64,000 nucleotides of DNA from Cliona cf. orientalis (lineage: Eukaryota > Porifera > Demospongiae > Clionaida > Clionaidae): the NCBI GenBank assembly GCA_963930775.1, contig OZ005696.1, positions 4,030,001 to 4,094,000 on the forward strand, given 5' to 3'. The translations under genes were made by a program, and so were the position numbers. Each line of letters begins with the position of its first letter. The stretch's first letter is position 1. Shown piece after piece: positions 1-64,000 of this stretch. Below the pieces are notes generated by a model that saw only the letters and a program-made list of their open reading frames with translations, did no database searches and was not told the origin of the DNA.

Positions 1-25
1 CACCACCACTGTTTTAATGCTGCAG

Positions 26-10428
<10,403 letters not shown>

Positions 10429-11197
10429 TTTGTTGTGTTCTTATTGTTTGGAGTGTAGTGTCTTCTTAAGGTAGTGTTTGTTTCACTTTCTGGCTCAGTT
10501 TATGCGAGAATTTCTGATTGATCTTTGCACTGTATTTATATATTCTATAGTAGCATCTTGTGAAGTAGAATAGTTATTATCAACAGTTACTGCATGACTT
10601 GGGTCAGGATTTACAGTTACATTTACATGTAATATTAAGGTTTACAAGTATGGTTTAGTGTTAAGGATCAGGGTATAGGATTAAACATTAGGTGTTAAGG
10701 GTCAGGATTAAATTTTAGGATTAAAGATCTGGGGCTAGGTGTTGGAGTGCATAAGCAGAATGATAATAATACTACTGCTCCATACTCATCTATAAGGACC
10801 AGTTACTCCTCCCAGAAATTACACCCCTATAAATCAGCAATAATATTAAATATTGCGCCAACATCTCTAGTCTATAGCTGCACTCCTGGACCCCTCTCCA
10901 GCTGTGACTTCAGCCATTTCATCAACAACTTTGATATGCTGGGTGGAATAGCTTGACTAACTAATACTGAAAATCTGGAGACCGATATTATGAGGCGTGT
11001 ACAAAATTGTGTGCACCATAGTACTTGATCTTGGCCCACATGGGCGCTTATACAAGGGATCATTAAATTTTGTATAGAAGTTGCATGCATGAATGCGGCA
11101 CATGGGCGCTTGTCCCTACGCATGCGTAGAATTGCACGTTTTGAGCACGGGTTTGGTAGGATGTGGAAAGCTGTCACTTGCAAGGTTCCAATAACAG
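10429..11197. other. Intergenic region between ARHGAP39 and DUOXA
   Basis: Contains the ARHGAP39 3' UTR and the DUOXA upstream region. From about 10620 to 10745 there is degenerate GTTAAGG/TTAGGATTA sequence that resembles decayed telomere-type repeats. From about 11030 to 11115 two facing CACATGGGCGCTT motifs form an imperfect inverted pair. No other gene is visible. Confidence 0.6.
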
Positions 11198-11206
11198 TAT
11201 AAAAAG
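11198..11206 (+). promoter_or_regulatory. Probable TATA box of DUOXA
   Basis: TATAAAAAG lies 50 bp before the DUOXA start codon at 11256. The usual 25-30 bp spacing would place transcription start near 11228-11232 and leave a 5' UTR of about 25 nt. Called from motif and position only. Confidence 0.55.
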
Positions 11207-11255
11207 TCCATTGCTGCAATCTATACCTTTCAGCCATCAAGAAGCATCCATCATC

Positions 11256-12834
11256 ATGGGAAATTCCTTTCGAAGACAGCCTCTGGGAACTCTATACCCA
11301 GACTCAAAAACACCAGTAACTGAAGATCTCCTGCAAGATGGTCTACTCTTTGCATTTGGAATTATTGCATTTTCTTTTATTGTGATCATTCCTGGAATTC
11401 GAGGCCTCGAGGTAAGCTCCATTCGAGTATTAGTATCAATTTGTAATTGCAGTATAATTAATTATTGTGCAACATTTTTGCAGAGAATTTGGGCAACACT
11501 TCGTGTATTCATAGCACTTTGGATTGGTGCAGTGCTACTTGTTTGCAACTTCACTTCCTGGTATGGAGATGAAATATGCACTCAGACACAGTACAGAGCT
11601 CACACTGACAGGAATGCGCCTCAGCTGATCCAGGCAGATGTTGGCCTTTCCATTGGACTCAGAGGCATTAACATTACACTGCTTGAGAGAGCTTGCCCAG
11701 GTAAGACAACTAAAAATACAACAACAATGACACGATTATTATTTTAATTTGCAGGAACGGATGAATCTGATTATGAGCAAGAGAGGCCATTCCCTGAAGA
11801 GACCATCAACTACAATGAGGAATTCCGGTGGGGAGACTCTTGGGCGCAAGGGAGACTGGATTTTGGCATCTTCGGTGGACAATTTAATCAAGAATATCGG
11901 CAAGCAAAATACCGTGGAATGCCATATCCCATTGCATGGATTGCAGAGCACTTTACTCTGGATGGTGAACAAATACTATGGTACAGAAAATTCCGAGTGG
12001 CTGGATGGTACACTCATATCTGGCTGTGGTGAGTACAATAAAAAAAATTGTGTGCACGTAGGAAATCAGTAAACCATCACTTCACCTCCATGTGTGCATG
12101 AGTGTGAATTACACAACCATGGCGGAAGTAATCTTCCTTGTGTTATTCATGGTTCCAAATATATTTATCTGCAGGGCTGGGTTTGCTACCTACTTGATCT
12201 CCATTCTTCTCTTTCTGTACGTGATTCGGTGGGGGGCATACTACTTGCTCATCACGGGACTTCTCATGATTCTGGCCGCTGCATCATACGGGCTGATTAT
12301 CATCAATGATCCACCACTGCAGATCTACTTCCAAGATGGTGTATTGACACCACAGTTCAAGGCTCCATTCTATCTGGTTTTGCTCACTGGTCTGGGAGCT
12401 AGCATTCTTGCTGTAGCCATTGTAATTGCTGACTACATGTGGCCAAGAAAAGTGGCTCAAATCTTCCACCACAGTATCATTGAAGATGATGTCATATTTC
12501 AGGTAATCACAATATCTTCTGATATCCAAGTCCATTATTACTGGTATTATAATGTTTATAGGGCATTGTGGATGATGAAGATAACATTGAGGGAGAGTTT
12601 GGAATCGTAAGCAAGGGAAGTAAGATCAGCTTTGGACACGATGGAGGTCAAAAGCTGCGACGCAAAGGAACCCTCACTCATGTCCGAGACTCAGTGAGAA
12701 GCACAAGGAGTGGTGTACTGTCAAGAGGCAACTCAGCTGGAGCTATCACGGTCCCTGACGAGGTCAGAGGGAAAAAGAAGAGAGAGGAAGTTGTTCAACT
12801 GGAAGAAATCACAGTCATCAACTCAAATAAATAA
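11256..12834 (+). CDS. DUOXA: Dual oxidase maturation factor (DUOXA family)
   Basis: Five exons join in phase: 11256-11411, 11484-11700, 11755-12028, 12175-12502 and 12562-12834. They give 415 residues. The ATG at 11256 has A at -3 and G at +4 and follows a TATA box. Family hallmarks are IVIIPGIRG after the first membrane segment, the glycosylatable GINITL, the TINYNEEF motif and the RVAGWYTHIWLW segment. Five hydrophobic helices are visible, at about residues 30-50, 58-78, 215-240, 243-262 and 280-303. The large extracellular loop lies between helices 2 and 3. The basic/Ser-rich tail after the last helix is longer than in human DUOXA1. The family escorts DUOX NADPH oxidases out of the ER and supports hydrogen peroxide production at the cell surface. 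No DUOX gene is in the window. Confidence 0.93.
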
Positions 12835-13796
12835 CAGAATCATTGCAATACACAACTGCCAATTGGATACTGAACAATAATCAATTTCTGAAGCTGTCTC
12901 ATATCATTATAGTACACAAATAAGTAATTAGTTTTGCATCTTGATATTATCTTCATTAGCCATTAATGATAAATCATGCATGAAAGAAATCTTGCCTATG
13001 GATGCATACTCTTGATTATCACGTGCTAAAGTTACAAGATATGTCTTATTCACATTAAGACATAATCTAAATTCTAAATTTCACTTAGCAAGAAAATGTA
13101 ATTTTATCTTGGAATCCATGTAAGCATAATGTTAAAGGAGAACGGAGAGTCCCTAGTGGCCACACTACCTGTCTATAAGGATGGACCATGCACTTGACAG
13201 CCATAGGATAAATGCTTACAAGATCACTTCCTTTCCTTTTCAGTAAAAGTAAGCCACATCCTCCTCAGTAATATCCACGATGCCCTGTGACCCACAATAA
13301 ATTATCGGCAGGAAACCTCCAAGTGACATGACACTGTAGTTTACTGAGCACAAGATAGTCTCTGATCTTGCTTTACAGTAGCCCCAGAGTTCCAATATTA
13401 ATATTATTGTATACCTGTTTTTCTTGCTGTTTAATATTTTACACAGAGTGAAGGAGATTGAAATTACAGTATTGCACACCCTTGGCCTGTGCATAATTTT
13501 CCATCCAGGATTATCTTGTGTGCGTAATTGGCCCGATATCCTAATTAAATGGCTATCTTGTTCATGATCCACTGTAAATGTGTATAATATTCTACATATT
13601 ATAATAATATAGAAATAATATTGCCCATATCCATACCTTTCTCTTTTCTGAATACATTGCTGGGCACTATTGCATGTAGCTAAGTGGCCTGATACATTCT
13701 CTATTTTCTGTCTGTCCCATTTACATTTCATTATATTTACTCATGCAGTATGCAGTGGCTAGCCATAAACTAGCAAAGCAGCATCCCTATTCTACC
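12835..13796. other. Intergenic, no supported gene
   Basis: Follows the DUOXA stop. A 163-codon minus-strand open frame (13240-13731) has no recognised motif and an AT-driven composition, so I do not call it. No inverted-repeat element is evident here. Confidence 0.55.
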
Positions 13797-13893
13797 TCAT
13801 CCCAGACTCTTCTCCTGTAGTTCATCAGCTGCATCTTCATCACTAGGAGCTATTAATGAAGGCATAGGTTGGTGGAGGTATATATAATTCCCC
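13797..13893 (-). CDS. Possible last exon of an unidentified minus-strand gene
   Basis: On the minus strand, TGTTGGTGCAG gives an acceptor. The exon then reads GNYIYLHQPMPSLIAP and an acidic tail, SDEDAADELQEKSLG, before a stop. The tail looks like a genuine protein C-terminus, but no family is recognised. Candidate upstream pieces on the same strand are an open frame at 14465-14640 (acceptor CATTCCAG; GPDQPSWDVLALLASL...) and an ATG in good context at 15492. I could not join them with confident phases, so this is a weak call. Confidence 0.25.
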
Positions 13894-14102
13894 TGCACCA
13901 ACACATACACACATACATATACACACGCAGTAAGTACTTTTTTTATCACCTGTGCAGAATGCAGTAACCAAAGATTGTACACAAGTTCACTCTTGTGGGG
14001 GTAGGGGGGCTTATTCTAGGTCTAACTTTAATGTGACTGCAACCAAGTAGCTATTTCTCGTGAAAATGTAACATAATTAATTATTAAATTTATCAGGGCT
14101 AA

Positions 14103-14430
14103 ACCTACACAGCAAAAACAAGTGGATCACACTAATCTAATGTGGGTTGCCTCAGTTGCACTGGTACATGAATTCCTATCATAGTTCTTGTAATCCAGTT
14201 AATTATAGATACTATCCCAAACTTACCACTTTATGAGATAAGTTACTACAAGAATTTGATAACACTCATGGGACAAGTACCTGCAACTATGTCTGTTTGT
14301 TATTCACAAAATTAACTGGCTTTGATATAGTTGAGTAGTATTAGGAGAACTATGATGTGGAGGTATAGTGTGTGCAACTGAAGTAACCCACGTTAGTTTA
14401 ATATGATCCACTTGTTTTTACTGTGTACCT
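14103..14430. mobile_element. MITE with long inverted repeats (about 100-bp arms)
   Basis: The left end ACCTACACAGCAAAAACAAG pairs with the right end CTTGTTTTTACTGTGTACCT. Pairing continues inward through GTGGATCA, GTGGGTT and CAGTTGCA with scattered changes. The unpaired centre is short, so the whole 330 bp could fold back. It is non-coding, and I could not settle the target duplication. Confidence 0.8.
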
Positions 14431-16040
14431 AAGCAGTGCACTGCACATGCTGGGTGTGTGGTGATCATAAGAGACCTTTGAGCTGCGTGCATGTATATAC
14501 TCCAGTACATGCATCCAGCAAGAAAGTCTTCTGTGGATAATCCTTAGGAATTGTGGACTTCTCCCCACAGCACAAGGAAGCCAACAAAGCTAGCACATCC
14601 CAGGAAGGCTGATCAGGCCCTATAGGGACACACTGGAATGATATCATCTCTTTAATCTAGTTGGTTTTTGTTAATGTTAAGAATTGGTATTACCCCATAC
14701 GGTAAATCAAGTCATGCGGTTGAGTATCACTTTAATCAAAATATCAAAATCATGCAGATTTCAACCTTGGGATCATTGCATGAATTTTTGCATGAAATTT
14801 TCGTGTAAAAATTTTTTCATAGGAACGACCCCTTACCGCATTAGCGTTAATAGTGCATGCTAATTAATTTTTTGTAAGCCACCATCGACTACGAAAATAT
14901 TTTTATAACGAAAATTTCCAGATTTACGGTATACAGTCTATCACTGCGAGGAAATTCATTAAATGGTTCACTGTCGTACGTAATTTCACTGATCATTTCA
15001 GGATTGGATATTGTTTCTGTAATATCTCTGCTACAATGCTGCTGACACTCTTGTTATAATATTATTATAGCTAGCCTCCTCTGTTTCTCTCTGCCTGATT
15101 CCAGTCTGCTTATGAATAGGCAGAGCTTCCTATTTTTAAATAACTCATAAACAGCAGTGCAGGTAGCATGAGGTAGTCTATCACCCCTTTTCGCCCGAAA
15201 GTACAGCACTAGCATGCATTGGTGTCTGACCATGTGGTAAACCACTGGCGCATGCGCATGGGTAATAATTTACCGCGCGCATGCGTAAGGGGTAAAGTTA
15301 AAACTTTCGAGGGAAAAAACTTTCGTGGATCTGATGCTTCGGGTTCGCGCATGTGTTATACCCCGCCCACCCACCTTTCTTGCAAATCGAGAAAATTCGT
15401 TTCTCAGAATAGCAACACCAAAAATATTTATCGATACCAATCGGCTTCTTTCGCTGTTACAACATTAGTTTCAGCTTCAGATTTGGCCATAGTTCACACA
15501 CGCAAACACTTTTTTTAGCTACCACACTAGCAAATAATTGCGATCGATCGAGCGCCTTAGTTAGTGTTGCCGCTCAAGATGACGAGTGCTGGAGATTTGT
15601 CTGAAACTCGATCTTCTTGCATGACAGCGTTTTTCGTGGCCATCTTTTCTCCAGACTCCACATACTTTCCAGCCGGTCAAGGTTAGACTCGCCACGCGTA
15701 TTAAGCACATGCGCTTAATTGTGACGAGAAGAGAGCATGCGCTTAATAAAATTCGGTAGCTAGACACTATATCGGGAGAACGGGTGAGGAAGCTTAGAGC
15801 GCAGAAATAAGGGAAGTGAACCAGTTATGAAACGTACCAGTTATGAAACAAGGAGCTAATTAGATCTAGTTTCACCTAAAAGTCAGTTTATAACTCACTG
15901 TTTTATAACTGGAACTGTTTTCATAATTGGTTCATTTACCTTACGTGTCTGGGAACGTGCAAGATTGCTCCCTCCAAACCTCGACTTCGTTAGTTCACTA
16001 TGAATCTTCAGATTGATCCTGAGGCTCATGCGTCACCTGC
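14431..16040. other. Possible divergent gene starts amid repeats
   Basis: On the minus strand an ATG at 15492 (A at -3, G at +4) opens MAKSEAETNVVTAKEAD and reaches a GTATCG donor-like site near 15436. On the plus strand an ATG at 15579 opens MTSAGDLSETRSSC and stays open for about 34 codons. The two starts are 87 bp apart with ATCGATCG-rich sequence between them, as in a bidirectional promoter. A repeat end with CCACTGGCGCATGCGC lies at 15242-15300. Inverted CCAGTTATGAAAC motifs occur at 15815-15930. Neither gene can be followed further. Confidence 0.25.
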
Positions 16041-17160
16041 ATGCACTCACGTTTTGCCTATGACTTGTCCGACGTTCCTCTGACACTCAGTTTACGCTCA
16101 ATAGCGTTGCTCGTTTGGTCCGAGCAACGCAAACGCGGTCCAACTTTCGATATCTGGCGCCTGATAATCCGAGGCTGTTGGTATTTCTGGCGAAAACGCA
16201 ACATCGCTTCAAGCTCCGCGAGGCTACATCCTCGCGCAAGATCGCTATTTCTCCTTGACTTTCGCACTAGCGATCGCCTTGACGGAGCAACTCGTTTCGC
16301 TAGGATTGGAATGTTATGCGGTATGCGATTATGCGAATTTCATCGAAATCGCACAATTAAAAATCGCAAAATAATCATGCGCATTACATACATTGCGCAA
16401 TGGCGCCGAGTACACGTGGTCATAATATCGCACGCGAGCGCGATCAATCTGCTATAACGCGTTTGGCCGAACGGTACTAAGTTTGAGTATATATATATAT
16501 TATTTACGGAACTTGCTAGCTCTTTCCTCCACTAGAGCAGTCCACCCTCGCGCTCGAGGATAGAGTCTGGCTCATGGTATTATCGCACGAATACTTACGA
16601 CATTTACTGTATCGCTACTCTCTAACAACATATTTTTATTCCTCAACTATATTACTTGTGCTGTTCTGTTATCTGTCACCTGCTGGAGTGTTCAAATCTA
16701 TAATCTCGCATAACATACCAATCTGGTCAGTATAGCCCGAGTCGGCGAGTTTCAAATTTTTTGCGCTTGCGTGAACCTAAGACACAGATAATACGCGAGT
16801 AAATGAGTGTCCCACCATAGTACCAGCTGCAGCCTCGATTAGGTCATCCTGCCGAAACGCTGTTAATGTTCAACACTCCTAAGCGCATCTCGCATGCCAT
16901 TTTAGTACTCGCTGTCTACATATGTGACCCTTGACATTATCTGTACGCTTTCTTGCTAGCAGCCTTTTCGAGTTACTCACTAGAGCGCCATTTCGAGCTG
17001 GGCAGAATGCAGCAACACGAATGATCATGCGATCAATAGGCCCATAAACGAACCCGCGTGCGTTCTTGGATATAGCTAATCTTGTTTGGCGCATATTAGG
17101 CGCACTTCGCTATTAAGCGCATTCCTGTGGAGAGCGGATGCGCTTAATAGCGGGAATATA
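16041..17160. repeat. Diverged dispersed repeats
   Basis: 16300-16640 resembles 32750-33150: a shared ATTATGCGAATTT core, a CACAATTAAAAAT stretch and CACCCTCG..GAGGAT. 16870-17160 is an inverted, end-damaged relative of the MITE at 40458-40922, with AGGCGCA and GCGCTTAATAGCG. The open frame over 16041-16457 is explained by this repeat and is not called a gene. Confidence 0.6.
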
Positions 17161-18013
17161 CGTATGATCCTGCATGGGTGTGACTATAGACTGAGCATGC
17201 GCACAGGCAAGACCACCTATATGGCCACACGCACAATCATCTTCAAAGCCATGAAAGCAAGCATAAATGAGATCGTAATAGTCTGCCTGATGAGCACCTA
17301 CACTGTAGAGACCATCGTTCGTAGCACCGCAGTAAGGTGTTCATACGCTCCACGCTTCGAATTCTTTTCAGGCGTGTCAGCTTTGTCTAGCGATTTCAGA
17401 CCTCCAAATTTCACCGATTTTTCCGCGGATTATTTTTAAGTGAAATATCAATGTTCGAGTATCAGAAGAGAGCTCTCCACGAGCTCTATCTAACGGCGCT
17501 TGTAACGCGTCCGTACGTAAAACCGTTACGTAGCCACGCCCACCTAAACTTTCCCCATAGAAACTTAATACAAACAAAAACGAAGCTAGCGGCGGTTCCG
17601 CTGAACCAATTTGCACAGTTAAGGCATCAATAGATAGCTCATTCAGTGAGCTACCTAGCGCAATTTTTTCTGTGAATGTACTCCTAGCCAGAGCCGAGAT
17701 ATTTTAGATTTACTGGAGGCTCTTGGAGGTCTGATATCGCTACCTTGATATGACGCGTGATGTAACTTTCGCAAAATTCGCGAAAGTTTTCCAAGGAAAA
17801 AAATCAGTCGTGCCGTTGTCGTTAGCGGCATATTTCGAGGTCCAGGCACCTGAGCGACTAGTAAGGGTACCGCGAAAATTTTCAACCGTAGAAGATACCG
17901 GTGACCTAAAACCCTCACAATAGCACGCGAAAAATTAGTCTCGTGCTGGTGATGCAATACATCCAGCGCTGCAGAGGGAGTGGTCTGGTTCACGAGACTA
18001 GCGAAAATTTAGA

Positions 18014-18224
18014 TACCGTATAGCGGGAAATTTTCGAAGGAGAAAACTTTCGCGGATCGGTAGGAAAGGAGCATTTCGCGGAGAAAACTTTCGCGGAACG
18101 TTAAAACTGGTCGCATAATGGGTGTGGCATACCTAGAATTTCGTGGAGAAAACTTTCGCGGATGGCTGAAAAATCGCGAAATTCGTGAAAGTTTTCTCCC
18201 TCGAAAATTTCCCGCTATACGGTA
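18014..18224. mobile_element. TACCGTATAGCGGG MITE, 211 bp
   Basis: It starts TACCGTATAGCGGGAAATTT and ends with the complementary inverted end GGGAAATTT..TATACGGTA. The terminal arms agree over about 40 bp with roughly one change. Three copies of GGAGAAAACTTTCGCGGA lie inside the left arm and centre. Related TTTCGCGA motifs occur at 17765-17800. A further inverted pair (GGAGTGGTCTG..GAGACTAGC and GCTAGTCTCG..CCACTCC) brackets it at about 17976-18003 and 18368-18392. Confidence 0.8.
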
Positions 18225-18358
18225 TGCCACTTGACCCGTAAGCACAATTAATCAGTCGCATTTGGCGAAAAACGAGGGACGTTGTCTACCGGGATTTTCA
18301 GGTCGTGCACTTAGTGCGCATGTCCACCTTTCAATGATACAAATTCCATTCCAGCAAC

Positions 18359-18608
18359 TCAGTGTGAGCTAGTCTCGTTCACACCACTCCTGTACAAGTC
18401 GCTGGGAATATAACGGAGCTGGAATGTCGGTGACAGTAAATAGCTGTATTCCTCCGGATAGTTCAATGGCTCTGGTCCACAAGTTACTGTGCCTCGTAGA
18501 GGTGTGACCATAACTCCCATCATAGTCATTTGGTGTGCTGGATTGCTAATAGGTAGTCCAACAAAGCAAGACAACTCACAAGCGGCTGTCACTGGACTCG
18601 CCGGATTC
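18359..18608 (-). other. Open frame of unknown nature behind a strong acceptor
   Basis: A long pyrimidine tract ending in TTTGTTTTCTTAG precedes an 85-codon open frame on the minus strand (PVTAACELSCFVGLP ... NYPEEYSYLLSP). The frame has a stop at the very start of the exon if the main acceptor is used; it needs the neighbouring AG instead. Part of the sequence belongs to an inverted repeat, so a transposon fragment is equally possible. No family is recognised. Confidence 0.2.
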
Positions 18609-18949
18609 AAGCTCACCCCTCAACTAAGAAAACAAAGAAAGAGGAAAAGGATTTAGCTGTGAAGAAATGTATAATTGCAGATTTGAATGTTGCTCATAAG
18701 GAGAAATACACTCGTGTGCAATCATCAAGTTTTTGTATAATGTCATAATTAATTTTGCTGGCATTTTTTGACTTGAACTCTAGACCAATATTAAACATGA
18801 GTTAGCCTCATACCCAGTTTCCTTGATTACCCTAGTAAATCGGGAGGTGATGTTTCACTGCATCTTTTGGAGGAAATGTAAAACCATAATGGCATTGGTC
18901 CCAGAAATTTGGCTCAGTCAATTTGCTTAGAAAAGGTCTAGCAAAACGT

Positions 18950-19338
18950 AAATTCCATTCCAGTCTGCGAATAGCTACCAGCCATCGTGTGCCACTAGCA
19001 TTATTGACGACCTTTACCAGTCTATAATATTCAATGTTATGCGCATGAGCAGAAGGCACAAGGCCTGCATGCATGCATGCATGCATAATGCATTGAGTGG
19101 GCACTGTCGATAGGCGTGGTTACGAAGGCTAACAAAAAGGCACTACTTATGGCGCTCGTGGACCATATCCCTTGATTCGAAACACACTGAAGCCCATTTT
19201 TCGCCAAATGCTACTGATTCATTGTGCTTACTAGTCGCTCAGGTGCCTAGATCTCGAGATATGGCGATTTTTCTGCTAACGACACCGACGACACAACCGA
19301 TTACTTTACCCCTTGCGCATGCGCGCGGGGTAATTATT
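18950..19338. repeat. Dispersed repeat ending in CCCTTGCGCATGCGC
   Basis: A long copy of the family also found at about 697-1022 (+), 53272-53645 (reverse) and in part at 26897-26970 (reverse). Shared landmarks are GACCTTTACCAGTC, GGGCACTGTCGATAGGCGTG, AACAAAAAGGC and ATCTCGAGATATG. All complete copies finish with a GC palindrome near TTGCGCATGCGCRCGGGGTAA. Non-coding. Confidence 0.75.
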
Positions 19339-19477
19339 ACACACTGTTTGAATTTACAAGATATAACGTAAAATGTGTCCAATGCAATCTTGGGTATCAA
19401 CCATACCAAAAATGCATGCTATCATTGCCCTGGGTGCAGAGCATACTTGAAACAACTTGTGATTTTGTTTCATAAGT

Positions 19478-19599
19478 AATAGTTATTAACCAACTCCCGA
19501 GGTTTGTATGCAGTATAGAAGCACAAATCCCGAGGGCAAAGCCCGAGGGTTGAGTGCTTCTATACTGCATACAAAGCGAGGAATTGGTCAATAACTATT
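19478..19599. repeat. Long palindrome with nested CCGAGGGC..GCCCGAGGG core
   Basis: The arms 19478-19524 and 19554-19599 pair almost throughout (TTTGTATGCAGTATAGAAGC and its complement). The loop itself holds CCCGAGGGC-AAA-GCCCGAGGG. The layout is the same as at 51318-51420, although the arm sequences differ. It lies just beyond the C-terminal end of the decayed transposase at 19790-20110. Confidence 0.85.
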
Positions 19600-19789
19600 T
19601 TCTAGCCCATTGTTTCCATGGATACAATAAACATGTTTTTAGCCCCCAAGAACTGTATGAATGTTTGCCCTGGCCCTCAGGAGCTGTATAATAGTAAACA
19701 TATGGACATGAGCCCTACAAGGAGGGACTGTATCACATATACAGTACCTTGTATACCTTAGTAACCACATAGCAACGGGCTAGAATACA

Positions 19790-20110
19790 TTTTATTTGGC
19801 TGAATACCCCTTCAGCTAGGTTCAGGTCAGGAGAATAGGGAGGGAGACAGAGAAGCTTAGCTTGGGTCTCAATTAAATCATATTATACTTCCTGCACATG
19901 GTGGATGCTCGCATTGTCCATGATGACAACGGACCTTGGGTTGATGTTGTTGAAAGGCAGGAGAACAGGAAGAAGATAGCTTCTTATGAAAATCCTTGAC
20001 TGTCTACAGTTCCTTCTGTAATGTAGACGTCATGGATGCCCTCCATGGACATGATTGGGATTGCAGAATAGTGAACACCTCAAACAAGTAGTTGATGATC
20101 GAGTGGTGCA
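19790..20110 (-). pseudogene. Decayed Tc1-type DD34E transposase (C-terminal catalytic part)
   Basis: Read on the minus strand, the piece shows SAIPIMSMEGIHDVYITEGT, then after a frameshift PFNNINPRSVVIMDNASIHH. An in-frame stop follows, then LIETQAKLLCLPPYSPDLN and EGVFSQIK. The second Asp (IMDN) and the Glu (LAEG) are 34 residues apart, as in Tc1-like DDE enzymes. The N-terminal DNA-binding part is absent. One frameshift and at least one stop make it inactive. The BEL/Pao element sits less than 100 bp upstream of the preserved coding part. Confidence 0.8.
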
Positions 20111-20197
20111 ACTACATGGAACCACCTCACTGAGCAGCAAGTTACTGCGAGCAGCTTACAGGCTTTTAAAAGGCTACTGCACTAAGTTAACTATATA

Positions 20198-20410
20198 TGT
20201 TTAGGCTCATTTGTTATTTGTGCATTCTCTTATGGACTTACCTATATTTGCGTATGTATGTTTGGTTGTGGTCGTCACTCGCACTTACTCATGTAAAATT
20301 TGATTGTACGTTAATTTAGAAAAAAAAAGTTTGAGTTTATGCAGTGTGTGTAGTGTGTACGTGTGGAGAGTTTAGTTAGTATCTATTCTAATCCGAGAAA
20401 GGGCTCAACA
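20198..20410 (+). repeat. 5' LTR of the BEL/Pao element
   Basis: Starts TGTTTAGGCTC and ends GGGCTCAACA, with TG...CA termini. It matches the 3' LTR base for base by eye. An A-run (GAAAAAAAAAG) and the GTGTGTAGTGTGTACGTG stretch are inside. The TSD copy ATATA precedes it. Confidence 0.96.
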
Positions 20411-20415
20411 TATAA

Positions 20416-20432
20416 TGGTCCTTCGAGCCGGA
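20416..20432 (+). promoter_or_regulatory. Primer-binding site complementary to tRNA-Tyr
   Basis: TGGTCCTTCGAGCCGGA begins 5 nt after the 5' LTR. Its complement TCCGGCTCGAAGGACCA is the 3' end of animal tRNA-Tyr including CCA, as I recall that tRNA. All 17 bases agree and the next base does not. It would prime minus-strand DNA synthesis. Confidence 0.85.
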
Positions 20433-20560
20433 TAGTGTCAAAAACAGTGGTATTTGACGGTTCTTTCTCGGAAACTCTGCCATTTCGTTCGTTTGCTCGC
20501 AACCACCGGAACACGTGTTCGTCACTGACCTCACCGCTCATCTCTCTCCGCCTACTCATC

Positions 20561-23500
20561 ATGGGTGACTCTGACAAGCCCAACCCCACGACCCTCAGAA
20601 AGAGAAGAGGAGTCGTGCGTGCTTCGATAACGCGTCTCGCTACTCGTCTCAAAGATTTGGAAACGAAGGTTGATCAACCGACAACCCTTGACCTCGCCCA
20701 CCGGATGTCGCAAAAATTAGACAGCCTTGACTCGGAGTTCAAGGTTCATCATTACGCTCTCGTTGACATTATCGACGACGATGATCTCTCTTCGAAAGAA
20801 CAGGAAACGCTGGATGAACATGACGACGAGATAGCCGAGCTCGCTATTCGCATCAAAAAATTGATCTCGCTCTGTACTGCAACTCCGGATTCTAACTTCC
20901 GCAAGGTGGCCACACGTAAACAGACACGTATTAGTAAGGGTGTGGCCGCTATCACTGAAGCGATTGGGTCCCTAACTGGATCCTCAGATGACGTTTGCCT
21001 CCTTCACCAGTATGAGGAGCAGCTCCGTGACTACAAGAAGGATCTTAGCGACATTCGCGACAGTCTCTTGTCTCAAGACTTAGATGAATCTGATGAGCTC
21101 TATACTCTGCAAGCGAAACTGGAAAAGGAGATGTTTGACTGTTCATTGCAAATCAAGAAGCTATTATTGACCTCTCGTCGCCTGCCAGAATCTACCCCAA
21201 CTCCCGACGATGGCAAGGGTGTGAAGTTGCCCAAGATAGACGTGCCCAAATTTGATGGTAACATTGTGAATTGGAAGACCTTCTGGGAACAGTTTTATGT
21301 CTCGATCCATAGCCGCTCTAACCTTTCTGACTCCGAAAAATTGGTGTATCTCCGACACTCATTGAAAGACGGTTCTGCCAAGAACGTCATAGAAGGACTA
21401 TCTCGCTCAGGAGAGTACTATGCGGAGGCTGTCGAGAGCCTCAAGGCACGCTATGATCGCCCTCGCCTTATTCATCAGACACACGTCCGCATGATCCTAG
21501 AGGCTGCTCCACTCAAGGAGGGAACAGGAAGAGAGTTGCGTCGTTTGTACGATACAGTGCAGCAACATCTCAGAGCACTCAAGGCGATGGACTACGAACC
21601 CTCAGGTCCATTTATCACTTCTATATTGGAGCTAAAGCTCGACACAAACACCATGTTCGAATGGCAAAAACACAGCCAAGATTCGACCGACGTACCCCAC
21701 TACCAGAAACTTCTTGAGTTCGTGAACCTCCGTGCTCAAGCTTCTGAAGCATCCATCTCTGATCACAAACGCACTACCCGTCATGAAGAGCACTCCGCTA
21801 AGAAAACCTTGGTAGCTGGCAAACCGATCGCATCCTTCACCGCCAGTGCTACCCCACCTTCCACCAATCGTTGTATCCTTTGCAATGTAGACAAGCACCC
21901 TCTGTATGCGTGCTCTCGATTTAAGGCTCTCAATCATGAGCAGATGGTTTCCACTTTGAAGTCGCACAACTTGTGCCTAAATTGTCTTCAACCTGGACAT
22001 TTTGTGAGACAGTGCAAGTCTCTACACCGATGCAAAGTGTGTCAAAGGCCACACCACACTCTACTACATATAGATACGAAGGAGACTAATGCACCCTCCT
22101 CCGACTCGACCGTCAAACCTGTCTCGTCCAACGCAGCTGCTGGACTCGCGTCCAGTGCACTACTTATGACATGCCGTGTGTTAGTTGATGCTCCCGATGG
22201 CTCTTCAGTCGAAGCCAGAGCAATTCTCGACTCTGCGTCCTCCGCCTCGTTTGTATCTGAGCGCTTGTCCCAAACTTTGTGTCTCCCACGCTCGCACCAG
22301 AACACCAAGATTTCTGGTGTCGCCGGTTTGTCTCATAATTCTCCACTGCAAACCATTGCTAACTTCCGTGTATCCGACACTCGTGATCCGACCAAGAAGC
22401 ATGATGTCACAGCAATCGTCGTTCCTCGAGTGACCTGTGACCTACCTCTACACCCAATCCCTTTCAATCTTGAATGGAATCATTTAGCAGACATCCCTTT
22501 GGCTGATCCAGACTTTGGACGTCCTGGCAGGATTGATATTCTGTTGGGAGTAGACGTCTTTGTAGAGGTACTGCGTCAAGGCCGGCGGATTGGAGCTCCC
22601 GGCTCTCCATCTGCATTTGAAACCGACTTCGGATGGGTCCTTGCTGGGAACGTGAACTCACATAATCCAACCCATATTGTCACTTCTTATCACACTTCTG
22701 TAGCGACTGGTGACGAAATATTGCGAAAGTTTTGGGAGATTGAGGAACGACCCAATGATCAAACAAATCTCTCCCCTGAGGAACGATCTGTCATGCAACA
22801 CTTCGAACAAAATCATTCTCGTGGTCCAGACGGACGATTCATCGTACCCCTACCCAAACGGCAACGTGCCAAACCATTCGGTGAAACCAGATCGCAAGCA
22901 GTGAGGAGATTCCTTTCCCTTGAGCGATCACTGCATTCGAAAGGGCAGTTTGAAGACTTCAATGCGGTGATGACCGAGTATTTTGAGATGGGTCATGCTG
23001 AAGCAGTACCCGCAATTGATCTAAAGAAGCCAACACAGGAGGTATTTTATCTCCCAATGCACTCTGTGAGGAAGGAGTCGAGTACTACCACTAAACTAAG
23101 AGCTGTCTTTGATGCCTCCGCGAAGTCTTCCACTGGTACCTCCCTAAACGATACGCTCTTGGTCGGCCCTACTATTCATCCTCCCCTAGTCGATGTGCTG
23201 CTACGATTCCGCCTTTATCGCATAGCCCTCACTACTGACGTGAGTAAGATGTATCGAGCTATTGAACTTGTTGAATCTGACCGAGATCTACACAGATTCG
23301 TCTGGAGATCGAGTCCCAGTGAGTGTCTGCAGGATTTCAGAATGACTAGAGTTACTTTCGGCGTTTCTGCCTCCTCCTTTGCCGCCAATATGGCTGTCAA
23401 GCAAAATGCGAATGACTTTGCTCTTGATTATCCACAAGCTGCTAATGTGGTCGACCATTCATTTTATGTCGATGATGGCTTGACAGGTGCAGACTCCCCA

Positions 23501-26047
23501 AAGGAGGCGATTGACCTCTACGAACAGCTCCAGGCTCTCTTTTCAAAGGGAGGTTTCCTCCTTCGCAAGTGGAACTCCAGTGATGCCAGTGTCCTGCAGC
23601 ATATTCCCTGTGAGCTCAGAGATTCTCAGTCTATGCATTTGATACCCGATTCGCATGAATACGTCAAAACACTCGGGATTGAGTGGAATGCCAGTGCAGA
23701 CCATTTTCGTTTGACTATAGCTGATCTACCACCCCTTGAAGATGTTACTAAGCGGGTCCTCGTGTCCGACATCGCCAAGACCTTCGATGTTCTTGGGTGG
23801 TTTTCTCCTTGCATAATCAAGGTAAAGATTCTCCTGCAACAGTTGTGGGAGTCGAAAGTGGACTGGGACGATCCCATCCCCATAGTGATTCGCGACGTCT
23901 GGCTGAAATGGAGGTCAGAGCTCAGTATCCTCTCTACGAAGCACATACCTAGGTGCTACTTCTCGAAGGAGACAAAAATTGCTTCAACGGAGCTCCATGG
24001 ATTCTGTGACGCATCCGAGCAAGCGTATGCTGCCGTAGTGTATCTACGCATGACAGACACTGATGGAAATATCCAAATTGCGCTTGTCACCTCCAAAACA
24101 AAGGTTGCTCCTATCAAAAGATTGACTATTCCACGTCTCGAGCTGTGTGGTGCCCAGCTTTTGGCTCGCCTGCTCCACCACACCAAGCAAGTCTTCAATC
24201 TACCCCTCACTCAAGTGTCGGCATGGACTGACAGCACCATTGTGCTTAACTGGCTTGTTGGAGACCCACGACGGTTCAAGACCTATGTGGGAAATCGGGT
24301 GTCATGTATCGTGGAACTAATTGGGCCAGATCGCTGGAAACACGTACAAGGAATCGAGAATCCCGCTGATTGTGCGTCAAGGGGACTTTTCCCGTCTGAA
24401 CTTCTTGATCACGCATTGTGGTGGAACGGCCCTGCCTGGCTACGAATGCACTCTTCGGCTTGGCCTCACCAGTCGATTGTCCCTGATACTGAAACTGAAT
24501 GCTCTGAAGAGACTTCGCTACACGCGATTACTATTGAAAAGGCTCCAATCGTCCCAATGGATCGTTACTCCAGTTTCATCCGATTGAAACGTGTTACTGC
24601 ATGGGTACTTCGATTCACCCATAATTGTCGTACAAGGAAAACCAGTAACACTCAACTGTCACCGAACTTAACCACTGTGGAACTACAAACCGCTGAAACC
24701 TACTGGTTATCTATCATTCAGCAAGATCATTTTGCAGAAGAACTCAATGCCATCAAACAGAGTCAGGAAATACGTGACTCCAGTGCTCTATTGCCTTTGC
24801 ATCCGATTCTAGACTCTTCTGGCTTACTGCGTGTTGGTGGCCGAGCACGCAATTCAACAGCACCATTTTCAAGACAGCATCCCGTTATTCTTCATGGTAA
24901 ACATTCTATTACCAGATTGATCGTCCGCTCAGAACACCTTCGTCTCCTACATGCTGGTCCCTCTTTGCTCATGTGCTCTCTAAATCGTCTCTACCACATT
25001 ACTGGGTGTCGTAAAGTTGTTCGCACGATAACTCGTGGTTGCATTACTTGTCGCCGTATCGCCGCTAAACCTCAAGCTCAGTTGGTGGGTCAACTCCCGA
25101 CTGAACGAGTTACTCCGGACCTGGTGTTCGATAAAGTAGGTGTGGATTATGCCGGACCAGTCTACGTTAAGTATGGATCCATACGTAAGCCTACAGTGGT
25201 CAAAGCATATATTTGCGTGTTTGTTTCTATGTCAGTTAAAGCTGTACATTTGGAACTAGTTTCAGACTTAACCAGTGAAGCTTTCATAGCCTGTTTAAGG
25301 CGTTTTATCTCTAGGCGTGGTAAACCAAGCCTGATATGGAGCGATCATGGTACCAATTTTGTGGGTGCAGCCAGGGAAATCCGAGAGTTAATTGAATTCC
25401 TGGAAACTCAGAAGTCACAAACCACCATCTCTGAATTTTGCTCGAGCCAAAATATACAATGGAAATTCATTCCAGAACACGCTCCGCATTTCGGAGGCCT
25501 CTGGGAGGCAGCTGTCAAAAGTTTAAAGAATCATCTGAAGCGAGTAGTAGCCAATGTGAAGCTCACATTCGAGGAATTCGCTACCGTGCTTGCTCAAGTG
25601 GAAGCATGTCTCAATAGCAGGCCCCTGGTATCGCTTCCCTGTGATGACGATGGAGTCGAAGCCCTTACTCCAGGCCACTTCCTCATTGGTAGGCCAATGG
25701 AAGCTCTACCTGACCCCTCGTTCTCGTACCGTTCCCTATCACTCCTTCGCCGTTGGCACTTATGCCAGGCTCTTGTCCGGCAGTTTTGGCAGAGGTGGTC
25801 TACTGAATACATATCTAGTTTGAGACGTTTTGCGAAGTGGCATCATCCCTCAAAGAATTTGAATGTTGGAGATGTAGTAGTTTTACATGAAGATAACGTT
25901 ACTCCCACGAAATGGCCACTCGCCCGAATAGTCGAAGTCCGCGCAGGAAAGGACGGACTCGTTCGAGTTGTCACTGTTAAAACAAGCTCTGGAACCTACA
26001 CCAGACCCATCACTAAGGTGGCATTACTGTTACCATCCGAAAGTTGA
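20561..26047 (+). CDS. BEL/Pao Gag-Pol polyprotein
   Basis: One uninterrupted frame of 1828 codons from the ATG at 20561 (A at -3, G at +4); the frame stays open upstream but without an ATG. In order: an N-terminal Gag region with coiled-coil character; a DUF1759-type capsid segment (FDGNIVNWKTFWEQF); Cys/His knuckles including C472-x2-C-x4-H-x4-C485; an aspartic protease with D557 in LDSAS; a reverse transcriptase with D893 (TTDVSK) and YVDD at 969-972; an RNase H region; an H2C2 zinc motif; an integrase with D1529, D1595 and E1649; and a C-terminal DUF5641-like segment. This is the BEL/Pao domain order. It makes virus-like particles, copies the RNA and integrates the DNA. The protease site departs from the usual DSG/DTG. 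Confidence 0.96.
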   Translation: MGDSDKPNPTTLRKRRGVVRASITRLATRLKDLETKVDQPTTLDLAHRMSQKLDSLDSEFKVHHYALVDIIDDDDLSSKEQETLDEHDDEIAELAIRIKKLISLCTATPDSNFRKVATRKQTRISKGVAAITEAIGSLTGSSDDVCLLHQYEEQLRDYKKDLSDIRDSLLSQDLDESDELYTLQAKLEKEMFDCSLQIKKLLLTSRRLPESTPTPDDGKGVKLPKIDVPKFDGNIVNWKTFWEQFYVSIHSRSNLSDSEKLVYLRHSLKDGSAKNVIEGLSRSGEYYAEAVESLKARYDRPRLIHQTHVRMILEAAPLKEGTGRELRRLYDTVQQHLRALKAMDYEPSGPFITSILELKLDTNTMFEWQKHSQDSTDVPHYQKLLEFVNLRAQASEASISDHKRTTRHEEHSAKKTLVAGKPIASFTASATPPSTNRCILCNVDKHPLYACSRFKALNHEQMVSTLKSHNLCLNCLQPGHFVRQCKSLHRCKVCQRPHHTLLHIDTKETNAPSSDSTVKPVSSNAAAGLASSALLMTCRVLVDAPDGSSVEARAILDSASSASFVSERLSQTLCLPRSHQNTKISGVAGLSHNSPLQTIANFRVSDTRDPTKKHDVTAIVVPRVTCDLPLHPIPFNLEWNHLADIPLADPDFGRPGRIDILLGVDVFVEVLRQGRRIGAPGSPSAFETDFGWVLAGNVNSHNPTHIVTSYHTSVATGDEILRKFWEIEERPNDQTNLSPEERSVMQHFEQNHSRGPDGRFIVPLPKRQRAKPFGETRSQAVRRFLSLERSLHSKGQFEDFNAVMTEYFEMGHAEAVPAIDLKKPTQEVFYLPMHSVRKESSTTTKLRAVFDASAKSSTGTSLNDTLLVGPTIHPPLVDVLLRFRLYRIALTTDVSKMYRAIELVESDRDLHRFVWRSSPSECLQDFRMTRVTFGVSASSFAANMAVKQNANDFALDYPQAANVVDHSFYVDDGLTGADSPKEAIDLYEQLQALFSKGGFLLRKWNSSDASVLQHIPCELRDSQSMHLIPDSHEYVKTLGIEWNASADHFRLTIADLPPLEDVTKRVLVSDIAKTFDVLGWFSPCIIKVKILLQQLWESKVDWDDPIPIVIRDVWLKWRSELSILSTKHIPRCYFSKETKIASTELHGFCDASEQAYAAVVYLRMTDTDGNIQIALVTSKTKVAPIKRLTIPRLELCGAQLLARLLHHTKQVFNLPLTQVSAWTDSTIVLNWLVGDPRRFKTYVGNRVSCIVELIGPDRWKHVQGIENPADCASRGLFPSELLDHALWWNGPAWLRMHSSAWPHQSIVPDTETECSEETSLHAITIEKAPIVPMDRYSSFIRLKRVTAWVLRFTHNCRTRKTSNTQLSPNLTTVELQTAETYWLSIIQQDHFAEELNAIKQSQEIRDSSALLPLHPILDSSGLLRVGGRARNSTAPFSRQHPVILHGKHSITRLIVRSEHLRLLHAGPSLLMCSLNRLYHITGCRKVVRTITRGCITCRRIAAKPQAQLVGQLPTERVTPDLVFDKVGVDYAGPVYVKYGSIRKPTVVKAYICVFVSMSVKAVHLELVSDLTSEAFIACLRRFISRRGKPSLIWSDHGTNFVGAAREIRELIEFLETQKSQTTISEFCSSQNIQWKFIPEHAPHFGGLWEAAVKSLKNHLKRVVANVKLTFEEFATVLAQVEACLNSRPLVSLPCDDDGVEALTPGHFLIGRPMEALPDPSFSYRSLSLLRRWHLCQALVRQFWQRWSTEYISSLRRFAKWHHPSKNLNVGDVVVLHEDNVTPTKWPLARIVEVRAGKDGLVRVVTVKTSSGTYTRPITKVALLLPSES

Positions 26048-26116
26048 ATTTGAACAAACATTCATGAACAATGGACTTGTTATCACTTTATTGTTGAGTT
26101 TTGTATCATCCTACTT

Positions 26117-26132
26117 AAGACCATCCGGTCTT
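26117..26132 (+). other. Short hairpin before the 3' LTR
   Basis: AAGACC-ATCC-GGTCTT is a perfect 6-bp stem, 14 bp before the 3' LTR and close to where the plus-strand primer is expected. A clear polypurine tract is not visible; GGCCGGCGGTAATA directly precedes the LTR. Confidence 0.5.
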
Positions 26133-26146
26133 GGCCGGCGGTAATA

Positions 26147-26359
26147 TGTTTAGGCTCATTTGTTATTTGTGCATTCTCTTATGGACTTACCTATATTTGC
26201 GTATGTATGTTTGGTTGTGGTCGTCACTCGCACTTACTCATGTAAAATTTGATTGTACGTTAATTTAGAAAAAAAAAGTTTGAGTTTATGCAGTGTGTGT
26301 AGTGTGTACGTGTGGAGAGTTTAGTTAGTATCTATTCTAATCCGAGAAAGGGCTCAACA
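26147..26359 (+). repeat. 3' LTR of the BEL/Pao element
   Basis: Same length and sequence as the 5' LTR by eye (213 bp). It is followed directly by ATATA, the second copy of the target duplication. Confidence 0.96.
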
Positions 26360-26364
26360 ATATA

Positions 26365-27371
26365 ATTATTCACTTTATCATTATTTATACACGTTCTTCA
26401 TTTGTGTACTGTATCTTATTTTATATTATTATAGCTAATTATAACTTTTGTATCAATATAATATTATTTTGTTTATGGGGTGTACACATGATTAGCTGTT
26501 TTTTGTGTCAGCTATTGTGCATCCTTTGCTATTAAGCAAGAAGTATTATAGACACACACACACACACACACAAAAAAGAGGCAGGTCTGGTTTACTAAGG
26601 CCCCTCCCAACGCTGGGGACGAGGCTAATCACCACTACGATAGAATATTAAAGGCCACGTACCTCCTGACTGTGCGCTCTGACATGTGCAACAGAGCCGC
26701 TACCCGCAACGGAGATCGACTGGTGCCAAATTACTCGCCATCTTAGATCCAGGCTGTAGGGATAATTCGGCTAGTCTCGTACCCAGCCCCTCCTAAAATC
26801 AACCCGTCCGTTGTTCCGAATTCCAAATTTCGGCGCCACCGATTTTAAAATACCACGCATGCGCGTTGATTGAAACGGGATCTCATGCTTATTGTGGACT
26901 GGTAAAGGTCGTCAATAATGCTAGTGGCACGCGTTTGGCTGCTAATTATACATCTGCAGACTGGAATGCAAAGCCCCAATGTAATATTCCTATGCCTACC
27001 TAGTCTAGATCTGGTGCATAGAGAGAGTCAGTGTTTTTTTTGGCCAATACCACCAGGAGCCCTATATTATACAACCAAGGGCTATAGGGTCTATAAGCCC
27101 TTGATTATAGTACAACCAAGCAGCATTTCTACTCAATATGTATTTTTGTTTTCCCCAACACACAAGCAGATCTATAGATTGCACAATGTGTGCACGGGGT
27201 ATGTGCTCTATAGAGCTCTAGTTGTAATTAACCCTCGGCGCATGTGCGAGGGTTAATACAGTATGTGTGTGTGAGTGAGTGAGTGTGTGTCTGTTACCGC
27301 ACTAGCTACTACATACCTGTTTTATACGTTGAAGGTGCCATTAGGCTTTTCGTCAAAGATACAATATTATG
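26365..27371. other. Repeat-derived intergenic sequence
   Basis: Holds a CA microsatellite (about 26553-26572), a truncated reverse copy of the 18950-19338 family from 26897 onward, and a stretch (26970-27240) matching 53640-53880 that ends in TATAGAGCTCTAGTTG. The palindromic AACCCTCGGCGCATGTGCGAGGGTT follows at 27228, then GTGTGAG simple repeats. The same head recurs at about 52010. No gene seen. Confidence 0.6.
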
Positions 27372-27645
27372 CAGGGGCGGATCCAGAGCCTCCAATAAGG
27401 GGGTGCTAATTCGCGCGCGAAAAATTTTAGCCACGCCCCCTTTTTTATAAACCCACACCCACTTAATTGCCGTGAAGCGAGGCTACAACCAGAAAACGTG
27501 GAAAAATTAGTGGAACTCGAGTTTTTGTCTCTACAGACAGGTTTGTCAGTCAGATTTTATAGCTAAATGTATGTCAGATCGAGGTTTTTTGGCTAGAAGG
27601 GGGGTGCTAGAGCTAGCTATGCCTATATAGAAGCCTGTATGTTGT
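27372..27645. repeat. Truncated transposon copy, CAGGGGCGGATCCAG terminus
   Basis: Starts CAGGGGCGGATCCAGAGCC and matches, in reverse orientation, the fuller element at 57285-57631. Shared landmarks are CTCGAGTTCCAC, ACCTGTCTGTAG and CTTCTAGCCAAAA on the complementary strand. The far terminus is missing here. Non-coding. Confidence 0.7.
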
Positions 27646-28497
27646 CTTTTTCAAAAGTTCTGGCGATATTTTGACCACCACGGCCTTCTTCGCTTCTTGT
27701 CGAGCTCTCGCTCGATGAAAGAAACAGTAGCCACTTCATTTCAAGAAGATTAGTGTCAGCAGGCTTTGTAGATCTGCTGATCTGGCATGCACGTGGTACT
27801 ATTATGTAGTACCGTGCAATCAGTATAATGCATTCTTGTGGTTTAAGGTAAAAATAGGGGGGCGTGGTCACTTAGCTAGAAAGTGCCCCAAATCTATACC
27901 AATGGACTTGTCTTTTGTTGTAGATTGCCGTCTAGCAAGTTTTGATCGTTAATATCACAAATCCAGTGAGTTGTGGGTGGCCACGCCCACCACTGTAAAG
28001 CCGTTTGCGCGTGCGCCTATACGCATGCGCACATAACTACTCGCCTTTGCGCGGCGCGCGCTCATGGCCGGTTCCCGTACCCGGCGCCGGCCAGGTATCC
28101 GGTACCCGTACCATTAATACTATGCCCGTACCGTTCCGTATATATATCGTGGGCGCGGCCTGGCGCGCGCGCTATAGTGCTGATGTATGTCTGCACTTTT
28201 GAAAACCCAGATGTAGCTATAGAGAAGGATTGCAGCCGAGGTATTTGAGGTGAGTACTAAAAGGCGAATATAGGCGTCAGTGATCTCGTTAGAGAGTGGA
28301 TCTAAAAGTACGCAGGTCGGGATTGAAGGGTACCCCACATATTATAATAAATATATTATTATTATTGATAATTTTTGTGCTTTTTATTTCATTAGTACGT
28401 GTTCTGAGGTTGGTGATGAAGTACTGGTTTATAGGCATCATTTGAGCAACTGGTAAGCACAACAAATCTGTGGAAATCTTAGAAAAACTATATATGT
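27646..28497. other. Intergenic with a CpG-rich patch
   Basis: 28000-28175 is strongly GC/CpG-rich against an AT-rich background (CCCGGCGCCGGCC, GCGCGCGCGC) and may be a promoter. A donor-like GAG/GTGAGTAC lies at about 28249. No downstream exon could be assigned, so no gene is called. 28330-28490 is plain AT-rich sequence. Confidence 0.4.
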
Positions 28498-28499
28498 AG

Positions 28500-29184
28500 C
28501 TAGTCTTGTACCCAGCCCCTCCTATACCTGTGCACCCAGGGAGAGAGAGAGGGTCTGGGGAATCGTGCACATCTGGCTTGTCCCCATTGAGGAATTTCCA
28601 GGCACCAATCAGATTGCAGTACGCACAGTGTTTTATCCAGGGCCTTTAGGGGGGGAACTTTCCCCCCCAAACTTTCTATTTTCCCCCCCCTAAAATTTGC
28701 TGTAATATAATATTGTATATAATATAATCTGTGTGTATACCAGCATTGTGTATGTTAGTTTATGTAGCAACCATCATGGCTACAGGTAAAATAATGATTA
28801 AATAGTAATTACCCCCTTTGAGACTGCATATTTATTATGCAATAACCCCTTTGAGACCGTATTTGTAGGACATGGCAGACTCAGATTAACTATTGTAGCT
28901 ACACATGCAATTCACCCCCTATTCTGTACATTTCCCTCCCAAAATTCCAATCCTAGATAAAACACTGAGTACGCAGCACATGACAGCTCAAGAACGTACG
29001 GAATGTAATTAGTTTCACTCACTCGCGATGTTACTACGTTCAGAGCTGCAATGCGCGCGGCAAAAAACATTCAATTATTGACTACGCCCTGCACGTGTCA
29101 TACATTCTGCTGGGACATGCCGGATGTGCACGATTCCCCAGACCCTTTCTCGCGCATGCATGAAGGTTTCTGGGCACGAGACTA
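28500..29184. repeat. Outer inverted-repeat element with TAGTCT.GTACCCAG termini
   Basis: The left end TAGTCTTGTACCCAG is mirrored by CTGGGCACGAGACTA at the right. Further inside, GGTCTGGGGAATCGTGCACA mirrors TGTGCACGATTCCCCAGACC. A hAT-like MITE (28626-28967) has inserted into it. Partial ends of the same kind occur at 26775 and 39610. Confidence 0.65.
28626..28967. mobile_element. hAT-like MITE with 8-bp target duplication
   Basis: The 342-bp element begins CAGTGTTTTATCCAGGG and ends CCTAGATAAAACACTG. AGTACGCA stands directly on both sides (28618-28625 and 28968-28975). Short inverted ends and an 8-bp duplication are the hAT signature. The body is C- and G-run rich (ACTTTCCCCCCC) and non-coding. 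Confidence 0.88.
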
Positions 29185-29684
29185 ATGTGTAGCTTCATAA
29201 TCATTTGGTCAGCCCCGTGAGCATTGTGAACACTGTGATTTGTACGTTATCAACACTACCCACTGCAGACCATATGCTGTTTGCTCGTGCGCAACCTAGC
29301 ACAATATGTACATGTAGGTGAAGGTTATCAACAGGCACATGCTTGCTGCTTCTCTAGATGCAATGCGCACAGGGTTATACAATGTATTAGCCTCTTACCC
29401 AGGCCCTCCTGCAGCCTGGGTATGAGGCTAACAATATACCATACCCTCATGAAAGAGGGCCCATGGGCGGTGCACCTTACATTGGGCTAAGATTGGGGGA
29501 TGGGCCAATATTCGATCGAGGTATCAGTATTGAGGTAAGTTACCCACGCTATCTTGAATAGTAGCAGGCAGCGGCTACTATTGATTTCAGCCTTATTCAA
29601 GCACAGTTTCCAATTATGTTATTACGTTAATTTCAAAAGTTTAGCACTTTAAATATTTCATTGCTGCAATACTCATACAGAAGT
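28976..29684. other. Intergenic with repeat remnants
   Basis: Includes a palindrome at about 29388-29432 (GTTAGCCTC..CCCAGG / CCTGGGTATGAGGCTAAC) and a truncated copy of the TACCGTACCCTCG family at 29449-29615. The final bases are the 3' UTR of the minus-strand repeat-protein gene. No gene seen on the plus strand. Confidence 0.55.
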
Positions 29685-31187
29685 TTAGATTTGTAGGTTT
29701 GTCATTAAATCCTCAATTTCTCTGTTTTTCTTAGGTGGAACTGATGATTGTAAATCAATAAGTGATGGTACTTCCTTTGCATGACTTGCTGGAGGAGAGC
29801 CACCATGACTAACATGAGTGGTGGAGGGTGGGGCGAAACCAGCTGCTGTAGGAGAGGCACTGTGACTAGCATGAGCGGCGGAGGGTGGGACGAAACCAGC
29901 TGCTGGAGGAGAGGCACCGTGACTAGCATGAGCGGCGGAGGGTGGGACGAAACCAGCTGCTGGAGGAGAGGCACCGTGACTAGCATGAGCGGCGGAGGGT
30001 GAGACGAAACCAGCTGCTGTAGGAGAGGCACCGTGACTAGCATGAGCGGCGGAGGGTGGGACGAAACCAGCTGCTGTAGGAGAGGCACCGTGACTAGCAT
30101 GAGCGGCGGAGGGTGGGACGAAACCAGCTGCTGTAGGAGAGGCACCGTGACTAGCATGAGCGGCGGAGGGTGGGACGAAACCTGCTGCTGGAGGAAAGGC
30201 ACCGTGACTAGCATGAGCGGCGGAGGGTGGGATGAAACCAGCTGCTTGAAGAGAGATACTGTGACTAGTATGAACGGTGGAGGGTGGGATGAAACCAGCA
30301 GAGGCACCATGACTAACATGAGCGGCGGAGGATGGGATGAAACCAGCTGCTGTAGGAGAGGCACCGTGACTAGCATGAGTGGCGGAGGGTGGGACGAAAC
30401 CAGCTGCTGTAGGAGAGGCACCGTGACTAGCATGAGCGGCGGAGGGTGAGACGAAACCAGCTGCTGTAGGAGAGGCACCGTGACTAGCATGAGTGGCGGA
30501 GGATGGGAAAAAACCAGCTGCTATAGGAGAGGCACCATGACTAGCATGAGCGGCAGAGGATGGGACGAAACCAGCTGCTCTAGGAGAGGCACTGTGACTA
30601 GCATGAGCGGCGGAGGGTGGGACGAAACCAGCTGCTGGAGGAGAGGCACCATGACTAGCATGAGCGGCGGAGGGTGGGATGAAACCAGCTGCTGGAGGAG
30701 AGGCACCGTGACTAGAGGGAGGGTTTCCAGTGTAGTGAGCTGTGAAATTAGGTGAACGACTGATTTGAGGAGAAGCAGGTGTGAGGGGATCAATGTAGGC
30801 TGATGAAGCTGTAACATATCGTCTGTTTTTCTTTCCTCTTCTTGTTGCTTTCTTGTATGGGTGATATCCCTCAGCTGTATAAAAGTATGAGTACTTGTAG
30901 ATATGTGTGGTCACCTACTGGACTAATAAAATAAATTTACCTTGTGATGGCCATTTTTTTTCAAGTTCGTTTAACCTCCTTTCTCGTAAGTTTAGTTGCT
31001 TCTCCCTTTCTGCCAGTTGTTCAGCTGTTGCTAGCTCTATTGATCATATATATATATAGCTATTCAATCATTACATTACCTAAAGAAAACAGATCTTACT
31101 GGACAAAACTTCACCCATAGCTTCACCTTGTAGAAAGAACTCATGCTGCCTGCTTAGGATACCCTTTTTATAGTAGTACCAGGTACA
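29685..31187 (-). CDS. Unidentified protein with sixteen 19-residue Ala/Pro/His repeats (partial 5' end)
   Basis: Three exons join in phase on the minus strand: 31187-31100, 31036-30941 and 30874-29685 (stop). The introns are 63 and 66 bp, and the product is about 457 residues. The N-terminal part (WYYYKKGILSRQHEFF, then AEQLAEREKQLNLRERRLNE) is charged and predicted coiled coil. A basic patch (KKATRRGKKNRR) follows. Then come sixteen units like SHGASPPAAGFVPPSAAHA, 57 bp each. One unit is 9 bp shorter, which keeps the frame. The C-terminus is VPPKKNREIEDLMTNLQI. Further 5' exons are likely. An alternative is a start at the ATG at 31118, with TATAAAAAGG at 31172-31163 as promoter. No family recognised. 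Confidence 0.65.
29800..30720. repeat. 57-bp coding minisatellite
   Basis: About sixteen tandem 57-bp units lie inside the minus-strand gene. Because 57 is a multiple of three, all six frames are partly open, which produces several false ORFs on both strands. The frame joined to the spliced N-terminal exons is the supported one. Confidence 0.92.
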
Positions 31188-33312
31188 CTGTCAGAGGGGT
31201 AACTTTATCTAGTACAGTGTACATGTAGTTGCCATGGCAGTATCTGAGGGTAGTGTATTATGGGTAGCATGCATTGTACATACTTATGTCATACATTTAT
31301 ATGATGGAGTGGCTACACCACCTACCCTAGGTGTGGCCTCTCCAATAATGTATACATTTGATTTGTGCTATTACTATGACAAGTGTAAAAGAAATTGATT
31401 GGGCAGACATGGTGCACCCTACTGACCTTTTATTTCAAGTAGTATTATAGGAAGATACATGTAATTTAGGGAATTACCTAGCTGTTGTTATTCCCACTAT
31501 CTTTATTAGTGCTCCTTATGTACCTTTTATGGTGCTACCATCATTACTTATTTTTGAAGTTTATTGCACTGTAGCAAGTCAATTGAGAAATTCAATGATG
31601 AATATTCTATAGTATCCATAATTATGAAAGTTAACTAAACGTTTGATTCCTGGTTTTATCAAGTTACAAATAGATGTGTGAATTAGTGCCTGCATATGTA
31701 CATATATAACTGAAATGTACTACGTACGTGCATTCATACACACACCTGCGCAAACCCTTCTCTTGTACATGCAGGATCATAGCATGATTCTAGAGAAGTT
31801 GTAGGGCAGTCCCAAGATCACCAAGGACAGAGTGACCATTGCCAAGGGATGGAGATAGAGTACAGGAATCAAAACATAAGAGCTCATCTCATCAGGATGT
31901 GGCTAATGACACTACACTATAACTTGTTATGCTAGCTGCAGGTGCGTTACTCTCATGTACATATACATGTAGGTGGTATTATTGTGTGTCAATGACACAT
32001 GGCAAGCTACATGTATGGAAGAATGCTCCCAAAGTGCTCTCTGGAATAAAGTTTAGACTCTGCATGCATTTCTGAGGCCTTCTAACATTTTCTAGCTTTG
32101 GTTGACACTGCACAGATTAGGAGGGTATACTCTCTGAAAATGGGAGGGAGATTGAATCTCCTTTATACTATTATAATTATGATAGCTACGGTAACAGCAT
32201 TTAATGTCACTTAGCAGTAGAGCATTCCATCATAGACAGGTCATGTTCACAAAAGCTGCCCTACCCCATAATTTAATTAGTGTACAGCATTGGTGTATAT
32301 ACTATAGTATGTACATGTACTTCAGAGCAGATGGATACCCTTAAGGTATGCGTAGTTCTGGGTAACTACATGACCCTAAACATGCATATTATTGCTTAAC
32401 TGATTGATATCCTGTAGAAATACTTTTGGCCAAGCTAATAATTCTAGATAGGAAGTGTGGGGTAGCATCCATATCATGGGGTAGCATGGATGTAATTCTT
32501 AAGACCTATGAAGATTCTTAGAGACAGTTGAGCTAAAGAATAACTGAGATTGTCTATCATGGAGCCTGGAGATACTTTTTATGTGAGTATAGTGTTAGAC
32601 ACTGTTATCTATAAAAGATACAGACAGTGAAGGGCTCTAATTTCTGTAAAACCCTTGTTATCCAAACAGAGCTCTTCACTCTTCTGTATTACGTACATTT
32701 TAGAAATTTCCTAAAGATTCAAGCCCTTCTCTCATATTTGGACAATACCGTAGGATTGTTATGGTGTGTGGTATTTTTAATTTTGGGACTATGCGAATTT
32801 TTTTCGAAACCACACAATTAAAAATTACAAAATAAACCTGCACATTACATACATTGTACAATAGGGTGGCCGATCAAGGCGCATACCGCGTACACATGGT
32901 GAATACCAGTCAATATATATAATTTGCAATCCCCTAGTAAGTGCTCAGTCTGTTTGGCCAAGCTGTACAACAGGTTTAGTCTGGAAAGAGCCAGAGAGAA
33001 GTACACTGCTGATATTCACAAACTACTGATGAGTATTTTCAGCGTTAATCACCTCTTCCAAGGGCTTATAGCCCTTGCCTCCACTAGATCAGGTAGTCTT
33101 GTGCCAAGATCCCACCCTCGAGGATGGAATCTGTCTCCTGAAATTATTGCATAAACTTTACCTCACATAGTAGCCACACACATGTGTGGACACAATTAAG
33201 TGGGTGTGGTCACGGTCGCAAGCGCTGAGTGATTGTTTGATAGCGGTACCAGTAAAGCATGGCAGAAGATGTCCTTGGCTTGGTTCTATTATTTATTTTA
33301 TCACAGCTTGAC
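31188..33312. other. Intergenic, no supported gene
   Basis: AT-rich sequence without convincing exons. Further 5' exons of the minus-strand repeat-protein gene could lie here, but I could not find a phase-compatible one. 32750-33150 is a diverged copy of the repeat at 16300-16640. Confidence 0.5.
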
Positions 33313-34490
33313 TACAGTGGACTCTCTATTAACGGACACTCCCAATAACGGACACTGCTATATACAGTCGAGCCTCCGTGGGAACGGGCCCCTTGTCCTT
33401 TGTTCGGAGGTTGTCCCTATCTCGGAGGTTCATGATTTTTCAATCCATTTTGATTGTATTATCCTTAACAAGTTAGTAAATGCACTGAAATGCATGATAA
33501 GAGCAGTAGAGATGGTAATCAAGTGGTTGGTATGTTCTGTTTTCAGTGTCAACATAGCACAGGCTGAATTTTTTTTGTTTCTGAAGTACTGGCTACTCTG
33601 GATTCAAGGAGAATATTATTATCGCGCATGCGGCATAATATCGCGACCGCCTAGATTGCGGCAAAAGTGGGTGTGGCACCGTTAATTTAAGGGCGTGGTT
33701 TCCGGATGTCTGCTATTTAGAGGCATTTTTGCATTGAAAAGTCACGTTGGGAGCTTGGATCTTGTCCGCTGTCCGGAATCGAGAAGCGTCCTCTTCTCGG
33801 AGGTTGCTAATGTACTATATTAAACTATGCTAAATTCAATCGGTAACACGGCACTTGTCCGCTATAGGGAGGTTGTCCGCTTCTCGGAGGGTCCGTTATC
33901 GGAGGCTCGACTGTATATGTACCAACCGATATCTCCATATGTTTAATACAGTAGCAGCACCTGAATAGTGGACAACCTCCGAATTCCGGATAACGGACAC
34001 AGCAGCTTGCACGAAGTAATACAGTACAATACAAAAAACGTTCCGACTAACGGACGGAGGTGGGTGTGGCTGACCCCGCCCACGACCTTCTTATACCATG
34101 TCATGCAGTTCATGGCATTATTAACAATCTATACAAGATGGCAATACATGTAGACACTCTAAAAAATGGTAGTACTTTGTCTAGCTATAGTAATGACAAC
34201 AGCCACTGCTTTACTTGCTCAAATGGCAAGTAGCTAGCCATTCATCCACCATAATGCAATTGACACTCGTCGAGTCAATCACCTCTAGATCTTTGAAACA
34301 GACTGAATAGTGCAATACAATGTCATGAAAACACTTGAGTATGTCATAAATTTCTTTATTATTGGCTATAAAATTAATATTAGATGAAGTGGGGTGTAAC
34401 TAAAGTAGAACACCCCAATAAAGGACATACCCCGAATAAAGGACAGAAGCCTGTGTACCAAGGTGTCCGTTGTTCGGAGAGTCCACTGTA
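33313..34490. mobile_element. MITE with TACAGTGGACTCTC termini, containing another MITE
   Basis: Begins TACAGTGGACTCTCTATTAA and ends GAGAGTCCACTGTA, with AACGGACAC/GTGTCCGTT repeats inward of both ends. A second element occupies 33363-33915. The outer body resumes after it (GTGGACAACCTCCG, ATAACGGACAC). Non-coding. Confidence 0.8.
33363..33915. mobile_element. Inner MITE with TACAGTCGAGCCTCCG termini
   Basis: Starts TACAGTCGAGCCTCCG and ends CGGAGGCTCGACTGTA, a 16-bp perfect inverted terminus next to TA. It is nested in the element at 33313-34490 and so is younger than it. Internal GGAGGTTGTCC motifs echo the outer family. Confidence 0.88.
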
Positions 34491-34716
34491 TTCGAAATGT
34501 GCTCCTGGAAAACTGGTCTATCGTGTTAATTTATGACACCAAGAGGTGCTGCTTCCAAATTAATAATAACTGCCCTTGATTAGCAGCTGCACTCCAGCAA
34601 GGCTGAAACTATTAATTTTGAATAATCCAAACTAAATGATTGATGATATTCATAAGTTTACATAAATTGCAGTTTCAAACTCTATTTATAGAGCTGTTTG
34701 TCCTGATATTATTTAG

Positions 34717-37700
34717 GAAGGTGATGCTAGTGATAATGAAAGAAGCGATTGTGACAGGAATGATGACAGTGATTCTTTTGATGATGAATGGGATGTATCC
34801 TTTACTAGTCAGTCAGCAAATGATTCGATTTATCTTCCCACACCACAACGTCAGTTTAAGAATAGTTTAAGTAGGGTTACTGCAAACAAACTTTGTTTTA
34901 TGAATTTGTCTCAATTAGACAAATTTATGGAACAGGTGAACAGTATTCGTAGTTGTATCACTCCCCAGTGCAGTGGTATATTAATTCCAGTACATGTAAG
35001 AAGCACTGGTCTTGGAGGTGCCATATCTGTAAGCTACACTTGTAGTGGTTGTGCATCTCATTCAGCTCTCTTTGAGACATCCTCAAAGTATGAGCTTACT
35101 AATACCAGTGAAATCAGTGTTGCTGTTCAGGTGGCTTTCATAGTGGCAGGTTGTACCCATGCCACATACTGGAAGACCCTAAAACATGCCCTAGGAATTG
35201 ATGCTGTTCATATGAGTGCATTTTTGTCCACTATTGAGAGAATATATCCAGTCGTTAAACAAATGGTGGATGAAATGTGTGATAAAGCAAAGCAAGAAAT
35301 GAAAAACATGGACCAAGATAAACTTGGTTCATGGAGCCGCGCTGTCACATCAGCGGATGGTGTATGGATGACGCGTGGGTGGCATAGCAAAAATGCCACA
35401 TTTAGTATCCGGAATTATTTTACTGGAGCTCTTCTTTATCGTATGCATTTATGCCAGCGTGGCAGAGACAAAGTAATAAAGGAAGATCTATACCAAGGGA
35501 CATCCAAGGGAGCTGAGGGCTTTGCTGCACGTAAAACGTTTACAAAAGCCAAAGAGGAAGGTATGAATGTTGAAATTCATTGGCAAGATGCCGACTCTTC
35601 CTCTTCCAAAGGAGTAGCTGAGTTATTCCCTGATGCCAGGGTAATGATATGTGGTGGCCATGCAGGTAGAGCTCACATGAAACAGCTACAAAAACTGGCC
35701 AAAAAGAAATCACCCACAAAAGATATGATAGGAAAGTATAGTGATCAATTCCCTCAAATTAATGAAGCAGTCTGTCACTGCAAGGAAAAGCACTCACCTG
35801 GATGTGGATGCTTATCAGAACAATTTATAGAGAAAGCTCGAAACAACTTTTCTCTTATCCTATCAAAAAGTGAGTCAGCAGAAATGTTTGCTACAAAGAT
35901 TAATGCTTTGGCCAAACATGCATGTGATGTGCATAAATGGGATAATGGGTGTTGTGATTTTCATTCACAGCGAGTGTGTAGTTGTAATCATTGTGAGGAT
36001 AAGGAGAATTTTAAATGTGAAGGACAGGACTACCACACAAGGCTTAAGCTCACTTGCCCATTCCACTCATTAGCGTATGAAATTGAATGTCATGTCAGAG
36101 CACAGATGGCCGAGCAGGTAGTTCACCCCATACTTAAACGAGGCCACTCTAATTGGCTTGAAGCCTCTCACAATGTGCTTATCCGGTTCAGGCCAAAGCA
36201 CATTAACTTGGAGAGGCTTCATTATGAGCTGTCCACCGATCTAGGCCTATTACAGTCCAACATGACTTACATGTATGAATTGCATGGACCACAGTATCAC
36301 TGGATCCCTGAATTGTACAGGCGATTAAAACTTCCAGTGTACGATGGCATTCAACAGGCACTAGAGGTATTCAATCAGCAAAGAAAGGTAGCACTTGATA
36401 AACTTAAAACAGATGAAGCGAAAAGGAAGAGGTTGCAATTAAAGATGAAGAGAACTAAGGAATCACAAATCCGTAAGGCTTGGTCCAAGAAACATGGCCA
36501 TGACACTTATGGTGATGAAGCTGAAGATATAGAGCATGATCATAGCTTGATAAATAGGGGGAAAAAGCGACAAAAAGCTTCTGAAGGGAAATGTGCAGCA
36601 TGTGGGTCTACCACTCACAGGCGATCCAACCACAAGGACTGCCCTTTTAACAAAAGGAGAAAAATTGAGATTTCTACTCTAAAGCACACTGATAGTATAC
36701 CAGAGGATGGTGACATACAGGTGCAACAAGGTGACCTTCAAGATGATAGTGAAGAACTCGATGAATCTTTTAGTAGTAGTTCTGATGACAGGGTACTTGA
36801 CGATGAAGTTATTAGTGGTATTTTGTGTGTATGTGGGGCTATAAACCGAGCTCACAAAAGTAGTTGTCCTATGAGCTCTAGGAATTATCCCAGTAGAGTC
36901 CTCTTTCCTTCTAATGAAGATGCCCCTAATGAAACTGTTGCGCCAACTACTAAACTAGAGGCTATCAAACCAGATGTAGCAGAAATAAATCATAAAAATA
37001 AGGTTAAGCCTTTTCCCTCATTTGTGCCTGGTACTTGTGTTTGTTTGCACAATAGTAAATTAATTAAGCAGCACATTCCATGCCGTATTGTGAGAGTTGT
37101 GGGTGAACGTTATCAGTTATGTTGCAAGAAAGGTATCCTTGATATGCCATACCCAGGTCAAGAATTAATGACCTCTAATAATGACCCCCCTATTCCACTT
37201 GATAAATGGCGTCAAAGTTCCAGAGTATCACTTCGTCATGTTATTAGTGATCCCTCATGTCTGGAAAGTTGCACCTGCAACTTTTCTGGGACTTCTTTAC
37301 CTACATGTACCATCGTCCTCTCAGATGATTCTGATGATGCCCCCAAAAGGAATGATGTGTGGCTTCAAAACCTATTGTATACTCTTACTATCAGTGAGCA
37401 GGAAATAATACTGTCACCTATTGGTTGGCTAAATGACAGTATCATTTCAGCTGCTCAAATGCTCATGCTGCAGCAGTTTCCTCATATGACTGGGCTCGAA
37501 CCACCCACACTCGCACAGACCATGGCTTTTCAAGTGCACAGGGGAGATTTTGTTCAAATCCTGAATATTAGAAATTGTCATTGGTGTACGATTTCCAATA
37601 TAGGTTGTGAGGAGGGTGTAGTTAATGTGTATGATAGCATGTACTCTTCAGTATCTACTGATACCATTCGCATTATTGCCAGCATGATGCTTAGCTCTGC

Positions 37701-38091
37701 CTCAAAGCTTGTAATAAGAATGATGGATGTTGTGAGACAAATTAACGGTTCAGACTGTGGGGTCCTGTCCATAGCCTTTGCATATGATCTTTGTAGTGGT
37801 GTTGATCCCTGCAGAGCTAGGTATGATCACAAGTTAATCAGACAGCACTTATTGAAGTGTTTAGAAGACTGCCACCTCTCTCGTTTTCCCGTAGTAAGTG
37901 ACCGAAGGATTACCAGGGTAAAATGCACCCAAGAGGTAGACCTTCACTGTTCTTGTCGATTGCCTGAGGAGGAAGGTGATGAAATGGCAGAGTGTGATTC
38001 ATGCAAGCGGTGGTATCATAGACATTGCATGGATATACCACAAGAAGTTTTTAGTGGTATGGATGTCCCTTGGACATGTAAATTGTGCTGA
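34717..38091 (+). CDS. Mutator-like DDE transposase region - ULP1 protease - PHD finger fusion
   Basis: An open frame runs from an acceptor (ATTATTTAG/GAAGG) to the stop at 38091. The first ATG is at 34900 and gives 1063 residues; 61 acidic Ser/Asp-rich codons precede it in frame, so an upstream exon is likely. Counted from 34900: a DDE-like core with D153 (TSADGVWMTRGW), D230/D232 (WQDADSSSSKG) and E421 (NWLEASHN), as in Mutator-like transposases; Cys/His clusters (CHCKEKHSPGCGC; CNHCEDKENFKC); a basic coiled segment; a CAACGSTTHRRSNHKDC knuckle; a ULP1/C48 protease with H894 (CHWC), D912 (VYDS), Q947 and C953 (GSDCG); and a terminal PHD finger from about 1016. ULP1 enzymes cleave SUMO-type conjugates and PHD fingers read histone tails. 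The transposase assignment is the least certain part. Intact, so possibly active or domesticated. Confidence 0.8.
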   Translation, partial: EGDASDNERSDCDRNDDSDSFDDEWDVSFTSQSANDSIYLPTPQRQFKNSLSRVTANKLCFMNLSQLDKFMEQVNSIRSCITPQCSGILIPVHVRSTGLGGAISVSYTCSGCASHSALFETSSKYELTNTSEISVAVQVAFIVAGCTHATYWKTLKHALGIDAVHMSAFLSTIERIYPVVKQMVDEMCDKAKQEMKNMDQDKLGSWSRAVTSADGVWMTRGWHSKNATFSIRNYFTGALLYRMHLCQRGRDKVIKEDLYQGTSKGAEGFAARKTFTKAKEEGMNVEIHWQDADSSSSKGVAELFPDARVMICGGHAGRAHMKQLQKLAKKKSPTKDMIGKYSDQFPQINEAVCHCKEKHSPGCGCLSEQFIEKARNNFSLILSKSESAEMFATKINALAKHACDVHKWDNGCCDFHSQRVCSCNHCEDKENFKCEGQDYHTRLKLTCPFHSLAYEIECHVRAQMAEQVVHPILKRGHSNWLEASHNVLIRFRPKHINLERLHYELSTDLGLLQSNMTYMYELHGPQYHWIPELYRRLKLPVYDGIQQALEVFNQQRKVALDKLKTDEAKRKRLQLKMKRTKESQIRKAWSKKHGHDTYGDEAEDIEHDHSLINRGKKRQKASEGKCAACGSTTHRRSNHKDCPFNKRRKIEISTLKHTDSIPEDGDIQVQQGDLQDDSEELDESFSSSSDDRVLDDEVISGILCVCGAINRAHKSSCPMSSRNYPSRVLFPSNEDAPNETVAPTTKLEAIKPDVAEINHKNKVKPFPSFVPGTCVCLHNSKLIKQHIPCRIVRVVGERYQLCCKKGILDMPYPGQELMTSNNDPPIPLDKWRQSSRVSLRHVISDPSCLESCTCNFSGTSLPTCTIVLSDDSDDAPKRNDVWLQNLLYTLTISEQEIILSPIGWLNDSIISAAQMLMLQQFPHMTGLEPPTLAQTMAFQVHRGDFVQILNIRNCHWCTISNIGCEEGVVNVYDSMYSSVSTDTIRIIASMMLSSASKLVIRMMDVVRQINGSDCGVLSIAFAYDLCSGVDPCRARYDHKLIRQHLLKCLEDCHLSRFPVVSDRRITRVKCTQEVDLHCSCRLPEEEGDEMAECDSCKRWYHRHCMDIPQEVFSGMDVPWTCKLC

Positions 38092-39865
38092 TATCTCCCT
38101 TTATTGATCAATGTTCCCTTCACTACATATACGTGTCACTTACTGGTATACAGCTGGGGATTCTGTCATCAGATATATATAAAGTGCATTCTATAACTGT
38201 GAGTAGAGACACTGTAATGAGAGCTCCCATAATATGTAAGTACTAATAAACGCAAGATATAATTAGCACAAGAAATTCGCATTCTAGGATTGATATATCT
38301 TAACGTAGACAGTGACAACCTTTAACAAAAAATGGCACGAATGTTAAAGTCTTTATTATTATTAGCTTTTGTTCTATTAGAATAAACACGGTAATCTCTT
38401 TCCAACCAAGAATAAGACTGTGGTGACATTTTGAGTGGTTTGTTGAGTTTGCAAGATCAGCAATTAATAGTATGGCTTGATTGCAATATGAGCTTGCACA
38501 ACCAATGAATTTCTCAATTGTTATCAAACTCCTTTCCTCAGGAGTGGTAAGGGGGTGTTCCACAAAATTAATGCGGAATCAAAGCCTTCCATAATTTTTT
38601 GGTGATGCCTCAAGCAAGTGAGCTCCTCCAGTTATATTTTTTGTGCACTGCATAACAGGATCTTATAAAGGGGGGCAAAAATACCCTCAGTATGTGGTGC
38701 TGCACTAAACTTGTCAGCTGCTCCAGTTAATACCGTAATTTACAAATTGTTTGTTGCTAAAGTTTCATTTTATACAAAGTGGCAAAATATTTTACACGAA
38801 ATAGTTCATCTGTACTAACTTGTACAGTGAATATATGACATACGTTAAAGATTATTACTTGAAATTTGTAGCACAAATTACAAACAAAATTAATGTGAAT
38901 TATGGTAGTATGGAGTTGTATTCATGCAGCAATATGTGATCCTATACAAATTCCTAGAGTATGAGAGGGTGGAAGGGTGGGAGGGCAGCAATTGCAGTAC
39001 CACCTCCTCGATGATGGTGCTGCCTGGGATCTCAGATGTACATAATTATTAATCTGAGGTGCGAAGTGTACTGCCTTGCTATTCCTCATGCTCATACTCG
39101 CATACTAGATCACAATTTTTATACTATGTGTATATACAACGAAAAGTACTTTTCAGACGATCATTTTTTTTTCATATAATCCGTATCGGCGTATCCTAAC
39201 CTGGAGGGCATGAAAGATATGCGCTCTTCTACAAGTTCAAAAGGCCCACGATTGGTCAGATTTGCAGTGCCACGTGCACAAACAAGGGTGGCCATAGAGA
39301 TGCATAATTTCTCAAACAAATGGTGCGAAGTGCCACGCGTTTCGAGAGGCCTGCTCAGCAAGCCACCGAGCCTCGAGCACAGCGAGAGACGAGGTCTATT
39401 CTTTATCATAGCCTGGTGTAGTCTAGCGGAGCCAGAACCTTACGTGGGGGGAGAGGGTCTGGTGACTTGCTATACACGGAATTGTTCCGGCACCCTGCAC
39501 AGGGCGGCACCAATCAGATTGCAGCATTACTCATTACCGCATTCCTGGTGCGGTTGTTTCCGCGATAACATTGCGCTCGCGTTAAACAAATCAACATGCT
39601 TCTGCGCGCTGCTTAGCGCCTAGTCTCACGGAGCCAGAATTAATAAAAAACACAAGTGACTTAGTAACTTGCCATTTTTAACACAGTGAGCTTCATCAAC
39701 TATTAGTGCAATGAGGTGAGTCGAGTAAGGTTCATGCCTGATTGTCGTGTTAGCAGTCAGCCCCTACAATATAAATGCAACCATCTTTCATAGTATAGCA
39801 GCAGGCATGATACTTCAGTGGTATAACATTCTGACTGTGTCCGTGGTCAGTACGTAACTAACTAG
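38092..39865. other. Intergenic, repeats and unassigned open frames
   Basis: Holds an 88-codon minus-strand frame (38300-38563) without recognised motif and a TACCGTAATTT repeat terminus at 38734. It also has a loose inverted pair around 38945-39110 and a repeat with GTCTAGCGGAGCCAG / GTCTCACGGAGCCAG ends at 39420-39640. None is supported as a gene. Confidence 0.45.
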
Positions 39866-40299
39866 CACTCGTCTCCTGATATCTCTAAGTACAGACGTGT
39901 GGAAATGTTCCATAGCTGCACGGAATTGAGTGTGAAGGAACAAATAATTAAATCGTTTACAGAACTTGATTCACATCTAAAAATAGCAGTGGCGACTATT
40001 GCTTTTGGGATGGGTATAGACTGCCCAAATATACATCGAGTCATCCACTTTGGGCCGGCCAGCAGCATTGAAGATTATATCCAAGAGCAGGCCGAGACGG
40101 TCTACCTTCAACTGCACTACTATGGCATCACATAGGTAGAAGAGTACACATGGATGATTGTATAAAAAAGTACATTGAGAACACTACAATGTGTCACAGA
40201 GATTTGATATTCAGTGATTTTGATGGCAGTGATAATATTAAAAAATGTAGTTGCTGTGATATATGTGCAGTAGTATGCAATTGTTCAGATTGCTCATAA
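39866..40299 (+). pseudogene. RecQ-type helicase fragment, frameshifted
   Basis: The frame encodes the C-terminal RecA-like domain: EMFHSCTELSVKEQIIKSF, VATIAFGMGIDCPNIHRVIH and SSIEDYIQE. The expected ETGRAGRDG motif VI is damaged; about 10 nt are missing and the frame shifts. In the next frame GRDGLPSTALLWHHIGRRVH and a Cys-rich tail (CSCCDIC) continue to the stop at 40299. Helicase motifs I-IV lie in no visible exon upstream. It faces the DUF6589 relic tail to tail. RecQ-like genes of this type are multi-copy in corals and sponges, often near DUF6589, which suggests a mobile origin. Confidence 0.82.
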
Positions 40300-40316
40300 A
40301 AATTCGATATCACTAG

Positions 40317-41451
40317 CTAATATTCAAATGTTAAACATAACGATGTTTTACCAATTGCTCTAGCTGCATGCTGGATGGCCTTTTCAGTTTTATTTGATCC
40401 CATGCTCTTCATTGAATTTTACTCTGTTCAAGTATTTCATGTGCAGATCACATTCAATACCATATTTTCTCGCTATTAAGCGCATGCGCTTATATCTCCA
40501 CAGGAAGAAAACCTGCGCTTAATAGCGATGTGCGCCTAACTGCGAGATGCGCCTAATAAAGAATAGCTGCATCCAAGAACGCATGCGCGCTCGTGGTATA
40601 CCATTTTAGGGGCGTGGCCAATCGATTGATCGCACAATCATTCGTGTTACTGCATTCCGCCCAGCTCGAAATGGCACTCATATATAGCTCGAAGAACCTG
40701 AGAATCGATAGTAGCCATCGTGATTTCGAGTAACTTGAAACGGCTGGAACCTTGGGCTAGCAAGAAAGCATGCAGATTATCGAGGTCAAGGGTCACGTAA
40801 TATTGTGCGCTTATACACAAAATGCGCCTAACAACGAGTGCTTTGGTCAGGTAAATAGTATGCGTTTAATAATGAATATGCGCTTATAAGCGAGATGCGC
40901 CTAATAGCGAGAAAATACGGTATTATGGCCTGTTTGACCATGAGTATTGACAAATCTGCTCCAAATTAGTTGGTGTGCCTGACGAGGTGAAAGGGTGAAG
41001 TAGTACTGATATAAGGTCGTGAAGGCTTCAATAGAATAGTTTGTGCGATTCGATGCCTTAAATATGGGTGTAAAATACTTCCAACAACGAAGTACTTGCG
41101 GTCCTCTTGCATCCTTTATGGTATCTTTAAATGAAAGATGAGACTCAACACTTTCACAGTGTATGCAAACTTGCCATTCATAGATGGTTCTGGCGGACTG
41201 ACCAAATCAAATTTAAAATTTATTTTGTGACACACCAGTGTAGAGATTATTTTTCTCTCATCATTGGGTAACATCCAAATATTTTGATCCAGAATAATAT
41301 GTGGTATTCTATGCCAATGCTGCAGACCATAGTCTAAGAAAATGGATATATAATCATTAACTCTCACTGACTTAATTTTTGAGGATTGATGTACATACGT
41401 ATTCTGATTATGCGATTGGCACTTGAAATTCCCTCCATAGCTAATGAACAA
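40317..41451 (-). pseudogene. DUF6589 protein relic split by a MITE
   Basis: The minus strand encodes a 111-codon block (ISIFLDYGLQHWHRIPHIIL ...), then after a frame change GPQVLRCWKYFTPIFKAS, YSIEAFTTLYQYYFTLSPRQ and WSRFVNTHGQTGHN. This is the conserved DUF6589 core. The MITE at 40458-40922 interrupts the frame directly after GHN. Beyond it the frame resumes with IECDLHMKYLNR and, after another frameshift, SNKTEKAIQHAARAIGKT. At least two frameshifts plus the insertion make it a pseudogene. The domain's function is unknown to me. Confidence 0.8.
40458..40922. mobile_element. MITE with TACCRTATTTTCTCGCTATT termini inside the DUF6589 relic
   Basis: Begins TACCATATTTTCTCGCTATT and ends AATAGCGAGAAAATACGGTA. 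TA stands at both ends. Inside are repeated GCGCTTAATAGCG and ATGCGCCTAA motifs. Removing the element and one TA joins the DUF6589 frame exactly (GHN + IEC), which proves insertion and defines the target duplication as TA. A diverged relative lies reversed at 16870-17160. Confidence 0.92.
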
Positions 41452-42847
41452 GCATAATAATTATATGTTCACACCTGACAGTGAGTGACAATATAATTTT
41501 ATTATCTTGGGGAGTTATAATAAAATATGATCTTGTTGCTATTAGGGTGAATTCAATGATGCCAAGACATCAAAAAATTTGTACTGTATATCCTTTCATT
41601 TATAATCACAATTGAGTGGTTACATCCCAGAAGCCTGTAAATCATAGATCTAATCTTGTATGTGTATGTGCGTGGGCCTACTTCTTCCTATAGGGTATAG
41701 CTAGTTAAGTACCTGGCCATATTAATTCCCGAAGAAATTGACAGAATATTGTATTATGCATAGCTATATATAATTAATGCTATGACAAGAATTAATATCG
41801 AGGTCATTACCACGTGCGGAAAGTTCTCAGATGGTGCCCTTATGGGGTATTAGCTCAGCAACCCAAATTTAATTTATTTCTTTTTCAAGGGAGCCAGCAC
41901 ACTAAGCAAAAGAAAGTCCAGAAACTTGTGGTACATATGACATTATAGATTGCAGAGTAGAGCTCTACTACATTTAATACAGAATATTCAGTAAAGGGCT
42001 ATAAATGTACAATGTACCCAATTTGGGCAAACAAAATTCCACTTCACATACGAATTTGCAGGTGCAATCCAGTCCAGTGATCTGCTCATAATTTATCATG
42101 AATTGTTTCACAAACATTAAATTTTAGCTAAGAATTGTTGGCATCTACTTCAGAGCTCAATCTTGCATTTTAGTTAGTATATTAAGACTGTTGTTTATGA
42201 TATTGAAATATAAATAATTATTAAATTGTTATGGCACATACAATGACCAATAGACAAGAGGGGTACAGACTTCTTCCCCCTTTGATTTTCTGGAGTGCAG
42301 CATCCCATCTAACAAGTGACAAGAAAGCTCAAATAGTGGTGAATTTAAGTGCCTCAAGCATAAGAATCTGCATGGTTCTGACGATCCTTTGTAAGGATTT
42401 TATCACTGTAGAGTTGTACTGCACGTATCCCTCGCTTACTTGAGCTCATTACTGTAACATGCATACATTGGATAATTACTAAATACATGGCATGATTATC
42501 ATATTATAATTTGTTAGGGCTCCGAAATATACCATACCCTGGCAAAAGTGGGCCCACTACGGAATATCAGCTCACCACACAGGGCTAAATTTCCGCAGCC
42601 AATTAAACTAGCCTGTACTCCCTTTCTTATTTCGTTCTCAAATCTCTGGTGCTTGCGCTCACCCAATTCTCACTAACATTTCCCCTCTCATACTTTCTCA
42701 TACTGTAGATTAGCACCACCTCCTACTACTCTCCTGGTGATAGTGCAGGGTCAACGCCACGGCTCTCCTCCCTCTACTGAGCTGGCGTGCATGAGATGCA
42801 TGGTTGAATGTTTGCAGTATGCAAGAGGGAAAAACATGATGACTGGG
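41452..42847. other. Intergenic, no supported gene
   Basis: AT-rich sequence. 42528-42600 carries one end of the TACCGTACCCTCG family. 5' exons of the DUF6589 relic might have been here, but none can be recognised. Confidence 0.5.
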
Positions 42848-43027
42848 TACAGTGGAACCTCTCTATTAAGGACCTCCGAAATAGGGACACCTCTTTAATG
42901 GGGACACTATTCATTGTCCCAGCTACATAGAGAAGTGTACAAAACAACCTCTGAAGTAAGGACACCTCTTTAATCGGGACACTTGATGTGGTCCCAAGGG
43001 TGTCCGTAATAGAGAGGTTCCACTGTA
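42848..43027. mobile_element. 180-bp MITE, TACAGTGGAACCTCTC termini
   Basis: Begins TACAGTGGAACCTCTCTATT and ends AATAGAGAGGTTCCACTGTA, a 20-bp perfect inverted repeat with TA at the edges. Internal GGACACCTCTTTAAT occurs twice. A single end of the same family lies at about 60683. Confidence 0.92.
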
Positions 43028-44039
43028 CTTGCACCCACCACCTCCCCTCTTTCTCTTTTCTGGTGTTCTTAATGGCCACAGTCAGTACTTCACCACCTCT
43101 CGTACTAGCACTGAGCTCATTCTTGCAGTCACAGGTGCACGACATTGTATGAGTGTGTATACTGAAAATTCTTGCCATCAAGGCTCTCTTCTCATACTGC
43201 ATTTACACCATGATGATGTATACAGGGCAACCTCGATTATCTGGACCACTTCTGATCGCTGCCATACTGGATAATTGAAGAACCTACATTTCTCACGTGG
43301 TTCATGATACCTAGCCTATAAATGATATCTGTACAGTATGATCACGGCCAGGCCATCAGCTTAGGGTCTAAGCCAACCTTGGCTTAGGATCTAAGCCACA
43401 TTAAGCCAGTGCCATCAGAAGCCAATCATGACTTATATTTAATATAGGAATTACAGCCTAGGACTGGCACAATAGATTATCTTATAAGCCACAAAATACT
43501 TGAGCAAAACCACTAGCCTACTTGAGATACAAGCCACGTGGTCAGCAGCTCACCACCAAGGCCATTAATTAAGGTAATGTACCTCAGTGTACCTGAGCAC
43601 TATTGTTAATTGTATGTTGTTGACCTCTATGCAGGGATTCTGACATTACTAGTCAACTATTAATATCATTCCTTTATATCTTGACATAAACTAATGTTTA
43701 TGAGACAATATGTTATTGTCATAAATCGGCTTCATCTTGTATCAGTCCATTTTTTTGTTCATTTGTATTTACTATAATGTATTTAGTTATGTTGTAAACT
43801 ATTTTGGTGAATTTTGATAATACAATTCCCAGTCTTGAAATCATGTCAATTGGCAATGCATGATGATATAAATGGGGATAATTTATTAAGATTATTACAT
43901 CTACCAAAATAACTTGCAATATCTAGTGTGTTGGATGGTATGTGTTAATTGATAAGTAAAAATAAATTCATAACAGTGCTTATTATGTATAAGTCTATTC
44001 AATGTAGAAGAGCTCGAGGATTTTGAGTGTAGCTACTCC

Positions 44040-45585
44040 GGTGCAGTACACATGCATCTCGTAGCTTTCTTGGTCGCATTTATACACCCCACTCTATCTA
44101 GGTACCAAAACGAGACCAATACTTTTGTTCTTATGTCTATAATCATAATCTAGAATGGTTTAAACAGTAGGCATGGCATTGATGACTTTAGAATCTGTGT
44201 GTGTGTGGACGAGCATTTTGTGTGTACTTCATATTAATCGGTACGTATTGTACACATCTTGTAATTTTTTTGGTATCATTAATTTTGTACACCCCAAATT
44301 TTTTAGGTACCAAAGCCAGATTAGTACGTTTATTCTTGTGTCTGTAATCATATTCTAGACTGGTATGAACAGTAGACATGGCATTGGTGACTTCTGTGTG
44401 TGTGAGGAGGAGCATTTTGTGTGTACCGTATTCGATCTAATTACCGATCTTGGGTGGCGCACAATTAGAGCCCGGAAATTAACATTCTGATCCAGGTGGT
44501 GCATCTTTTAGAGAGGCGCGTTGTAATTAGAGCAAAAGTGTGAAGAACATAGCTTCCAGTACTCCTTATGAGATACTCAGTACTATTGAGATACGTAAGT
44601 ATCGATGCTGCTCCAATTAGAACGCGCCTGGAAAAAATAATTAGCATGGCCGCATGGCACATAGTTAGAGCACGAAAATTAGGATTCTGACATAGGTGGC
44701 GCGTTTAAATATTAGAGAGGCGCCTTAATTAGAACGGATACGGTACTTCATGTTAATTGGTACGTATTGTACACATCTTGTAGTTTTTTTGGTATCATTT
44801 ATACACCCCAAACTTTCTGGGTACCAAAACTGGATCAATACCTTTATTCTTGTGTCTATAAATTAATCATAATCTAGACTGGTGTAAATAGTAGACATGG
44901 CATCTGTGTGTGTGAGGATGAGCATTTTGTGTGTAATTCATGTTAATTGGTATGTATTGTACACATCTTGTACGTAGCTTTTTTTGGTATCGTTTATACA
45001 CCCCAAACTTCTAGGTACCAAAATCAGATCAGTACCTTTATTTTTGTGTCTATAGTCATAATCTAGAGTGGTATAGACATGGCATTAGCGACTTTTGTGT
45101 GTATGAGGATGAGCATTTTTGTGTGTACTTCTCATACTATTATGCCAATCGGCACAGTACTATTTTGTAGCTTTTTTGGTATCATTTGTATACCCCACAC
45201 TTTCTAGGTGCCAAAACCAGATCCGTACCTTCATTCTTGTGTCTATAATCATAATCTAGACTGGTGTAAATAGTAGACATGGCATTGGTGACTTCTGTAT
45301 GTGTGAGGATGAGCATTTTGTGAATAATTCATGTTAATTGGTATGTATTGTACACATCTTGTAGCTTTTTTTGGTATCATTTATACACCCCAAACTTTCT
45401 GGGTACCAAAACCAGATCAATACCTTTATTCTTGTGTCTATATAATGAATGGTGTAAACAGTAGACATGGTATTGGTGACTTCTGCGTGTGTGAGGATGA
45501 GCATTTCGTGTGTACTTCCATGTCAATCAGTAGTAACAGTACACATCTTGTACACCCCACACTTTCTAGGTACCACAACCAGAGC
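44040..45585. repeat. Satellite array, about 200-bp units
   Basis: Around six to seven diverged units recur. Each holds GTAGACATGGCATTGGTGAC, GAGGATGAGCATTTTGTGTG, TATTGTACACATCTTGTAG, a TTTTTTTGGTATCATTTATA stretch and TTCTTGTGTCTATAATCATA. Unit starts lie near 44166, 44372, 44892, 45072, 45274 and 45464. The wide gap after 44372 is the MITE at 44422-44745. Confidence 0.88.
44422..44745. mobile_element. MITE with TACCGTATYCGATCTAATTA termini inserted in a satellite unit
   Basis: Begins TACCGTATTCGATCTAATTA and ends TTAGAACGGATACGGTA. The neighbouring satellite units read GTGTGTACTTCATG where this one reads GTGTG-TA-[element]-TA-CTTCATG. The array itself therefore supplies the empty site and shows a TA target duplication. 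Relatives are at 369-1311 and 62145-62475. Confidence 0.93.
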
Positions 45586-45589
45586 CCTA

Positions 45590-45720
45590 GACGCTAACCC
45601 TGCTAACCATTCACAACCCTTCCCCAGACCTCTCAGCCCCTCCCAGTGCTCCCACACTAACCCTGCTAGCCATTCGTAACCCATCCTCTAATCTCCCAGC
45701 CCCTTCTGTACATACTGTCC
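45590..45720 (-). repeat. Minisatellite, inverted partner of 47620-47870
   Basis: Two units of CTAACCCTGCTAACCATTC plus CCAGACCTCTCAGCCCCTCC, about 65 bp each. They are the reverse complement of the array at 47620-47870. AGCGATCG-type sequence adjoins both arrays. Confidence 0.7.
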
Positions 45721-45935
45721 AGCGATCGCAATGGTGTACATACCGGCGTATCGCATTTGCATTGTTACAAAGCCTGTAGAGCCTGTAGCTCATCACTCAA
45801 TGTGTAACCACACCCACAAAGATCATTGGTCACACCTTCTGGGCATGCATGATAATGTATTTCTGGTGTCCAGCTAGTTCGTATAATCGAGGTTCTGGAT
45901 AAACGAGGTCCAGATATTCGAGGTTGCACTGTATC

Positions 45936-46997
45936 TTGCCACACACATGTCATATAATTGGTGATTACTCATTCTCTTCCTTAGCCAGAGATAGTGTAGC
46001 TCCAATGATAACTTCTGTCGCTAATCCAATCCCTAATCTGAGGTACTTCGTAGAGCATGATCATGAACAATAATATTATTTTAAAAATTTGATACTCTGC
46101 AGTATTGAGTGCACAAGCTGAATTTCTTAGTGCAATCCAAGTACTAGATTAGGACTGGTGTGTAAGGCATTAAAGTGCAGTACCTCTTGAGCTATTATAA
46201 TAGCAACCACAGAAGAAAAAAAATTATTGAGAGCATTGCCTTAATCTTCACTTGAATAGTCTATGGTGCGTCTTAGCTAGTTTTCAGTGTAGGAATGGTT
46301 GAAGTGGTGTTATAATATTATGATTTTCCAAACTCCTTTTTGTTAGCCTGATTGAGTTTGCCAAAAAATGCCATTAAAGTTGCTCTCATGCAAGTAACAG
46401 AGACACAATTAACTTTATTCCTCATTGTAACTATAATATTATTATATTATTCCTCAATTATCTTTGCACACACCTTGTTAGCATGCCATGAGTGCACAAT
46501 GCAAATTAGAGTTCATGCATGAACTGTATTAGGCCACACAGAATAAATTAACATGACCACGAAATAGTAGGGTTGGTCCGTCGGGCGGATGATAATTTAA
46601 CCAAAGAATTTTAATTACAAGTGCCAGTGTCATGTAGTACTCCAGCTGTCGAGAGGTTTTGTGCTGTGTGCATGTGGTAGCTTAAAAATACATTTTTAAG
46701 ACAGTCCTATTAAAAGTCTGAGTCGGTATATATTCCTCAGTAGTAGACTCAGCTATTGGATGCTTTAAAATTTCGACAGCGAGCCTCCTCCCCCGCACCG
46801 TAGCTCGATACGGGTAGCTACGGCAAACTACGCACAACTTGCAATAAAATTAGTGGTATAATACGCACAGCTGTGCTCCAGTTTCATCAGTTCACCCCGG
46901 TCAAAGATAGGCCGGTGGTCGGCATGCAGGGGCTATTACTATAGCCGGCGAACTTCTTTGACGGTCCGATCCGACTTTGTACAACTTGGGCCCTGCT
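45936..46997. other. Intergenic and upstream region of the BEN-domain gene
   Basis: 45936-46760 shows no gene. 46770-46997 is richer in CG and free of repeats, as expected for a promoter (CCTCCTCCCCCGCACCG, GATAGGCCGG). No clear TATA box is seen. Confidence 0.45.
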
Positions 46998-49900
46998 ATG
47001 GAGTTCATAGCTGTAAGGTGGATCCTTCGAGACTCAGAACCTCTAGGGAAGGTGGGGAAGGTGTATCTCCAAGACATTCTCACTGTAAACGGGAACACGG
47101 TGGAGTCAGCTCAATCAGACGTCATTCCAGGAGATATCATCACGGTTAGGGGACAGTCGGAGTCAGTTGCCGGTGCTGTGGTCCTGCCAAAGGGTGGTAG
47201 CGTGCGAGGTGGAAAGAGGCCACTTGCCGCAGTAGCTGCAGACTGCGCCGACTTGGGAGCGGCTAAAAAGCGCAAGTGTAAGTCTATAGTATAGTTAGCG
47301 GCGGATTCCACAGTGTGCAAAATATTCTGAATTGCATGCAGACAAGCAGCAGTATAAAAACAATGGATACTTGTTTGGCAGCGAATGCATAATTTTATGG
47401 CACAAATCTCTTATTCACTGTAGATTCTACCAAAGAAGGAAGCCCCCACTCTTTGCAATTGGATACAGGTGAGGCAGTATTATACTTGACAACAGTATGC
47501 TTATATCATTGGGCTATTGGGCTATTCCATTTAATAAAGATACACCCCTATGGAGGAACACTTGTACTTTTCAACATCAAGACAGACTTCATTAATTTAG
47601 AAAAACATGTAACGACGCAAATGCGATCCCGACCCGTTCGCAATACACCCGCCGTGATCGCTGGACGATATGGATGGGAGGGGCTGGGAGGTCAGGGGAT
47701 GGGTTGCGAATGGTTAGCAGGGTTAGTGTGGGAGGGGCTGGGAGGTCTGGGGGTGGGTTGCGAATGGTTAGCAGGGTTAGTCTCTAGGGTTTGCCTATAC
47801 GTGGACTGGAGGGGCTGGGTTGTGAATGGTTAGCAGCGTTAGTGTGGGAGGGGCTGGATTGTGTTGGGTTTATCTATAAAATAGTTGAAATAACGGCTGC
47901 TAGCAGCAACAACGGTTGTGGCCGAGTGCTGGGCTCTTATGTATGGGACGGTATAGAGCGGGTTCGAATCTTGCCGTACACTTTGACTTTTTTCTTTTTT
48001 TTCCCTGTCGAATTTTTCTAAGTGTTGATAGATCGCATTTGCGTCATAACAAAACATACATTGAGACAAATTATTATATCCTCCACTATACCATTACAAG
48101 TGAGACAAGCCAAGGAAAACTAAGCATATTGAGTGGGTGTAGTTTGGTTACCACATCAAAGAAATAATTTAATATCATACTGGCAAGTAATTATGGGGGG
48201 GATGCTAATTTTGTGGAAAGTCCAAGAAAGCCATCAGAATTAATAATTTTTGTGGTTTTAAATTTCATACCCAGTCCTGGAATGCAGCGCTGCGCAAACA
48301 ATGACGTAGTTGATACACGCATGCACTTATGATCTTGCTAAAATCATTTATCACCAAGCCACTTCTGCAAAGAAACTTGGACAAATAGCATGAGATAGAA
48401 CAATATTAGGGTTAGGGTTAGGGTTAGCTGGATGACAGTAGTGATTAATATTTGTTACTACGTAATACTGAAAAAGTTTAATTGGCCACGCTTCCATGAT
48501 GTTTTTGGCTGTAGACGCCCCTCATATACTGCTGGCATTACTTTTCTGGGTGGTGACTACCAAGTTAACCATGAAAATAACGAAAACTAGCACCCCATAA
48601 AATTATCCACCATATGGTATCATGCATACTGAACATGTGGGAGATGCAAGTCTATATGCTAAAAGCCCACTGCAATTCAACCCCCATGATTACACCTGTA
48701 CATGTCCATCTCTAATGTATAATGTACACAAAGAATAATTAATCAGTAGTTTAAAAGTTTCGCCAGTATTTATGGAATGGGGACATCTCCAGTTTGCTTG
48801 AAAGAGTAGGGGCAGGTACTTGTTCTGTACACATGTTAGTTGCATAAAATTTAATAAGGTAGATCAGATCAGTTAATTGTCTCTCCTCTCTAGCAGTTGC
48901 AGCATCTATCTATTAAGCGATTGTAAGAGTCCTTATGATAATGGTAGGACATTTTTCCGACGAATAGCCAGTATATGTCCGGTCATTGACTTGATCACTT
49001 TTTCAATGCCACCATTCAACAGTGCAGTTCAAGCACTAATGATTGACTAGCATCCTGTTTACTAGTTCAGGCTGCACTGCAGTAGCTGTCACTCTGTCAA
49101 CTTGGAGGCTGGCTTGGGGTGGGCCTAGCACCCACCAACTACACTGACCACAATGACTCAGCAGCTGTACATCTGCTAGTGGTACTGTGCTTTGCAGGTC
49201 AGTTGTCTAGGAAAAGTTAGGGAATGGCACCTATCTCTGTCACTATATAGCCTTTGTGACTTGTAGTATAACTGAATGAAGCACTTGAGAGCCACTGCCT
49301 ATTTGCCCTTTCCACTGGACAACTGACTTGCAAAGCACAGTATCAAGAGTATACTACTAGAGATGATGTTATAACATCAATATGGGGCGAGCCTCCGCAA
49401 ACCCCACACAAGTACAAATGATTTGGTATACAGATCGGAATTAATTTTATGATTGACTCGAGGGAGTGGAAACTACAGTTAGCTTAGCTTGGAACATGTC
49501 TCTAGCTACTCATAGTTCAGCGATGATTATTTTGCTAGCAACAGTCACTTGTTCTTGATCTTTTTAGGGCCTTGAATCGCCTTAAATTTGGAGTCTCACA
49601 TGGGACCCTCTGCACTCAAAATGTTTCACTCTGCCTGCCTAGAAAGACATATTTTCTCTGTAGCCTTGCCCCTCTCAGTCTGAGTCTCTGCAGTTTTCCT
49701 TTTGAAATTTCTGATATTTGTTTCTGCGTTTCTCAGTCTTTCTTCCTTTTTAGCCGCTCGATGTCACAGAGCTTGCCCTCTTTCTCTAGCTCTATTTGAA
49801 GTGTTCGCTCCACTCTCGCGCATTGCTTGTTGTATGTGCATGCGCGTAACGGAAGATATATTGCATATCGTTGATTCAGAAATAGAAGACGGGTATATAC

Positions 49901-52054
49901 AGAATGACGGACGGCAGATATATACAATGTCATATATATATATATATATATATTATATATAAAAACGGAAAATCTCGATGATATCACTTGTGTGGGGCTC
50001 GCTTCAGCTCGCCCTAATAATACTCTTGGCAGTATTGTATGTATGTCATTGGACTACTACTGTGTTACAGCATAGATATATAGTTAGTTCACTAACATTG
50101 GCCCAAAAGAATTATTAAACGTACATTGGTGTCCGGGCATTTGGTGTAAATGTCCGGTCAAATTTCATTTTGATCAGACATTTTGACTGGCCATACAAAA
50201 AATTTATCATAGGGTCTGATATAGTAGGGCTGCATCACATTGGAGAAACCCTGAGCTTGCCAATGTGCTACAATTAGTGACCAGCATTCAATAGCGCAGT
50301 TGAGCACTAATGATTGACTAGCATCCTGTGTACTAGTTAAGGCTGCACTGCAGTAGCTGTCACTCTGTCAACTTGGAGGCTGGCTTGGGGTGGGCCTAGC
50401 ACCCACCAACTATACACTGACCACAAAGACTCAATCTTCTAGAGTATATATACTCTTGGTGGTATTGTATGCATGTCATTGGACTACTACTGTAGATAGT
50501 TCACTAACATTGGCCCAAAAGAATTAATACAAAATTAATGTACATTGGTGTCCAGGCATTAATTTTGGTGTAAATGTCCAGTCAAATTTCATTTTGATCA
50601 GACATTTTGACTGGCCATACAAAAAATTTATCATAGGGTCTGATATTATATAGTAGGGCTGCATCACATTGGAGAAACCCTGAGCTTGTCAATGTGCTAC
50701 AATTAGTGACCATCTTGTTGGATCTATAGCTAGCCATACATACCCTTCCAGTTGAAAAGGAGCCACTTTCTTACTCCATTTTAGGATAGGTCAAGTACTG
50801 GATTCCATTTGGCCATACACACCAGATAGACCCTCTCCTCCTCCCTTGTTTACTATGCTGTGTTTTAACCCGGAGGGGTATGAGTTCTGCCCTGAATCAT
50901 TCTTAACCTTTCTCCCTGTCGCCTCATCTAGCTAGGATATGCTAACTTGATTGGAGAGTGGGCGAACAATTAATTTTTTTGATTCTGTTGCTATGTATAG
51001 CTATGTAGTAATAATTATACAGGAACAATTACGTTCACTTTTATTGTGAAAATATTGATAATAATTATTGTTAAAGTTTATTGTGACCTGAGACATCTAA
51101 TTAGTACAGTGTAGCTCCAGAATACATAAGTATCCCTTCCAGACAAAATTAATAGTTCCACCACTCATCCCCCACCCGGGCCATCATAGTAGGACACACC
51201 AAAACTTGATCCTTATCCTCAAGATACATTACCTCTAGGGGAAGCCCGGCTTGTTTTTAAGATATAGCTGTCATCACAAAATTAGTATAGGTAATCACAT
51301 GAATTCGAGTGCAATTTGGGAAATAATTGCATGAGTTATGTATTAGAAGGAAAGTAATTGCACGAGGCGAAGCCGAGTGCAATTTATCCTTCTAATACAT
51401 AACAAGTGCCATTATTTCCCACAATTGCATGAGAATACATGTGATTGCATGTTAATCATATAGTACAGTTAGCAAAGGAGCTGTGAGGCAGCCACTGTTG
51501 TAGCTGAAGCACACTGGCCAACCACAAGAATGTTGCTGTAAGGTCAGTGTTGGTAAGTGGTCGACGAGTTCAACAGTCACAAGAAGCTGCTAACTGAAGT
51601 CTTGACCACGCCTCACTGTCATATGCATGCACGAGGAATAGTATGAGTCGGTCGCCATTTCGCTCGCTTGTTCTAGAGCTCAGCATTTTGACAGCAGAGC
51701 AGACGCATAGATACAAGCGAAGTGGAAGGGTCTAGCTCGATGACTTCTACAAAGCCTTCTGAGTTCTCTGTCGATCTCCACAACGCCATGGTGGCCAGCT
51801 CAGCTATCCGCCATTCAAGGACTCGTTCGTTGCTGGGCTGGTGCTTGTTGCTATGATCGTGCGAGCGATCTGATTGGTCCAGCGCGCGCCGCTGTCGGTC
51901 AGTAAGTGTGCAATTACTAAGCAAATAAGTGTGCAATTAAGAAAATAATTGCACACTTAGTCTATGGGACTTTTGTATAGAGACAAAATAACTATATGAT
52001 TAATATTATTAACCCTCGGCGCATGCGCCGTAGGGTTACGGTAGTCGTTCTGTG

Positions 52055-52085
<31 letters not shown>

Positions 52086-55000
52086 TAACTCTGTAACTGC
52101 TACATACTTCGTTTGCGAGTCTCAAACTCGTGTTATATGATTCCTTACGGCGTTTCAAAGCCATGTATTGTGTGGATTTCGCTGAAAACGCTTTGTTCTC
52201 CAGTTCTGGCGACATTTACTCAGGACCGCTACCTTCCACCATAGGACCATCCTTCCAAGCACCTTGGCAGCTTTTCGATGGACAGAATGAACAATAGTAG
52301 ACTTCTTTCAAGGTACAAACTAAGTAGTTCCAGCTACAACTCCTGTAAAGCTACTGCCTGCCTGCCAATAGTCAGCGAAGTATAAACTGCTTAGCTTCTT
52401 GACTTCAAGCCACACCCAATGGACTTGTCTCTATTTACACGCAAGTCATGCTACCATATACATTGTCTAGCCAGCTGTTTTTCATTTGAAAGGCTTCCCA
52501 GCAGCTGTTTAACAGTACTAATATGAATGTGCTTATAGCCTTGTACCCAGGCCCTTGGAGGGTACAAGGCTAACACCTTTGGTTCTCCACCACCCAGTTC
52601 ACATGCAACACTTTCTGCACGGTGCAGAATTATTGTATTTTGTGATTTGATTATGCCTCCAGCCTGCAAGCAGTGTCCTAAATATTGTTCCATGGCAGAA
52701 ATCTGTGTGTGTGTGTGTGTGACTTCCAGTTTATTCCACTGGCCTAAGGAAAGCAAGAGAATGAGCAATAGCATCATTGAGAATCAGCAGATGAGATTGC
52801 ATTGAGGCTAGCCTCACAAACAGCACCAGAAAACCACAAAAGTGAGCCTACACAGAATACAGCTTAGTCTTAGACTAGTCACTAGACCAGAGATGAGATA
52901 AGGCCTTTATACTCCACCGGGAGTCCAAACTGGTACGACACCCTGGCCTCAACTTGAAATTGAGAAGCAGGGCACTCCGATCAATGTAGTTATCATTGCC
53001 AGCTTGTACTAGTGAGCTACGTGCAACAAGTGCCATGCAACGCGCCGAGGGTTTTGGGCTCTAGAGAGCTCTAGTTATTATAGTTTTAAGACCTTGATAA
53101 TTATTGATACATTTTAGGAGCATTATAGGGCATGTTTGCAAGCATTAAAGAAATGAATTATAGGTAGGGAAAAAAAGAATTATCTATACACTCTAGGGGG
53201 CTTACCTGTATTCTCTTTACTTCATCAGTATAGTCTGAAGGGTATATCTGACCCCTAGATTTTAATTTAATTTTGCCGTGTGGGGTAAAGTAATCAGTCG
53301 TATCGTCATCGTCGTAGTTGTTAGCAGAAAAATCGCCGTATCTCGAGGTCTAGGCACCTGAGCGACTGGTAAGCACAATGAATCAGTCGCGTTTGGTGAA
53401 GAACGATATTCAGTGTGCTTCGAATCGAGGGATATGGTCCACAAACGTCACAAATAGTGCCTTTTTGTTAGCCTTCGTAACCATGCCTATCGACAGTGCC
53501 CACTCAATGCATTATGCATACAGCTAGGCCTTGTGCTTTTTGCTCATGCACATAACATTGAATAATTATGGACTGGTAAAGGTCGTCAATAATGCTAGTG
53601 GTACACGTTTGGCTGGTGGCTATCTGCAGACTGGAATGCAAAGCCCCAATGAATCAGAATATAAGATACCTATATTTACCTAATCTAGATCTGGTACAGA
53701 GAGAGATTCAGTGATGTTTTGGCTGATATCACCAAGAGTCCTATACATACTGTATTATACAACCAGGGGCTTATGGGGTCTATAAGTCCTTGATGCAACC
53801 AAGCAACAACAAAAGCAGACCTATAGATTGCGCAATGTGCGTGTGGCCCGGGTATGTGGTCTATAGAGCTCTAGTTGTCCTATGCATCTATATTCATCTA
53901 TATTAGGTACTGTATGTGTAACGGGATGTTAGACTTGAGGTTGTGTCAGTACGTGTATAAACCATTGCCACATATTTGCATGGCTGCTTTAATTTGTTGT
54001 GTGGAGGTTGTATATAGGGTAGTATATGCACTATAAATATTATTGCTATAATTGTGTCCTGAGGGGTAAAAATTTAATTTTAGTTACTCGTTAATGGGGG
54101 CATCACGATGCATATAATAGCCCAATGTCACGAGTGGGAGATAAGTTCATGGCAAGCTACATGTATACCAGTGCACAAATCCCTTAGACAGACCACTACA
54201 TTCTCCTGTAGACATCTAAGTAAATGGGTGTGGTCATGGCGATCCTGTACCTATTTGGGAACGACCCTTTACCTATTCAAATAAAAACAAACCCCAAGAC
54301 ACAGATTAGATTTATCAGGAAAATCCCTCTCAGACACCAATCAACTTCGTCCATAGGGGTGTATCCATATAATACATAATGGAATAGCCCATTCCAATAA
54401 TTATTAGCTATTATGAAAAGATACACCCATACCTAGGCTGTGCCTGCCATAGGAATTTAATTAGTATACCTATTCTTTCACATTGAGCATGTTGCCCATA
54501 TTGTGTCACTGTGTACACTACAAACTAAATATTAACTGTTTATCGTCAATTTTGCATGCGGGTGGGCGGTCATTATTCAGATTTCAAACTACAGTGCTAC
54601 AGAGCAAAAGAGTAGATTTTTTTCTACTTTGCATGCACACTTATTTTGACCTACAATGTATAGAAATAGCACTTTTAGCTGCAGTACTGGTGTGCAAAGC
54701 ATCAAACAAACCTCGCTTTGTAACAGAAGCTATGACAAACGATGACGTTGGTCTGGTATCACGTGCGCTATGCATAGCAATACAAACGATCAAAAAGTGC
54801 ATGATCGAAGGCTATGGACGAGTTGAGGTAAGTTTCTGAAGGTAGAGAATCACTCTGGTATATCTGCTTCTACACAGTAATACCGTACGTAGCTAGCACG
54901 AGCGACTGTCGGACCGCCTAGTCAAGCGGTAGCTATCAACCCCACAAAAATAATATGGAGCATTAAAAAGGCTTTTAGGCTGCTTATCGTTACTATCTTA

Positions 55001-58000
55001 CCTCCCTTCAACGCCTCAGAAGCGAAGCGCTCCACGCGTTGAATGCTAAGAACTCGGTTCTCGCTGCCTCTCGTTCTTAGCTCGCCAGTGGGTGTGGTCA
55101 ATGTAAACGTCACTATTGTATATACGTGCGTTGGGCATACGTCATCAAGGCAGACTTCGACCTATCTGGAGCAACCGGCGGAAATATTTGCTTCCGGATT
55201 GGGCGTTTCCTGCAACATATTTGCAGTTTCACATATACACTAGTATTGTTAATGCATAAGGATGCATAGAGTACAATATTGACTCTTAACTAAAGCTTTC
55301 ATGCAAGATTCTGTGCCTAACGTAAACGGACCATATTTTAGGCTATTTTGGTGAATATCTCCATGACTCTTTGTAGTTAAGACTTCTTATTTGGCACAAA
55401 GATGTATCTAGTTGGTGCCTATTTTCAATTCAAATCATTGTTCTTAACTATAATCCAATCCCGTGAAACTGTGCCTATCATAAGAATCGGAAATTTTTGG
55501 CCATTCTTGCATGCTGAAGCCATATAGAAGATGATATCAGCTTTCCACTGCATATGTAGATAGTCCATCGATTGACCTAACTGGGTATCAAATCAAATAA
55601 AGATACTTGCAAGTTTAACCACAAAACACTGCAAAAACCACATGGTGGTAAAAATCTACTCTCTTGCTCTGTAGCACTGTATAGTAAAAGAGTGCACTCG
55701 AGGGGGTGGGACTAAAGTGCCATAATTTTATAGTTGCTGTATATAATCTGAAATCTGAAATTTTTTTGAAAATCCATGCGGGCGGTGATGATAAACTGCG
55801 AATTCAGTTTGCCTGACCTTAACACTGGAAGGGCCAATACAAGACAGTGGCTGCCATATAACTATAACATAATATTATATGCCACCCTCTGATGGTGTTC
55901 TACACACCAATACCTATGTTTACTTGACTACATCAGTCATGGAGTCTAGCTTGGAAGTTTATAGCTATTAATTTTGCTGCAGAATTTGTAGGGCTTGTAT
56001 ATATAGACCCTATAAGCCCCTGGGAAGCATACCGTACTGTTGCAGGATATGTAGCTAGCTTTGAATTCAGTCACAGTCATAGTACTAGTCATAGGTGTAT
56101 GGGGAATCCATGCTCTATGTATGACTTCTTCAAGCTGTAACTCAATAGATACGAAGCAGATTTTTGTGTAGAGCAAACACCTTGATTTCGATATGGCAAC
56201 CAGCATATTATTTTGTGGTAACAGATTGACTGTGTTTCACTTCCAGTCAACAAATTGACTATGTATCACTTCCAGTGTATGTGTGCCAAGGGTTAGATAA
56301 TATTATTCTACCATGAAGATGCCAACCAATTGTCGTTAAAAAATGTAAACATTTTTCAATATCTGAATTGAATGAATGTTCATATAGCCAGGTTTCACAA
56401 AATTATAGTAATGGACAGGGTATTACAGTTCAATTAAGGGCTGACAATCATAGTGAGCTAACCCACAAATATTGAATTAGCCCCCCCCCCCCCCCCCCCC
56501 GAATCTTGAAAATATTGTGTTTCACTGAGGTACAGAAAATTAACATTTCTGAAACTTGAATGCAGTAACTTGGTAGAGTATATACAATGTATGATTTTTA
56601 GTCCATTTTTGGGCTTTTTGGACAATTCCCCACATTTAATTTGGGGTTATCCCACTATGGTTCTCGGCTAACTACCGTAATTTGTGAAATTTTCGTTGTT
56701 AAAAACTTTTCGTCTTGCATAAAGTGACGAAAATAGTTTACTTTTACTAACTTATAGTGAATATATGGTGTGTGCTTGAAGTTGACGAAAATATTGTTAC
56801 ACGAAAATTTCTAACAAAATTTTGTGAACAAAATTAGTCATTTCTGAATTATTAATTTATGTAGATTCTGGAATAATTGATGAGAAGGCATCAACTACAG
56901 CCACCCCTACTAATATGGACTCAAATGGCGCATCCAATGATGGAAACACTCTTCATGGTAAATACTGAGGCTTAATTTGCCATTAAAGCTAGCAGTGCCT
57001 GAAACACTACCACTATAAGATATTATCATAGAGTCGGTAGACTCTATAAGTAGGGATGGCACGAATACTCCATTTATGTAATTATATGTAATACATTACA
57101 AGAATCCAAATATCTCAAAACAGGTAACTTTGTATAGTGGATGTGATACGTTATCCCTACAAATCTTGTTCGTGTACTTTTTGGCACTGCCATCCCTACT
57201 TCATCCTTCAATTTTATTCAATTGTTTTTTATACTTGTACATATTAGTAGTATCAAATTATTGCCCAAGAATACAATCCCAGGGCAGGGGCGGATACAGG
57301 GGGGGGTGCTTGGGGTGCTCAAGCACCGCCCCTTCAGCCAAGACAATGTACAGACTTCTATAGACATAGCTAGCTCTAGCACCCCCCCTTCTAGCCAAAA
57401 CCCTCGATCTGATATACATTTAGCTATAAAATCTGACTGATAAACCTGTCTGTAGATACAAAAACTCGAGTTCCACTGATTTCTCCACGTTTTCTGGTTG
57501 TTGCCTCGCTTCGCGGCAATTAAGTGGGTGTGGTTTCGTAAAAGGGGCGTGGCTAAAAAATTTCGCACGCACTTCGTGCGCAAATCTTCAATTTAGCACC
57601 CCCCTTATTGGAGGCTCTGGATCCGTCCCTGCAGGGAGTCTAAAAATATATTATTTAATGCCAAAATTCTTGCGGGTGGTCCTCAGAGATAGTAAATGAA
57701 AATATAGCCTTGCCCCCCCCCCCTTATTTAATGTATGCTGGTCCCCCCTTCCCCCACAAGGGAAACTTGAATCACCAAGCCTAGCTACCTTTGTATTGCA
57801 TGAACAAAATAATATTATATTATTACTTATCAACAAGAAGATAGTAAAGTTCGCAATTCTGGCTACAGTAGGTGACCATGTCAGCCCCCCCACAGCATCA
57901 CCATGCTATCTACACATTCTGATCCCTCCTCCCTCTCTATCATTCATACACAAATCGAGTACAATATCCTTAAGACACATGTGCCAAGGGTTAACCATAG

Positions 58001-60005
58001 TATGTAAGTTTCATCATAATTGCCTCATAATCACAATAATCTAAAAGGTAATTTCTGATCATTTTAGCTGCCTGATGTATATGACTATACATGTGTGTGT
58101 ATTAAATTTTAACCATGTTCAAAATTTATTTATCATGCAGGTCGGATAACAAATTTGGAGCTAGAGATTGGCACAATAAAGACACAATTAGAGGAAATTT
58201 TACACCACATAAGGAACACACTGAGTAAGAGTGAACTGGACCGGGATGTTGATGACGAGCTGGACAGTCTGTTGTCATCATTTACTCTTGAACAGGAGTT
58301 GGAAGATCCTTTGGCCAAAAAACATCAGCATATCCAACACTATACTGGGATTATCGCACCACATATCCCTTCCAGTGTCCCTCGGCCGAGATCCTTGAGT
58401 GTACCCCCTAGCTTTCGCTTGATGAATCCTAGTCAGGCAGGGATGAATCTTCCCTTCTTATCCCCCACGACCAGCACTCCACTGTCCCCACTATCTCAGA
58501 TTCATGGCGAACCGTCTGTGCTATCTGGGGCCTGCTCATCCCAGTCTCTCTCAATACCACCACAACCAGCACATATACAACAGCCTCCTGATCAGCAGCA
58601 GCAACAGTCTGGTCAGCTCCTCCAGCCGCAACAGCCTCCCGATCAGCCGCAGCAACAGCCCGGTCAGCAGCAACAGCAGCAGCAGCCTCCCGATCAGTTC
58701 CTCCAGCCCCAACAGCCCGGTCAACTCCTCCAGCCACAGCAGCCCGATCAGCTCCTCCAGCCGCAACTGTTACAGCCCGGTCAGCAGCAGCAACAGCAGC
58801 AGCAGCCTCCCGATCAGTTCCTCCAGCCCCAACAGCCCAGTCAACTCCTCCAGCCACAGCAGCCCGATCAGCTCCTCCAGCCGCAACTGTTACAGCCCGG
58901 TCAGCAGCAACAGCAGCAGCAGCCTCCCGATCAGTTCCTCCAGCCCCAACTGCCCGGTCAACTCCTCCAGCCGCAGCAGCCCGATCTGCAGCAGCAGCAG
59001 CCCAATCAGCTCCTCCAGCCCAGTCAGCAGCAGCAGCCCAATCAGCTCCTCCAGCAGCAGCAGCCCAATCAGGTCCTCCAGCCTCAACAACCCGATCAGC
59101 TCCTCCAGCAGCAGCAGCCCGTTCAGCAGCCCATTCAGCAGCAGCGGCAGCAGCAGCCCAGTCAGCTTCTCCAGCCACAACAGCCCAATCAGCAGCAGCC
59201 CGATCAGCTCCTCCACCCCCAACAATCCGGTCAACTCCTCCAGCCGCAACAGCCTGATCAGCTTATCCAGCCACAACAGCCCAGTCAGCAGCAGCAACAG
59301 CCCAGTCAGCTCCTCCAGCCGCAACAGCCCAATCAGCTCCTCCAACTGCAACAGCCCGGTCAGCTTCCCCAGCCACAACAGCAGCAGCAACAGCCAGGTC
59401 AGCTCCTCCAGCCGCAACAGCCTCCCGATCGGCCGCAGCAACAGCTCGGTCAGCTCCTACAGCCGCAACAGCCTCCCGATCGGCCGCAGCAACAGCTCGG
59501 TCAGCTCCTACAGCCGCAACAGCCTCCCGATCAGCCGCAGCAACAGCTCGGTCAGCTCCTACAGCCGCAACAGCCTCCCGATCAGCCGCAGCAACAACCC
59601 GGTCAGCTCCTACAGCCACAACCATTGCCCAGATATCAGGTATTGCCTGGGCTACGTCAGGCACCTAATCCTCAACCCAACTTACTGCAGCCTGCACAGT
59701 TTACTTTATCCATGCCCAATGTTCTTGTACACATCCAAAACAGAGACTACGGAAGAATCGCAGTAGCCCTAGCACGATATACCTACTATGGACGGGATGT
59801 GATGCGGCAATCAACCATCACTGGTAGTGAGGGAACCAGGATGTTGGACCCTGTGGCAATGGTAGCCTTGAGGAGTGACATACAGCGGCTGTTTACTGAA
59901 CTATCTGAAACGGAATTTGAGCTCACATGGCGAAAAAGTTGCCTGAATGCAATTGCTGCAGCTTGTAGGCACCTGCGATATTACAAACGCAAAAGGGATC
60001 TGTAG
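46998..60005 (+). CDS. Gln/Pro-rich protein with a C-terminal BEN domain
   Basis: Four exons join in phase: 46998-47277, 47424-47468, 56865-56957 and 58141-60005. They give 760 residues. The ATG at 46998 has G at -3 and +4. Residues 1-60 form a small fold of the form KVYLQDILTVNG..VIPGDIITVRG, loosely like an S4-type RNA-binding hairpin. A KKRK nuclear-localisation-type motif ends exon 1. Residues 141-185 are predicted coiled coil (LELEIGTIKTQLEEIL). About 280-636 is QPDQLLQPQQP-type low complexity. Residues 678-760 (FGRDV-like YYGRDVMRQSTITG, LDPVAMVALRSDIQRLF, WRKSCLNAIAAACRHLR) match the BEN pattern. BEN domains bind DNA or chromatin partners, so a nuclear regulator is inferred. The 9.4-kb intron means the exon 2-3 link rests on phase alone. 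Confidence 0.75.
47620..47870 (+). repeat. Minisatellite in the large BEN-gene intron
   Basis: Three to four diverged units of GGGAGGGGCTGGGAGGTC plus GCGAATGGTTAGCAGGGTTA, about 65 bp. It is the inverted partner of 45590-45720, so the two arrays flank BEN exons 1 and 2. Confidence 0.75.
47911..48005 (+). repeat. tRNA-derived SINE head or tRNA pseudogene
   Basis: A box-like TGGCCGAGTGCTGGG at about 47919 and B box GGGTTCGAATC at 47960-47970 are spaced as in Ser/Leu-type tRNA. ACGGTT at the start and GCCGT at the end could pair for 5 bp. T-runs that could end Pol III transcripts follow. There is no good anticodon arm, so it is not a working tRNA. Confidence 0.5.
48406..48427 (+). repeat. Interstitial telomeric repeat (TTAGGG)3
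   Basis: Three exact TTAGGG units plus TTAG lie in the BEN-gene intron. TTAGGG is the common animal telomere motif. Confidence 0.85.
49183..49342. mobile_element. 160-bp MITE, TACTGTGCTTTGCAGGTCAG termini
   Basis: Begins TACTGTGCTTTGCAGGTCAG and ends CTGACTTGCAAAGCACAGTA, an inverted repeat of about 26 bp with few changes. It adjoins the duplicated 150-bp block, and the second copy of that block lacks it. Confidence 0.85.
49384..50014. mobile_element. 630-bp inverted-repeat element, GGGGCGAGC termini
   Basis: The left end GGGGCGAGCCTCCGCAAACC continues CCACACAAGT. The right end ACTTGTGTGGGGCTCGC continues TTCAGCTCGCCC. The ends are imperfect inverted repeats of about 30 bp. A TA microsatellite sits near 49934-49962. 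No coding capacity is recognised. Confidence 0.65.
51318..51420. repeat. Long palindrome with nested GAGGCGAAGCCGAG core
   Basis: The arms 51318-51351 and 51387-51420 pair with few mismatches (TTATGTATTAGAAGGA and complement). The loop holds a second hairpin, ATTGCACGAGGCGAAGCCGAGTGCAAT in pieces. The architecture matches 19478-19599. A further ATAATTGCACACTTA palindrome lies at about 51925-51960 and may mark the far end of the same element. Confidence 0.8.
52008..53065. repeat. Repeat bounded by AACCCTCGGCGC / GCGCCGAGGGTT
   Basis: Left end TTAACCCTCGGCGCATGCGC, right end GCGCCGAGGGTTTTGGGC. A TCTG microsatellite (about 52056-52085) follows the left end. The left head recurs at about 27225-27330. 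A CTCTAGAGAGCTCTAG palindrome adjoins the right end. No coding region recognised. Confidence 0.5.
53272..53880 (-). repeat. Reverse copy of the CGCATGCGC-ended repeat family, longest copy
   Basis: Matches 18950-19338 on the other strand over its first 370 bp. It continues with sequence shared with 26970-27240 (CAAAGCCCCAATG, AACCA.GGGCTTA, CTATAGAGCTCTAGTTG). This suggests the full family is at least 600 bp and that the other copies are truncated. Confidence 0.7.
53881..56672. other. Intronic sequence with one unassigned open frame
   Basis: Part of the large BEN-gene intron. 54729-54830 could be an exon (MTNDDVGLVSRALCIAIQ, ending GRVE before GTAAGT), but its partner exons are not found. Related sequence in inverted form near 54545-54620 and 55640-55700 (TACAGTGCTACAGAGCAA and complement) suggests transposon context. 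A 20-C run lies at 56481-56500. A TACCGTAATTTG terminus begins at 56673. Confidence 0.4.
57285..57631. mobile_element. Non-autonomous element with CAGGGGCGGAT.CAG termini
   Basis: Begins CAGGGGCGGATACAGG and ends CTGGATCCGTCCCTG. CAGGG borders both sides, but because it repeats the terminus the duplication is ambiguous. It lies in the intron before BEN exon 4. The truncated copy at 27372-27645 is in the opposite orientation. Confidence 0.7.
58560..59632 (+). repeat. CAG-rich coding low-complexity tract
   Basis: Encodes the Gln/Pro/Leu-rich middle of the BEN protein. Near-identical 100-140 bp blocks recur (58655-58780 and 58775-58900), as do 60-bp blocks at 59400-59620, showing recent internal duplication. 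All frames are open, so the Ser-rich and Ala-rich frames here are by-products. Confidence 0.9.
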
Positions 60006-61706
60006 GCTGTGTAGCAGTGTATATGTTGGCTTCTTCATGATTGTATAATAATATATTCAACTCAATATTGTGCAACATTGTACAACATTGTAATACACGA
60101 TTACTTCGGCATGGTTGCCATCAGTACAGTCCCGGTGCCACGATCCAAATTTCGATCACACCCATGATTTTGTTTGTTAGAGAATTTTGAGGTGGGTGTG
60201 GCACATGTGTAAGAGCAGCCTGTATGCCAGCATCTAGCTATAGGCTACTATAATTATACTACATAATCCATGATGCTCATGCCAGATGTGCACTTCTTGA
60301 CCGTAACTTAGCTATTTGCTTATCACACTAAAGGATTATGAGATGGATATACCTTTTTGTGAGACAGTGTCAATGTGTTTTAGAGTACAAGGTAGACTAT
60401 AGCTGGTATGTATACAAGAATTATGCAAGGTAAATTTATGAATCTTGTGTCATCAAAAAGTTGAATAATATAAGTTCATGATCCATGACATTGAAATTAG
60501 CTAAGCAGATGAGTAGCTATACAGGTTATATCCTGGGTGCATGGGGTGTGGTTTGTTTCGGAGTTCTTGTAGCCCTGCAATTCAAATTATTTATATATTA
60601 TAGTAACCAGATATTATATAGATTGGAGTATAGCTAATACACTGTTGCGGAAAAGTTGTGTGTGATATAGCTAATATAATTACAGTGGAACCTCTTCATA
60701 ACAGACAAGTTGGTCCGACAGGTGCATACGTAGTATTGACTTGTGATCTGTATGATTTATGGTACAAACTTTATATGTGGGCTCCACTTCAACTCTGGCT
60801 AACGGGATCACTGACGCCTAATTCTGTCCTATAGCTATTATTTTTTGACAGGAAATGAACTACATGTAACAAGGCTACTTAGTGTGTATAAATAAAAACA
60901 AAAATAAGTGGACGCAGTGTATATCGAGTAGATGTAGCTACAATTTACAAAAGTAGGATACAAGGAGATTGATAAATACAACAGTCAGTCATGAGTGGGA
61001 ACCTTGCCCATATAGCTGTTATTCACTTTTACCTCAGCTGCAATCACGCTACTGCTGAATTTTCAAGAAGTGCATACGTATACTTTTGCGGCTGGCTAGT
61101 CTCGCCCCATCCCCCAGACCCAACCCGGATCCGGACCCGGACCCCATACGACCTCGAGCTCGGGCAATACTGGGGCCCAGAGCACCTGATTGTAATGCGC
61201 ATGCGCAAAAGGGGGTTACAGTGGTGGGCGTGGCCACCGATAACTCGCTATATTTGTGATATTTGTAATTAAAACTTGCTAGATGGCAATCTGCAACAAG
61301 AGACAAGGCCATTGGTATACTTTTGGGGCACTTTCTGATTAAGTGACCACGCCCCCCTATTATGACCTTAATATAGTTACTCTCTCTACAACACTAACAG
61401 TGTTGCAGGGTTAGCTTGCAAATTTGCAACTTGTAGATTAGTCACGACAATAAATCTCACAGCGCCAAGGATTTGGCACCAATGGTGTTCATTTTATTCA
61501 TGCGCAAGGGGCTGGCACCCAGACTACCTAGAAGAATCAAATTAAGGATGGAGCCTTGACACGATACCTAAGACTAGTATAGTAGTAGAATCAGGTGGCA
61601 AATTATATCGCAAAATTTCAGCAGCATTAATTTTAAAACAGTAATGCATGCATACAATAACATCATAATAATTATTATAGCATAGTCATTATACTGATGT
61701 CAATGT
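60006..61706. other. Intergenic between convergent genes
   Basis: Contains the 3' UTRs of the BEN gene and of the TIL-module gene. A single TACAGTGGAACCTCT end lies at about 60683. A GC-rich patch occurs at 61100-61210 (CCCGGATCCGGACCCGG). No gene recognised. Confidence 0.5.
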
Positions 61707-63987
61707 TTATCCTCGCAAAGGACAAGGATAGCGGTAACATCTGAAATTCTTCTCTGTTTTGTGACTTCGATATGGCTGCAGATAAAATAACTATAGCACA
61801 ATAATTAGGGCACAAGTTATCAACGAGACAGTAATGAATGTAGTCTCATGGCTTTCCACATACCTTTCCATACTTCCTCACATTGGCTCTGGCAACACAG
61901 TAAGCCCACTTCTTCAAACAGTATCGACTAGAAACAGGTGCTCCACATGTACGACAACTTCCAGGAAGTGGGTGAGGCCTCTTGGAATAATAACATGCAG
62001 GACAATAGGTCACTTGACAGGATCCAGTGCAGCCAGGGATTTCACGAGGACCAGGACTGCATGTAAATTAGATAGCAATAATAAAATTATAACTATTGTA
62101 CGACAATTTATCAAGTGCTATGAACTCAATATAAAGTTATGCAATACCGTATACATTCTAATTACAGCGCCGTGGACCCTAATTTAAGCGCAACTTGGAG
62201 GTTAACAACAATTATATCACTCTAAATATAATGCCAGCTCAGTGCAGCACTAAATTAAAGTGGTGCTTGAATACACGAACTACGCCACCAAAGCTCACCT
62301 CGAAATCGCCAGATAGCATACAAAAGTTATAACTCCAGAATTTCATTCTAATTAGTAAGCACCACCCTAATTTAAGCCCCACCAGACACGTAAGTGTAAT
62401 TTTGCATTCTAATTTAAGTGCCAAACCGTGTCCTAAATTAATTTTTTTGGCACCATAATTAGAATGGATACGGTACGTAGCTCTTCCTTTTGCAAAACCC
62501 AAGCAGATACTGGGGTGGTTTCTCCAGTAGTGGGATTAGCCCACATTGTTGACCCAAACAATTTCTATACTTCCTCTGTACGGCACATCAATCCTCTATG
62601 CTGTCTGCTGCCAAAATTGGCTACCGCAGTCGCATAATAGTAATAATTATACCATCATTATTATTAATAATGTAATATTTCTCCCATAAAGACCTAATAA
62701 ACATGACTGTGTGTGCATGTGTAATACCAGCAGCTTACATTGAACAGATCGAGGATGGATTTCTCTTACAATATGCAGCACTGCACTTAGGTGGACAGCT
62801 TCCTTTAAAGAATATTAGCTAAACAATGATCACATGAATGTATGGTGCTCTCTTACCTGTACCAGGCAAAGGACATTTATCTGTATGGACACACGTGTTT
62901 GTGAGTTCATTAATGATAGTGCCCCTTGGGCACTCACAGCGAGGTACACATTGTTTGGTACAGATGGGATTGGGAGTGGTACAGTTGGGAGGGCAGGCTG
63001 ACCCACACTTGTTAAACACCTGACCCTTGACCGGGCAATCTAAGAGAATGAAGTTTGCAGCTTAGCTGCATGTGCTTGTTGCAAGGTGTGTTTTATATAA
63101 CTCACCGCATGTATCAGTGACCTCTTCACCATCTTCAAAGAACCTAGCGTTGCAGCCTCCACAGAAGTCAGATACACACTTGGCATTGGGGTGAGCTGGA
63201 CACTTAGCAAACTGACAGGGATCCACAAAGCAGTTGATAGGAGGTTTGTCAGGAGGACAGGTTGGGGGAGGAGCTGAGAAAACTATAGTTGGATGCAATA
63301 CTTCTTCACTGTTTAAATAACTTACGACAAGCAATTAGGGTACAAACGACACGATTAGACCTCAAGCATGTGCTGCAGGAAGGAATTACCAGTGGTTTCA
63401 TGATTCTTTTATGTTCGATGCTTTACCAAGTATTGCATCCGTCTCCAGCTGGAAAACTCTCTCCAACATTGTATATTTTATCATTGAACTTGCAGATGTC
63501 AGGAGGAGGGGTCACAACTGAACAATAAGTGGAGTACCACATTGTTTGGTGACAAACCTGCATTAATATTCTCATATTATACCTTTTGGGCAGCTTCTGA
63601 CAGGTACACATTTATTTGTGAGTTCATTGATGACAGTGCCCCTAGGGCACTCACAGCGAGGTACACATTGTTTGGTACAGATGGGATTGGGAGTGGTACA
63701 GTTGGGAGGGCAGGCTGACCCACACTCATTAAACACCTGACCCTTGACCGGACAATCTAAAAGAATGAAAGTATTGTAGCCTTTTTGCATATTAAAGTGT
63801 ACTTCGTTGTGTAACTCACCGCATGTATCAGTGACCTCTTCACTATCTTCAAAGAACCTAGCATTGCAGCCTCCACAGAAGTCAGACACACACTTGGCGT
63901 TGGGATGAGCTGGACACTTAGCAAACTGACAGGGATCCACAAAGCAGTTGACAGGAGGTTTGTCAGGAGGACAGGTTGGGGGAGGAG
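61707..63987 (-). CDS. Secreted Cys-rich protein with TIL modules (3' part, continues beyond window)
   Basis: Nine exons join in phase on the minus strand: 63987-63820, 63756-63583, 63517-63427, 63372-63326, 63273-63106, 63039-62857, 62802-62739, 62056-61864 and 61775-61707 (stop). They give 384 residues, open at the 5' end. The module order is: a DPC-CP-CVSDFCGGC module; a TIL domain (FNECGSACPPNC, VPRCECPRGTVINE); a short VWC-like module (CKFNDKIYNVGESF, GDGCNTCTC); the first two modules again; then a Cys-rich tail (SCPPKCSAAYC; CPACYYSKRP). TIL domains usually inhibit proteases or build extracellular proteins such as mucins and SCO-spondin. The signal peptide lies outside the window. The tail exons are single-copy, and the last intron but one carries a MITE. 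Confidence 0.85.
62145..62475. mobile_element. MITE with TACCGTATMCATTCTAATTA termini in a TIL-gene intron
   Basis: Begins TACCGTATACATTCTAATTA and ends TAATTAGAATGGATACGGTA. AATTTAAG.GC motifs recur inside in both directions. It lies in the 682-bp intron between exons 7 and 8 of the Cys-rich gene. It shares termini with the elements at 369-1311 and 44422-44745 but has a different body. Confidence 0.9.
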
Positions 63988-64000
63988 CTGAGGAAAAAAG

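Follow-up and report, generated by a model that had tools for sequence, protein, structure and literature searches.

A conserved HDV-like ribozyme fold behind the genes of a Mutator-like transposase family in the sponge Cliona cf. orientalis

What distinguishes a transposase gene that is fused to a SUMO protease and a PHD finger and has stayed open over about 3.4 kb: the fusion itself, or something else that its family carries along? The gene in question lies in a stretch of 64,000 nucleotides of contig OZ005696.1 of the sponge Cliona cf. orientalis (the window), the positions of which are used throughout. Its unbroken frame could be verified as a single open exon on the forward strand, 34717-38091, with 1124 codons and no stop, encoding a transposase, a Tudor/SH3-like barrel, a C48 protease and a PHD finger. 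The in-frame TAG directly before it (34714-34716) is at the same time a splice-acceptor-like AG (34715-34716, forward strand) at the 5' end of the long exon, so that the exon probably starts at 34717; a pyrimidine-rich stretch and an AG followed by G occur at the same place in the other copies compared. A search for an upstream coding exon of the window gene revealed repeats only. The first ATG of the frame is found at 34900, from where the original prediction counted its residues. Numbered from 34717, its D153, D230/D232 and E421 are D214, D291/D293 and E482, and its H894, D912, Q947 and C953 are H955, D973, Q1008 and C1014, each of which is present in the frame.

The assignment to the Mutator-like transposases was borne out by the relatives of the gene and not by the window protein, for which Pfam reported no transposase model and no match to PF20700 (Mutator-like transposase). 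Relatives with 63-69% identity to the window copy in the alignment match positions 6-347 of the 357-position PF20700 profile above the cut-off, with 52.4 bits for copy L027 against a cut-off of 26.5, and 11 of the 55 genome-wide PF20700 rows are copies of this family, the window copy not being among the 55. Scores within the family range from 27 to 61 bits, while PF20700 genes outside the family score as high as 286 in this genome. According to the alignment with copies L021 and L027, the homologous region of the window spans 34912-35935 on the forward strand and contains D214, D291 and D293. In an alignment of the transposase part (A2, 14 copies picked for open frames), D291 and D293 are invariant in all rows, D214 is lost in one (L032), and E482 (codon 36160-36162, forward strand), the candidate third acidic residue, is kept in all 13 rows reaching that position. 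The residues of the proposed DDE-like triad are present, but E482 lies outside the PF20700-matched stretch that holds the conserved aspartates, which leaves the third acid without alignment to a known DDE family. The AlphaFold2 model based on A2 (mean pLDDT 46) was too low in confidence to read an RNase H fold. Assignments to Ginger1 and to KDZ were rejected, the former due to the lack of any integrase model and the latter due to the lack of Pfam support, in each case among the matches of the window protein and the 14 rows of A2.

Both sequence and Pfam support the full C48 catalytic set and the C4HC3 PHD finger that had been predicted. The Ulp1/SENP-like protease (37330-37920, forward strand; Peptidase_C48, E 1.5e-5, above the cut-off) carries H955, D973, Q1008 and C1014, and is followed by the PHD finger (37948-38088, forward strand; E 1.6e-6, above the cut-off), with PHF2 as nearest solved relative. 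The four protease residues as well as the cysteines and the histidine of the PHD finger are invariant across 11 copies that were likewise picked for open frames (C-terminal alignment A3). We take the methyl-lysine cage of the window PHD finger to be incomplete, the W and M of PHF2 being kept and its two Tyr replaced by H and E. A small beta-barrel at 37024-37290 (forward strand), Tudor/SH3-like in predicted structure, is a tentative second reader domain; it is the only confident part (block mean pLDDT 61-87) of an AlphaFold2 model that was calculated from A3 and has a pLDDT of 43 as a whole. Foldseek searches with this barrel gave a best E of 0.021, with Tudor domains from E 0.024 and nothing at E ≤0.001. 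It is not the protein fusion that is new at this locus, however, but a conserved HDV-like ribozyme fold behind the transposase gene.

This ribozyme region of 143 nt lies on the strand of the gene at 38957-39099. Based on alignment, Rfam and a descriptor of HDV topology, the ribozyme extends from P1 to P2 over 38983-39074 and is predicted to consist of P1 (38983-38989/39019-39025, with a G.U at the predicted cut), P2 (38994-39000/39068-39074), P3 (39002-39004/39016-39018), P1.1 (39006-39007/39026-39027), P4 (39029-39037/39052-39060) and J4/2 (39061-39067), which includes the candidate catalytic C39062. The predicted cut, directly 5' of P1, falls between 38982 and 38983, and is adjoined on its 5' side by a G-rich, quadruplex-like leader (38957-38982) with 25 of 26 columns invariant over seven sequences. 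The first nine bases of this leader (38957-38965) pair with 39091-39099 to form an outer stem, P0; all these parts are on the forward strand. The original prediction ended upstream of this region and made no mention of a conserved ribozyme fold 3' of the gene.

The alignment of this first type (A1) contains seven of the 13 sequences found by model R1, near-duplicates being omitted, and all seven display the nested double pseudoknot with P1, P2, P3, P1.1 and P4 in HDV order. The fold comprises 37 pairs, with 99.6% of 259 cells paired and seven pairs showing two-sided changes, while partners slid by one to three columns pair in only 30-47%. All nine pairs of P0 are kept in every sequence, its three changes all leading to G-U, and G-U replacements are also seen in P2, P1.1 and P4; further pair types were not above shuffled alignments (215/500). 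Among 4227 Rfam families, HDV_ribozyme (RF00094) was the best on 38975-39085 (25.9 bits, E 0.024), aligning in register from P1 to J4/2, and in this register the cytosine at the start of J4/2 (C39062 and its counterparts) follows a single G, which the RF00094 consensus also has at this place. The gathering score of 50 was not reached, which by this measure places the window ribozyme outside the Rfam family, HDV was absent from the Rfam matches of larger stretches, and no Rfam hit in the window reached gathering level. Comparison of the window with six copies gave 96-100% identity for the leader and 82-91% for the core, whereas the window exon is 64-67% identical at the DNA level. Conservation is low in the 16 bases that follow P2, with four invariant columns. 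Moreover, 29 of the 30 type 1 matches in the genome begin within the first three bases of the leader, which, judged from these sequences, is the most conserved part, though catalysis should not need it. The final run of G in this leader doubles as the first P1 strand. When pseudoknots are left out of the calculation, the window stretch has a minimum-energy fold other than the HDV-like one, a competing fold being predicted for the whole 143 nt.

The descriptor recovered the type 1 sites and, unprompted, a second type behind copies L018 and L021-L027, which differs from the first in the sequences of P1, P2, P3 and L3. It had been written after type 1 was seen and gave a bonus for the type 1 L3; with a score of at least 22 it produced 25 matches in 322 kb, 24 of them at ribozymes of the elements, and none in ten Markov replicas. 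Swapping the catalytic base yielded 18, 21 and 17 matches for A, G and T against 25 for C, a comparison that does not discriminate because the J4/2 rule of the descriptor is loose. Type 2 has 41 pairs including a leader hairpin, with 100% of 326 cells paired (21-48% for slid partners) and two two-sided changes, both in L027. Its leader is a 13-bp terminal hairpin that ends one base before the predicted cut; two such hairpins are stable, with -17.8 kcal/mol (z -5.5) and -19.8 kcal/mol (z -6.6). Taken by itself, the ribozyme of type 2 does not stand out in stability, 11/200 shuffled sequences doing equally well. Rfam did not match HDV on type 2. Two HDV-like ribozymes of unrelated appearance are predicted behind one protein family.

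A ribozyme was detected in 21 of the 26 copies examined, 13 by model R1 (type 1) and eight by the descriptor (type 2), whereas neither method revealed one in the other five. Wherever a listed copy lies within 20 kb of a ribozyme (39 cases), the ribozyme is downstream of that copy on the same strand, namely 17/17 for type 1 (among 30 genome matches) and 22/22 for type 2 (among 40 scored matches). On these alignments and positions, we hold both the HDV-like fold and its tie to the transposase family to be very likely. The ribozyme is not supported as the end of the element, since the distance from gene to ribozyme lies anywhere between about 80 bp and more than 2.5 kb and the repeated unit extends more than 5 kb past the ribozyme. 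A role of the conserved block as terminal inverted repeat was discarded, each copy having one block in a single orientation. The only two AATAAA of the window's gene-ribozyme interval sit in an inserted genome-wide repeat, SINE-like in length (38243-38393). Missing poly(A) signals were dropped as support for a ribozyme-made end, as the lack of AATAAA/ATTAAA before the ribozyme is within chance (probability of none 0.26-0.99 per segment).

Counting of genomic copies, as originally suggested, revealed a multicopy family with at least 42 stretches related to the window gene, 27 of them near full length and free of stops. From the unbroken frame, recent activity or selection had been proposed. Purifying selection on the protein is supported by nine comparisons between copies, which gave dN/dS values of 0.07-0.18 for the transposase part; synonymous sites are saturated between the window exon and the compared copies. 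Recent activity of the window copy is not: its 3' region exists once in the genome, the inserted repeat aside, and the closest relatives among the matches listed show about 60% protein identity. Members of the Mutator superfamily have terminal inverted repeats and target duplications of 8-11 bp. Neither these expected features nor an element end were found, including in 10-kb loci, and the ends of the repeated unit lie beyond the stretch compared; apparent ends near the exon and near the ribozyme were discarded because near-identical pairs are homologous for kilobases beyond. Searches for protein relatives in viral contigs and phages, and for exact leader matches in viral and prokaryote contigs, found none.

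A single-copy 3' region would also suit a host gene that was domesticated and is no longer a transposon copy, and so would a frame that is intact at about 60% identity to its nearest listed relatives, with no copy above that level, and ribozyme pairs that are intact in the window. We consider domestication unlikely, as intact frames are usual in the family (besides the window copy, 26 or more that are nearly full length and free of stops) and the window copy retains the ribozyme of the transposons.

On balance, we lean towards a Mutator-like transposon family in which an HDV-like self-cleaving ribozyme behind the gene generates the 3' end of the transposase transcript. The window gene would encode the protein of this multicopy PF20700 family, combining transposase, Ulp1-like protease and PHD finger. 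In a transcript that presumably runs on past the gene, the ribozyme would fold and cleave directly 5' of P1 (38982/38983 in the window). The transposase RNA would thereby obtain a defined, unpolyadenylated 3' end formed by the conserved structured leader, G-rich with an outer stem in type 1 and a 13-bp terminal hairpin in type 2, and selection would act on this end of the upstream cleavage product. Judged from sequence, the ribozyme RNA probably cleaves; a role in forming the 3' end of the transposase RNA is quite possible, if short of probable. It is a more speculative and rather doubtful step that a DNA-transposon lineage terminates its transposase mRNA with a self-cleaving ribozyme in place of poly(A), the structured end stabilising or exporting the RNA or marking it for the transposase, and the ribozyme being kept over the whole history of the family and on one occasion replaced by another HDV-like ribozyme or altered into one past recognition.

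Cleavage might instead serve the downstream product, the ribozyme making a 5' end, as it does in R2 and L1Tc. A second RNA would then start downstream of the transposase gene, and would either belong to a non-LTR retroelement or be a small non-coding transcript of the element. Such a role is described for retrotransposon HDV-like ribozymes in the available parts of the literature (PMC8256844, PMC7761336, PMC3774820); no listed gene is near 13 of the 30 type 1 units and 18 of the 40 that were scored for type 2, and the repeats of a unit that ends in the ribozyme share a fixed junction, with eight rows starting at query 260. However, the copies read have no long ORF downstream of the ribozyme, three downstream ORFs show no Pfam match, and 0/58 reverse-transcriptase rows on five contigs (C1, C2, C6, C8, C16; the best rows there, taken from the 150 scored of 2002 candidates) lie within 20 kb of the 70 ribozymes, so that the reverse transcriptase expected downstream of a 5' ribozyme was absent among the rows and ORFs compared. 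With the most conserved bases upstream of the cut and not behind P2, this 5'-end role seems improbable to us. We likewise doubt a self-limiting device, in which loss of poly(A) through the cut in the 3' UTR holds down the amount of transposase, the G-rich leader perhaps acting as a switch: the overlap of its G-runs with P1 and the competing fold would agree with a switch, but the widely variable gap and the type 2 leader, a hairpin and not G-rich, argue against it. It is very improbable that the block acts at the DNA level, for instance as a site bound by the transposase, and resembles a ribozyme by accident. It is element-associated and strongly conserved, and being G-rich with a palindromic outer stem it might bind a protein; but the seven two-sided changes and the G-U replacements in four stems are of the kind seen where RNA pairs, the topology recurs in type 2 with other letters, RF00094 aligns in register, and the loci compared yielded no inverted partner copy.

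In the available parts of the cited literature, the animal mobile elements that carry HDV-like ribozymes are retrotransposons, and the ribozyme releases their 5' end. If true, the preferred account, in which a ribozyme makes the 3' end of a transposase RNA, would add DNA transposons to the carriers of such ribozymes, indicate a possible eukaryotic 3'-end role comparable to that of phage theta ribozymes, and raise the question of how translation would work on an mRNA that has no poly(A) tail independent of the ribozyme. Two ribozymes of unrelated appearance behind one family would bear on how often the fold has arisen or been replaced. The proposal is directly testable, as it names 143 nt, a bond and an active-site base.

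Compared with known systems, the protein architecture of a DNA transposase with ULP1 and PHD is a known kind of fusion, published for Ginger1 and Mutator transposases such as Ginger1-9_HM, whose Ulp1-PHD parts have been aligned (PMC2836005, in its available part). Like these, the window protein carries Ulp1 and then PHD at its C-terminus; unlike it, Ginger1 has a Gypsy-type integrase core, and the same part of that source mentions no ribozyme. With the PF20700 transposases the family shares relatives above the cut-off, while its divergent scores, its C-terminal Tudor/SH3-like, C48 and PHD domains and the ribozyme behind the gene set it apart from other PF20700 genes. Our literature search found no HDV-like ribozyme in a DDE transposon. 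The ribozymes of the non-LTR retrotransposons R2, RTE and L1Tc (PMC3774820, PMC8256844, PMC7761336, as far as available) resemble ours in the nested double pseudoknot of P1, P1.1, P2, P3 and P4, the J4/2 cytosine and the mobile-element carrier, but they form the 5' end of the element RNA together with a reverse transcriptase, whereas ours stand behind a DDE-type transposase gene and have a conserved structured leader upstream of the predicted cut. Comparable in proposed function are the small, HDV-like theta ribozymes of gut phages, which, according to the available part of PMC10879173, may make the 3' end of an upstream RNA, a tRNA; these are minimal and without P4, whereas the ribozymes of the window family have P4 and follow a eukaryotic transposase gene.

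The gene at 34717-38091 on the forward strand is an unbroken open frame of 1124 codons, and its protein contains all the residues named in the original prediction. Pfam also placed the predicted C48 protease (Peptidase_C48, E 1.5e-5) and PHD finger (E 1.6e-6) above cut-off. Among solved structures, the protease comes nearest to a Ulp1-like protease (E 0.001), then to SENP1 (E 0.0018), and the PHD finger to PHF2 (E 4.2e-7). A small barrel between transposase and protease was the sole part modelled with confidence by structure prediction, with Tudor domains among its best, weak matches (E from 0.024). The Mutator-like identity was borne out by relatives but not by the window protein itself, in which no Pfam match to a transposase domain was found; PF20700 (Mutator-like transposase) matched the related copy L027 with an E value of 5.2e-14 (52.4 bits; cut-off 26.5), and PF10551 (MULE) matched weakly in 6 of the 14 aligned rows of the family. 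Genome-wide, PF20700 gave 55 rows, 11 of them on copies of this family (profile positions up to 6-347 of 357) and none on the window copy, and 0 rows in 14 control genomes. The first two positions of the proposed acidic triad fall inside the PF20700-matched part, but the third, E482 (E421 in the prediction), lies outside. The same genome carries PF20700 genes with open frames scoring far higher (210-286 bits) at G000:C1:2565236, C16:2526348, C12:5868601, C6:71243, and C14:2796562. Fusion of Ulp1 and PHD to a transposase is already in print, and the window protein is an ordinary member of that known kind: in the work by Bao and colleagues, Ginger1 transposases carry Ulp1, Ginger1-9_HM carries Ulp1 plus PHD, as the window protein does, and the Ulp1-PHD part of Ginger1 is aligned with Mutator transposases (PMC2836005).

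A splice-acceptor-like AG marks the exon start, with a similar site in the compared relatives, and a search for a coding exon upstream of 34717 found none. Two nested MITE-like elements, at 33302-34501 and 33360-33918, lie 0.2 kb upstream of the exon and have inverted arms of 25 nt (84% identical) and 19 nt (100%). Farther upstream, a minisatellite at 29787-30715 (57-bp unit, 16.5 copies) contains open frames of 261 aa on the reverse strand and 135 aa on the forward. At 39940-40120, a fragment with stops in the single frame translated looks, by eye, like C-terminal sequence of a RecQ-type helicase.

In the genome (216.8 Mb, 149 contigs), protein search revealed at least 42 matched stretches, window included (best 41 of 571 candidates scored), and at least 27 of the 42, again with the window, span 1,070 or more query residues without a stop. 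Among the matches listed, stop-free, near-full copies other than the window show about 60% protein identity to it; the copies fall into groups, with 93-99% identity inside a group and about 57-60% to the window protein. Purifying selection acts on the transposase part, with dN/dS at 0.07-0.18 in nine copy-copy comparisons; the C-terminal part gave 0.16-0.43 in seven, and synonymous sites between copies and window are saturated or nearly so. Since it is about 60% identical to its relatives, keeps an open frame and has a 3' region that occurs once in the genome, an inserted repeat excepted, the window copy is intact but old, and stands isolated in a family that is otherwise multicopy. The earlier argument for recent activity or selection thus stands for selection on the transposase part among copies, but not for a young window copy.

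Comparison of copies uncovered a conserved non-coding block lying 0.1-0.9 kb downstream of the gene, at 38957-39099 in the window. Seven aligned sequences support one structure of 37 pairs, with the nested double pseudoknot that characterises HDV-like ribozymes. P1 has seven pairs and closes, on its open side, with a G.U that is the same in all seven sequences, P1.1 has two, and P2, P3, P4, and an outer stem, P0, complete the fold. Pairing is kept in 258 of 259 cells (99.6%), with two-sided changes at 7 pairs (15 cells), while slid partners gave 30-47% paired; each observed value was equalled by 0 to 4 of 500 shuffles, except for the number of further pair types (215 of 500). As an independent check, among 4227 Rfam families the best match to the 111 bases at 38975-39085 was HDV_ribozyme, RF00094 (25.9 bits, E 0.024, under the gathering score of 50), with an alignment that spans P1 to J4/2 and takes in L3 and P1.1; RF00094 was not among the Rfam matches when larger stretches were searched. 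Between the window and six copies, identity is 96-100% in the leader (38957-38982), 82-91% in the ribozyme core, 42-61% in P4, 31-44% in the bases after P2 and 89-100% in the 3' strand of P0, compared with 64-67% for exon DNA. The three changes in P0 all lead to G-U, and 29 of 30 type 1 genome matches start at position 1, 2 or 3 of the leader. Four GGG runs occur at 38957-38989, and because the last is the first strand of P1, a G-quadruplex there and an active ribozyme would be mutually exclusive.

The model built from these seven type 1 sequences, R1, detected 13 of 26 sources. A topology descriptor (a seven-pair P1 with G as its first base, at least 5 pairs in P2 and 3 in P3, P1.1, and a cytosine in J4/2), composed when type 1 was known and type 2 not yet seen, recovered the type 1 sites plus a second type behind eight more copies (L018, L021-L027), which differs in P1 (GGGTCAC/GTGACCT), P2, P3, and L3. 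Over 322 kb on both strands it gave 25 matches of score 22 or more, 24 of which fall on ribozymes belonging to 21 different copies (three of the scanned loci being represented twice); the other, at 47166-47315 (score 22, many G-U pairs, no associated gene copy), is probably due to chance. Ten Markov replicas gave 0 matches, and swapping the catalytic base gave no discrimination because the J4/2 rule is loose. Type 2 pairing is kept in 326 of 326 cells, with two-sided changes at two pairs; L027, a divergent copy, accounts for both, and one of them turns C-G into G-C in P3. Rfam did not recognise type 2. Upstream of its predicted cut, and separated from it by one base, lies a 13-pair hairpin with folding energies of -17.8 and -19.8 kcal/mol (z -5.5 and -6.6).

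A ribozyme lies behind the gene in 21 of 26 copies examined (13 type 1, 8 type 2). The exceptions are a rearranged copy (L013), one missing the gene end (L016), one broken up (L028), and two (L017, L032) in which the DNA examined stops short of the position expected from relatives. By DNA query, the genome holds 30 type 1 matches (all 30 candidates scored) and at least 40 type 2 matches (best 40 of 107 scored); among gene copies listed, 17 of the 30 and 22 of the 40 have one within 20 kb, and all 39 such ribozymes are downstream on the same strand, which represents fewer than 39 independent events since the copies are not independent. For 31 of 70 no gene copy lies within 20 kb among the matches listed; some are derivatives, as in the L037 unit, where the ribozyme, together with a piece of the 3' region, is joined to other repeated sequence by a junction common to eight rows. 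In the protein tree one clade is type 1 and another type 2; two type 1 members, L030 and the window, and the type 2 member L027 sit at the base with uncertain placement. Contig C1 (37.5 Mb), much bigger than the other contigs seen, holds 63 of the 70 ribozyme matches, 0 of them below 14 Mb and all at 14-37.5 Mb, and likewise most of the gene copies among the matches listed; it may have a long arm that is rich in repeats, heterochromatic or sex-linked. At L037 and G000:C1:29399453-29413499, ribozyme units follow a tandem-like arrangement with a block longer than 5 kb, which has no long ORF and is found again on C1 at 84-100% identity.

HDV-like ribozymes cleave directly 5' of P1, and their catalysis should need no particular sequence upstream of the cut. 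In the window the predicted cut is 38982|38983, and the upstream product would be a transposase RNA bearing the G-rich leader (type 1) or the hairpin (type 2) as its 3' end. Conserved, structured bases upstream of the cut in both types, presumably dispensable for catalysis, lead us to infer that this product is what matters. Several observations count against a ribozyme-made 3' end: the gene-to-ribozyme distance varies from about 80 bases to more than 2.5 kb, the pseudoknot-free minimum-energy fold of the window stretch differs from the ribozyme fold, and the stability of the type 2 ribozyme by itself is unremarkable. AATAAA or ATTAAA is absent before the ribozyme, bar two in the window's inserted repeat and two in an L022 insertion (last 89 bases only for four type 1 copies), but shuffles give equal absence, so we rejected this scarcity as support. 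Alternatively, the ribozyme could be the start of a downstream RNA, against which no reverse transcriptase or other protein was found near the ribozymes among the matches listed.

The literature on ribozymes and transposons, subscription journals mostly outside, yielded no HDV-like ribozyme in a DDE transposon, which is no proof of novelty; the fold thus appears here in an element class for which we found no described case, and the 3'-end hypothesis is testable. According to one report, phage HDV-like ribozymes are associated with tRNA 3' ends and the catalytic base is the cytosine that opens J4/2 (PMC10879173). In the reports on mobile elements, R2, RTE, L1Tc and other LINEs carry their HDV-like ribozymes at the 5' end (PMC8256844, PMC7761336, PMC3774820), whereas in the family described here they lie behind the transposase gene.
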